A DNA stretch of 39,820 nt, from the NCBI GenBank assembly GCA_015066045.1, contig SVPD01000020.1:1-39820 (forward strand), given 5' to 3'. Shown piece after piece: positions 1-39,820 of this stretch. Numbering within the stretch: the stretch's first letter is position 1; the number at the start of each line of letters is the position of its first letter. The DNA is from Oscillospiraceae bacterium. GTDB taxonomy: Bacteria; Bacillota; Clostridia; Oscillospirales; Acutalibacteraceae. Under the pieces are notes generated by a model, which had not been told where the DNA came from, ran no database searches, and saw nothing but the letters and a program-made list of their open reading frames with translations. A program made the translations under genes and the position numbers.

Positions 1-3
1 AAT

Positions 4-52
4 CTCCTTTTGTTATTATTGCTGTTGGTAGCCGCTTTACTTTCAAAAGGAG
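4..52. repeat. Long-loop inverted repeat at the window edge
   Basis: CTCCTTTTG at 4-12 is complementary to CAAAAGGAG at 44-52, with a 31-nt loop. It lies between the window edge and a clear terminator, so it may belong to the end of an upstream transcript. No coding region is visible in 1-120. Confidence 0.3.
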
Positions 53-93
53 CTTTTCTTTATTCTACTGAACGCTAAAGCTTTTTTTGAACT

Positions 94-116
94 CCCCGGC
101 ACAGCCGGGGGTTTTC
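94..116 (+). terminator. Rho-independent terminator
   Basis: A 7-bp GC stem, CCCCGGC (94-100) with GCCGGGG (104-110), has a 3-nt loop and is followed by GTTTT. It would end a plus-strand transcript whose gene lies to the left of the window. Confidence 0.7.
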
Positions 117-122
117 GTTAAC

Positions 123-156
123 AAAAAGAAAGACACCGCTTTTGCGATGTCTTTTG
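123..156 (-). terminator. Terminator behind the tRNA-Trp 3' remnant
   Basis: Read on the minus strand, AAAGACA and TGTCTTT flank a small loop and are followed by CTTTTTG. It sits directly after the tRNA 3'-end remnant at 155-178. This is the same arrangement as the terminator at 3624-3668 behind the intact tRNA-Trp. It is probably the original terminator of the tRNA-Trp transcript before the element inserted. Confidence 0.55.
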
Positions 157-178
157 GCAGGGGCAGAAGGGCTCGAAC
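155..178 (-). pseudogene. tRNA-Trp 3'-end remnant (T loop, acceptor strand, CCA)
   Basis: On the minus strand these bases match the last 25 nt or so of the intact tRNA-Trp at 3672-3747 with two differences: T loop, T stem 3' strand, acceptor strand TGCCCCT, discriminator G and CCA. The T-stem 5' strand does not pair well (AGTGG against CCTTC) and everything upstream is replaced by the hairpin module at 191-254. It is therefore a broken copy. It could be the original chromosomal 3' half, left to decay once the integrated element supplied a new one. Confidence 0.6.
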
Positions 179-190
179 CACTCCGTGGCC

Positions 191-254
191 CTCTTGCGGT
201 TCCCAAAATCGCTTTTCGGCTTGTAGCGCCGAGCGATTTTGACCGCTGCGCCAT
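191..254 (-). repeat. 64-bp tRNA-associated hairpin module, copy A
   Basis: On the minus strand this reads a 20-nt arm ending GCGGTCAAAATC, a 24-nt centre, and a 20-nt arm starting GATTTTGGGAACCGC. Both arms are identical to those of the two copies before tRNA-Leu (30895-30958 and 31049-31112), and total length is the same. The arms pair over 12 bp with a GGA bulge. The next two pairs differ from the other copies in a compensatory way (GC/GC here, CG/CG there). The centre holds a further TCGGC/GCCGA stem. The module has the same sense as the neighbouring tRNA. I do not recognise the family. Confidence 0.7.
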
Positions 255-303
255 TTCGTCCTCCCTTATTCCGCCACTGGCGGCGGTCGGACTCAAAGCC
301 CGC

Positions 304-319
304 CACGCGGTTTTGGAGA
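304..319. other. Left attachment site core (att)
   Basis: CACGCGGTTTTGGAGA is repeated exactly at 3702-3717, where it forms the anticodon loop and 3' anticodon stem of tRNA-Trp. The two copies bound the int-xis-parB segment as direct repeats, as expected for a tyrosine-recombinase element that uses a tRNA anticodon arm as its crossover site. Which end is attL and which attR is a matter of convention. Confidence 0.75.
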
Positions 320-359
320 TAAGTATTCATTCCTTATTTATAGCCGTTTACAGGCTTTC

Positions 360-382
360 GGGGGGCACATTGGGGGGCACAT
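360..382 (+). repeat. Tandem G6CACAT repeats, left end (probable integrase arm sites)
   Basis: Two copies of GGGGGGCACAT separated by one T lie 41 bp inside the left att core. The identical 23-bp sequence in the same orientation lies at 3536-3558 near the other end. Paired short direct repeats inside both termini are the pattern of arm-type binding sites for the N-terminal domain of Tn916/lambda-class integrases. The role is inferred; the repeats themselves are seen. Confidence 0.6.
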
Positions 383-426
383 CATGTTTTTTTATAAGAA
401 AAATCCGTTATTAAAACACTAAATCC

Positions 427-446
427 ATATACACTTTTCTGTATAT
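427..446. promoter_or_regulatory. Inverted repeat, possible operator of the element genes
   Basis: ATATACA (427-433) and TGTATAT (440-446) form a 7-bp inverted repeat with a 6-nt spacer, about 140 bp ahead of the first gene of the element. TATACAT elements nearby could serve as -10 sequences. It may bind the element's own HTH or ParB-like protein; nothing else supports this. Confidence 0.3.
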
Positions 447-586
447 TTTATACATATGATTTGTTTCAGATAAGAAGAGTTACTCACGATTCAATTACTT
501 TCAAAACTTTATTCTTTGACGGTAACCCTTACAATTACAAAAGCGGTATCAGCAGCTCTTACACTTGCTTGTGTAAAGGGCTGTTA

Positions 587-1045
587 ATGTTTAAGGAGCA
601 TCCCCATTGTAACGAGGTTGAAAATTATCTTGAACAGGAGCTTTTGAAATTTGACCAGCTTTGCGAAGAACAGAACTTGTTACTCGATAACAATGTTGAA
701 ACTTATGAGGACCTTGAGGCTCTTCTCAACAATACCGAAAAAGAATTACAGAAAATGGACGAAGCAAGAAATGTATTCAGAAACAAATTGAAATGTGCCG
801 TTCGTTCAGGTGATGAAAGCTTACAAAACGAAATCCGTGAGGATATTGCCACTCTTACTGCCGCAATGAGAGTTGCAAGAAAGAACATCAAAATTTTAAA
901 CAGAGTTAAATACAGGGCTGAAGATGTAGTAAATAGAATGGATAGCATCAACGAGTATTCAAGAATGCATGAGCGTTACGCCCGTGATGATTTCCGAACT
1001 AAAACAAATACAAACAAAACACAAGAAAGAAATTATGAAAGATAA
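587..1045 (+). CDS. Coiled-coil protein of the integrative element, function unknown
   Basis: I do not recognise this protein. The open frame extends back to 461, but the ATG at 587 with an AAAGGG about 7 nt upstream is the better start and gives about 152 residues. It is highly charged. Heptad-like helices rich in Glu, Lys, Asn and Leu cover most of its length, with a basic, polar tail (TKTNTNKTQERN). There is no membrane segment or signal peptide. It is the first gene of the element, 20 bp ahead of the ParB-like gene and on the same strand, so the two are probably co-transcribed. A structural or DNA-binding accessory role is possible; no function is claimed. The start is uncertain. Confidence 0.6.
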   Translation: MFKEHPHCNEVENYLEQELLKFDQLCEEQNLLLDNNVETYEDLEALLNNTEKELQKMDEARNVFRNKLKCAVRSGDESLQNEIREDIATLTAAMRVARKNIKILNRVKYRAEDVVNRMDSINEYSRMHERYARDDFRTKTNTNKTQERNYER

Positions 1046-1065
1046 TTCAGGAGGAATATTTTATT

Positions 1066-1914
1066 ATGATTAATGTAAAAGAAGTAAAGATTAAGGATTT
1101 AATTCCATTTGAGGACAGTCCCTTTGAATTCAGAGAGGATGAAGGATTCACGCAGTTATTTGACAGCATATCTGAAAGTGGAGTATTTTCACCGATTGTT
1201 GTATGTGAAAGAGACGGTAAGTTTGAAATTGTAAGCGGATACCGCAGAGTTGAAGCGTGCAAAAGGCTTCATATTGATGTTATCCCCGCAATTATCAAAG
1301 AACTTACAAGGGAAGAAGCCATTGTTATGCACGTTGATTCCAATCTTCAGCGTGACAAGGTTTTGCCGAGTGAAAAGGCTTACGGTTACAAGATGAAGCT
1401 TGAAGCAATGAAAAGACAAGGCTTCCGTTCTGATTTAACCTCCGACCAAGCTGGTCGGAAGTGTGAATCGGCAGAGATTATTGCAAATGAATCAGATGAC
1501 AGTAAAACACAGGTCAGGCGGTATATTCGTCTGACTTTTCTTATTCCCGAAATCTTAAAGCTTGTGGATAGCGAAAGAATTGCATTTACACCTGCTGTTG
1601 CATTGTCGTATTTATCACCCGAGGAACAATATATGGTTTACAAATTTTATGACGAAATGGAGGTTACACCTTCATATTCTCAGGCAGTTGAGCTTAAAAA
1701 TCTTTCCTCGGCGGGGAATCTGAACGAAAGTGTTATCACGGAAATCATGTCCCGTGATAAACCAAATCAGCAGGAATTCTTCAAAGTTCCGATGGAGCGT
1801 TTGAAAAGCGTTGCACCTAAAATCAGGGATAAGGATTTTGAAAACTTCGTTATTAAGGCTTGCGAGTATTATTACAAGGTTTTACAGCGAAACCGTGACA
1901 GAGGTGCAAGGTAA
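1066..1914 (+). CDS. ParB/Spo0J-family nuclease/CTPase-fold protein
   Basis: This is a 282-residue ParB-like protein. The N-terminal ParB domain (about residues 5-100) has the box II-type motif SGYRRVEACKRL (57-68) and the box III-type NLQR (93-96), which bind CTP in ParB proteins. A helix-turn-helix region follows at about 145-200. The family normally clamps onto parS DNA and works with a ParA ATPase, but no ParA is present here. The start ATG follows GGAGG. It lies between the coiled-coil gene and the excisionase-like gene; the stop codon is followed at once by the AAGGAGGTGA ribosome site of that gene. In such a small element it may regulate transcription or stabilise the excised circle rather than partition a plasmid. 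Family sure, role uncertain. Confidence 0.85.
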   Translation: MINVKEVKIKDLIPFEDSPFEFREDEGFTQLFDSISESGVFSPIVVCERDGKFEIVSGYRRVEACKRLHIDVIPAIIKELTREEAIVMHVDSNLQRDKVLPSEKAYGYKMKLEAMKRQGFRSDLTSDQAGRKCESAEIIANESDDSKTQVRRYIRLTFLIPEILKLVDSERIAFTPAVALSYLSPEEQYMVYKFYDEMEVTPSYSQAVELKNLSSAGNLNESVITEIMSRDKPNQQEFFKVPMERLKSVAPKIRDKDFENFVIKACEYYYKVLQRNRDRGAR

Positions 1915-1928
1915 GGAGGTGATGTTTA

Positions 1929-2162
1929 TTGAAGATTAATACAATTAAGAGAAACTATATTTCTAGCCTTGAGGGCTTACCGTATATGCTCACCCTTGAA
2001 ATGGTGGCAGGTCTTACAGGCTTCAATTATGAAACGATTAAAAAGTATTGTCAGAAAGGTGTAATCAAGGCTCGTAAAATCGGCAGAGAGTGGCGAATCA
2101 GTCAGGACGATTTTCTTAATATGGGACTTGGCACATTTGATGATAACGATATAAAGCAGTAA
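1929..2162 (+). CDS. xis: Excisionase-like helix-turn-helix protein (Xis)
   Basis: A 77-residue protein of the excisionase/MerR-like winged-helix type. Residues 20-70 read as helix-turn-helix plus wing: LTLEMVAGLTGF, then YETIKKYCQKGVIKARKIGREWRI, which is the usual Xis pattern of 'recognition helix, then RKIGREWRI'. The start is TTG at 1929, 6 nt after AAGGAGGTGA (1913-1922). An ATG at 1922 in another frame stops after five codons. Small proteins of this kind bend DNA at attachment sites and steer the integrase towards excision. Its position directly before the integrase gene supports that role. Confidence 0.8.
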   Translation: MKINTIKRNYISSLEGLPYMLTLEMVAGLTGFNYETIKKYCQKGVIKARKIGREWRISQDDFLNMGLGTFDDNDIKQ

Positions 2163-2217
2163 TATTGACACGAGGGGTGCGAAAGCATCCCTCAAAACTT
2201 TTTTAGGAGGAATTTTA

Positions 2218-3384
2218 ATGAATAAATTTTATGTAGAAAAAGGCAGCTTCTGTACGAAACTTTATATAGGTACAGACGCTAACGGAAAACCGAAATATAA
2301 AAAACTCAAGGCTCCATCGGAAAAAGAACTTGAAAAGAGAGTTCGTGAATATAAAAACGCCATGGATAGCGGTCTGAATATTCTCAAAAATAACGATACA
2401 CTTCTCAATTGGATTAACCATTATCTTGAATATGTTGAAAACGAGGTTATGTGTGACAACATCAAAGAGTCTGAGTATAAAACCCTGAAGGCAAGACTGC
2501 AATACTTTGTTGATTACAGTGGCGGACTTCTTGCAAAAACAAAGCTCAACGATATTCTGCCTTCGCACATTCAACCCGCCGTTAATGCTTTATACAAGAA
2601 AAATCCGTCAACGGGCAAAAACACGGCAAAGAAAACGCTTCAAAGATATATAAGGGCACTTGCCAATGTGTTTGAGTTTGCAAGAAAAGAGCGTGCGTAT
2701 AACTTCTGCAACCCTTGTGATGATATAAAGATACCGAAAAACGCAGAAGAAAACAGTCGTACTGCCATAAATAAGCACACAATACAGTTGATACTCACAA
2801 CAGAACACAGAGCAAAGCTTCCTGCCTGCATTATGCTTCTTGCGGGACTCAGGCGTGGAGAAGTAACAGCTCTTACTTGGTTTGATATCGACTTCAAAAA
2901 CAGAATTATAAATGTAAATAAATCTTATGATTTCAAGCAATGTGAACTAAAGGAAACAAAAACAAAAGCCGGAATGAGAAAAATTCCGATGAATGATTTT
3001 CTGTACAACTTACTTCTTGAAGCTAAAAAGCATTCTAAAGGCTCATATATCGTTCAGAAGGTTTACGGCGGAAGAATGACGGAAACAGCGTGGAAACGCC
3101 TTTTTGAAAGCTATATGGAAGCATTAAGGACAGCTGACGGCAGAGATGAAGATTCGCTTTGCTTTGCTGATGAGCGTTTTGAAGAATTCACTGCGCATCA
3201 GCTCCGACACACCTACTGTTCTATGCTTCAATGGTCGGGTGTTGATATAAAGACGGCACAGGAGCTTATGGGGCACAGTGAGTACGGTGTAACAGCAAAT
3301 ATTTACACTCATGTTGATGAGGCTACTAAAAATAATGCAGCTATGCTGCAGGATAAATTTATAAAGGAAACATTGATTTCATAA
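2218..3384 (+). CDS. int: Tyrosine recombinase / integrase (Tn916 Int class)
   Basis: A full-length 388-residue tyrosine recombinase. Residues 1-50 form a small basic beta domain of the arm-binding type; about 60-160 is the SAM-like core-binding domain; 180-388 is the catalytic domain. The catalytic set is visible: Arg in GLRRGE (212), HQLR (His327, Arg330), His353 in MGHSEY and nucleophile Tyr363 in NIYTH. The ATG follows AGGAGGAATTTTA. The gene is last in the element and ends 8 bp before a strong terminator, pointing at the tRNA-Trp gene whose anticodon arm is the att core. It should cut and rejoin the 304-319 and 3702-3717 cores. The protein appears intact, so the element may still be mobile given help. 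Confidence 0.95.
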   Translation: MNKFYVEKGSFCTKLYIGTDANGKPKYKKLKAPSEKELEKRVREYKNAMDSGLNILKNNDTLLNWINHYLEYVENEVMCDNIKESEYKTLKARLQYFVDYSGGLLAKTKLNDILPSHIQPAVNALYKKNPSTGKNTAKKTLQRYIRALANVFEFARKERAYNFCNPCDDIKIPKNAEENSRTAINKHTIQLILTTEHRAKLPACIMLLAGLRRGEVTALTWFDIDFKNRIINVNKSYDFKQCELKETKTKAGMRKIPMNDFLYNLLLEAKKHSKGSYIVQKVYGGRMTETAWKRLFESYMEALRTADGRDEDSLCFADERFEEFTAHQLRHTYCSMLQWSGVDIKTAQELMGHSEYGVTANIYTHVDEATKNNAAMLQDKFIKETLIS

Positions 3385-3391
3385 AAGATTA

Positions 3392-3434
3392 AGAGCAGAA
3401 AGATTTAACGGTCTTTCTGCTCTGATTTTTTGTT
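3392..3434 (+). terminator. Terminator of the integrase operon
   Basis: A perfect 12-bp stem (AGAGCAGAAAGA at 3392-3403 with its complement at 3412-3423) has an 8-nt loop and is followed by GATTTTTTG. It closes the element's plus-strand transcription unit. Confidence 0.9.
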
Positions 3435-3535
3435 TAAATTACGGCACGCGGTCAAAAAATGCCCTTAAAAAGATGTATTTTTATTCATAAAAATGCGTAA
3501 AAAGCCTTATGGCACAAGGGCTTGCGGTACTTCAT

Positions 3536-3558
3536 GGGGGGCACATTGGGGGGCACAT
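3536..3558 (+). repeat. Tandem G6CACAT repeats, right end (probable integrase arm sites)
   Basis: Identical to 360-382 and in the same orientation, 143 bp inside the right att core. The interval 3435-3623 otherwise holds no gene I can support; it probably contains further integrase and Xis binding sites. Confidence 0.6.
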
Positions 3559-3623
3559 AGTACTCGAAAATGTGCGATATTTTACGGTAAAGTGCGATTT
3601 TAGAAAAATTGATTTTATGTATG

Positions 3624-3668
3624 AAAAAAGCCCGAAACCCTTGTAAAATCAAGGTTTTTCGGACTTTT
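3624..3668 (-). terminator. Terminator of the tRNA-Met/tRNA-Trp transcript
   Basis: On the minus strand a long stem (AAGTCCGAAAAACCTTG with CAAGGGTTTCGGGCTT, two mismatches) has a 6-nt loop and is followed by TTTTTTC. It lies inside the element, so the element supplies a terminator as well as the tRNA 3' half. Confidence 0.8.
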
Positions 3669-3671
3669 CCT

Positions 3672-3747
3672 TGGCAGGGGCAGAAGGACTTGAACCCTCG
3701 GCACGCGGTTTTGGAGACCGCTGCTCTACCAACTGAGCTATACCCCT
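3672..3747 (-). tRNA. trnW: tRNA-Trp (anticodon CCA)
   Basis: A complete cloverleaf. The acceptor strands AGGGGTA and TGCCCCT pair, the D arm is GCTCAGTTGGTAGAGC, the anticodon arm is GCGGT-CTCCAAA-ACCGC with anticodon CCA, the T arm is GAGGG-TTCAAGT-CCTTC, the discriminator is G and the 3' CCA is encoded. The anticodon loop and 3' stem coincide with the att core at 3702-3717. The 5' half is therefore chromosomal and the 3' half was brought in by the element. It lies just downstream of tRNA-Met under a shared promoter. Confidence 0.97.
3702..3717. other. Right attachment site core (att), inside tRNA-Trp
   Basis: Exact direct repeat of 304-319. It spans the anticodon loop and 3' anticodon stem of the intact tRNA-Trp, so integration regenerates a functional tRNA at this end. 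Confidence 0.75.
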
Positions 3748-3756
3748 ATAAAAAAC

Positions 3757-3833
3757 TGGTGGGCCATCAGGGACTCGAACCCCGGACCAACCGGTTATGA
3801 GCCGGTTGCTCTGACCAACTGAGCTAATGGCCC
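3757..3833 (-). tRNA. tRNA-Met (anticodon CAT); tRNA-Ile2 possible
   Basis: A 77-nt tRNA including encoded CCA. Acceptor GGGCCAT pairs with ATGGCCC, the D arm is GCTC..GAGC, the anticodon arm is CCGG-CTCATAA-CCGG with anticodon CAT, and the T loop is TTCGAGT. The first pair is G-C and a D-loop TTGGTC is present, so it is not an initiator. CAT tRNAs can also be the lysidine-modified tRNA-Ile2; sequence alone does not settle this. It is followed by tRNA-Trp. Confidence 0.9.
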
Positions 3834-3856
3834 ATCTCTGTCGGTTGACTTTTGAT

Positions 3857-3885
3857 AGTATATCAAACTAAAGATGATTTGTCAA
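3857..3885 (-). promoter_or_regulatory. Sigma-A promoter of the tRNA-Met/tRNA-Trp unit
   Basis: On the minus strand TTGACA (3880-3885), a 17-bp spacer and TATACT (3857-3862), starting transcription about 15-20 bp ahead of tRNA-Met. Near-consensus. Confidence 0.85.
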
Positions 3886-3952
3886 TAGATTTTGCTGATT
3901 TTTATAGGATTTTTTAACCGTAATCTTTGACCGGGTTTAAGCTATCAGCCGA

Positions 3953-3982
3953 TACAAAAGCCACCCTTAAAAGAGTGGCTTT
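3953..3982 (-). terminator. Terminator of the rpl operon
   Basis: AAAGCCAC (3957-3964) pairs with GTGGCTTT (3975-3982). Read on the minus strand it lies about 20 bp after the rplL stop and is followed by a short T run, ending the rpmG-to-rplL operon before the tRNA promoter. Confidence 0.65.
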
Positions 3983-4002
3983 CATAATTACAAAAGGATA
4001 AA

Positions 4003-4380
4003 TTATTTGAGAGTTGCCTTTGCGCCTGCTTCTTCGAGCTTCTTAGCAGCTGCTTCAGCATCGTCCTTTGACATTGCTTCTTTGATAACCTTGGGAGCGC
4101 CGTCAACAGCTTCCTTAGCTTCCTTGAGGCCAAGACCGGTGATCTCACGAACAACCTTGATAACAGCGATCTTGTTAGCGCCGCATTCTGTGAGCTCGAG
4201 GTCAAATTCTGTCTTTTCTTCTGCAGCAGCAGCTTCAGCAGCTACGGGACCTGCAGCAACAACTGCAGCAGCAGCTGATACGCCGAATTCGTCTTCTACA
4301 GCGTGTACGAGTTCTGAGAGTTCAAGAACTGTGAGAGTCTTAAGTTCTTCGATAATAGCAGTAATTTTTTCTGATGCCAT
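4003..4380 (-). CDS. rplL: 50S ribosomal protein L7/L12
   Basis: A 125-residue L7/L12. The N-terminal dimerisation helix (residues 1-32, [14 protein letters not shown]) binds L10. An Ala-rich hinge (about 36-55) follows, then the C-terminal domain with the conserved [20 protein letters not shown], which recruits translation factors to the ribosome stalk. The ATG follows GGAGGT. It is the last gene of the operon, 41 bp after rplJ, ahead of the terminator at 3953-3982. Length and motifs are ordinary. Confidence 0.98.
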
Positions 4381-4421
4381 GGTAGTTTACCTCCAAGTAA
4401 TTTGTAATTTTTGAATTTTGA

Positions 4422-4949
4422 TTATGCTTCAGCGGGAGCTTCGGCAGGAGCTGCTTCGCCATCCTTATCAACAATAGCCTGGATAGCACGTGCGAAAGCA
4501 GAGATAGGTGCCTGGAAGGCGCCAAGAACGTTTGCAAGAAGAACTTCACGTGAGGGAAGCTTAGCAAGACCGCTGATCTTAGCAACGTCAATTACTTCCT
4601 TGTCGATAAAGCCATTCTTAATTTCAAAGTTTTTGTGTGTGTCTGCAAACTTGTTAAGAATACGAGCTGCAGCAACATAATCATCTGCACTTGTTGCGAT
4701 AGCAGTTGTGCCCTCAAGTACTGCATCAAGACCGTTGAGCTCTGTATTCGCAATAGCAAGCTTTAAGAGAGTGTTTTTAACAACAGTGTATTCAACACCG
4801 GCCTCACGAAGCTCCTTACGAAGTGCAGTGTCATCAGCAACATTGATACCCTTGTAGTCAACAATAACACCGGCGATGGAGTTATTGAGTCTTTCGGTAA
4901 GATCGGCAACAACCTGTTTCTTCTGTTCTAAAACGATAGCACTAGGCAA
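4422..4949 (-). CDS. rplJ: 50S ribosomal protein L10
   Basis: A 175-residue L10, the base of the L7/L12 stalk. Motifs include VVDYKGI (around 34), LRKELREAGVEYTVVKNTL and the C-terminal Ala-rich helix that holds L7/L12 dimers. The start is TTG at 4949: AGGAGGTGA lies 7 nt upstream and there is no in-frame ATG nearby. It is preceded by the L10 leader (4996-5135), through which excess L10(L12)4 complex normally represses expression, and followed by rplL. Confidence 0.97.
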   Translation of the reverse strand: MPSAIVLEQKKQVVADLTERLNNSIAGVIVDYKGINVADDTALRKELREAGVEYTVVKNTLLKLAIANTELNGLDAVLEGTTAIATSADDYVAAARILNKFADTHKNFEIKNGFIDKEVIDVAKISGLAKLPSREVLLANVLGAFQAPISAFARAIQAIVDKDGEAAPAEAPAEA

Positions 4950-4995
4950 ATGAATTCACCTCCTGTAATATTTTGTACCCTTGGTGTGAGAATTA

Positions 4996-5135
4996 AGAAA
5001 ACCCTTTCCCTCAAACCGAGAGAAAGGGTGACATAGTTAAACTGAGATAAATCTGAGTTAATTATGTTCCGTTCCTCGGCAGGCGGCATAAAGCCTTTAA
5101 GTCTGACACCTGCTGTCTTAGGGCTGGACAGCTAA
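4996..5135 (-). promoter_or_regulatory. L10 leader (ribosomal protein autoregulatory element)
   Basis: The 240-bp gap between rplA and rplJ carries the Firmicute L10-leader signature on the minus strand: AGACAGCAGG, then CCTGCCGAGG, which together form the kink-turn-like L10 site. Further on (4996-5029) ACCCTTTCTCTC pairs with GAGGGAAAGGGT and is followed by TTTTCTTAATT, an attenuator terminator. Excess L10-L12 complex is known to bind this leader and favour termination, which here would lower rplJ-rplL expression only. Confidence 0.85.
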
Positions 5136-5189
5136 AATATAATACCACAACATTTATTCAATGTCAAGCATTATTTTAAATTTTTAAAA

Positions 5190-5900
5190 TTATTCTGCGT
5201 TTGCAGCAGAGCCAACCTTATTGGGGTTAACCTTAACACCGGGGCCCATGGTTGCAGCTACAACACATGAACGGATGTACTGACCTTTAGCAGCGGCGGG
5301 CTTAGCCTTGATGATAGCATCAAGAAGAGTAGTAAAGTTCTCATTGAGCTTTTCTACGCCGAAGGAAGCCTTGCCGATGGGGCAGTGAATGATGTTTGTT
5401 TTGTCAAGACGGTACTCAATCTTACCTGCCTTTGCTTCAGTAACAGCCTGAGCAACGTTAGGAGTAACAGTACCTGCCTTGGGGCTGGGCATAAGACCGC
5501 GGGGACCGAGAACCTTACCGAGACGACCTACAAGTCCCATCATGCTGGGATGTGCGATAGCCACGTCAAATTCCATCCAGCCTTCGCCCTGGATTTTAGC
5601 AACGAGGTCCTCAGCGCCTACTACTTCTGCGCCTGCAGCCTCAGCTGCCTTAGCTTCTTCGCCCTTAGCGAAAACAGCTACACGGACAGTTTTACCTGTA
5701 CCGTTGGGAAGAACAACTGCGCCACGAACCTGCTGATCGGCATGACGTGAGTCAACACCGAGACGGATGTGTGCTTCAATTGTTTCGTCAAACTTTGCGG
5801 TAGCAGTCTTAATGGTTAAATCAAGTGCTTCCGCAGGATCGTAAAGATTTGATTTGTCTACAAGCTTTGCGCCTTCGACATATTTTTTACCATGTTTCAT
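5190..5900 (-). CDS. rplA: 50S ribosomal protein L1
   Basis: A 236-residue L1 that binds 23S rRNA at the mobile L1 stalk next to the E site. Conserved stretches are visible: [39 protein letters not shown] and [15 protein letters not shown]. The start ATG has AGGAGGATGAAAGACA upstream. It sits between rplK and the L10 leader in the standard rplKAJL order. Nothing unusual. Confidence 0.98.
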
Positions 5901-5957
5901 TGTCTTTCATCCTCCTATAGAGTGGTTAAATCGGATTTTTCCTCCCACCCGGAAGCA

Positions 5958-6383
5958 TTAGTCAGCGACTACTATGCCCATTGAGCGAGCTGTACCTGCG
6001 ATCATACTCATAGCTGCTTCAACACTTGCAGCGTTGAGGTCAGGCATCTTCTGCTCAGCAATTTTTCTAACCTGCTCACCGGTAATTGTTGCGACCTTTG
6101 TTCTGTTGGGTACACCAGAACCGCTTTCGATGCCGCATGCCTTTTTGATAAGAACAGCTGCGGGCGGAGTCTTGGTTACGAATGAGAATGTACGGTCTGC
6201 ATAAACTGTGATGACAACGGGGATAATGAGACCGATGTCATTTTTTGTGCGCTCGTTGAATTCCTTTGTAAAAGCCATGATGTTAACACCGTGCTGACCG
6301 AGAGCCGGACCAACAGGCGGTGCCGGAGTAGCTTTACCTGCAGGAATCTGGAGCTTGATTAAACCTACAACCTTTTGAGCCAT
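5958..6383 (-). CDS. rplK: 50S ribosomal protein L11
   Basis: A 141-residue L11, which binds the GTPase-associated region of 23S rRNA. The N-terminal domain has the proline-rich [23 protein letters not shown] used in factor binding, and the C-terminal domain binds RNA (about 75-141). The ATG follows GGAGGTGCAAAAA. A 126-bp gap to nusG holds a small hairpin (AGGGAGA/TCTCCCT) but no separate promoter I can support. Confidence 0.98.
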
Positions 6384-6509
6384 TTTTTTGCACCTCCAAA
6401 TTTATGTGGTTGATGGCGACCTGCATTAAGTTTTTACAAGTCTCCCACAGGGAGAACACTCTCCCTCGTCATAATAAACGGCATAAGCCGAAAATTATCA
6501 ACAATGTTT

Positions 6510-7076
6510 TTATTCAGCGACTTCAATCTGATTGAGCTCAAGCTCAACAGGGGTTTCTCTGCCGAGCATTGAAATCATAACAACAACTACTTCCTTTACG
6601 GTATCTATAGAATCCACGATGCCGCTGTAGCCGTCGAAGGGACCGCTGAGAATATTTACGAAGTCTCCTACCTTATAGTTAACTTCAATGGATTTTTTCT
6701 CAATGCCGAGGTTTATAACCTCTGCATCACTGAGAGGAACGGGTTTGCTTCCGGGGCCTACAAAGCCTGTAACGCCACGGGTATTTCTGATAACATACCA
6801 TGCTTCATCAGTCATGGAAAGCTCCTCAGGTTCAAACTCGCTTTTCTGTTTGTAAACGCAGGCAACCTTTACCATAACATAACCGGGGAAAAGCTTGCGC
6901 TCGATTTCACGAACCTTGTCATCCTTGATTTCGGTTACGGTTTCAGTGGGGATTCTCACCTCGAAGATCTGATCCTGCATTTTACGGTTTTCTACAACCG
7001 TGAGAATGTTTGAGGCTACTTTGTTTTCATAGCCTGAGTAGGTGTGTACTACAAACCATCTGGCGTTTTCTGCCAT
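6510..7076 (-). CDS. nusG: Transcription termination/antitermination factor NusG
   Basis: A 188-residue NusG. The N-terminal NGN domain (residues 6-115, WFVVHTYSGYENKVASNI and the KLFPGYVMVK motif) contacts RNA polymerase. The C-terminal KOW domain (about 135-185, VGDFVNILSGPFDGYSGIV) binds partner proteins. The NGN domain is slightly longer than in E. coli through an insertion of about 12 residues near YKQKSEFEPEELS, as is usual in many clostridia. The ATG has GGAGGTGTAACA upstream. It follows secE by 28 bp. Confidence 0.97.
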   Translation of the reverse strand: MAENARWFVVHTYSGYENKVASNILTVVENRKMQDQIFEVRIPTETVTEIKDDKVREIERKLFPGYVMVKVACVYKQKSEFEPEELSMTDEAWYVIRNTRGVTGFVGPGSKPVPLSDAEVINLGIEKKSIEVNYKVGDFVNILSGPFDGYSGIVDSIDTVKEVVVVMISMLGRETPVELELNQIEVAE

Positions 7077-7104
7077 TGTTACACCTCCAGCTAACCGCTA
7101 ATAA

Positions 7105-7584
7105 TTATTCAGCCTTTTCAGAAGTTGTTTCTTCTGCTGCTGTGGTTGCTTCTTCCGTAGTTTCCTCGGATTCAGCGGTTTCGTCTTCCTTTTCGTCGTC
7201 CTTTTCGTCAGCGAGAGTTGTTTCTACGACCTCTTCGGTGGTTTCTTCAGGATTGGCGAGTGATTTGAGACCGCCGATACCTGCTGAAAGTCCCTGGTCA
7301 ATACCGTAAACAACTATGCATACGATAGTAACTACGAGAAGAACTACACCTGTGCTTTTAAGAACAGTTTTTGCATCGGGCCAAACGATTTTCTTGCATT
7401 CACCCTTGAAGTCTTTGAAGAAACGTTTGATGCCTTTGCCTGTGCGGACGAAGAAGTTTGGCTTGTCTTTTTTGTTTGCGTTACCCTTTGCGGCTTTCGC
7501 TACCTTGGCAGCAGCCTTGCTTTCATCTGTTGTGGCCTTTTCAACGTCTGAAGTTTTGGTAACTTTCTTTTCTTTGTCAGCCAT
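7105..7584 (-). CDS. secE: Preprotein translocase subunit SecE with long tails
   Basis: SecE stabilises SecY in the protein-export channel. The core is at about residues 45-112: NFFVRTGKGIKRFFKDFKGE, the conserved WPDAKTVLKSTGVV and one transmembrane helix (VVLLVVTIVCIVVYGI). The protein is unusual in size, 159 residues against about 60-80 for most Firmicute SecE. It has a Lys/Ala-rich N-terminal extension of about 40 residues and an acidic Glu/Thr tail of about 50 residues after the membrane helix. The tail is low complexity and would lie outside the membrane. The ATG follows AGGAGGTAGAGTA. It lies between rpmG and nusG as usual. Confidence 0.95.
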   Translation of the reverse strand: MADKEKKVTKTSDVEKATTDESKAAAKVAKAAKGNANKKDKPNFFVRTGKGIKRFFKDFKGECKKIVWPDAKTVLKSTGVVLLVVTIVCIVVYGIDQGLSAGIGGLKSLANPEETTEEVVETTLADEKDDEKEDETAESEETTEEATTAAEETTSEKAE

Positions 7585-7599
7585 TACTCTACCTCCTGT

Positions 7600-7749
7600 T
7601 TATTTGGTTTCTTTGTGGAGAGTGTGCTTCTTGCAGAATCTGCAATACTTGTTCATCTCCAACCTGTCAGGATTGTTCTTTTTGTTTTTCATTGTGTTGT
7701 AATTGCGCTGTTTGCACTCTGTGCAAGATAAAGTAATTTTTACTCTCAT
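7600..7749 (-). CDS. rpmG: 50S ribosomal protein L33 (zinc type)
   Basis: A 49-residue L33. Four cysteines in two pairs (CTEC at 10-13 and CRFC at 36-39) mark the zinc-binding form. Motifs include [12 protein letters not shown] and the end [10 protein letters not shown]. The true start is ATG at 7749, preceded by GGAGGTGCCGTTC; the open frame extends upstream without meaning. It is the first gene of the rpmG-secE-nusG-rplKAJL operon, 15 bp ahead of secE. Confidence 0.95.
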
Positions 7750-7874
7750 GAACGGCACCTCCATTATAGGATAATAAAGGCCAAACGAAAGCAACACTTT
7801 CCTTCGTTTCAGCCCGATAAGGCCTCCCTCTATTTCAGGACACAAAAATAAAGCCCTCTGCAAGAGGTACAAGT

Positions 7875-7903
7875 AGTTTATCACAACTTTACCTTTACGT
7901 CAA
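7875..7903 (-). promoter_or_regulatory. Sigma-A promoter of the rpmG-secE-nusG-rplKAJL operon
   Basis: On the minus strand TTGACG (7898-7903), 17 bp, TAAACT (7875-7880). The transcript leader is about 120 nt and holds a small CCTCT/AGAGG hairpin followed by GCTTTATTTTT (7847-7866), which could act as an attenuator. It lies directly behind the cyclophilin gene. Confidence 0.75.
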
Positions 7904-7948
7904 GGGCTTTTTTAATTTTTTTCGCAAAAATGCAAATTTTTTCTTTTA

Positions 7949-8449
7949 TCAGTCAACCATAGTCATTGTCTTGATAACGACAGGAATGACAGGCTGCGAT
8001 CTCTCACCCATGGCACTGAAGTTTCTGGGGATTTCGAGGAAGGCGTCTACTGTCTCCATGCCTTCGATTACCTTGCCGAAGGCGGCATAGTTACCGTCAA
8101 GGAAGGTGCAATCATCACTGTAGCAGATAAAGAACTGACTGGAAGCGGAATCGGGGTTCTGGCTTCTGGCCATAGAGACGACGCCTCTGGTATGTGAAAG
8201 GGTGTTCTGAGTAAAGCCGTTGGCAGAAAACTCTCCCTTTATATTATTACCGCTTCCTCCCATACCGGTGCCTGTAGGATCACCGCCCTGAGCCATAAAG
8301 TTATCGATTATGCGATGAAATACCACACCGTCATAAAAGCGCTCTTTGACGAGATTTTCAAAGTTTGCAACAGTTTCGGGAGCATATTCGGGATAAAGCT
8401 CAATAATATACTCTCCGCCGTGCTCCATAGTTACTTTTACCTTAGACAT
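7949..8449 (-). CDS. Peptidyl-prolyl cis-trans isomerase, cyclophilin type
   Basis: A 166-residue single-domain cyclophilin that speeds rotation about X-Pro bonds. Active-site stretches are visible: FYDGVVFHRIIDNFMAQGGD (about 38-57, with the catalytic Arg), then GVVSMARSQNPDSASSQFFI (about 89-108) and the FLDGNYAAFGKV loop. There is no signal peptide, so it is cytoplasmic. It follows ricT by 27 bp on the same strand and is probably the last gene of a holB-ricT-cyclophilin transcript. Many clostridia carry this short form; the exact symbol (ppiA/ppiB) cannot be set from sequence alone. Confidence 0.95.
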   Translation of the reverse strand: MSKVKVTMEHGGEYIIELYPEYAPETVANFENLVKERFYDGVVFHRIIDNFMAQGGDPTGTGMGGSGNNIKGEFSANGFTQNTLSHTRGVVSMARSQNPDSASSQFFICYSDDCTFLDGNYAAFGKVIEGMETVDAFLEIPRNFSAMGERSQPVIPVVIKTMTMVD

Positions 8450-8476
8450 AATTAATCCTCCATACTATAATATATA

Positions 8477-9340
8477 TTATTCGATTCCCTTAAGTGCTTC
8501 AAGCTCTTTTTTATCAACCTTTATGTGGGAATCCTTTATAATTTTAACTTCACTTTTATTTACGGTTACAGGAGCGGCATCAGGCTTTTTCTCCAGAGAA
8601 ACCTTCAGCATACCGGTAAGAAGATTATTATCCACTACCGTTCCCCTGCCCTCTGCGGTTTCGACAATGGCGCCGCATTTCGGTGTGGTTTTAAGCAGAT
8701 GCTCATAGGCCTCCTGCTCATATTTCAGGCAGCACATAAGTCTGCCGCAGGTGCCGCTGATTTTTACGGGACTGAGTGAAAGACTCTGCTCCTTGGCCAT
8801 TTTAATGGAAACGGGCTGAAAATCGCCCAGGAAGGTATTGCAGCAGAAGGGACGGCCGCATACGCCGAGTCCGCCCACCTTTTTACTTTCGTCGCGGACA
8901 CCGATCTGACGAAGCTCTATTCGTGTTCTGAAAACTGAGGCAAGGTCCTTTACAAGCTCTCTGAAATCCACTCTGCCGTCTGCGGTAAAGTAAAAGAGAA
9001 TCTTGTTTCTGTCGAAGGTGTATTCCACATCCACCAGCTTCATCTGCAGATTATGTGCAGCGATTTTTTTAGCACAAATTTCAAATGCTTCTTTTTCTTT
9101 AATCTTGTTTTCCTCTAAGGTTTTAAGGTCATTCGGATTAGCGTGTCTTAAAACAGGCTTAAGCGGAGCAGCGATTTCCTCATCGGGAATTTCTCTGTTA
9201 CCGATGGTAACGGTGCCGCACTCCACACCTCTCGCAGTTTCTACTATAACCCTGTCACGACTTTTATACTCTTTGCCGCAGGGATCAAAGTGGTAATTCT
9301 TTCCCACTTCCTTAAATCTCACTGAAACAACTACTGCCAT
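8477..9340 (-). CDS. ricT: RicT/YaaT, PSP1-domain protein
   Basis: A 287-residue PSP1-family protein. RicT of Bacillus subtilis works with RicA and RicF in an Fe-S complex that stimulates RNase Y cleavage and helps Spo0A activation. The PSP1 core is at about residues 55-150, and the Cys-rich segment GGLGVCGRPFCCNTFLG plus ISGTCGRLMCCLKYE (about 155-210) holds the conserved cysteines. The start ATG follows AGGAAGATAAAT. It is next to holB, a conserved Firmicute pairing, and not far from spo0A. Confidence 0.95.
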   Translation of the reverse strand: MAVVVSVRFKEVGKNYHFDPCGKEYKSRDRVIVETARGVECGTVTIGNREIPDEEIAAPLKPVLRHANPNDLKTLEENKIKEKEAFEICAKKIAAHNLQMKLVDVEYTFDRNKILFYFTADGRVDFRELVKDLASVFRTRIELRQIGVRDESKKVGGLGVCGRPFCCNTFLGDFQPVSIKMAKEQSLSLSPVKISGTCGRLMCCLKYEQEAYEHLLKTTPKCGAIVETAEGRGTVVDNNLLTGMLKVSLEKKPDAAPVTVNKSEVKIIKDSHIKVDKKELEALKGIE

Positions 9341-9368
9341 ATATTTATCTTCCTTTCGTAACTACTGT

Positions 9369-10253
9369 TCAACTGATTTTTATACCGTATAAAACCGAAA
9401 CAAAACGGGTTACGGTAAGATTAAGATTTGCCGACGAATCGATGTCCGTCAGAAGCTCCTGCAGACTGCGGGTAAGCTCGAGAGTTTTTATCTGCGTAAA
9501 ACGGTTTTTCAGCAAAATGACCTCTTCTCTGTCACCGCAGGAAGGTGCTTTGCCTCCGCTCTGCATAATAAGTGCCGCTCCGGAAAAAGCAATCATTTTT
9601 TCTGTCACTTCTCTGAAAAGCTTTTTATCCTTTATAAACGCTGCCGTTTTTTTCAGAAAGTCATATTCGCTTTCCGAGACAAGACAAGCAACAAGCTCTG
9701 CGGCCAAAAGTGCAGCCTTGCTATCCTCCCCCTCACCCTCGGACGTTTCTTCGCCAAGAGTATAAGCCGTGGCACGGGAGATAACCGTATCCAGAAGAGA
9801 GGATTTGCTGCTGCAGGTAAGAATAAAGCAGACATGCTGCGAAGGCTCCTCAAAAATTTTCAGCAGAGCATTCTGTGCCTGCGGATTCATAAACTGAGCC
9901 TCTGAAATGATAAAAACGCTTTTCGTGCCCTCGTTAGAAAAAATCATAGCCTGCGCTTTAATCTCACGGACAGAATCGACCTTTATCATAGTACTGTCTT
10001 TTTCTTTTATAAGTATATGGATATCGGGGTGGCTGTCCTTACTCGCCTTAAGGCAGGCACTGCAGACCTTGCAGGGCTTATCTTCACCCTTACACACCAA
10101 TGCAGCTGCAATCTCCTTAGCCGCCGAAAGACGGGTAGCCTCATCGGTACCCTCCAAAATAAGAGCGTGAGACAGTCGGGACATTTTTACAGCCGAGGTT
10201 ATCGAATTTTTAAAGGATTCGGTTACCGATAAATTTTCAAACACTGCTTTCAC
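9369..10253 (-). CDS. holB: DNA polymerase III delta' subunit
   Basis: A 294-residue clamp-loader delta' subunit. The N-terminal AAA+ fold has no usable Walker A lysine (LEGTDEATRLSAAKE), as is normal for delta', which does not hydrolyse ATP. The zinc-binding module CKGEDKPCKVCSACLKASKD lies at about 54-73 and the arginine-finger SRC-like segment is ISRATAY at about 162. The start is GTG at 10253, after AGCAGGT. Its promoter is at 10275-10303. The gene is followed by ricT, the usual arrangement. Confidence 0.93.
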   Translation of the reverse strand: MKAVFENLSVTESFKNSITSAVKMSRLSHALILEGTDEATRLSAAKEIAAALVCKGEDKPCKVCSACLKASKDSHPDIHILIKEKDSTMIKVDSVREIKAQAMIFSNEGTKSVFIISEAQFMNPQAQNALLKIFEEPSQHVCFILTCSSKSSLLDTVISRATAYTLGEETSEGEGEDSKAALLAAELVACLVSESEYDFLKKTAAFIKDKKLFREVTEKMIAFSGAALIMQSGGKAPSCGDREEVILLKNRFTQIKTLELTRSLQELLTDIDSSANLNLTVTRFVSVLYGIKIS

Positions 10254-10274
10254 CTGCTAATCATAATCCTTAAT

Positions 10275-10303
10275 ATTATACATTATAAAATCTTTTTTTA
10301 CAA
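10275..10303 (-). promoter_or_regulatory. Sigma-A promoter of holB-ricT
   Basis: On the minus strand TTGTAA (10298-10303), 17 bp, TATAAT (10275-10280). It diverges from the ferredoxin promoter about 95 bp away. The 200-bp region between holB and the ferredoxin gene is otherwise very AT-rich with no gene. Confidence 0.75.
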
Positions 10304-10396
10304 TACAATCAGATTACTTTTATGCAGAAAATAAATATTATGCTTTTTTTACAGTAAAAAATATATAAAAAATCAAAAAAATTTTCGCAAATACTA

Positions 10397-10424
10397 TTGA
10401 TATTTTGATTTTATGTGTTAGAAT
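10397..10424 (+). promoter_or_regulatory. Sigma-A promoter of the ferredoxin gene
   Basis: TTGATA (10397-10402), a 16-bp spacer and TAGAAT (10419-10424), with the start codon 32 bp downstream behind GGGAGGTAAG. Confidence 0.8.
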
Positions 10425-10456
10425 AGAGTTACAAAAAACAAAGGGAGGTAAGAAAA

Positions 10457-10627
10457 ATGGCATACGTTATCACAGATGAATGCATTGCTTGCGGCTCATG
10501 TGCAAGTGACTGCCCCGTAGAAGCTATCTCTGAAGGCGACGGCAAGTTCGTTATCGATGCAGATACATGTATCGAATGCGGCGCTTGTGCCGGTGGTTGC
10601 CCCGTAGAGGCTATTGTTGAAGGCTGA
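10457..10627 (+). CDS. Clostridial-type 2[4Fe-4S] ferredoxin
   Basis: A 56-residue ferredoxin with two cluster motifs, CIACGSCASDCP (residues 9-20) and CIECGACAGGCP (38-49). Each is CxxCxxCxxxCP, binding two [4Fe-4S] clusters in a pseudo-twofold fold. It carries low-potential electrons between oxidoreductases such as pyruvate:ferredoxin oxidoreductase, hydrogenase and, in tungsten users, aldehyde:ferredoxin oxidoreductase. Start ATG at 10457 with GGGAGGTAAGAAAA ahead. It is a single-gene unit with its own promoter and terminator. Codon use is strongly biased, as in highly expressed genes. Confidence 0.97.
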   Translation: MAYVITDECIACGSCASDCPVEAISEGDGKFVIDADTCIECGACAGGCPVEAIVEG

Positions 10628-10644
10628 TTGTCCTGTAAAAAATC

Positions 10645-10680
10645 AGAGACTGAAGTTTTTTCTTCAGTCTCTTTTTTCTT
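10645..10680. terminator. Bidirectional terminator between ferredoxin and spo0A
   Basis: A perfect 11-bp stem (AGAGACTGAAG at 10645-10655, complement at 10662-10672) is followed by TTTTTCTTTT on the plus strand. It directly abuts the spo0A stop, so it serves both converging genes. Confidence 0.9.
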
Positions 10681-11439
10681 TTATCTTACCATTTTAAGTC
10701 TGAGCTTATCACTTATCATAGCGATAAATTCCGAATTGGTAGGCTTACCTCTGGAATTAAGGATGGTATAACCGAAATATGAGCTGAGCACATCCACATC
10801 TCCCCTGTCCCACGCTACCTCGATAGCGTGACGGATAGCTCTTTCCACTCTCGAGGGTGTGGTCAGATTATTTCTGGCGATGGTAGGATAAAGCTCTTTG
10901 GTGACGGCGTGGATGAGGTCGGGCTTTCCGATGACGAGCTTTATGGATTCACGGAGATATTCGTAGCCTTTTATGTGAGCCGGCACACCTATTTCACGCA
11001 TTATATCCGAAATCACCGTTTCCACGGAGTATGTATCCCTCGGTGCTGCTGCACTGTCATTTCCGGACCACTCCATAAGCTGACGGAGTCTCTGGCTCAT
11101 CATACCGAAATCAAAGGGACGCAGAAAATAATAGTCGGCACCTGCTGAAATGAGCTCGTTATGAAAAGCGGGATTATCGATAGAAGACATAAGTGCCACC
11201 ACGGGCTTTCTGATGTTTGATTTTTTCAGCTCACCCAGCACTCCCAATGCATCGATTTTCTGCATAAAAACATCGAGTAAAACCATATCGGGCTTATACT
11301 TGTAAATCTGCTCGAGAACCTTAGAGCCGTCTTTTTCTACAAAAATAACCTCAAAGTCCGATAAAGACAGATTCTTCTCACACTGTCTCTCGAATTCTTT
11401 GTCTTCTTTTGTAATCATAATTCTGATTTTGTTCGCCAT
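10681..11439 (-). CDS. spo0A: Sporulation master regulator Spo0A
   Basis: A response regulator of 252 residues from the ATG at 11439, which has AGGAGG 8 nt upstream; the open frame continues back to 11475 but skips this site. The receiver domain (1-120) has the phospho-acceptor Asp56 in LLDVFM. The Spo0A C-terminal DNA-binding domain (about 140-252) has the signature [18 protein letters not shown] and the sigma-contacting end [17 protein letters not shown]. The invariant receiver Lys is an Arg here (Arg107 in LRPFD), and the usual Thr is Ser (about 85). It binds TGTCGAA boxes; one lies in its own promoter region. Identity is certain; whether this organism sporulates is not shown. Confidence 0.96.
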
Positions 11440-11532
11440 TGGTAAAACCTCCTGTAATGTGTAAATTTTTAACATTTTTTCGAATTACAGTGAGATATTA
11501 TCACATTATTCACATCCCTTCAAGGGGCATTA

Positions 11533-11539
11533 TGTCGAA
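11533..11539 (+). promoter_or_regulatory. Spo0A box (0A box) upstream of spo0A
   Basis: TGTCGAA matches the 0A-box consensus exactly. It lies 94 bp ahead of the spo0A start, within an AT-rich region that also holds a TTGAAG ... GATAAT promoter-like pair (about 11494-11520, 15-bp spacing) on the minus strand. Autoregulation by phosphorylated Spo0A is the likely meaning. The same 7-mer also occurs by chance inside genes in this window, so position is the main support. Confidence 0.55.
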
Positions 11540-11633
11540 TAATAGGAGAGAAATAAAATATTTTTTTGAAAAATAAATGCAGCTACCGAAAGCTGATAGC
11601 CGCATTAAAAATGTTAATAAATTTCACATCCGC

Positions 11634-12956
11634 TTACTTTCCGTCTCTTTCACGGATAACAAACTTCGTGGGAGTGCCCTCGAGGCCGAAAACCTCTCTT
11701 ATCTGATTATCAAGATATCGCTGATAGCTATAATGGAAAAGCTCCTTACTGTTTACAAAGCATACAAACGTAGGCGGTCTGGTGGATGCCTGAGTCATAT
11801 AGTAAATTTTAAGTCTCTTACCCTTATCCGTAGGAGGCTGGACTCTGGCCGTAGCCGATGCAAGAACATCATTCAGCTTACCCGTGGAAATTCGCATAGA
11901 GTTCTGCTCATCGACGAATTTGATAAGCTCAAAAAGTCGGTCAAGCCTCTGTCCCGTTTTAGCAGAAATAAAGATGATGGGTGCATAGGACATAAAGGAA
12001 AAATCGTTCATCAGCTTTTTGCGGTAGCTATCCATAGTCTTTCCGTCTTTTTCGAGTGCATCCCACTTATTCACGGCAATAATACAGGCCTTGCCCATTT
12101 CATGTGCTATACCTGCTACCTTTGAGTCCTGCTCAGTAAAGCCCTCCAGCGCATCGATCATAATTACACAGACGGAGGCTCTTTCTACGGCCATTTTAGC
12201 GCGGATAACGGAGTATTTCTCTATCTGGTCCTCTACCTTGCTTTTTCTGCGAAGACCTGCAGTGTCGATAAACATAAATTCACCGAACTCGTTTGAAATA
12301 AATGTGTCGGTAGCATCACGGGTAGTTCCTGCGATGTTTGAAACGATGGCTCTTTCTTCGCCTGAAATAGCATTGATAAGAGAGGATTTACCTACATTAG
12401 GCTTACCGATAACGGCTACCTTAATGGTATTATCCTCTTCCTCCTCGGTGCCTTCCTCGGGAAGATGCTCCAGAACCGCATCCAGAAGGTCGCCCGTTCC
12501 GTGACCGTGCACGGAAGAAACGGCGATGGGATCACCCAGACCGAGATTATAAAATTCATAAAACTCCAGCGGTGTTTCACCGACAGTGTCGCACTTATTC
12601 ACACAGAGAACTATGGGCTTATTGCTTTTAATAAGCATAGCAGCCACATCCTCGTCGGTAGCTACCACACCGCTGCGTAAATCAGTGACAAAAATAATCA
12701 CGTCCGCACTGTCTATGGCAAGCTGAGCCTGACGTCGCATCTGCTTTAAGATAACATCGTCACTGTGAGGCTCGATACCTCCTGTGTCGATGAGAAGAAA
12801 ATGACGGTTTAACCACTCGCAGTCACCGTAAATTCTGTCTCTGGTAACACCGGGTGTGTCATCTACGATGGAAAGACGCTGCCCGATAAGTTTATTAAAA
12901 AGAGTAGATTTACCTACATTAGGTCTGCCTACAATAGCTACAATAGGTCTGGACAC
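11634..12956 (-). CDS. der: Ribosome biogenesis GTPase Der (EngA)
   Basis: A double GTPase of 440 residues needed for 50S subunit maturation. Two Era-like G domains are in tandem: the first with GRPNVGKST (near residue 8), DTPG and NKCD; the second with GKPNVGKSS (about 185), DTAG and NKWD. A C-terminal KH-like RNA-binding domain follows (about 350-440). The start is GTG at 12956 with AAAGGAGG 9 nt upstream; an apparent longer frame would include its own ribosome site. It overlaps nothing but lies 16 bp after the DUF512 gene, a conserved neighbour. Confidence 0.96.
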   Translation of the reverse strand: MSRPIVAIVGRPNVGKSTLFNKLIGQRLSIVDDTPGVTRDRIYGDCEWLNRHFLLIDTGGIEPHSDDVILKQMRRQAQLAIDSADVIIFVTDLRSGVVATDEDVAAMLIKSNKPIVLCVNKCDTVGETPLEFYEFYNLGLGDPIAVSSVHGHGTGDLLDAVLEHLPEEGTEEEEDNTIKVAVIGKPNVGKSSLINAISGEERAIVSNIAGTTRDATDTFISNEFGEFMFIDTAGLRRKSKVEDQIEKYSVIRAKMAVERASVCVIMIDALEGFTEQDSKVAGIAHEMGKACIIAVNKWDALEKDGKTMDSYRKKLMNDFSFMSYAPIIFISAKTGQRLDRLFELIKFVDEQNSMRISTGKLNDVLASATARVQPPTDKGKRLKIYYMTQASTRPPTFVCFVNSKELFHYSYQRYLDNQIREVFGLEGTPTKFVIRERDGK

Positions 12957-12972
12957 AGTGTAATTCCTCCTT

Positions 12973-14271
12973 TTATTCAAGTATAGTGTTCAAAAACTCC
13001 TGTCCGTCACAGGAAACGGGCGTAATACTCACACCGAGAGCATCCTCTGTCTGCTCAAGAGAGATATCGTCGAGAAAAATGTCACCCTCACTGCGAAGCA
13101 TAACGGAAGGAATAAGAAGTCTGCCGTGAAGCTTTTTATCTTTAAGCTGATTTATAAGGTCACCGCCCGTAATGAGTCCCGCCACGGTTATGCTATGGCC
13201 GAAAAAGTCATTGACTATAGGATAAACGCTGACGGTGATACGGGGATATTTCTGCATCAGAGCCTGTGAAAGCTCCTGCATAAGCGGTGCTGCCGCCACA
13301 CCCGTAGCGATACTCAGCCTTTTTTCACCGCCGCAGTAGTCGGAGAGCTCGAGGGCTGACAAAAACTCCTCCTTAAGGCTCGTCCACATACCGACACCGT
13401 TTTCTATCTGACTGTAGCTTTCGTAATAGTCACCGTCGGGGATTTTTCTGCCGGCTTTAAGATAAAACTCATCCGCTGCATAGGCCAGTCTTGTCCCGTG
13501 CTTTTCTCTGAAGGCATCACCGAAGTCACTGATAATATCAATCACCTCGCCTGCAGCCTCCGCAGTGTATTCGGGCATTTCGAAAAGACCTTCACGGTAC
13601 TTCGTCACACCGACGGGAACGGCTGCTATACTTCTCACACCGGGGTAAAGCCTACCCAGCTCACTGAGACTGTATCTGAGCTCCTCTCCGTCATTTATTC
13701 CGGGGCACAGAACCAGCTGAGTATTAATCTCGATGCCGTTTTCTGCGAGCCTGCCGATAATATCAAGACATTCCCCTGCCCTTTTATTTTTCATCATCTT
13801 AATCCGCAGCTCTTTATTCATGGTGTGAACAGAAATGTTAACGGGGCTTATATGCATTTCGATGATACGCTCCACATCTCTTTCGGTAAGATTGGTAAGG
13901 GTGATATAGTTACCGAAAAGAAAGGACAGGCGTGAGTCGTCATCTTTGAAATACAGTGTTTTACGCATACCCGAGGGAAGCTGGTCGATAAAGCAGAAAA
14001 TGCACTTGTTTTTGCAGTGGTGCTGCTCATCCATCAGAAAGGACTCAAACTCGAGTCCCAGATCCTCCTCTTCGGATTTTCTGATACGGGTAAATTTAAC
14101 CTTGTCGCCGCTCTGAAACTCTGCTGTTACAGATTTTTCTTTAGCGTAAAACTGATAATCGAGAAAGTCGTTTACAGGCTTTCCGTTTAAAGAAAGAAGA
14201 ATATCTCCGGCTTTGATGCCCCGACCGTAGGCGGGAGAGCTTTTTATTATACCCTTGATTCTGACCGACAT
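12973..14271 (-). CDS. DUF512 family protein: PDZ plus radical-SAM-like Fe-S protein
   Basis: A 432-residue protein. A PDZ-like domain (residues 2-60, SSPAYGRGIKAGDILLSLNG) is followed by a segment with CKNKCIFCFID (about 86-96), a CxxxCxxC cluster motif of the radical-SAM type, and a TIM-barrel-like region. The DUF512 domain forms the C-terminal half. Biochemical function is not established, to my knowledge. It is conserved in Firmicutes beside der, as here (16 bp upstream of der), which hints at a role in ribosome assembly or translation. ATG start after GGAGGAAGAATT. Confidence 0.88.
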   Translation of the reverse strand: MSVRIKGIIKSSPAYGRGIKAGDILLSLNGKPVNDFLDYQFYAKEKSVTAEFQSGDKVKFTRIRKSEEEDLGLEFESFLMDEQHHCKNKCIFCFIDQLPSGMRKTLYFKDDDSRLSFLFGNYITLTNLTERDVERIIEMHISPVNISVHTMNKELRIKMMKNKRAGECLDIIGRLAENGIEINTQLVLCPGINDGEELRYSLSELGRLYPGVRSIAAVPVGVTKYREGLFEMPEYTAEAAGEVIDIISDFGDAFREKHGTRLAYAADEFYLKAGRKIPDGDYYESYSQIENGVGMWTSLKEEFLSALELSDYCGGEKRLSIATGVAAAPLMQELSQALMQKYPRITVSVYPIVNDFFGHSITVAGLITGGDLINQLKDKKLHGRLLIPSVMLRSEGDIFLDDISLEQTEDALGVSITPVSCDGQEFLNTILE

Positions 14272-14359
14272 AATTCTTCCTCCTTTCTGATTTACGGATA
14301 ATTAAAGCAAAAAGGCAGAGAAAGCAGTTCCGCTTCTCCACCTCTCAAAGTTCAAAGGC

Positions 14360-14545
14360 TTAGTCTTCGTCCTTTGCAATTACCTGCTTACCTTTGTAGT
14401 AACCACACTCAGCGCAAACCTTGTGGGGAACTGTATAAGCGCCGCACTGCTTGCATCTTACAAGTGTAGGAGCGTCGAGCTTCCACACGTTTGAACGTCT
14501 TTTGTCTCTTCTTGCCTTTGATACTCTTCTCTTTGGTACTGCCAT
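14360..14545 (-). CDS. rpmF: 50S ribosomal protein L32 (zinc type)
   Basis: A 61-residue L32. The conserved start MAVPKRRVSKARRDKRRS is basic, and four cysteines (CKQC at about 31-34, CAEC at about 44-47) mark the zinc-binding form. ATG follows AAGGAGGTGCTGGGCA. It lies 42 bp after the DUF177 gene, the usual DUF177-rpmF pair, and is probably co-transcribed from the promoter at 15108-15136. Confidence 0.97.
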   Translation of the reverse strand: MAVPKRRVSKARRDKRRSNVWKLDAPTLVRCKQCGAYTVPHKVCAECGYYKGKQVIAKDED

Positions 14546-14587
14546 TGCCCAGCACCTCCTTATAAATAATAATAAATGAATAACCTT

Positions 14588-15082
14588 TTAATCCTCCAGT
14601 AAGCCGAGCAAGGCCTCCAGACGGGGGTCTATATCCTTTTTACAGCTACAGGAATCATTGTTCAGATTTGCACCGCATTTGGTACAAACTCCCTTACAGT
14701 CCTCTCTGCAAAGAAATTTGGAGGGCAGAGTAAGGAATATGTCTTCTAAAGTGAGCTGAAGTAAATCAAGTCTCATATCCTCCACGAGGATATAATCATC
14801 ATTGTCATCCTCATTCAGTGAAGAAACGAGTCCGTGAACCATAGGCACCCCGAAATCAAGACTTACGGGCTCCGCACATCTGTCGCAGAAAACCTCTAAG
14901 GTAAATTTCGCCATAGCCTCAATGGTCACAACACCGACCATGTTTTTGATTTCACCCTTTACCGAAACAGGTGTCGTGAATGGAAACACACCGTCCAGTT
15001 CTTCACCGGAAAAATCAAATTCACAGTCAACGGGAAGCTTCGTTACTCCTCCGTTGAACAAGCTTTCAAGTGCAATATACAT
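14588..15082 (-). CDS. DUF177/YceD family protein
   Basis: A 164-residue YceD-family protein. This family is paired with rpmF in most bacteria and is linked to 23S rRNA accumulation or ribosome assembly. The N-terminal half is beta-rich (CEFDFSGEELDG). Residues 85-90 have CDRC, and the C-terminal region has CREDCKGVCTKCGANLN plus SCSC (about 125-148), suggesting zinc binding. ATG follows TGAGGTGAGTT. It is first in a DUF177-rpmF unit behind a consensus promoter. Confidence 0.93.
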   Translation of the reverse strand: MYIALESLFNGGVTKLPVDCEFDFSGEELDGVFPFTTPVSVKGEIKNMVGVVTIEAMAKFTLEVFCDRCAEPVSLDFGVPMVHGLVSSLNEDDNDDYILVEDMRLDLLQLTLEDIFLTLPSKFLCREDCKGVCTKCGANLNNDSCSCKKDIDPRLEALLGLLED

Positions 15083-15107
15083 AACTCACCTCATATTAAC
15101 AGATAAC

Positions 15108-15136
15108 ATTATATAGATATAGGGTTGATTTGTCAA
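15108..15136 (-). promoter_or_regulatory. Consensus sigma-A promoter of DUF177-rpmF
   Basis: On the minus strand a perfect TTGACA (15131-15136), 17 bp, TATAAT (15108-15113). The start codon lies 26 bp downstream of the -10 element. Confidence 0.93.
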
Positions 15137-15188
15137 TAAAAAACTGAAAATTGATTAAAAATTTCTTTAATTACTATTCATTTACCCT

Positions 15189-18100
15189 TTATTTTTTGGT
15201 TTTAACGGTAAATATGTCGGAATAACTGCCGTAATATTTTTTACCGTTAAGGGTTTTAAGGGCTCTGACCTTGAATTTATAGGATTTACCGGCCTTAAGC
15301 TCTTTGACACCGTATTTGTTTTTACCCTCTACCGTGGCAATACGGATGTACTTTTTCTTTTCGGTATCGTATTTATAAACCTGATACTTTTCAGCACCCG
15401 TCACCTTGCTCCAGGAAAGAGTAAGCTTAGTCTTTTTCACCGAAGAAGCCTTCATTCCCGTTACCTTGGCAGGTTTGGTGGTAAAGCTGAACACCTCTGA
15501 GGTATTGGTGCAGAGAGCTTTTCCGTCGGAAAGCTTAACAGTTTTGATTTTAAACTTATATGTGGTTCCTGCCTTGAGCCCCGTAACCTTATAGCCCGGC
15601 TCCTTCAGCTCGGCGACCTTCACATATTTCTTTTTCTTGCTGCTGTACTGATAAACATAATAGCGGCTTGTAGCCTTCGTCTTTTCCCAGGAAAGCTTAA
15701 AGGACGTGGTTTTCACCGAGGAAGCCTTTATATCCTTTACCTTGCCCGGCTTCGTGCGGAAGACAAGCTCTGTGCTTTCGCTTTTGAAGGTACCGTAGGT
15801 GGTTTTTATTTTAGCTTTTACACGTATCGTATATTCTTTGGCGGGGGTTTTTCCTTTTATGGTATAGCTGTTCTTCGTTACGGAGGCAAGCTTTGAGAAC
15901 TTATTCTTTTTATTTTTGATGTAGATGTCGTAGCCTGTAGCGTTGGGCACCTTATCCCACTTAAGCTTACCGCCCACATCTGTGGCTGATATTTTCAGAT
16001 TTTTGACCTTAGCGGGAAGGGTAGTTACCGAAAAGGATTTACCCTCAGAGCCCTCATAAAGGATGCCGTTAACCGTTTTAGAGGTTATGAACTTAAATCT
16101 GGTGTAGGCGGAGCTGCCCTGCTTTTTTGCTTTATAGGTTGCTTTGCTGAATGTCTTGAAAGGTGTATAAACTCCGTCAATCTCTTTGTAGAGATTATAT
16201 TTCACACCTGAAAGAGCATTCCACGTAAGTGTATATCCGCTATCGGTAACAGAGGAAAGCTTAATACCCGAGACGGCGGCAGGTATGTTTTTCATATCAA
16301 CCACTGCCGAATAATTGCCGTAAACATTCTCTCCCTGCACATTACCGTAGGCACGTACCGCATACATACCCGCCGAGGCATTCTCCTTAGAAACGGTGTA
16401 GGAGGATGCAGAAGAAGGCAGGTTGCCTATTTTCGTGTAGACCTTATTTACGGAATCATAGCTGTAAAGCTCATAGCCGCCGATATAGCTGGTAGCATAA
16501 AGGCAGGTTACGGGACCGTATTTTTTAACTGTGGGTGTTTCCTCGATAACGGCACGGATGAATATTCTGTTATCGGTTTTTTCGGGAGCCTCCCAGGAAA
16601 TCACTGCACTGCCGTTACTGCATTTCTTGACAGAAGATATTTTGGTATTGTCAGGAACACTGTTATAAACAGTTACGGCATACGGTGAGGTATTTGTTAT
16701 TCCTCTGTGGGATATGCTTCCCTTGCCGTCCACTGCGATAACCTCATAATTCTGAGCTGAAAGAGAAGGAGTAAAGCCGAGATTTACGGTGGTTGACTTT
16801 ATGTCAAGCAGAGAAACACCGGACGGAACCACAAAGTCACCGTTTGTGACCACATATTTGACCTTATCGAAATTACCGAGTGAATCATAGGCACCGACGG
16901 TAACGGTTCCTTTTTTCAGAAATCTGATTTTATTATCGGGTGTTATCTCGGCTATCTTGGCATCATAAGAAACCAGATGCATTTCCACCTCATTGGTCGT
17001 GGTGATAAACGAGGGCTCATACTCCCCTATTCCCACCTGTATCTCAGTAGTAATATCGACGAAGGCGGCGGTAACATAACCCTGATAGGTCACACCGCCC
17101 ACAGTAAAGCTCACTCTGTACCAGTAAGGATACTGAAGCATAGCGAGATAATAGTCAGAGTCCGTGCATACCTTGTCTATGATTTGTACGGGCGTACCCT
17201 TGCTCAGGCGGATAACACTGCCCGAAGCATCCGTAAGCTGTGAATAATAAGTGGATGGGCCTGTTCTTACGAAGCAGACATCTGCCGTTATTTTACCTGT
17301 CTGCTCAAAGCCGTCGGTAAGCTCACCCTTTCCCTGAGCGGATGTCCACGAGGGCATATTTTCATAGACAGGAATAGAGAACACATATTTATTGTCTATG
17401 AGTCCCGAGCTGACATAGGAAACATAGGTGGAATAGCCCTGACTGAGCGCACCGGTAAGATTTGTCATATACTGATGGTCATAGGGCTTATATTTGCCGT
17501 TCGGATTAACGTTAAAGCGCTGCAGATAGCCTGTAAACTGACCGCAGGCGATGTAGGATGAGGCTATATACTCTGCTCCGCCGTTAATGGATTTTACGGG
17601 AGTGTTCCAAGGTCTCGAATACGTAGTACCCTCACTCGCCCAGCTCAGTCCCTTAGCTATAGCATTAGCACCGTCATAAGCACCGATATTGTAAAAATTA
17701 TAAATACCGGGATATTTCGAATGCTTGCCCGATACACTGCTGCTGCCGTTTGTTCCCACTTCATTGAGAATTTTAGAGGCAAGATAGCAGGGATTTACAT
17801 TGTATTTCTTTCCGGCGTTGTAGATAGCCTTGGCATACTTCGTAGAGGTTTTCTGCAATTCACCCTCTTCGTCATAATAGGTTATTTTCTTGTTTGCCAT
17901 AAAGGAGCCCTTGAGAACATTCTCTACGGACTCCACGGTAAAGGCTTCGCTGAAGGACAGAGTCTCAAACATAAAAATTCCGTCCTCATTCAGGAAATTT
18001 CTCGGGTCCATAAAATAAGCCACTGCGAGACGGTTGGCCTCTACGAAGCCGCCATCCTTCTGAATATACTGCTTTTTGGAATAATCGTAGTCACCTATAT

Positions 18101-18395
18101 CCTTGCTTTTGAAAATCTCAGAAGCGGAGGATGCGGAGACCAGAGATTTGGCACCAAGCTCACTGTCAACGGAAACATTGAAATCGAGTCCCGTGAAAAA
18201 GGGCTCGAACTCCCATGACGGATGTGCCTGATGGAGCTGTCTTAAATAAGGTTTGTAACTTTCGGGGAAAGCGGCGATTTTTTTCTCAAAAGCATCCTCA
18301 GCAGAAAAAGACACAGACGCAGTGGTAATACAGACTAAAAGCGTAAAAATCAGAGCGCACAGTATTCCTTTTTTGTTTTTAAGGATTTTTGTCAT
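15189..18395 (-). CDS. Secreted glucosaminidase-like protein with SH3 and FN3 modules
   Basis: A 1068-residue exported protein. A signal peptide is visible (basic MTKILKNKK, hydrophobic core, cut near SFSA at about 30). Residues about 170-300 resemble the LytD/LytG-like glucosaminidase fold, with Glu in ILNEVG as the likely catalytic acid and YNFYNIGAYDG. An SH3b-like wall-binding domain follows (about 365-450), then a BIG2-like beta domain (about 455-520). Several fibronectin type III modules run to the C-terminus; the last four, each about 90 residues, are clearly related (TLSWSKVTGAEKYQVYKYD, SFKLSWEKTKATSRYYVYQY). It probably cuts peptidoglycan glycan strands during growth or separation. 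It shares a transcript with the DivIVA-like gene 32 bp upstream. The exact enzyme class is uncertain. Confidence 0.88.
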   Translation of the reverse strand: MTKILKNKKGILCALIFTLLVCITTASVSFSAEDAFEKKIAAFPESYKPYLRQLHQAHPSWEFEPFFTGLDFNVSVDSELGAKSLVSASSASEIFKSKDIGDYDYSKKQYIQKDGGFVEANRLAVAYFMDPRNFLNEDGIFMFETLSFSEAFTVESVENVLKGSFMANKKITYYDEEGELQKTSTKYAKAIYNAGKKYNVNPCYLASKILNEVGTNGSSSVSGKHSKYPGIYNFYNIGAYDGANAIAKGLSWASEGTTYSRPWNTPVKSINGGAEYIASSYIACGQFTGYLQRFNVNPNGKYKPYDHQYMTNLTGALSQGYSTYVSYVSSGLIDNKYVFSIPVYENMPSWTSAQGKGELTDGFEQTGKITADVCFVRTGPSTYYSQLTDASGSVIRLSKGTPVQIIDKVCTDSDYYLAMLQYPYWYRVSFTVGGVTYQGYVTAAFVDITTEIQVGIGEYEPSFITTTNEVEMHLVSYDAKIAEITPDNKIRFLKKGTVTVGAYDSLGNFDKVKYVVTNGDFVVPSGVSLLDIKSTTVNLGFTPSLSAQNYEVIAVDGKGSISHRGITNTSPYAVTVYNSVPDNTKISSVKKCSNGSAVISWEAPEKTDNRIFIRAVIEETPTVKKYGPVTCLYATSYIGGYELYSYDSVNKVYTKIGNLPSSASSYTVSKENASAGMYAVRAYGNVQGENVYGNYSAVVDMKNIPAAVSGIKLSSVTDSGYTLTWNALSGVKYNLYKEIDGVYTPFKTFSKATYKAKKQGSSAYTRFKFITSKTVNGILYEGSEGKSFSVTTLPAKVKNLKISATDVGGKLKWDKVPNATGYDIYIKNKKNKFSKLASVTKNSYTIKGKTPAKEYTIRVKAKIKTTYGTFKSESTELVFRTKPGKVKDIKASSVKTTSFKLSWEKTKATSRYYVYQYSSKKKKYVKVAELKEPGYKVTGLKAGTTYKFKIKTVKLSDGKALCTNTSEVFSFTTKPAKVTGMKASSVKKTKLTLSWSKVTGAEKYQVYKYDTEKKKYIRIATVEGKNKYGVKELKAGKSYKFKVRALKTLNGKKYYGSYSDIFTVKTKK

Positions 18396-18427
18396 TTTGT
18401 CACTTCCTCTTTATTAAAAATTAAGCT

Positions 18428-19099
18428 TTATTTAAGAAAAGAGAGAGAACCTAAAATAGCTGAAACGGCATTATCCTTTTCGGTCTTCTTTTCATTTTCG
18501 TTCTTCTGTACCTCACCAGAGCTGAAAGCACTTACGGAGGAAAGTATAGATAAAACCTTGTCCTTATTTTCAGAGGCTTCCGCACACACAGGCTCACCTG
18601 CATCGGCGGCATCCTCTTCACAGGACTCTTCTTCCTGCTCCTCTACGCCTAATTTGGCATAGATTTCAGCCTCTAACTCTGCGATGAATTTTTCACCGTC
18701 GAATTCATCCTCGGCATCACTTTCTTCACCCTCGATAACTACCGAGCAGCAGTTTTCGGAAATGCGCTGCATAAAATCACGAAGGCTGCGGCAGAGCTCG
18801 TCTGCTACGTTTTTAAGATGGTTTGTGGCTTCGTTGATTTCCTCCACTGTTTCGTTTTTACCCTCGCCGCTGACGGAAAGCTCACCGATGCGCTTGACGA
18901 GCTTATCCTTTTCCTCATCAAAGGCGGAAACCTGAGCCTCGAGGTCACCGATTTTTTCTGTCAGCTCTCTGACCTGCTTCTGCAGGCGGCTTTTTTCCTC
19001 ATAAGCCTCATTTTTAACCTTTTCGATATAAGCAATTACATCCTGCCTGTTAAAGCCGCCGAAGGTAGCTTTTCTGAGCTTCATAAAGTTATTATCCAT
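18428..19099 (-). CDS. DivIVA-like coiled-coil protein
   Basis: A 223-residue acidic protein. The first 30 residues (FMKLRKATFGGFNRQDVIAYIEKV) match the N-terminal motif of DivIVA/GpsB proteins that binds curved membranes or division partners. A coiled coil follows (about 32-75), then a long acidic linker and a C-terminal segment repeating the pattern ILSSVSAF / ILGSLSFL. It probably positions cell-wall or division enzymes. Its place directly before a secreted wall hydrolase fits. The promoter lies at 19137-19166. Confidence 0.8.
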   Translation of the reverse strand: MDNNFMKLRKATFGGFNRQDVIAYIEKVKNEAYEEKSRLQKQVRELTEKIGDLEAQVSAFDEEKDKLVKRIGELSVSGEGKNETVEEINEATNHLKNVADELCRSLRDFMQRISENCCSVVIEGEESDAEDEFDGEKFIAELEAEIYAKLGVEEQEEESCEEDAADAGEPVCAEASENKDKVLSILSSVSAFSSGEVQKNENEKKTEKDNAVSAILGSLSFLK

Positions 19100-19136
19100 A
19101 ATCTTTCACTGCCTTTAAACAAAATTTTACATAATA

Positions 19137-19166
19137 ATTCTAACATAAAATGAGGTATAATTGCAA
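19137..19166 (-). promoter_or_regulatory. Promoter of the DivIVA-like gene
   Basis: On the minus strand TTGCAA (19161-19166), 18 bp, TAGAAT (19137-19142), diverging from the cca promoter. Confidence 0.6.
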
Positions 19167-19171
19167 CTGTA

Positions 19172-19201
19172 TTGAAAAAATTATTTCTTTTAGTGTATAA
19201 T
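19172..19201 (+). promoter_or_regulatory. Promoter of cca
   Basis: TTGAAA (19172-19177), 18 bp, TATAAT (19196-19201), followed by AAAGGAG and the ATG at 19240. Confidence 0.7.
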
Positions 19202-19239
19202 ATTATAAATCCCCTGTGTGAAAGGAGCGTGAACTATAA

Positions 19240-20565
19240 ATGAAATTACTGTCAAAGCAGGCTGAAAGCATAATCGGAAGCCTTTACGACAGCGGATATG
19301 AGGCCTATGCCGTCGGCGGCTGCACGAGAGATATGATTATGGGCAGAGAAAGTCAGGACACAGACATCACCACATCCGCCACTCCGGAGGAAATAAAAAA
19401 GGTTTTCCGCTCCCTGCACACCATAGACACGGGAATCAGACACGGCACCGTAACCGTGCTTATGGACGGTATCCCCTTCGAAATCACTACATACCGCACG
19501 GAAAAAGGCTACTCAGACGGCAGACACCCTGACAAGGTTACCTTTACACGCAGTCTCACCGAGGATCTGAAAAGACGTGATTTCACCGTCAACAGTATCG
19601 CATACAGTCCCCGTGACGGCTTCGTCGATCCCTTCGGCGGCAGAGAGGATATCGAAAGAGGACTGCTTCGCTGCGTAGGAAACCCGAAGGAAAGATTTAC
19701 CGAGGACTCTCTGCGCATTTTACGGGGGCTGCGCTTTTGCTCGGTTCTGGGCTTTTCCATAGAAAAGAATACTGCCGAAGCTATGAGGGAATGCAAGGAG
19801 CTGCTCAGTATAGTTTCAAAGGAACGGATATTTTCCGAGCTTACGAAGCTTATCTGCGGTAAAAACGTGAGAGATGTTCTCGTAAGCTACAGTGATATTC
19901 TGGAGGTTATTCTCCCCGAAATCAAGGGAATGAAGGGCTTTGACCAGCATAATTTTCACCATATATATGATGTATTGGAGCACACGGCAGCGGTTACCGA
20001 AAGCATACCGCCTGTTCCTCACCTGAGATACGCCGCTCTTTTTCACGACTGCGGAAAGCCCGACTGCTTTTCCACAGACGAAAACGGTGTGGGGCATTTC
20101 TATTCTCACCCGTCAGCCAGCGCAAAAAAAGCAGAAGAAGCCCTCCTGCGTCTGAAAAGCGACACGAAAACCAAAGAAGCCGTAATAAAGCTCGTAAAGA
20201 CTCACGACACACCCATAGAAGAAAGCGAAAGAATAATAAAAAAGCGGCTGCGCAGTATGGGTGAAGAGCTTTTCTTTGACCTCATAAGGCTTAAGAGAGC
20301 CGACACTAAAGGTCTCGCCCCCGAATTTCACGACAGAGAAATACATTTCGATAAATTAGAGAAAATGGCAAAGGAGATAATAAAAAACGAGGAGTGCTTT
20401 TCACTGAGGGATTTGAAAATCGACGGTAACGACCTTATCAGAGAGGGCTTCAGGGGAAAAGAAATAGGCTCTGCCCTTTCTGCCGCTCTCGAGGCAGTTA
20501 TCGACGGAAGGGTTAAGAACGAGAAAGAGGCACTTCTCAGCTTCTGCAGCGGAAACAGACAGTAA
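19240..20565 (+). CDS. cca: CCA-adding enzyme (tRNA nucleotidyltransferase) with HD domain
   Basis: A 441-residue class II nucleotidyltransferase that builds or repairs the tRNA 3' CCA. The catalytic head (residues 1-150) has AVGGCTRDMIMGRESQDTDI with the metal-binding DxD, and KRRDFTVNSIA. Neck and body helices (about 150-230) hold ERIFSEL. The HD phosphohydrolase domain (about 240-370) has YAALFHDCGKPDCF. An HD domain fused to a CCA enzyme is common in Firmicutes. Not all tRNAs need it here: the three tRNA genes in this window encode CCA. ATG start behind AAAGGAGCG. Monocistronic, ending in a strong terminator. Confidence 0.95.
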   Translation: MKLLSKQAESIIGSLYDSGYEAYAVGGCTRDMIMGRESQDTDITTSATPEEIKKVFRSLHTIDTGIRHGTVTVLMDGIPFEITTYRTEKGYSDGRHPDKVTFTRSLTEDLKRRDFTVNSIAYSPRDGFVDPFGGREDIERGLLRCVGNPKERFTEDSLRILRGLRFCSVLGFSIEKNTAEAMRECKELLSIVSKERIFSELTKLICGKNVRDVLVSYSDILEVILPEIKGMKGFDQHNFHHIYDVLEHTAAVTESIPPVPHLRYAALFHDCGKPDCFSTDENGVGHFYSHPSASAKKAEEALLRLKSDTKTKEAVIKLVKTHDTPIEESERIIKKRLRSMGEELFFDLIRLKRADTKGLAPEFHDREIHFDKLEKMAKEIIKNEECFSLRDLKIDGNDLIREGFRGKEIGSALSAALEAVIDGRVKNEKEALLSFCSGNRQ

Positions 20566-20571
20566 AAAAAT

Positions 20572-20607
20572 CAGCAGTATCTGACCGGCAGATACTGCTG
20601 AAAATTT
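20572..20607. terminator. Bidirectional terminator between cca and the alpha-galactosidase gene
   Basis: A perfect 12-bp stem (CAGCAGTATCTG at 20572-20583, complement at 20589-20600) is flanked by an A run on the left and AAAATTTTTA on the right, so it can stop both converging transcripts. Confidence 0.9.
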
Positions 20608-22329
20608 TTATTCGATAATAAATACCTTTACGCCGTGACTTTCGGTGACGGTATTGATAATACGGGTATCCTCCGTAGTCTTTTCATCCCATACATCGGT
20701 AACCTTGTAGCCGTCCCTCTGAGGAAGGTTAATAAAGCCGAGGTTGGCTATCTTTTTAAGATCAATTCTGGTGCAAGAGGATTTCGGTCCCTTGTTAAGC
20801 ACACAGACGGCTGCTCTGGAATCCTTGAGCGGCTTTACGAGAATGTCTGTGGTGCCCTTTTTGATTCTCTGACACTGAATGCCCAGAGGATCCTGATTTA
20901 CGGAAATCATAGCTTTATTGGTGAGAATCTGATAAACCTTGCTTTCGGTGTCGATTTTACCGTCAACGATAAACTTACGTACATCGTTGCCCAGGATAAG
21001 AGGTGCATTCATCATACACCAGAGGCTGAAGTGAGCCTTGTTCTCCTCATAGGTCAGATCACCGTTACCCACCTCGAGCATATCGGGATCGTTCCACGCA
21101 CCGGGTACGGAGTATTTATGTAAGCGAACCGTAAACTCATAAATGGCCATAACCGAAATCCATTTAGCCTGAATATCACCGGTGGTTCTCCAGAGATTAC
21201 CTGCCTCTGCGCCCCATTTCCAAGGTCTGTTGAAGCCCCATTCACAGATGGAGTAAATAATGGGCTTTTCCTCTGTTCCGTTTTTTTCGGCATAAAGCTT
21301 CGTGGCACGCTTAAGCTCACGTCCCATCAGCTTATACTGTATGGCGGCACTGTCCATTTTAGAGGCTACGGGATTTATAAACTCGACGGTATTCACACCC
21401 TTGTCAAGATAAACCGTAGTCTGAAGCTTACCCTCGGGTGTCCAGTTTTTACGGCTTACGCAGTAAATGTGATATTCTTCGGTGCCGTTTACTACGGCCA
21501 TAATAAATTTCTCTTTTCGGGCATCCTTTCTTATGTCGATATTAAGGATATACTCCCCTGCCTCTTCGGCCTGTACATCTACGGTAAAGCTGCCGTTTTT
21601 GGCATCAAGACCGTCAACATAGCTTTTAACGTCAATGGCGTCGTCCCTGACTATACGTGCGAGACCTTTGAGCTTCATATCCGCAGACGTGAAATAAGCG
21701 AAGGGCTCACCGACACCTTCTTTGGCAAAAGAAACGGCTATGATGCGGGGCGCAAGAGAGGGAATGGCCACATTGTGGCAGAAATCGTATTTAAAATACT
21801 CTATGCCCCATTCGGCAAAGGTTTCGGCATCAATTCTTTCGTTTCTGAGAGAAGCAGGATAATCCTCACAGGTATGGGTACCGTTGGAGGAATAAATACC
21901 GAGCTTCACGCCTTTTCCGTTTACATAATCAGCCAGTGCCTTTATACCGTTCGGAAAGGTAAGTCTGTCGCACTGAAGCTTACCTTCACTGTCACGCTCG
22001 GAGGCCTGCCAGCAGTCATCGATATTAACGTAGCGGTAGCCTGCATCCGCCAGACCGCTGTCCTTCATGGCATCAGCGATTTCCTTGATAAGCTTTTCGC
22101 TTATTTTATGTCTGAAAAGATTCCAGCTGGACCAGCCCATGGGAGGAGTCAGAGCCACACCGTTATTATAATTACCGTCTGCCGTCTGAGTAAGGCGGAA
22201 AGAATTTACGATTTTTTTCGCACTGCAAATTGGACAGAAGGTTTTATCTGCGACTTTTTTAGCGGCTATGCCTGTAGCGACACCCGTTACGGCGGCAGAA
22301 GCACCGAGAACTGTTTTTTTGATATCCAT
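20608..22329 (-). CDS. GH27 alpha-galactosidase with an inserted beta domain
   Basis: A 573-residue glycoside hydrolase family 27 enzyme that releases terminal alpha-galactose. Hallmarks are PPMGWSSWN (62-70), VNIDDCW (101-107), the nucleophile Asp182 in YFKYDFC, the probable acid/base Asp385 in RTTGDI, and AWNDPDML. The N-terminus (TVLGASAAVTGVATGIAA) is a hydrophobic stretch without a clear cleavage site, followed by FCPIC, so it may be membrane-tethered. Between nucleophile and acid/base lies an extra segment of about 145 residues (190-335) that looks like a beta-sandwich carbohydrate-binding module. ATG follows TAGGAGAATTAAT. It is 24 bp after the AEC transporter gene and probably shares its transcript. 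Confidence 0.92.
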   Translation of the reverse strand: MDIKKTVLGASAAVTGVATGIAAKKVADKTFCPICSAKKIVNSFRLTQTADGNYNNGVALTPPMGWSSWNLFRHKISEKLIKEIADAMKDSGLADAGYRYVNIDDCWQASERDSEGKLQCDRLTFPNGIKALADYVNGKGVKLGIYSSNGTHTCEDYPASLRNERIDAETFAEWGIEYFKYDFCHNVAIPSLAPRIIAVSFAKEGVGEPFAYFTSADMKLKGLARIVRDDAIDVKSYVDGLDAKNGSFTVDVQAEEAGEYILNIDIRKDARKEKFIMAVVNGTEEYHIYCVSRKNWTPEGKLQTTVYLDKGVNTVEFINPVASKMDSAAIQYKLMGRELKRATKLYAEKNGTEEKPIIYSICEWGFNRPWKWGAEAGNLWRTTGDIQAKWISVMAIYEFTVRLHKYSVPGAWNDPDMLEVGNGDLTYEENKAHFSLWCMMNAPLILGNDVRKFIVDGKIDTESKVYQILTNKAMISVNQDPLGIQCQRIKKGTTDILVKPLKDSRAAVCVLNKGPKSSCTRIDLKKIANLGFINLPQRDGYKVTDVWDEKTTEDTRIINTVTESHGVKVFIIE

Positions 22330-22353
22330 ATTAATTCTCCTATAATGAATTTA

Positions 22354-23349
22354 TTATATAAGCATCAATGCTTTCATTGCAAAAATAATAAAGAACATAG
22401 TAAACATAGAAAGCAGGCTGGTCCATACCACCAGCTGCCCTGCCAGCTGCTCATCTCCGCCTATTTCACCGACCATAACCGCACTGGAAACCGCCACCGG
22501 AGAAGCAAAAAGCGAAATAAAAGCGGGATATTCCACGGCGGAAAGCTCTATTAAGCCCGTATATTCGGAAAGAAGCACCGCCACGGTGAGCACCGAAACG
22601 GGAGTAATGACCGTTTTAAAGAGAGTGCCCCACATAATCTGCTTAAACAGAAATGATACCTTTGAAAAATCAAATCTTGCCCCGAGGACGATGAGAGCTA
22701 AGGGCGAAGCAATTTTACTCATATTATTCATCGCCGTGTAAAGAAAGGGAATATCTTCTTTTATGGTAAAATCAAAAGGTAAAATATTCCTTAAAAATAC
22801 AACAAGAACGCCGGTAAGGACACCGATAATAAGAGGATTTTTTGCGGTTTTTATAAGTGTCTTTTTAACCGATGCCTCTTTTTCATCGTCAGCATAATGA
22901 GAAAGGATTATAACGGCGAGGACATTGAAAAGCGGAATGGCGACAGCAGAAAGAACTGAGGCAAAGGCCACCGCAGGAGCACCGCCGAGGCTTTCCGCCA
23001 GAGGGATTCCGATGATGGCATAATTTGAGCGGAAGGCACACTGAGTCAGAACACCCTTCTGCTTTCTGTGCCGTGCAAAAAAGCCCGAGGTCAGATATGC
23101 GACAAGACAGATTATAAGCACCGCTGCCACACAAAAAAGCAGTGCATCCCATCTGATATAGCTGAGGCTCTCTATGGCATAGACGTTATTGAAAAGCAGA
23201 ACGGGCAGAAACACCTTGAAAACCATAGTGTTTGCCTTTTTAAAAAAGGCGTCATCGGCAAAGTGTATCTCTCTGAGAAAATAACCCACGAGAATAAGCA
23301 GCAGAATCGGCATTACCGCATTAAAGGAAAAGAGAAATATTTCTTTCAG
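22354..23349 (-). CDS. AEC family transporter (auxin efflux carrier type)
   Basis: An integral membrane protein with ten or so hydrophobic helices in two halves, of the AEC/BART type, which exports or takes up small organic acids in bacteria. Motifs include MPILLLILVGYFL, AFRSNYAIIGIPLAESLGG and PLALIVLGARFDF. The first ATG (23313) would cut the first helix short. The frame is open further back to a CTG at 23349, giving IFLFSFNAVMPILLL, the usual AEC start, just after AAAGG and 9 bp after the stop of the esterase gene. The CTG start is my inference. Substrate unknown. It sits between carbohydrate genes, which hints at transport of a sugar acid or fermentation acid. Confidence 0.85.
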   Translation of the reverse strand: MKEIFLFSFNAVMPILLLILVGYFLREIHFADDAFFKKANTMVFKVFLPVLLFNNVYAIESLSYIRWDALLFCVAAVLIICLVAYLTSGFFARHRKQKGVLTQCAFRSNYAIIGIPLAESLGGAPAVAFASVLSAVAIPLFNVLAVIILSHYADDEKEASVKKTLIKTAKNPLIIGVLTGVLVVFLRNILPFDFTIKEDIPFLYTAMNNMSKIASPLALIVLGARFDFSKVSFLFKQIMWGTLFKTVITPVSVLTVAVLLSEYTGLIELSAVEYPAFISLFASPVAVSSAVMVGEIGGDEQLAGQLVVWTSLLSMFTMFFIIFAMKALMLI

Positions 23350-23358
23350 ATGTCAGCA

Positions 23359-24537
23359 CTACCTTTCTATAAGCCCGAAGCTGATCAGGCTCTGAATTTT
23401 CTGAGCTAAAAGCTCACTTGCGTGAAGATTTGACAGAGCACCGGGATGACCGTCAATAACGATATCGTTTTCTCCCATTTTAAACTCTACGGAAAAGGCC
23501 TCGGCACGTGTGTCACCGGTCTGCTCACGGTAGCGTGCCACGGCAGCCTCTATGCAGGAGTAAAGAGAATTATTCATATCACCGAGGATACAGAGAATAT
23601 AGGCATCGGGATTTTTTCCTCTGACAGTAAGAAGCATATCCGTATAAGCATCCGTAAATCTCTGCCTGCCATAGGTGCTGCTGCCGCAGTAGGAGGCATC
23701 GTTTGTGCCGAGATTGATTACCACCAGATCGTTTTTCACTCCCGAAAAATCCCACAGAACATCCTCCTGCCCCGTAAGATGACAGGCCTTGTCGTATTCC
23801 TTCATAACGACCTTATCGTTAACGGTGCCCGTTTCGGTATATCCGGTGAGAACACCGTAGCCCGAATAGCAAACGGCACTGTAATCCGCATCAAGCTTTT
23901 CAGCGGTAAGATAAGCATAGCTTTTCATAAAGTTTTCCGTAGCAGTAGAAAAAGAGCCGTAGGCGCCGCCGTCTATGCCGTAGCCGCAGGTAACGGAATC
24001 GCCAATAAACTCGATTTTAAGCTCCTTTTCCCCGACGGGCATTATGTCTCTGAAGCCGTAGGAGGCGACCTTAGTCAGTCTGACCGAGGAATACATAGCC
24101 TCAGAAAGCTTTATCAGAGTGATTTGCGTGCCGCTGTAACCGGTGTTTATACGGTAGGTCTTTTCTGCGGAAATACATTCGTCAGCCACCAGATTACCGT
24201 CGGAATAAATGGCTATGCGGGGATAATGGGATGCGGTGACATAGCTGCTTTCGGGTGCAAGAGTAATTTCGGCATAGTCGCCCTCACAGATAAAGCTTAC
24301 ACCGCTGCCCGAAGCCGAAAAAACGATTTCACCGTTTACGTCGGCAGTTCTGCCTATCAGCTTAAGATGGTTTTCATTCAAAGAATACTCTTTATAGGCA
24401 CTTTTTTCGTAATTCTTAAATATATTCACACTGCCGGTCTCTCTGTTTATGACAAGGTAAACAAGTATGCCGGATAGAATTACCAATAAAACAGAAAGAA
24501 AGGCACATAGCATTTTCAGCTTTTTCAAACATATCAC
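23359..24537 (-). CDS. SGNH/GDSL esterase, CE2-like acetyl esterase, membrane-anchored
   Basis: A protein of up to 392 residues. An N-terminal membrane helix (about 8-30) is followed by a beta jelly-roll domain (about 50-160) and an SGNH hydrolase domain (170-392) with catalytic Ser181 in FIGDSVTCGYG, the GTND block (LGTNDAS) and the C-terminal DGHPG with the catalytic Asp/His pair. The jelly-roll plus SGNH order is that of carbohydrate esterase family 2, which removes O-acetyl groups from xylan, mannan and other sugars. The start is GTG at 24537 or TTG at 24528; a GGTGAT ribosome site favours the latter. It has its own promoter (24559-24587). Substrate is inferred from family. Confidence 0.87.
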   Translation of the reverse strand: MICLKKLKMLCAFLSVLLVILSGILVYLVINRETGSVNIFKNYEKSAYKEYSLNENHLKLIGRTADVNGEIVFSASGSGVSFICEGDYAEITLAPESSYVTASHYPRIAIYSDGNLVADECISAEKTYRINTGYSGTQITLIKLSEAMYSSVRLTKVASYGFRDIMPVGEKELKIEFIGDSVTCGYGIDGGAYGSFSTATENFMKSYAYLTAEKLDADYSAVCYSGYGVLTGYTETGTVNDKVVMKEYDKACHLTGQEDVLWDFSGVKNDLVVINLGTNDASYCGSSTYGRQRFTDAYTDMLLTVRGKNPDAYILCILGDMNNSLYSCIEAAVARYREQTGDTRAEAFSVEFKMGENDIVIDGHPGALSNLHASELLAQKIQSLISFGLIER

Positions 24538-24558
24538 CTGAAGAAATTGATTAAGGCT

Positions 24559-24587
24559 ATTATATATAATCTTTCCGATAAAGTCAA
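24559..24587 (-). promoter_or_regulatory. Sigma-A promoter of the esterase-AEC-galactosidase operon
   Basis: On the minus strand TTGACT (24582-24587), 17 bp, TATAAT (24559-24564). The three genes downstream (23359-24537, 22354-23349, 20608-22329) have gaps of only 9 and 24 bp, so one transcript is likely. Confidence 0.85.
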
Positions 24588-24600
24588 ATGTAAAATTAAT

Positions 24601-24626
24601 CCTCGGACTCAGAAGTGAGCCCGAGG
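24601..24626 (-). terminator. Terminator-like hairpin after the GH30 gene
   Basis: CCTCGG-CTCA and TGAG-CCGAGG pair with one mismatch pair around a GAAG/CTTC loop. It lies 11 bp after the GH30 stop. The trailing T tract on the minus strand is weak (ATTAATTTT). Confidence 0.6.
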
Positions 24627-24637
24627 AAAAAATTATT

Positions 24638-26182
24638 TTATCTGCTGAAAACTACTGTAGTGATACTCTTGGGGCCGATTTCGATGCTTTTAAAGCCTAT
24701 ACCCTTTTCGGCAGTAAGCTCAAGATTTCTTTCGGCATCTGTGGTATAGATTTCAGCCTTGTTCCAGAACTTATCAAATCTTACCTTTCTGCCTTCCTCA
24801 GCCTCGTTTACGATAACGGCTACATAATCACCGTCGGGAGTCATATAGCCCGAAACATAGAAGTCGTTTTTGACGACACTGTAAACAGGGTACTCCTTAT
24901 CGTCGATCCACTGTGTCCACCACTCTTTTTTCATTTCAAGGTCTGCCACGCTTATATCCGTATCAATGCGCTTCGAGCCTACGGGAATGAATTTCGAATA
25001 ATGAGCCATAGCGTAGTAGCGCTTACCGATACTAAAATCGTTCCAATCGCCGTCTACATAAAGCATAGAGTCAGCGCCGAGACCGCCGCCGTTTACTGCC
25101 ACCCAGCTGGTCCATGAGTTTGCTTCTGTCAGAGAGATATCCTCACAGATGGTTCTGGCCATAATGAGAGCCGCTTCGATGTCATCAGCTTTGTGTTGGT
25201 TAGGAAGCTCACACCATTCGCTCATTTCTACCTCTACGCAGGGATATTTTGCTTTGAGATAGTTACCAAAGGCATACTTAAGAGCGAAATTATCGTCTGT
25301 CCAGTAGCTGTGATAAGCATAGGTACCCATAACAGATGCGATTTCTTCGTCGTCATAAAGAAGGTCGATGCAGTCCATAGCGTGGTCGCCTACCTGGCCG
25401 CTTTCAGCCATAGAAAGTTTGACATCGATACCTCTTTCGTTAATCTTACGTGCGAATACACGGGCTAACTTGATAACCTCGTCGATTTCATAGTGACAGG
25501 CTTCCTGACCTACCCATTCGCCGCCCCAATCCCACTGAGGCTCATTTATAGGGCTGATATACTTAACGGGTACACCCTTTGAGATAAAGTATTCGGCTAT
25601 GTCGAGCATATAATCGGCAAAGTCCTCATAGCATTCCTTTTTAAGGTTGCTCTGTGCAGGCTCGAGACCGCCCGATGCCTGACCTGAAACTGTCATAAGA
25701 TAATGTGGTGAATTAGCGAAAAGAACCACTGTGTCAATGCAGCCGTATTCGAGGCTTGTATAAAGCATATTCTGTGCATTGGCATCCTTAGTAAAGTCAT
25801 ATTCGAGCTTACCTGTTTCCTCGTAAACCTCGGGTATAAGGAAGCTTTCTGCTCTTCTCGATACGTCCCAGATACGGCAATCAGGGTTTTCAGCTTCGCC
25901 GCCGCCTACATTATAGCGATAAATATTCAGACCGAGACCTTCCTTCGAATAAAGAAGCTTAGCATATTCGTCAGCAGCTTCACCATCATCGACCATCTGT
26001 GCCCACCATGCGGCAGAGGTACCCCAGCCTGTGATTTCCTGCTCACGGTCGAGAACATTCATTTTCACATTTACCGTGGAGGCATCGATGCCGAACCAGC
26101 CGGCTACAGTGCTGAGAACAAAAAGGAAAAGCAATACATAATAAACGGTTTTCTGAATAAAGACAGTTCTGTTTTTAATCAT
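24638..26182 (-). CDS. GH30 family glycoside hydrolase, membrane-anchored
   Basis: A 514-residue enzyme from the ATG at 26182, which has GGAGGAG 9 nt upstream; an upstream ATG at 26200 would overlap that site. An N-terminal membrane helix (about 13-30) is followed by a (beta/alpha)8 barrel with WGTSAAWW, the acid/base Glu214 in ISPINEPQWDWGG and the nucleophile Glu322 in EMSEWC. A C-terminal beta domain (about 420-514) follows, as in GH30. The INEPQWDW and NSWTSW motifs resemble GH30 endo-beta-1,6-galactanases and related enzymes more than xylanases. It would act outside the cell on plant side chains or host glycans. It has its own consensus promoter and is followed by the esterase-galactosidase operon. 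Confidence 0.88.
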   Translation of the reverse strand: MIKNRTVFIQKTVYYVLLFLFVLSTVAGWFGIDASTVNVKMNVLDREQEITGWGTSAAWWAQMVDDGEAADEYAKLLYSKEGLGLNIYRYNVGGGEAENPDCRIWDVSRRAESFLIPEVYEETGKLEYDFTKDANAQNMLYTSLEYGCIDTVVLFANSPHYLMTVSGQASGGLEPAQSNLKKECYEDFADYMLDIAEYFISKGVPVKYISPINEPQWDWGGEWVGQEACHYEIDEVIKLARVFARKINERGIDVKLSMAESGQVGDHAMDCIDLLYDDEEIASVMGTYAYHSYWTDDNFALKYAFGNYLKAKYPCVEVEMSEWCELPNQHKADDIEAALIMARTICEDISLTEANSWTSWVAVNGGGLGADSMLYVDGDWNDFSIGKRYYAMAHYSKFIPVGSKRIDTDISVADLEMKKEWWTQWIDDKEYPVYSVVKNDFYVSGYMTPDGDYVAVIVNEAEEGRKVRFDKFWNKAEIYTTDAERNLELTAEKGIGFKSIEIGPKSITTVVFSR

Positions 26183-26216
26183 TCTGAAACTCTCCTCCAT
26201 TTTATTTTTCTAATAA

Positions 26217-26245
26217 ATAATACCAAACTTTTCCGTAAAGGTCAA
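26217..26245 (-). promoter_or_regulatory. Sigma-A promoter of the GH30 gene
   Basis: On the minus strand TTGACC (26240-26245), 17 bp, TATTAT (26217-26222). Confidence 0.85.
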
Positions 26246-26324
26246 CTGTTTTAAAATAAATAAGTGCATTTTGAATAAAATATTAAATTTATACCGATAT
26301 ATGGAATAACTGCATCGGTAGTGA

Positions 26325-26353
26325 TTGATTTTTCTTTTGCGTGATGCTATAAT
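26325..26353 (+). promoter_or_regulatory. Sigma-A promoter of the GDPD gene
   Basis: TTGATT (26325-26330), 17 bp, TATAAT (26348-26353), diverging from the GH30 promoter. Confidence 0.85.
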
Positions 26354-26385
26354 ATTCAGCGGAAAATATGAAAAAAGGTGATAAA

Positions 26386-27147
26386 ATGTCTGACTGTAAA
26401 ATTATTACTCACAGAGGAGCCAACAAATACGCTCCTCAGAACACCCTGCACGCTTTTAAAAAAGCGGTGGAAATAGGTACCGACGGCTTCGAAACCGATG
26501 TGCACATTACCAAGGACGGTGAGGTAGTTCTCTGCCACAACTACACCATCGATGAAACCTCCACGGGTAAGGGTAACATCTCGGAAAAAATGCTCGCAGA
26601 GCTTAAAAGCTATGATTTCGGCTCTTATTTCAGCAAAAAATTTCAGGGAACGGAGATTCCCACTCTTGACGAGTTTTTATCCTTCGTGGAAACTACGGAC
26701 ATAAGTGTGCTGAACATCGAGATCAAATCTCCCAAGGAAAACGAAACCGGTATCGTAAAAAAGACTATAGAGGCAACCAAGGAGCACGGTCTTTTCGACA
26801 GACTGCTTATTTCCTCCTTCGATCCGAAGCTTTTAGTGGAGGCCAAGGAAATCGATAAAAAATGTAAAACAGGCTTCCTTTACGCTCCCAACCATCTCAT
26901 CACTCTGACGATGTTCTGGAGACCTGTGGAGTTTGCCAAATCGATAGGTGCCGATGCACTTCATCCTCAGTTCCTTTTCGTGGATAAGAATTACGTAAAG
27001 AAGGCACATGATGCCGGCATTATGGTTAACCCCTGGACAGTGGATGATCCTATCTTTATCGATAAGCTGCTCCGTGCAGAGGTGGACGGTATCATAACCG
27101 ACCTTCCGGATGTAGTGGGCGGTATGATGCAGAGATATAAGGACTGA
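26386..27147 (+). CDS. Glycerophosphodiester phosphodiesterase
   Basis: A 253-residue cytoplasmic GDPD-family enzyme that splits glycerophosphodiesters into glycerol-3-phosphate and an alcohol. Start ATG at 26386 has AAAAGGTGATAA upstream; the ATG at 26368 lies before that ribosome site. The active site is clear: ITHRGANKYAPQNTLHAF (catalytic His, Arg and Glu pattern), GFETDVHITKDGEVVLCHNYTIDETSTG, and IEIKSP. The C-terminal MVNPWTVDDP motif is also typical. It is monocistronic with its own promoter and a strong terminator. Diverged forms in gut clostridia often act in lipid turnover. Confidence 0.95.
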   Translation: MSDCKIITHRGANKYAPQNTLHAFKKAVEIGTDGFETDVHITKDGEVVLCHNYTIDETSTGKGNISEKMLAELKSYDFGSYFSKKFQGTEIPTLDEFLSFVETTDISVLNIEIKSPKENETGIVKKTIEATKEHGLFDRLLISSFDPKLLVEAKEIDKKCKTGFLYAPNHLITLTMFWRPVEFAKSIGADALHPQFLFVDKNYVKKAHDAGIMVNPWTVDDPIFIDKLLRAEVDGIITDLPDVVGGMMQRYKD

Positions 27148-27215
27148 TAAAAGGCTTTCGCTTTTACTTAAAGGTCTGTAAAAGGTGCAGCCGCATAAGC
27201 AATATAAAACACCGG

Positions 27216-27258
27216 AAAAGGCGTTGTAAAAAACTTCCGTTTTTACAACGCCTTTTTT
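27216..27258. terminator. Strong terminator after the GDPD gene
   Basis: AAAAGGCGTTGTAAAAA (27216-27232) pairs with TTTTTACAACGCCTTTT (27240-27256) around a 7-nt loop and ends in a T run. The A-rich left flank allows it to work for the converging gene as well. Confidence 0.9.
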
Positions 27259-27296
27259 CAGTTATTTTCAAGCCGTGGTTTATTGCTGATTTCCTT

Positions 27297-27791
27297 TCAC
27301 ACGTTAATGAAATAAATATCGTTGCCTCTCGATTTTATGAATCTGATAAGGTCATCGAATTTAAGCCAAAGAAAGGCCGTATTATCGTTAGGATGAAAGC
27401 CGATATATCCCTCTGTAGCTTTAAGGTCACTGTCTAAAACCACATTTACCTGTGCATCCTCGTCGTTCAGAATACCGAAGGGTGAAACCGCTCCGGGCTC
27501 AAGTCCGAGATGCTTTAAGAGTCGCTCATCCGAGCCGAAGCTCAGTCTTGAACAGCCGAGCTGACCTCTTATATCCTTTTGTATGTCGGGATGCTTGTCC
27601 TTCATCATAGAAACGACATAGTGAGTTTTTCCGTTGGCATTACGGAGGAAAAGATTTTTACAAACCTCTCCGTCGGTAAAAATGCCCATAGCATCCATAT
27701 CCTCTATAGTGCACACGGCCTCGTGATGAATTACCTTGTATTCTATACCGAGGTCATCGAGTGCCTTGTACACCCTTTCCTGCTGCGTCAT
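27297..27791 (-). CDS. Prolyl-tRNA editing protein ProX/PrdX (YbaK family)
   Basis: A 164-residue YbaK/ProXp-ala domain protein. Such proteins hydrolyse Ala-tRNA-Pro (or related mischarged tRNA-Pro) in trans. Motifs are IEDMDAMGIFTDGEVCKNLFL, YVVSMMKDKHPD with the conserved Lys, and EPGAVSPFGILND. No synthetase domain is attached. The ATG is preceded by GTGAGGATAGGCT. It lies 10 bp behind the following surface-protein gene on the same strand, though I see no functional link. Confidence 0.93.
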   Translation of the reverse strand: MTQQERVYKALDDLGIEYKVIHHEAVCTIEDMDAMGIFTDGEVCKNLFLRNANGKTHYVVSMMKDKHPDIQKDIRGQLGCSRLSFGSDERLLKHLGLEPGAVSPFGILNDEDAQVNVVLDSDLKATEGYIGFHPNDNTAFLWLKFDDLIRFIKSRGNDIYFINV

Positions 27792-27800
27792 AGCCTATCC

Positions 27801-28940
27801 TCACTTTTTAATGTAAGTGGAAACATTTCCGTCGTCCGCTTTAAGGGTAAGAGTGTTTCCGTTTACTACGTATTCGAAGGTGTCAACCATACTGTTTCCG
27901 TAAATGGAATAGCTGACGGTGATTTTATTTCCGCTGATAGAATAAGAGCCGGTAAAGCTGCCGTTAATGGGGATGTTTACCACGGGCACGGTGAAATTCA
28001 CATAAGTGATTACGACCACTCCGCCCTCTTTGAACTCATAGCCGCTCATACCCGTACTGTCAGCCCACTTACCCACGAGACTGCCCGAGCCGGGAGTAAC
28101 TATAGAGGTACCCTCACGGACATAAAGGTCAGTATTTCCCGTGTCATCTGTAAGCGAGAGAGTATTTTTCGAAACAGAGAAATCGCATCTCTGTGTAATC
28201 TTCTGACCGTTCACGGTGAACTGAATGATAATGGAGCTGCCGTCGGTAAGATAAACACCCGTGTATTCTCCGTTCAGCACCTCGGTGCTGACAGAGGCTA
28301 ATCTGGCATCTGAGAAGGTTACCTTAAGGGTTCCGTCATCATTGAAGGCATATCTTACGGTTGAATTGTCATTTACCCATGAGCCTACGATTTCATCCAC
28401 CTGTGTGGCTTCATCGGTGTTTGCAGGAACAGTGGTGGCTGCGGCAGCCGCTTTCTGATAGGTGGCAGTCTCTCCGTCCTCATGGCTTTTCATCGAAAGA
28501 GAATTGTTTTCCACCTTTACGGTGTAGCTGTTTTCGATAGTAGCCGAATAAATCGAGAATTTGGTGGTGAGCTTATCTCCGTCGAGAGTATATACGCCCT
28601 TTGAAACGCCGTTAATGGGAATATTTATAACGGGAACAGTAAGATTGACATAAGTCATTTCCACTGTGCCGTCAGCATAAAAGGCATAACCGCTCATATT
28701 TGCACTGTCGGTCCACTGACCTAAAATAAGCTCACTGAGAGGAGTGGGAGGAACAGTGGTTTCAGTAGTGGTGGGAGTGGTGGTCACATCGGGAGCCACA
28801 GAGACTGTGGGAGCCGCTGCGGCAGTAGTTTCAGGCTCGTCATCCTTTTTCATGGCAGAGGTGGTGATAACTACCACTACCACAAAGACGGCTACTATCG
28901 CCACAAGGAGACCTGCGATAATTTTAGTGCTTTTATCCAT
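27801..28940 (-). CDS. Membrane-anchored protein with three copies of a GxW beta domain
   Basis: About 379 residues from the ATG at 28940, which has GAGGTAAAATT upstream; the open frame runs back to 29030 without a ribosome site. A transmembrane helix (about 6-28) anchors it, a Thr/Pro/Ala-rich linker follows (about 33-65), then three repeats of about 90-100 residues. Each starts G-[QSK]-W (LGQWTDSANMSGY, VGSWVNDNSTVRY, VGKWADSTGMSGY) and has a [DG]GT-type turn, a glycine-rich middle and a closing beta hairpin. I do not know a named function; the pattern suggests small lipocalin-like beta barrels facing outward. Repeats 1 and 3 are most alike. Neighbour 29011-29457 carries a fourth copy. Confidence 0.75.
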   Translation of the reverse strand: MDKSTKIIAGLLVAIVAVFVVVVVITTSAMKKDDEPETTAAAAPTVSVAPDVTTTPTTTETTVPPTPLSELILGQWTDSANMSGYAFYADGTVEMTYVNLTVPVINIPINGVSKGVYTLDGDKLTTKFSIYSATIENSYTVKVENNSLSMKSHEDGETATYQKAAAAATTVPANTDEATQVDEIVGSWVNDNSTVRYAFNDDGTLKVTFSDARLASVSTEVLNGEYTGVYLTDGSSIIIQFTVNGQKITQRCDFSVSKNTLSLTDDTGNTDLYVREGTSIVTPGSGSLVGKWADSTGMSGYEFKEGGVVVITYVNFTVPVVNIPINGSFTGSYSISGNKITVSYSIYGNSMVDTFEYVVNGNTLTLKADDGNVSTYIKK

Positions 28941-29010
28941 AAATTTTACCTCGTGAAAAAATATAATCAAAACAACAGGGGCATCCTGACGGATACCCCC
29001 TTCTTTGCTT

Positions 29011-29457
29011 TTAAGCAGCAACTGTGGCATCAGCAGCTGACGGTGCTACTGTGGAATCTGTAGGGGCTGTGTAAGCCATAAGTACAGTTACGGTGTTATC
29101 TTCAGTGTCCTGAAGCGTAAGTGCACTGTCCTCAACAGTAAACATATAATCCTTTGTAATGCTCTTAGCGTAGATGGTGTATGTAATGGTTACATAATAA
29201 AGGCCGTCATCTCTTTTGGCTACCGAGTAAACGCCGTCTACGGAGCCGTTAAAGTTCACATTGAAAATGGGAATGTTAACATCTGCGAAGGTAACGACAC
29301 ATTTACCGTCTTCCTTGAATTCATAGCCTGTAAGTCCGGTGGAGTCTCTCCATGAGCCGATGAGCTTCTTTTCGGGAGAAGCGCTGCAGGCAGTGAATAC
29401 TGTGAGCACCATAAGTGCTGCGAGTGCAATTACGAGGATTTTTTTGATATGTTTCAT
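29011..29457 (-). CDS. Lipoprotein with a single GxW beta domain
   Basis: A 148-residue lipoprotein. A signal peptide ends in a lipobox with Cys24 (VFTACSAS). The mature part is one GxW domain (IGSWRDSTGLTGYEFKEDG), closely related to repeats 1 and 3 of the next gene, then a Thr/Ala/Pro-rich tail. ATG follows AAAGGAGGTTATAAGT. The promoter overlaps a perfect 14-bp palindrome (29472-29485), so expression is probably controlled by a repressor. It is followed 70 bp on by the three-repeat protein and probably co-transcribed. Ligand unknown; metal or small-molecule binding is possible. Confidence 0.75.
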   Translation of the reverse strand: MKHIKKILVIALAALMVLTVFTACSASPEKKLIGSWRDSTGLTGYEFKEDGKCVVTFADVNIPIFNVNFNGSVDGVYSVAKRDDGLYYVTITYTIYAKSITKDYMFTVEDSALTLQDTEDNTVTVLMAYTAPTDSTVAPSAADATVAA

Positions 29458-29471
29458 ACTTATAACCTCCT

Positions 29472-29485
29472 TTAGGTATACCTAA
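29472..29485. promoter_or_regulatory. Perfect palindrome at the lipoprotein promoter, DtxR-like half sites
   Basis: TTAGGTATACCTAA is a perfect 14-bp palindrome. It sits between the -10 (TATACT on the minus strand, 29485-29490) and the ribosome site, a repressing position. The half site TTAGGT resembles operators of DtxR/IdeR-type metal regulators. The -35 is TGTACA (29508-29513), 17 bp upstream. Site seen; regulator inferred. Confidence 0.5.
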
Positions 29486-29569
29486 GTATAGCATATGTTT
29501 TTAATTTTGTACAGTAAAAAAATGAAAAAGGATGTAAAAAAATTAATTTTAGTGTGTTTTTAAGGCATA

Positions 29570-29598
29570 TTGCTTTTATCCCTGTCTTGTGTTAAAAT
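29570..29598 (+). promoter_or_regulatory. Promoter of the FkbM methyltransferase gene
   Basis: TTGCTT (29570-29575), 17 bp, TAAAAT (29593-29598). Start ATG at 29628 follows GGGAG. Confidence 0.65.
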
Positions 29599-29627
29599 CT
29601 AAAAAAAGCAGATGCGGGAGTGAAAAT

Positions 29628-30695
29628 ATGACCGAGTTTATTAAGGATATTCCCCTGTGGGACAGACTGAAAAGGACCGACAAGCCCATAGTTTTATTCG
29701 GTATGGGTAACGGTGCGGATATGATAATAGATGTTCTCAGCTCGATAGGTGTGGAGTACAGGGATGTATTCGCCAGCGACGGCTTCGTCAGAGGTCACTC
29801 CTTTCACGGCAAAAAGGTGCTGACCTACTCTCAGGTCAAAGAAAAATACGGTGATTTCATCACTCTGATGACCTTCGCAGTTCACGACGCTCCCACTCTG
29901 GCAAAAATCAGAGAAATGGCGGCAGAGGGTGAATTCTACTCCCCCACCGTGCCCATAGCGGGAAAGGGGCTTTTTACTCTCGGATATCTCAAAGAGCACG
30001 AGGCCGACTTCGACAGGGCTTATAATATTTTATGCGACGAAAAAAGCAAAAGTGACTTTACGGATGTTTTAAATTTTAAAATCTCCGGCATAACAGATTA
30101 TCTTTTCCGTTCGATGTACGAAAAGGAAAGGCTTTATGAGGAAATTATACATCTCGGCGACGAAGAGGTTATATTAGACCTCGGTGCCTATGACGGTGAC
30201 ACCATAAGAGAGTTCCTTTCAGTGACGGACGGGAAATATAAAAAGATTTACGCCTTCGAGCCTGACGAAAAAAATTTCAGAAAGCTGACGAGAAAAACCG
30301 AAGCTTATGACAGAATAGAAAGATACAATACAGGTGCATGGGATAAAAAGGAAACTCTTTTCTTCGCCAAAAGGGGCGGCCGAAGCTCGAGAAGGGACGA
30401 GGAGGGAATACCCGTTAATTTCGACAGTGTGGACAATACCGTAAAGGACGAGGTGACCTTTCTTAAAATGGACATAGAGGGTGCTGAGGCCAGAGCCCTG
30501 GACGGTGCAAGAGAAACAATAAAAAAATATCTGCCTAAGCTTTATGTCTGTGCCTACCACCGAAACGAGGATATGTATGTGCTTCCTCAGAAAATAAAGG
30601 ATCTGGACAGCAGATATAATGTGTATTTCAGGCATCATCCTTACATTCCTGCGTGGGAAAGTAATTTTTATGCGATAATTGACGATAATAAGTGA
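29628..30695 (+). CDS. FkbM family methyltransferase with N-terminal Rossmann-like domain
   Basis: A 355-residue protein from the ATG at 29628. Residues about 18-110 begin IVLFGMGNGADMIIDVL, a Rossmann-like nucleotide-binding turn resembling the small domains found before sugar-modifying enzymes. The C-terminal half is an FkbM SAM-dependent methyltransferase: VILDLGAYDGDTIREF (SAM loop), IYAFEPDE, then FLKMDIEGAEARAL and CAYHRNEDMY. FkbM enzymes methylate hydroxyls of sugars or polyketides. It is cytoplasmic and monocistronic. It is probably part of glycan or exopolysaccharide decoration, but no glycosyltransferase is nearby, so substrate is unknown. Confidence 0.85.
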   Translation: MTEFIKDIPLWDRLKRTDKPIVLFGMGNGADMIIDVLSSIGVEYRDVFASDGFVRGHSFHGKKVLTYSQVKEKYGDFITLMTFAVHDAPTLAKIREMAAEGEFYSPTVPIAGKGLFTLGYLKEHEADFDRAYNILCDEKSKSDFTDVLNFKISGITDYLFRSMYEKERLYEEIIHLGDEEVILDLGAYDGDTIREFLSVTDGKYKKIYAFEPDEKNFRKLTRKTEAYDRIERYNTGAWDKKETLFFAKRGGRSSRRDEEGIPVNFDSVDNTVKDEVTFLKMDIEGAEARALDGARETIKKYLPKLYVCAYHRNEDMYVLPQKIKDLDSRYNVYFRHHPYIPAWESNFYAIIDDNK

Positions 30696-30705
30696 AAGAA
30701 AAGAC

Positions 30706-30734
30706 TTGACTTAAAACAAGATATGTGCTAAAAT
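30706..30734 (+). promoter_or_regulatory. Sigma-A promoter of the tRNA-Leu unit
   Basis: TTGACT (30706-30711), 17 bp, TAAAAT (30729-30734). The tRNA starts some 400 bp downstream, so the structured leader and both 154-bp units should be transcribed with it. Confidence 0.8.
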
Positions 30735-30736
30735 AT

Positions 30737-30806
30737 TGCCTGTTGGTGTGATACCGACATTACGGATTAAGCGAAATGCTCCGTCTCGGCCCGCTCTTGC
30801 CGTGTA
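30737..30806 (+). ncRNA. Structured leader, resembling a ribosomal protein L21 leader
   Basis: Directly after the promoter come GGTGTGATACC (hairpin), ACGGA...TCCGT around GCGAAATGC, and CGGCCCGCTCTTGCCG. The motifs GGTGTGATACCG, CGAAATG and TCTCGGCCCG remind me of the Firmicute rplU (L21) leader. That is memory, not a search. No rplU follows; the leader runs into the tRNA-Leu repeats. It may be an orphan or displaced leader, or another small RNA. Confidence 0.4.
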
Positions 30807-30827
30807 AAAATTAAGAGTTAATGTTTT

Positions 30828-30981
30828 GCAGATGTGGCGGAATTGGCAGCATCGTCACCGAAACGCTCCCTGTGGGAGATGCAGTGAGGTGAGGATGGCG
30901 CAGCGGTCAAAATCCGATGAAGCGGATAGCGAATAACGGATTTTGGGAACCGCAAGAGTCCCGCGCTACGCAAATCAATAT
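30828..30981 (+). repeat. 154-bp tandem unit 1 before tRNA-Leu
   Basis: It begins with the first 22 nt of tRNA-Leu (acceptor strand and part of the D arm), then 132 bp unrelated to the tRNA. That part holds a hairpin with CTCCC/GGGAG at its tip and CATCgTCACC/GGTGAgGATG at its base, followed by the 64-bp module core at 30895-30958. It differs from unit 2 at one base only (30848). It lacks the anticodon and 3' half, so it cannot be a tRNA. Confidence 0.9.
30895..30958 (+). repeat. 64-bp tRNA-associated hairpin module, copy B1
   Basis: Both 20-nt arms are identical to the copy at 191-254 (minus strand); the 24-nt centre differs. The stem GCGGT-CAAAATCCG pairs with CGGATTTTG-GGA-ACCGC. The two pairs next to the variable centre are CG/CG here and GC/GC in copy A, a compensatory change. 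Same sense as tRNA-Leu. Confidence 0.75.
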
Positions 30982-31135
30982 GCAGATGTGGCGGAATTGG
31001 CGGCATCGTCACCGAAACGCTCCCTGTGGGAGATGCAGTGAGGTGAGGATGGCGCAGCGGTCAAAATCCGATGAAGCGGATAGCGAATAACGGATTTTGG
31101 GAACCGCAAGAGTCCCGCGCTACGCAAATCAATAT
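30982..31135 (+). repeat. 154-bp tandem unit 2 before tRNA-Leu
   Basis: 153 of 154 bases match unit 1. It shares the first 20 nt of tRNA-Leu, then diverges from the tRNA at the same place. It abuts the first base of the real tRNA-Leu, so fragment, unit and tRNA are in exact register: tRNA start, 154 bp, tRNA start, 154 bp, tRNA start. Confidence 0.9.
31049..31112 (+). repeat. 64-bp tRNA-associated hairpin module, copy B2
   Basis: Identical to copy B1, 154 bp downstream, inside unit 2. Confidence 0.75.
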
Positions 31136-31222
31136 GCAGATGTGGCGGAATTGGCAGACGCGCTAGTTTCAGGTACTAGTGAAAGCAATTTCATGTGGGT
31201 TCAAGTCCCATCGTCTGCACCA
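31136..31222 (+). tRNA. tRNA-Leu (anticodon CAG)
   Basis: An 87-nt class II tRNA including encoded CCA. Acceptor GCAGATG pairs with CGTCTGC, the anticodon arm is CTAGT-TTCAGGT-ACTAG with anticodon CAG, and a long variable arm follows (GAAAGCAATTTC). The T arm is TGGG-TTCAAGT-CCCA. It is intact, in contrast to the two partial 5' copies directly upstream. RNase P must find the correct 5' end just after unit 2. Confidence 0.97.
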
Positions 31223-31258
31223 GACTGTCCTGAAAGAAATTTCAGGGCAGTCTTTACT
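31222..31258 (+). terminator. Terminator of tRNA-Leu
   Basis: AGACTGTCCTGAAA (31222-31235) pairs with TTTCAGGGCAGTCT (31240-31253) with one mismatch, and is followed by TTACTTT. It begins at the last base of the CCA end. Confidence 0.85.
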
Positions 31259-31279
31259 TTATGCAAATATACAAAAACG

Positions 31280-31318
31280 AGAGGTAATACGAAAAGCATC
31301 CGTATTACCTCTTTTTTC
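31280..31318. terminator. Second terminator, between tRNA-Leu and the MOSC gene
   Basis: A perfect 12-bp stem (AGAGGTAATACG at 31280-31291, complement at 31301-31312) has a T run on the right and AAAAACG on the left. It can end both the tRNA transcript and the converging molybdenum cofactor operon. Confidence 0.88.
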
Positions 31319-31370
31319 TGTCTTTAATAGCTCTTTAAACAAGATTTGTTTTTTCTATCCGCAAAACAAT

Positions 31371-31808
31371 TTATTCCGCCTCAGTTATCTCGTCGCCCTC
31401 ATAAACCTTGCCGCCCTTTATGACTCTGGCAAAAATACCCTCACGTGGCATAACGCACTGACCGACCAGCTTTTTTATGGCGCAGCCGTCGTGACATTCT
31501 TTTCCTATCTGGCTGATTTCGATTATGCACTCCCCTACTCTCAGACGGGTGCCGATGGGGATAGTAAAAAGCTCTATTCCCTCGGTGGTAATGTTTTCGG
31601 CGAAAACACCGTGACAAAGTCCGTCAGTGGGAAGACCTTTTGATTTTTCGATGCTTTCTTTGGCGAGAAGGCTTACCTGACGGTGCCATTTGCCTGCATG
31701 GGCATCACCCTCAAAGCCGAAATCCTCGATAAGAACACCGGGATTGATTTTGGTTTTCGGAGTGCCCTTTTTTTCGCTGATATTAATGGATAATACTTTA
31801 CCTTTCAT
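31371..31808 (-). CDS. MOSC domain protein
   Basis: A 145-residue stand-alone MOSC domain, the C-terminal fold of molybdenum cofactor sulfurases. Such small MOSC proteins are thought to carry or deliver sulfur or the cofactor. The beta-barrel core has GHxxxHAGKWHRQVSLL, GVFAENITTEGIELF, IGTRLRVGECIIEISQ and the conserved Cys in GCAIKKLVGQCVMPREG. ATG follows AGGAGGATGAGTT. It is the last gene of the tup-moa operon, 3 bp after moaA. Confidence 0.9.
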   Translation of the reverse strand: MKGKVLSINISEKKGTPKTKINPGVLIEDFGFEGDAHAGKWHRQVSLLAKESIEKSKGLPTDGLCHGVFAENITTEGIELFTIPIGTRLRVGECIIEISQIGKECHDGCAIKKLVGQCVMPREGIFARVIKGGKVYEGDEITEAE

Positions 31809-31811
31809 AAC

Positions 31812-32762
31812 TCATCCTCCTATTTTGTTTAATCCGTGTGATGCACCGTAGCCGCAGGAAAATTTATGCTCCATAGGCTTGGATAAAATAGCGGCTCTCA
31901 CGGCTTTTCCGAGCTCTTTTTCATCATCAAGATAAGCTCTGAGGTCGTGTGTTTCATCGGAACCGAGGCATACCTTTACCTTTCCGTCGGAAAGAAGCCT
32001 GATACGGTTACACTCACTGCAAAACTTATCACTTATGGGCGTTATAAAGCCGACTCTGCCCTTAAAGCCTTCGCATTCATAATATCTTGCCACGCTTTTT
32101 TCGAAGGGAGTGCCCTTTTGAGGGGCAGGCTTCAGTAAAGGAAAGCTTTTCAGAATTTCATCACTTTTCACGACGAGCTTTTCATTGTCTCCCTCATCGG
32201 AAAAGGGCATAAGCTCGATAAACCGCACGTCTATTTTTCTGTCCCGTGCGATATTTATGAGGCTCTGTGCATCGATATCGTTCTGCCCTCTGATGAGAAC
32301 GGCATTAATGCGCAGAGGCGAAAGGCCTACTCTTTCGCACTCATCGATGCCCTCATAGACACGGTGAAGCCCGTCATAACCCGTAATAGCCTCAAATCTC
32401 TCCTTATCCGTGGTATCAAGACTTATATTAACCGCACTCACTCCGGCTTTTTTCAGCTCTGCGGCGAACTCCTTAAGCCTTATCCCGTTAGTAGTAAGAG
32501 CCAGCTTTTTTATGCCTTCTATGCGGCCGAGTCTGCCTGCGATATCACAGATATCCTTTCTTACCAGAGGCTCGCCGCCTGTCAGCCTTACCTTGTTTAT
32601 ACCGCAGCCCACAAAGGCTCTGACGATTTTTTCGATTTCATCAGCGGTGAGCTCATTATTCTCTTTTTCATTCTGCGCCCCGCAGTAGCTGCATCTCAGA
32701 TTGCACCTTTTCGTTAGCGAGACACGCAGATAATTTATCTCTCTGCCGTAACTGTCAATCAT
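31812..32762 (-). CDS. moaA: GTP 3',8-cyclase MoaA (radical SAM)
   Basis: A 316-residue radical SAM enzyme making the first intermediate of molybdopterin from GTP, with MoaC. The first cluster motif is CNLRCSYC (Cys20, 24, 27), and the second cluster is held by CSEC and a later Cys in FCSECNRIRLLSDGKVKVCL. The protein ends in GG, the conserved C-terminal pair that inserts into the active site. I choose ATG at 32762: it gives the standard start MIDSYGREINYLRVS and overlaps the moaC stop by 8 bp. An upstream GTG at 32783 is less likely. Confidence 0.95.
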   Translation of the reverse strand: MIDSYGREINYLRVSLTKRCNLRCSYCGAQNEKENNELTADEIEKIVRAFVGCGINKVRLTGGEPLVRKDICDIAGRLGRIEGIKKLALTTNGIRLKEFAAELKKAGVSAVNISLDTTDKERFEAITGYDGLHRVYEGIDECERVGLSPLRINAVLIRGQNDIDAQSLINIARDRKIDVRFIELMPFSDEGDNEKLVVKSDEILKSFPLLKPAPQKGTPFEKSVARYYECEGFKGRVGFITPISDKFCSECNRIRLLSDGKVKVCLGSDETHDLRAYLDDEKELGKAVRAAILSKPMEHKFSCGYGASHGLNKIGG

Positions 32763-33225
32763 TTCTGAAATCGCTCTTTCCACCTGTTTTTTCGAGAAGT
32801 CTGACCTCTCTGATTTCCATTGCTCTGTCTATAGCCTTGCACATATCGTAAACGGTAAGAGCCGTTACCGAGGCGGCCGTAAGTGCCTCCATCTCTATAC
32901 CTGTTTTATAGGAGCATTTAGCTGCCGAATAAATGTACAGCTCATCCTCACCGTTATTACCGAAGGTGATTTCCACACTGTCTACGGGAATATTATGACA
33001 TAGCGGTATAAGCTCCCATGTGCGCTTTGCCGCCATAATTCCCGCTATTCTGGCCGTGGCAAGTCCGTCACCCTTTTTAAGCTCCGAGTTAAGTAGCTTC
33101 TGTAATGTTTCCTTTTTCATTTTAACCTTGGCAAAGGCCTTAGCGGTCCTCTGAGTGATGCTTTTTTCGCCTACATCGACCATTATAGCCTCGCCCTTTT
33201 TATTAAGATGAGTAAAATCAGCCAA
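32755..33225 (-). CDS. moaC: Cyclic pyranopterin monophosphate synthase MoaC
   Basis: A 156-residue MoaC that converts the MoaA product to cyclic pyranopterin monophosphate. Conserved stretches are MVDVGEKSITQRTAKA, KKGDGLATARIAGIMAAK, LIPLCHNIPVD and GIEMEALTAASVTALTVYDMCK. The start is TTG at 33225 with GGGAGG 9 nt upstream, overlapping the end of the moeA fusion by 8 bp, which suggests translational coupling. Confidence 0.96.
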   Translation of the reverse strand: MADFTHLNKKGEAIMVDVGEKSITQRTAKAFAKVKMKKETLQKLLNSELKKGDGLATARIAGIMAAKRTWELIPLCHNIPVDSVEITFGNNGEDELYIYSAAKCSYKTGIEMEALTAASVTALTVYDMCKAIDRAMEIREVRLLEKTGGKSDFRND

Positions 33226-35095
33226 GAGTGTAGCCTCCCATCTGCATAAGTCTTTCTTTGAATTCCCCGCTTTTCATCACGTCAAGAAAAGCCTGCACCT
33301 GAGACGTGCCGTAAGCTTTTTCACTTATGAGCACATCGTATTCCTCGACACAGATTTCGATGAAATCAAGGTCATACATTTTAGCAGCCGAATAAATACC
33401 GAGACCGCAGTCCGCATTACCTGCAGCGATAATCGCAGCCACGGCAGTGTGAGTAAACTCCTCATTACGGTAGCCGTCAACCTCAGCCTTATCTATGCCG
33501 TTTTTATTTAAAAGATAATCACAAAGTATTCTCGTTCCCGAGCCGATCTGACGGTTTACGTATCTGCCCTTCACTATATCGGCAAAGGCTTTTATGCCCA
33601 AAGGATTACCCTTTTTTACCATAAGCCCCTGCACTCTGCCCACACCCTTGACGAGCCTTACTCCGCCCTCGGGGAAGTATTTTTTTACATAGCTTTCGTT
33701 ATACTCGCCCGTTTCCGTGTCAAGCAAATGGATGCAGCCGAGATGTGCCTGAGAATTTTTCAGAGCAGATATGGCACCCATACTACCCACGTGGCTCGAT
33801 GTTATATATGAGGATGAGTCCTTTCTTTTAAGCATATCGGAAAGCTCGTCTATAAGAGGATCGTGACTGCCTGTGACGATAAGGGAGTTTTCTATCTGCG
33901 ACAAATCCTTCAGCAGCTTTATCTCTACCTGCTGCCCCGCCTCATAGCCTTCACTGTTCTGAGGCACCACGAGTATTCCGTCCGCTTTGGTAAAGCTGGT
34001 AATCACGCCTGCACCTCTGCCCAGCGGCACGGCAGCGAGTGTATCTCCTACCTTGCCCAGAGAGACACGGATGTACTCCTGATATTTCAGAGAGGATACC
34101 ACTCTCTTTCCGAGAACGGCTCTTACCGTAGCTTCTTTTTTTCCCTTTTCACGGTACCACAGAGAAACTGTAGCCTTTACTATTTCATCCATAATAACGA
34201 TAGCCGAAACGGGATAGCCGGGAAGTCCCACCACGGGAACATTGCCCACGGCTCCCAGAACTGCAGGCTTTCCGGGCTTTACCGCTATGCCGTGAAAAAC
34301 GACCTGACCGATAGATGCGATTACTGAGCTCGTATAGTCATCTCTGCCTGCCGATGAGCCCGCCAGAACGAGAACCGCATCACATTCATTCACCGCTTTT
34401 TCAAGTGCTGCTCTGAGAAGCTCCTTTTTATCCTTAACTATATCATATGTTTTAGCCTCTGCGCCCCACTGACGGAGCATTGAAGAAAAAATAGCAGAGT
34501 TGAATTCGATTATTTCACCCTTTCCGGGAGCTGCCACGGGCGATACGATTTCGTCACCGGTGGGAATAATACCTACCACAGGCTTTTTGATTACCTTCAC
34601 CTCTAAAACTCCGCCGGCTAAGAAGGCTCCGCAGAGTGAGGGCGTTATTTCCGTAAAAGAAGGTGCTATCATATCTCCCATACAGATATCCTCACCCACC
34701 TGACGTATATTCTGCCACGGATGATGAGCAGACAGAATACTCACTCTGCCATCGCCCAGCTCCGTCACATCCTCTACCATAACCACTGAATCATATCCGT
34801 CGGGCACGGGATCTCCCGTATCGACTACCTCGTACTGCTCCGCAGCCAGAATAACAGGTCTGCTTTCGGAGGCACCGTAGGTATCCTTCGCTTTTACCGC
34901 TATACCGTCCATAGCACTCGCATTATAGTGCGGTGAACAGATAGAAGCATAGACCGCCTCGGCAAGAACTCTGCCCGAAGCCGACTGCGAGGGTATTTTT
35001 TCTGTTTTATAGGTATACTCCGATGCGGAAAGAAAGCTAAGATATTCTGACCTTGCTTTTTCCATAGGCGTATTATCCAGATAATTATGTCTCAT
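33218..35095 (-). CDS. MoeA fused to a periplasmic-binding-protein-like domain
   Basis: A 625-residue fusion. Residues 1-395 or so are a MoeA-type molybdenum insertase: SASGRVLAEAVYA, SAMDGIAV, DTGDPVPDG, GDEIVSP, GSSAGRDDYT and KPGKPA. Residues about 410-625 are a PBP-like domain (HLGCIHLLD, GSGTRILCDYLL, FTHTAVAAIIAAG), the fold of ModA/TupA-type binding proteins and LysR effector domains, but with no signal peptide. In the cytoplasm it could sense or hold molybdate or tungstate. The fusion is known in Firmicutes and archaea; its job is unproven. ATG follows AGAGGTGAAATT. It is 11 bp after the plain moeA. Confidence 0.93.
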   Translation of the reverse strand: MRHNYLDNTPMEKARSEYLSFLSASEYTYKTEKIPSQSASGRVLAEAVYASICSPHYNASAMDGIAVKAKDTYGASESRPVILAAEQYEVVDTGDPVPDGYDSVVMVEDVTELGDGRVSILSAHHPWQNIRQVGEDICMGDMIAPSFTEITPSLCGAFLAGGVLEVKVIKKPVVGIIPTGDEIVSPVAAPGKGEIIEFNSAIFSSMLRQWGAEAKTYDIVKDKKELLRAALEKAVNECDAVLVLAGSSAGRDDYTSSVIASIGQVVFHGIAVKPGKPAVLGAVGNVPVVGLPGYPVSAIVIMDEIVKATVSLWYREKGKKEATVRAVLGKRVVSSLKYQEYIRVSLGKVGDTLAAVPLGRGAGVITSFTKADGILVVPQNSEGYEAGQQVEIKLLKDLSQIENSLIVTGSHDPLIDELSDMLKRKDSSSYITSSHVGSMGAISALKNSQAHLGCIHLLDTETGEYNESYVKKYFPEGGVRLVKGVGRVQGLMVKKGNPLGIKAFADIVKGRYVNRQIGSGTRILCDYLLNKNGIDKAEVDGYRNEEFTHTAVAAIIAAGNADCGLGIYSAAKMYDLDFIEICVEEYDVLISEKAYGTSQVQAFLDVMKSGEFKERLMQMGGYTLG

Positions 35096-35106
35096 AATTT
35101 CACCTC

Positions 35107-36309
35107 TTAAAAAAGATGTATTTCCACTTTTTCTCCCCGTCTGAGTCCCTCACGGTTACGGTCAATAATGATGTAGCCGTCGCTTTCCGAAAGCAGAGAT
35201 ATTACCCCGCTTTTAGCGAAGACAGGCTGCGCACCGAGCTTTGTAAGTCTGACGCAAACTATCTCCTCTCTGCCGTGGTTCGAGGAAATATTCTGTAAAA
35301 CGGCTGCCGTAACTGTCTTTTTCTCTGTCCTTAGTCCGAGAAGCTGCTGCACTAGCGGAACGATAAAACGAAGGCACACGAAATAGCTTGCGGCAGGATG
35401 TCCCGGCAGACCGAATACTGCCTTACCGTCAATGCGGCCTATAATGGTAGGCTTACCGGGCTTGATGGCTATTCCGTGAGCGTAAACCTCACCGAGAGAG
35501 GAAATAATACGTGCCGTCATATCTCTGGTGCCGGCTGAGGAGCCGCCCGAAATGAGAACAATGTCGCTTTCGCTGACTGCTCTGACCACGGCAGCATAAA
35601 TATCCTCATATTTGTCCTTGACGATACCGTATTCGGTACAGTCGCAGCCGTTTTCTCTCATAAGAGCAGAGAGTATATGCGTATTTATGTCTCTTACCTT
35701 ACCGGATTTTGCTTGTCCTTCTGTGGGAACGAGCTCGTCACCCGTGGAAATGATACCTATACGTGGCTTTACCGCTACGGGAACCTCATTTATACCGAGT
35801 GAGGCGAGAATACCTGTTTCACGGGAGGTAATAACCGTGCCTTTGCCAAGCACGGTGTCCCCCTCTTTTATGTCGTCGCCCTTACGGATAACATTTTCGT
35901 AGGGGCTGACTGTTTTATAAACGAGACAGAGAGAGTCAAAGCTGCAATCCGTATGCTCAACCATAACCACACTGTCTGCACCCTCGGGCAGCATACCGCC
36001 CGTAGAAATTTTTATACACTGAGACTCTTTTAAGGGTGTGTCCGCCGTGTCACCCATAAGTATTTCTCCGCTGATACCGAGCTGAGCCGGTGTGCTTTCG
36101 CTGCAGCCGTAGGTATCCGATGCCTTTACCGCATAACCGTCTACGGTAGAGCGGTCAAAGGCAGGAATATTTTCCCGGGAAATGATGTCCTCGGCCAGCA
36201 CTCTTCCCACAGAAAGGAAAAGGCTGACCTTTTCAGCGGCACACGGCATATCTGCCAGTCTGCCGTTTATTATTTCAAAAGCTTCCTCACCGGAAATTAC
36301 CTTTAACAC
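35107..36309 (-). CDS. moeA: Molybdopterin molybdenumtransferase MoeA
   Basis: A 400-residue MoeA that inserts molybdate or tungstate into adenylylated molybdopterin. Domains I-IV are present: VLAEDIISRENIPAFDRSTVDGYAV (shortened to key parts PAFDRSTVDGYAV), STGGMLPEGADSVVM, RIGIISTGDELV, ISGGSSAGTRD and KPGKPTIIG, with GLPGHPAA. The start is GTG at 36309 behind AAGGGGTG. It is 11 bp after tupC and 11 bp before the fused moeA. Two MoeA paralogs beside a tungstate transporter may divide Mo and W insertion. Confidence 0.95.
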   Translation of the reverse strand: MLKVISGEEAFEIINGRLADMPCAAEKVSLFLSVGRVLAEDIISRENIPAFDRSTVDGYAVKASDTYGCSESTPAQLGISGEILMGDTADTPLKESQCIKISTGGMLPEGADSVVMVEHTDCSFDSLCLVYKTVSPYENVIRKGDDIKEGDTVLGKGTVITSRETGILASLGINEVPVAVKPRIGIISTGDELVPTEGQAKSGKVRDINTHILSALMRENGCDCTEYGIVKDKYEDIYAAVVRAVSESDIVLISGGSSAGTRDMTARIISSLGEVYAHGIAIKPGKPTIIGRIDGKAVFGLPGHPAASYFVCLRFIVPLVQQLLGLRTEKKTVTAAVLQNISSNHGREEIVCVRLTKLGAQPVFAKSGVISLLSESDGYIIIDRNREGLRRGEKVEIHLF

Positions 36310-36320
36310 TCTGACACCCC

Positions 36321-36989
36321 TTAATTATCGAATTTCCACATATCAATGAATTTTTTACCCCACACACTTTTCGGCGAGGATAAAAGCTCCTCGGGAGCTC
36401 CCTCCTCGGCTATTTCGCCATTATAAAGGATGACTATTCTGTCTGCCATCCGTCGGGCCTGACCGGGAGAATGCGTGGTCATCAGAATGCCGCAGCCCGT
36501 TTTTCTTTTATACTCCGCTACGGCTTTTTCAATTATTTCCGTGCCCTCTATGTCCGCAGCACTGGAGGGCTCGTCCAGAAGCAGAAAATCACCCTCATTT
36601 ATCAGCACTCTGCCGAGAGCCAGTCTCTGACATTCACCGCCCGAAAGCCCTGCGGCATTTTTGTCGGCGAAATCAGTCAGCGAAAGCAGGGAAAGCATAT
36701 TTTCCGCTTTCTTTTCCTTATTCTCGCCTTTAGCGGAAAAGATAAGGTTTTTCTTCACTGTCTTACGGAAGGGCACGCTTTGCTGCGGCATATAGTAAAG
36801 GGAGCCGTTCACCGTAAAATCGCCCCCGCTTTTCGGTAAAATACCCGCCAGAATTTTCAGCAGTGTACTTTTTCCGCTTCCGTTAGGTCCGACGATTACT
36901 ACGGTTTCACCCTTTTTCACTGTCAGTGAGCCGATATTCAGAACGGCTCTGTCACCGTAATTTTTAGTCAGATTTTTAATTTCTATCAT
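36321..36989 (-). CDS. tupC: Tungstate/molybdate ABC transporter ATP-binding protein
   Basis: A 222-residue ABC ATPase from the ATG at 36989 (MIEIKNLTKNYGDRAVLN); the longer open frame lacks a ribosome site and overlaps the permease. Walker A is GPNGSGKST, the signature LSGGECQRLALGR, Walker B FLLLDEPSS and the switch His THSPGQARRMADRI. GGGAGG lies upstream, and its ATG overlaps the tupB stop (ATGA), so the two are translationally coupled. It drives the TupB channel. Assignment to tungstate rests on TupA. Confidence 0.93.
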   Translation of the reverse strand: MIEIKNLTKNYGDRAVLNIGSLTVKKGETVVIVGPNGSGKSTLLKILAGILPKSGGDFTVNGSLYYMPQQSVPFRKTVKKNLIFSAKGENKEKKAENMLSLLSLTDFADKNAAGLSGGECQRLALGRVLINEGDFLLLDEPSSAADIEGTEIIEKAVAEYKRKTGCGILMTTHSPGQARRMADRIVILYNGEIAEEGAPEELLSSPKSVWGKKFIDMWKFDN

Positions 36990-37669
36990 ACTCTGTCCTC
37001 CCTCGTCAGAAATGAGGCAAGAATATTCACTGCCAGAGAGATAAGAAGCAGCACTATGCCCAGAGCTAAAGCAAAAGTGAAGTTTCCCTTGTTCGTTTCG
37101 AGCATAATTGCCGTTGTCATAACTCTTGTCTTCCACTGGATGTTACCGCCGACCAGACTCACGGCTCCCACCTCGGCGATGGACCTGCCGAAAGCGGTGA
37201 GAACGACAGATATAAGCGAAAATCTGTTTTCGGTAAGAAGCAGCAGAGAGGTTTTCCACTTGGAAAAAGAAAGTCCCTTAGCCGTTTCCGTAAGACTTTT
37301 TACGTTTACGGAAAGGATGGATTCGGTAAGATTTATCACAACAGGAATTATAAGCATACACTGTGCGACCACCATTATCTCCACGGTAAAAAGCAAGCCG
37401 AGAGAGCCGAAGGGGCCGTATCTGGTAAAAAGCAGATAGACAATCAGGCCTGCCACCACAGGAGGCAAGCCCATAAACGTACCGGTTATTTTTCTGACTG
37501 TCCTTTTACCTCTGAAGCTGCTTTTAGCCATTATCACGCCCATCGGCATGCCGACAAGACATGAAATCAAGGTGCTGAAAAAGGACATACGGAGCGTTAC
37601 ACCGATAATCTGTAACAGCTCCCTGTCCATATTCAAAAGCATTTCAAAGGCTTCGTTAAGCTTTTCCAA
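36986..37669 (-). CDS. tupB: Tungstate ABC transporter permease
   Basis: A 227-residue membrane protein with about five hydrophobic helices. The ABC permease loop that touches TupC is GRSIAEVGAVSLVGGNIQ. MGLPPVVAGLIVYLLF is typical of TupB/WtpB proteins. The start is TTG at 37669, 7 bp after the tupA stop; no strong ribosome site is visible, so reinitiation is likely. It is in order tupA-tupB-tupC. Confidence 0.92.
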   Translation of the reverse strand: MEKLNEAFEMLLNMDRELLQIIGVTLRMSFFSTLISCLVGMPMGVIMAKSSFRGKRTVRKITGTFMGLPPVVAGLIVYLLFTRYGPFGSLGLLFTVEIMVVAQCMLIIPVVINLTESILSVNVKSLTETAKGLSFSKWKTSLLLLTENRFSLISVVLTAFGRSIAEVGAVSLVGGNIQWKTRVMTTAIMLETNKGNFTFALALGIVLLLISLAVNILASFLTREDRV

Positions 37670-37675
37670 ATCTGA

Positions 37676-38539
37676 TTACTGACCAAGATAGAAAAGAGCC
37701 TGTCCGTACTGCTCTTTACCGTATTCGGCGATAAGTGCGGAAGCCTCATCTCCCATCATCCACTCAATAAGAGCCTTGGCTCCCTCGGTGTTTACACCGT
37801 CCAGCTTTTCGGGGTTACACTCTATGAGTGAATATACGTTCTTCATATCTTCGCTTTCTTCCATAAGGATTTCGAGATTAAGTGAATCCTTGTTTGAAAG
37901 GAAGGTAGCTTTATCTGTGAGACAGTAAGCACCCTTTTCGCTGGCCATGGTAAGACATGCGCCCATGCCCTGACCTGCATTTATGTACCAGGTTTCTGCT
38001 TCTGCATCGGGAACACTTTCACCCCAGATTTTAAGCTCAGCCTTGTGTGTGCCGCTTTCGTCGCCTCTGGAAACGAAGGTAGCCTTGACGTCGGAAATTC
38101 TGCCGAATGCTTCAGCTGCATTTTCAGCACCGTCCTTGATGCCGGCCGGATCGTCAGCAGGACCTACGATTACGAAATAGTTATACATAAAGGGCTTTCT
38201 TTCCACACCGTAGCCTTCGTTGACAAACTCCTCCTCAGATGCTTTGGCATGAACGAGGATAAGGTCAGCGTTACCGTCTTTGGCTTTCTGGATAGCAGCT
38301 CCCGTACCGGCAGACTGTACCTCTACGGTGTAGCCTGTAGCCTTTTCGAAAACGGGAAGAAGATAAGGCAGAAGTCCCGAGTCATTGACTGATGTGGTGG
38401 TTGACATACGGATAACGGGATTAGCCGGTGTCTGCACCGAGGTGTCGGGTGCGGTGGTTTCCTCTCCGCCACCGCCGCCGCAGGCTGCGAGAGTGAAGAG
38501 CATAAGTGCTGCGAGTAATACTGCGAGAAGTTTTTTCAT
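37676..38539 (-). CDS. tupA: Tungstate-binding lipoprotein
   Basis: A 287-residue solute-binding lipoprotein. The signal peptide ends in LAAC with Cys20, and a Gly/Thr-rich linker follows. The TupA signature is MSTTTSVNDSGLL (about 46-58), which binds the oxyanion, then GTGAAIQKAKDGNADLILVHA and FVSRGDESGTHKAEL. TupA binds tungstate much more tightly than molybdate in studied cases. ATG follows AAAGGAGAATGAATT. It is first in the long tup-moe-moa operon; a structured leader lies upstream. Confidence 0.94.
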   Translation of the reverse strand: MKKLLAVLLAALMLFTLAACGGGGGEETTAPDTSVQTPANPVIRMSTTTSVNDSGLLPYLLPVFEKATGYTVEVQSAGTGAAIQKAKDGNADLILVHAKASEEEFVNEGYGVERKPFMYNYFVIVGPADDPAGIKDGAENAAEAFGRISDVKATFVSRGDESGTHKAELKIWGESVPDAEAETWYINAGQGMGACLTMASEKGAYCLTDKATFLSNKDSLNLEILMEESEDMKNVYSLIECNPEKLDGVNTEGAKALIEWMMGDEASALIAEYGKEQYGQALFYLGQ

Positions 38540-38553
38540 AATTCATTCTCCTT

Positions 38554-38720
38554 TTCAATCACGGAAGGTATGAGGGTTTCCCCAAAATACCCTTTGACCG
38601 GTACCTGTGTATTTTTCTCCCTACAGGCAGTGTTTTTTCGGTCACGCACGGATTTTCGTGGGCAAAGCCTTTAGAATATGCCGTGTCGGAATATGAATTA
38701 ATGCGGCAGGACCGCCAACT
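38554..38720 (-). promoter_or_regulatory. Structured leader before tupA, candidate Moco/Tuco or other metal-cofactor riboswitch
   Basis: The 250-bp region before tupA, read on the minus strand, can form several helices: CACGG with CCGTG, TGACCG with CGGTCA enclosing CCTGT/ACAGG, and GGGTAT with ATACC around GGGGAAACCC just before the ribosome site. Leaders of the Moco/Tuco class are known before tup and moa genes. I cannot match the Moco consensus by eye, so identity is open. There is no open frame here. Confidence 0.4.
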
Positions 38721-38774
38721 TCCGATATGAGGTATATTTATTTGATGAAAATAAATAAAAATGTTTTAAAATTG

Positions 38775-38803
38775 TTGTAAATTTTGTATCTTTATGATAT
38801 ATT
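38775..38803 (+). promoter_or_regulatory. Promoter of mogA and the MoeB-like gene
   Basis: TTGTAA (38775-38780), 17 bp, TATATT (38798-38803), diverging from the tup operon. Confidence 0.7.
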
Positions 38804-38847
38804 ATATATCAGTGAAGAAAATTTTTCAAGTGGGAAGTGATAAAAAA

Positions 38848-39351
38848 GTGAATTTCGCAGTTTTATGTGTAAGCGACAGATGCTCCAAAGGTCTCTGCGA
38901 GGATAAAAGCGGTCCGCTTATAAGCGAGCTCGTCGCCTGCTGCGGCAGCACAAAGGAATACCTTATCGTTCCCGATGAAAAGAGTGAAATAGAAAAGGCT
39001 CTCATTTATCTGTGCGACGAAATAAAGGCCGACGTGGTGTTTACCACAGGCGGCACAGGCTTTGCACCGAGAGATGTCACACCCGAAGCCACGAAAGCGG
39101 TCATAGAAAGAGAGGCTCCGGGTATAGCCGAGGGCATCAGACAGAAAAGCATGGAAATAACTCCCAAGGCTATGCTTTCCAGAGCGGCTTCCGGGATAAG
39201 AAAAGGCTCTCTTATCATTAATCTGCCCGGCAGTCCCAAGGCAGTGAAGGAATCGCTTCAGTTTGTGCTTCCCGTACTCCCCCACGCCGTGGAGGTTTTA
39301 AGCGGAAACACCCTTAACTGCGGCGGAAGCTACGGAAAGGTCGGTGATTGA
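38848..39351 (+). CDS. mogA: Molybdopterin adenylyltransferase MogA/MoaB type
   Basis: A 167-residue MogA/MoaB-fold protein that adenylylates molybdopterin before MoeA inserts the metal. Motifs are VLCVSDRCSKGLCEDKSGP, TTGGTGFAPRDVTPEAT and INLPGSPKAVKESL. The start is GTG at 38848 behind GGGAAGTGAT; longer frames lack a ribosome site. The next gene starts directly after its stop. It is divergent from the tup-moa operon, completing the pathway. Confidence 0.93.
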   Translation: MNFAVLCVSDRCSKGLCEDKSGPLISELVACCGSTKEYLIVPDEKSEIEKALIYLCDEIKADVVFTTGGTGFAPRDVTPEATKAVIEREAPGIAEGIRQKSMEITPKAMLSRAASGIRKGSLIINLPGSPKAVKESLQFVLPVLPHAVEVLSGNTLNCGGSYGKVGD

Positions 39352-39820
39352 TTGAGTCTCAAAAACGTAACCCAGCTTTTCAGCATAGAGGACAGGACGG
39401 TATGTATAATAGGCTGCGGTGCATTAGGCACCAATGCAGCGGTGCATCTGGCAGGAGCAGGAGTGAAAAAGCTTTATCTGTGCGATTTCGACACGGTAAG
39501 CCTCACAAATCTGAACCGTCAGTTTCTTTTCACAAAAACCGACGGAGGCTTTTTCAAATGCAATATTCTCAAGGAAAGACTGTCCCACTATTCCGTGGAA
39601 ACGGAATACATCCCCACAGTGAAAAAAATAATGTCTGCCGATGACCTGTCTTTCGCAAAGGAATGTGATATCCTCCTTTGCTGCGTAGATAACGCAGTAG
39701 GCCGCAGAGCAGTGGCAGATTTTTCGGTAAAAGAAAAAATTCCGTCAGTTTTCGGAGGGGTGGATGGCTTTTACGGCACGGCTTATCTTTTCGTTCCCGA
39801 CATCTCCCCCTGTCCCGACT
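39352..39820 (+). CDS. MoeB/ThiF-like E1 activating enzyme (cut by window end)
   Basis: Partial, at least 156 residues visible. The start is TTG at 39352, directly after the mogA stop, in the same frame. It has VCIIGCGALGTNAAVHLAGAGVKKL (nucleotide loop GCGALGTNAA), CDFDTVSLTNLNRQFLF (the ATP-binding DxDxVxxxNLNRQ motif), then CVDNAVGRR and the start of a FGGVDGFYGT segment. Such enzymes adenylylate the C-terminal Gly-Gly of MoaD or ThiS. In this setting MoeB for MoaD is likely; ThiF or HesA cannot be excluded without the C-terminus. Confidence 0.88.
   Translation, partial: MSLKNVTQLFSIEDRTVCIIGCGALGTNAAVHLAGAGVKKLYLCDFDTVSLTNLNRQFLFTKTDGGFFKCNILKERLSHYSVETEYIPTVKKIMSADDLSFAKECDILLCCVDNAVGRRAVADFSVKEKIPSVFGGVDGFYGTAYLFVPDISPCPD

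Follow-up and report, generated by a model that had tools for sequence, protein, structure and literature searches.

Comparative analysis of a short hairpin repeat from an Oscillospiraceae bacterium identified a unit that we interpret, with a probability of roughly 0.55, as a non-autonomous mobile hairpin element of about 110 nt that is conserved in sequence and fold and invades the loops of tRNA genes. The points in favor of a mobile element are the copy number, presence or absence at the same site, sharp ends, recurrent insertion nucleotides, covariation, and nearest relatives within the same genome.

In the window (the whole stretch of DNA that was analyzed, 39,820 nucleotides), a sequence-only reading had described a 64-bp module with identical arms at three places. 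Direct reading bears this out exactly with respect to the arms, the equal total length, the positions and the strands: the 20-nt arms ATGGCGCAGCGGTCAAAATC and GATTTTGGGAACCGCAAGAG are identical at 191-254 (minus strand), 30895-30958 and 31049-31112 (both plus strand). The 24-nt center between the arms differs between locus 1 and locus 2, and the compensatory change claimed for the inner pairs can be read off as well, the innermost two pairs of the 20-24-20 module being GC/GC in one locus and CG/CG in the other. The size had to be revised: the module is the 3' half (P2) of a two-hairpin unit of about 110 nt, with the second hairpin, P1, located just upstream. The relevant features of the window, including matches to a covariance model of the unit (R1), are as follows.

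155..180, minus strand: tRNA-Trp-like 3' end (T-arm part, acceptor strand, CCA), downstream of copy 1 (by comparison with the intact tRNA-Trp)
191..299, minus strand: unit copy 1, 109 nt (R1 match of 126.7 bits; fold; alignment)
about 191-246, minus strand: P2 hairpin of copy 1 plus AAGAG (fold and alignment)
about 246-299, minus strand: P1 hairpin of copy 1 (fold and alignment)
304..318, minus strand: tRNA-Trp-like anticodon-arm piece CTCCAAAACCGCGTG, upstream of copy 1 (by comparison with the intact tRNA-Trp)
3672..3747, minus strand: intact tRNA-Trp (ARAGORN; Rfam RF00005)
30827..30980, plus strand: first 154-bp tandem unit, consisting of a tRNA-Leu 5' piece, the hairpin unit and a tail
30828..30849, plus strand: copy of nt 1-22 of tRNA-Leu(CAG), ending at the D-loop edge (GGCA/G), then the unit
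30849..30958, plus strand: unit copy 2, 110 nt, P1 then P2 (R1 match of 102.1 bits)
30981..31134, plus strand: second 154-bp tandem unit
31003..31112, plus strand: unit copy 3, 110 nt, P1 then P2 (R1 match of 102.1 bits)
31136..31222, plus strand: intact tRNA-Leu(CAG) (ARAGORN; Rfam RF00005)

The two 154-bp tandem units are 99% identical, each including the first 22 nt of tRNA-Leu(CAG), and this second locus, with copies 2 and 3, represents the upstream-type arrangement described below.

The tRNA-Trp-like pieces around copy 1 are 3.4 kb away from the intact tRNA-Trp. The interval encodes a tyrosine integrase (2218-3384), a ParB-domain protein (1066-1914) and an unnamed ORF (461-1045), and the motif ATGTGCCCCCCAATGTGCCCCCC is found near both ends, at about 360-383 and 3536-3558. 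Judging by this sequence organization, the segment 155-3747 is probably a small integrative element at tRNA-Trp, the far tRNA piece of which also holds the unit. Two ordinary structured RNAs in the window score above the Rfam cut-offs, namely, a ribosomal protein L10 leader (4987-5140, minus strand) and a molybdenum/tungsten cofactor riboswitch (38532-38703, minus strand).

The unit was delimited by aligning 23 and 15 of 26 copies that were collected with their flanks from 8 genomes. In these alignments, conservation begins about 48-50 nt upstream of the 64-nt module; the R1 matches span 109-110 nt in the window, and most of those elsewhere are 104-117 nt long. The parts follow one another in the order P1, short linker, P2, AAGAG. 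P1 consists of an outer stem, an internal loop with G-A residues, a second stem, a 2-bp helix that covaries (CC/GG, GC/GC or AC/GT) and a tip of the form NNCC-loop-GGNN; P2 comprises the GCGGT/ACCGC pairing, then a 9-bp stem set off from it by a 3-nt GGN bulge in the 3' strand, and a variable tip of at least two types. A box C/D-like kink-turn and hammerhead cores were considered and dropped because the residues vary. The 5' end is sharp, with G at position +1 in 133 of the 136 tRNA-flanked copies and 70 of the 72 other copies; position -1 is a purine in 195 of 208 copies and is otherwise variable. The 3' end reads CGCAAGAG, with exceptions mostly within the last three letters, and the same unit ends recur where copies are arrayed head to tail, with a period of 110 nt in L048 and of 107 nt in L050. 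At two loci (L092 and L093), about 100-150 nt to the left of P2, P1 harbors a different hairpin, GCACAACGGAGCGGTGAGC ... CGATGAGCGAGTTTGTGC, which gives the appearance of a palindromic element inserted into a second one.

Single-sequence folding of five units gave z-scores between -2.4 and -3.9, and the two-hairpin fold was the minimum-energy structure in four of them; in the fifth (L022), P2 was kept and P1 was different. In an alignment of 15 sequences (A3) built by MAFFT without structure, on which a structure named from these same sequences was tested, 98.9% of the cells pair, double-sided changes affect 15 of the 29 pairs, and the alignment reaches a covariation score of 0.409 compared with 0.139 in shuffles; the count of further pair types in A3 is no higher than in shuffles (20 vs 19.5). 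Slid structures, used as a control on the same alignment, reach at most 41.8% paired cells. For a more independent check, 24 units (20 from genomes outside the genus of the window and 4 from named records) went through a sequence-only alignment and de novo folding with RNAalifold. The same P1 was recovered, as was the base of P2, and 19 of 24 pairs show double-sided changes, in a set that leans towards the model because the units were found by the model or the arm pattern. The sequence-only reading had supposed a selected structure and proposed a covariance model; double-sided changes are indeed present also in units from other genera.

The paired cells of distinct units (a separate filter, at least 95 nt, 212 units kept) comprise 5806 Watson-Crick, 72 G-T, 29 A-C and 124 other combinations, compared with 737, 47, 8 and 27, respectively, in the acceptor stems of 117 tRNAs encoded at these loci. 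Thus, G-T is rarer in the unit stems than in tRNA acceptor stems, yet commoner than A-C, which is a hint that the strand in the tRNA sense is the folding strand; the sequences are related, and the hint would apply to RNA and single-stranded DNA alike. Double-sided pair changes and this asymmetry on the tRNA-sense strand both speak for the constrained single-strand fold that had been proposed. Joint change of the two arms might also result from a passive spread that needs no enzyme of its own: forks would stall at the unit hairpins and at tRNA palindromes, and template switching would copy the unit together with sense or antisense bits of the target and keep the hairpin arms complementary. The cell changes in A3, 63 double-sided and 2 one-sided, fit this explanation, as does the frequency of tandem copies; the preserved bulge and G-A loops, both of which arm correction would erase, and the predominance of G-T over A-C on one strand do not. 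We treat passive spread as a possible but clearly secondary explanation, to which the tRNA flanks discussed below are also relevant.

With up to 3 mismatches allowed, the arm pattern occurs at 11 places in the genome of origin, that is, in more than the two loci initially noticed, and 9 of the 39 genomes searched are positive; read backwards, the pattern has no match in any of the 39. R1 detects the unit in 32 of 34 congeneric genomes, with 12 copies in the genome of origin and up to 32 in one congener (G041). Under stricter filters than those of the congeneric search, 42 of the 291 genomes and 31 of the 181 genera in the class sample are positive, along with 6 of the 398 genomes in the phylum sample, 3 of these outside the class. 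Among the matches listed, the named records with the exact arm pattern belong to Clostridia, Oscillospiraceae and related MAGs, many of them from the ruminant gut. Phage records contain only 2 partial matches of 31 nt each, plasmid records contain no matches to the unit, and in IMG/VR, 2 stretches match by exact pattern; on these counts, carriage by phages or plasmids was rejected as an explanation.

No named family had been recognized for the module, and the search of Rfam 15 concurs: no family scores above its gathering threshold over the unit in the window, none is found over the unit in 30700-31250 at E up to 5, and no credible one is found over the unit at nine further loci at E up to 1. 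The lone Rfam match near a unit edge or tail is to tmRNA, with 11.9 bits against 47 (L010). Among the titles and abstract openings found in the open-access literature search, none describes the unit. Going by Rfam 15 and this search, the element is apparently undescribed. Two other RNAs were observed in the vicinity of units. An RT-6 RNA (RF03027; L013, 2726-2799, minus strand), which lies near a reverse transcriptase gene on contig C55 of the genome of origin, is about 0.3 kb from a unit, a proximity that was taken as coincidence; and a T-box leader is present in the flank of one unit (L010, 1945-2186, minus strand).

The genomic context was analyzed in a set of fetched loci that were picked non-randomly, so that all fractions apply to that set. 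It contains 256 R1 matches (A4-A6), of which 208 are unique and flanked on each side by 60 nt or more; the other 48 were left out for being below 81 nt in length (12 matches), for having less than 60 nt of flank (21) or for having duplicate flanks (15). A tRNA match is present in one or both 60-nt flanks of 136 of the 208 copies, compared with 7 of 208 on the left and 1 of 208 on the right for shuffled flanks. An intact tRNA predicted by ARAGORN lies within 400 nt of 114 copies, on the same strand in 113 cases and on the other strand in one (Leu 41, Pro 37, Ser 11, Met 10, Trp 7, Asn 3, Lys 3, Gln 1, Thr 1). The proposed link to tRNA genes thus holds for the orientation in the tRNA sense, but the unit is not confined to tRNA loci: in 72 of the 208 copies, there is no tRNA-matching 60-nt flank. 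Some copies, in G041 and other genomes, lie in unrelated intergenic palindromes, and one intergenic repeat, AAGCTTGTGGGGTTCAAGGGGC, is found without the unit beside L090 and with the unit in L089. By raw count, 38 of the 208 units are within a stop-free frame of more than 150 aa.

Where a sense tRNA match reaches the left edge of the unit (64 copies, the last up to 3 nt of each position being extrapolated), it ends at nt 20-22 in 47 copies, at nt 36-37 in 13, at nt 18 in 3 and at nt 50 in one; the recurring insertion points are the edge of the D-loop (nt 21/22) and the anticodon loop (36/37). The upstream type of arrangement, typical of Leu and many Pro loci, consists of a leader, the tRNA 5' part, the unit, a short tail and the intact tRNA. 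The downstream type occurs at Pro, Trp, Met, Asn, Lys and Ser: on the left side, the intact tRNA or its 3' half, often with a terminator, is followed by a tRNA-antisense stretch; on the right side, the unit is followed by the tRNA 3' part and, in several cases, the same terminator again. Many of the copies that carry partial tRNA are located beside an intact one. In the copies that were read, the upstream type is without the 3' half and the downstream type without the 5' part, and a tRNA intron (group I or other) was rejected on this ground.

The tRNA-antisense stretches, found in 37 left and 3 right flanks of the 208 copies, favor passive spread, and so do the antisense-like tails (p<=0.05) of 19 of the 47 upstream-type copies, a proportion that led us to reject the antisense tail as a general rule. 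Template switching accounts for the antisense tRNA pieces and the joint arm change; it accounts less well for the recurrence of the insertion nucleotides, the bulge and the G-A loops, and sharp ends likewise count against it. A closing stem of at least 5 pairs between the left and right flanks is present in 98 of the 208 copies; when the right flanks are swapped, 72 of 208 still have one (p 0.014 for duplex energy), which makes the signal too weak for a rule. The left flank alone folds into a hairpin in 203 of 208 copies, compared with 295 of 375 random 30-mers.

A pattern search for tRNA-Leu(CAG) identified 28 places in 27 of the 34 congeneric genomes; 27 places, one per genome, were assessable (L282, at a piece edge, was left out). 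The region upstream of this tRNA is filled in 10 genomes, holds a degenerate unit in one (G045) and is empty in 16, where "empty" denotes absence of the core motif within 420 nt upstream; in G002, G013 and G039, one or two loose end-motif matches are found within that distance. For example, G014 and G011 are empty but have a leader recognizably in common with G000 (the genome of the window) and G017, in which two tandem units follow this leader. Judging from occupied and empty alleles in different species, the unit looks like a mobile one; alternatively, the filled state at tRNA-Leu(CAG) could be old and followed by losses. Ahead of tRNA-Pro(TGG), an IMG/VR contig (L284) has a head-to-tail pair of units that differ from each other, and by eye this locus resembles L048, the two units of which are 99% identical.

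The nearest relative of a unit belongs to the same genome in 79 of 126 cases (with shuffled labels, the mean is 2.1 and the maximum is 9), and in 52 of these 79 pairs, tandem neighbors included, the flanks carry different tRNA labels or a label is absent. This pattern fits copying within genomes or gene conversion between copies. Dispersed foldable copies combined with occupied and empty sites are what characterizes small palindromic mobile repeats, and both are found for this unit; with presence and absence at one locus and many copies per genome, the earlier suspicion of a small mobile unit gains substance. Fold, boundaries, copy number, site preference, strand, presence/absence polymorphism and partial tRNA duplication can be regarded as established by comparison of sequences.

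The same data bear on the alternative that the unit is a resident RNA with a regulatory or processing role in tRNA transcripts, retained for tuning tRNA expression. Although the conserved fold, the strict tRNA strand (113 of 114) and the location of upstream-type copies between leader and tRNA, where they are probably co-transcribed, are compatible with such a role, the same tRNA has an empty allele in 16 of 27 genomes, many different tRNAs are involved, downstream-type copies are located behind the tRNA terminator, and 72 of the 208 copies are without a tRNA flank. A resident RNA is thus decidedly unlikely, and none of the analyses made here points to the tRNA-processing signal that the sequence-only reading had considered.

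For a mobile hairpin element, the reading that we prefer, we envisage that an enzyme acting in trans would recognize a folded single strand, most likely of DNA, and copy it into hairpin loops, both those of tRNA genes and those of other intergenic palindromes. At tRNA genes, insertion goes along with duplication of part of the tRNA, which leaves an intact tRNA in place. Recognition of a single strand at hairpin loops is favored because such loops are what the unit targets in tRNAs and because the unit itself consists of paired imperfect hairpins. The search for a mobilizing gene, which covered two families (Y1_Tnp and RVT_1) in 34 congeneric draft genomes, found none.

Y1 matches are present in 21 of the 34 congeneric genomes, and the two imperfect hairpins, the absence of terminal inverted repeats and the palindromic targets would all suit an IS200/IS605-type MITE or a REP sequence that depends on a Y1 (HUH) transposase or RAYT for its movement. 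Nevertheless, Y1_Tnp has no match in 13 of these draft genomes, 12 of them with the unit, the left edge has no fixed target word, no units are found in six RAYT-like loci, and four of the five RAYT-like genes that were read are flanked by different palindromes of their own. A Y1 transposase, which in these drafts and loci neither tracks the unit nor shares palindromes with it, was rejected as the mover, and we consider this origin highly improbable. The RAYT-like Y1 genes flanked by their own palindromes are those at L249, L250, L251 and L254; an example of these palindromes is GACAGGGGACGGTTCTCTGTC (L250 and L254).

An RNA route, whereby the folded RNA would be joined to tRNA loops and the chimera reverse transcribed and recombined into the tRNA locus, appears very unlikely. 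Some units are preceded by tRNA 5' pieces and others followed by 3' pieces, which is consistent with such a route, as are the sense orientation and the antisense tRNA pieces; the duplicated terminators behind some downstream copies point to DNA, and RVT_1 is found in 6 of the 34 congeneric genomes, with 26 of the 28 genomes that have no RVT_1 carrying the unit. A reverse transcriptase was rejected as the mover because RVT_1 presence does not track the unit, in a search that used Pfam RVT_1 on draft genomes and leaves room for other reverse transcriptase families. Another idea, distinctly unlikely in our view, is a minimal RNA-borne selfish element, with the tRNA-element chimera (D-loop 21/22, anticodon loop 36/37) written back into the locus. 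Such an element would explain the 5' and 3' tRNA pieces, the antisense stretches, the sense-only orientation and the survival of the intact tRNA; given the few RVT_1 matches, it would need another or an undetected polymerase.

The unit appears to be an uncatalogued structured element that is abundant in gut Clostridia, where as many as 32 copies were detected in one genome, and that enters tRNA genes inside loops, not at the 3' end. The kind, a small palindromic mobile repeat, is already known, and the tRNA-loop habit is the new part. At 110 nt, it offers a compact system for studying the movement of gene-less palindromic repeats, with the assets of recurrent insertion points and of occupied and empty alleles in close relatives. 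It also explains some of the broken tRNA pieces in these assemblies, and the covariance model would allow annotators to detect and name the element.

Several known systems share features with the unit. REP sequences are imperfect hairpins in intergenic DNA that occur in many copies, which is common to REP/RAYT and the unit; the unit is longer and has two hairpins, and the RAYT-like genes of this genus are flanked by palindromes other than the unit. MITEs derived from IS200/IS605 have hairpin ends, are devoid of terminal inverted repeats and employ a single-strand substrate, and the unit differs from them in that the left target word is not fixed and Y1 does not track it. Integron attC sites are folded single strands with extrahelical bases, a property in which the unit, as a possible recombination substrate, is similar, but attC features were not noticed in it. 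Integrative elements that use tRNA 3' ends as attachment sites, phages and plasmids among them (PMC10589994), likewise target tRNA genes and leave displaced tRNA pieces; in contrast, the unit is gene-less and inserts inside the D- and anticodon loops, not at the tRNA 3' end. Rickettsia palindromic elements, bcr1, RU/ERIC and BOX (compare PMC2759123 and PMC2267715) resemble the unit in being foldable sequences of about 100-170 bp that are gene-less, occur in many dispersed copies and are mobile by comparison; this comparison was made by description, and by sequence only through Rfam. Compared with these families, the unit stands out by its specific two-hairpin consensus, recurrent insertion into tRNA loops and partial duplication of the tRNA.
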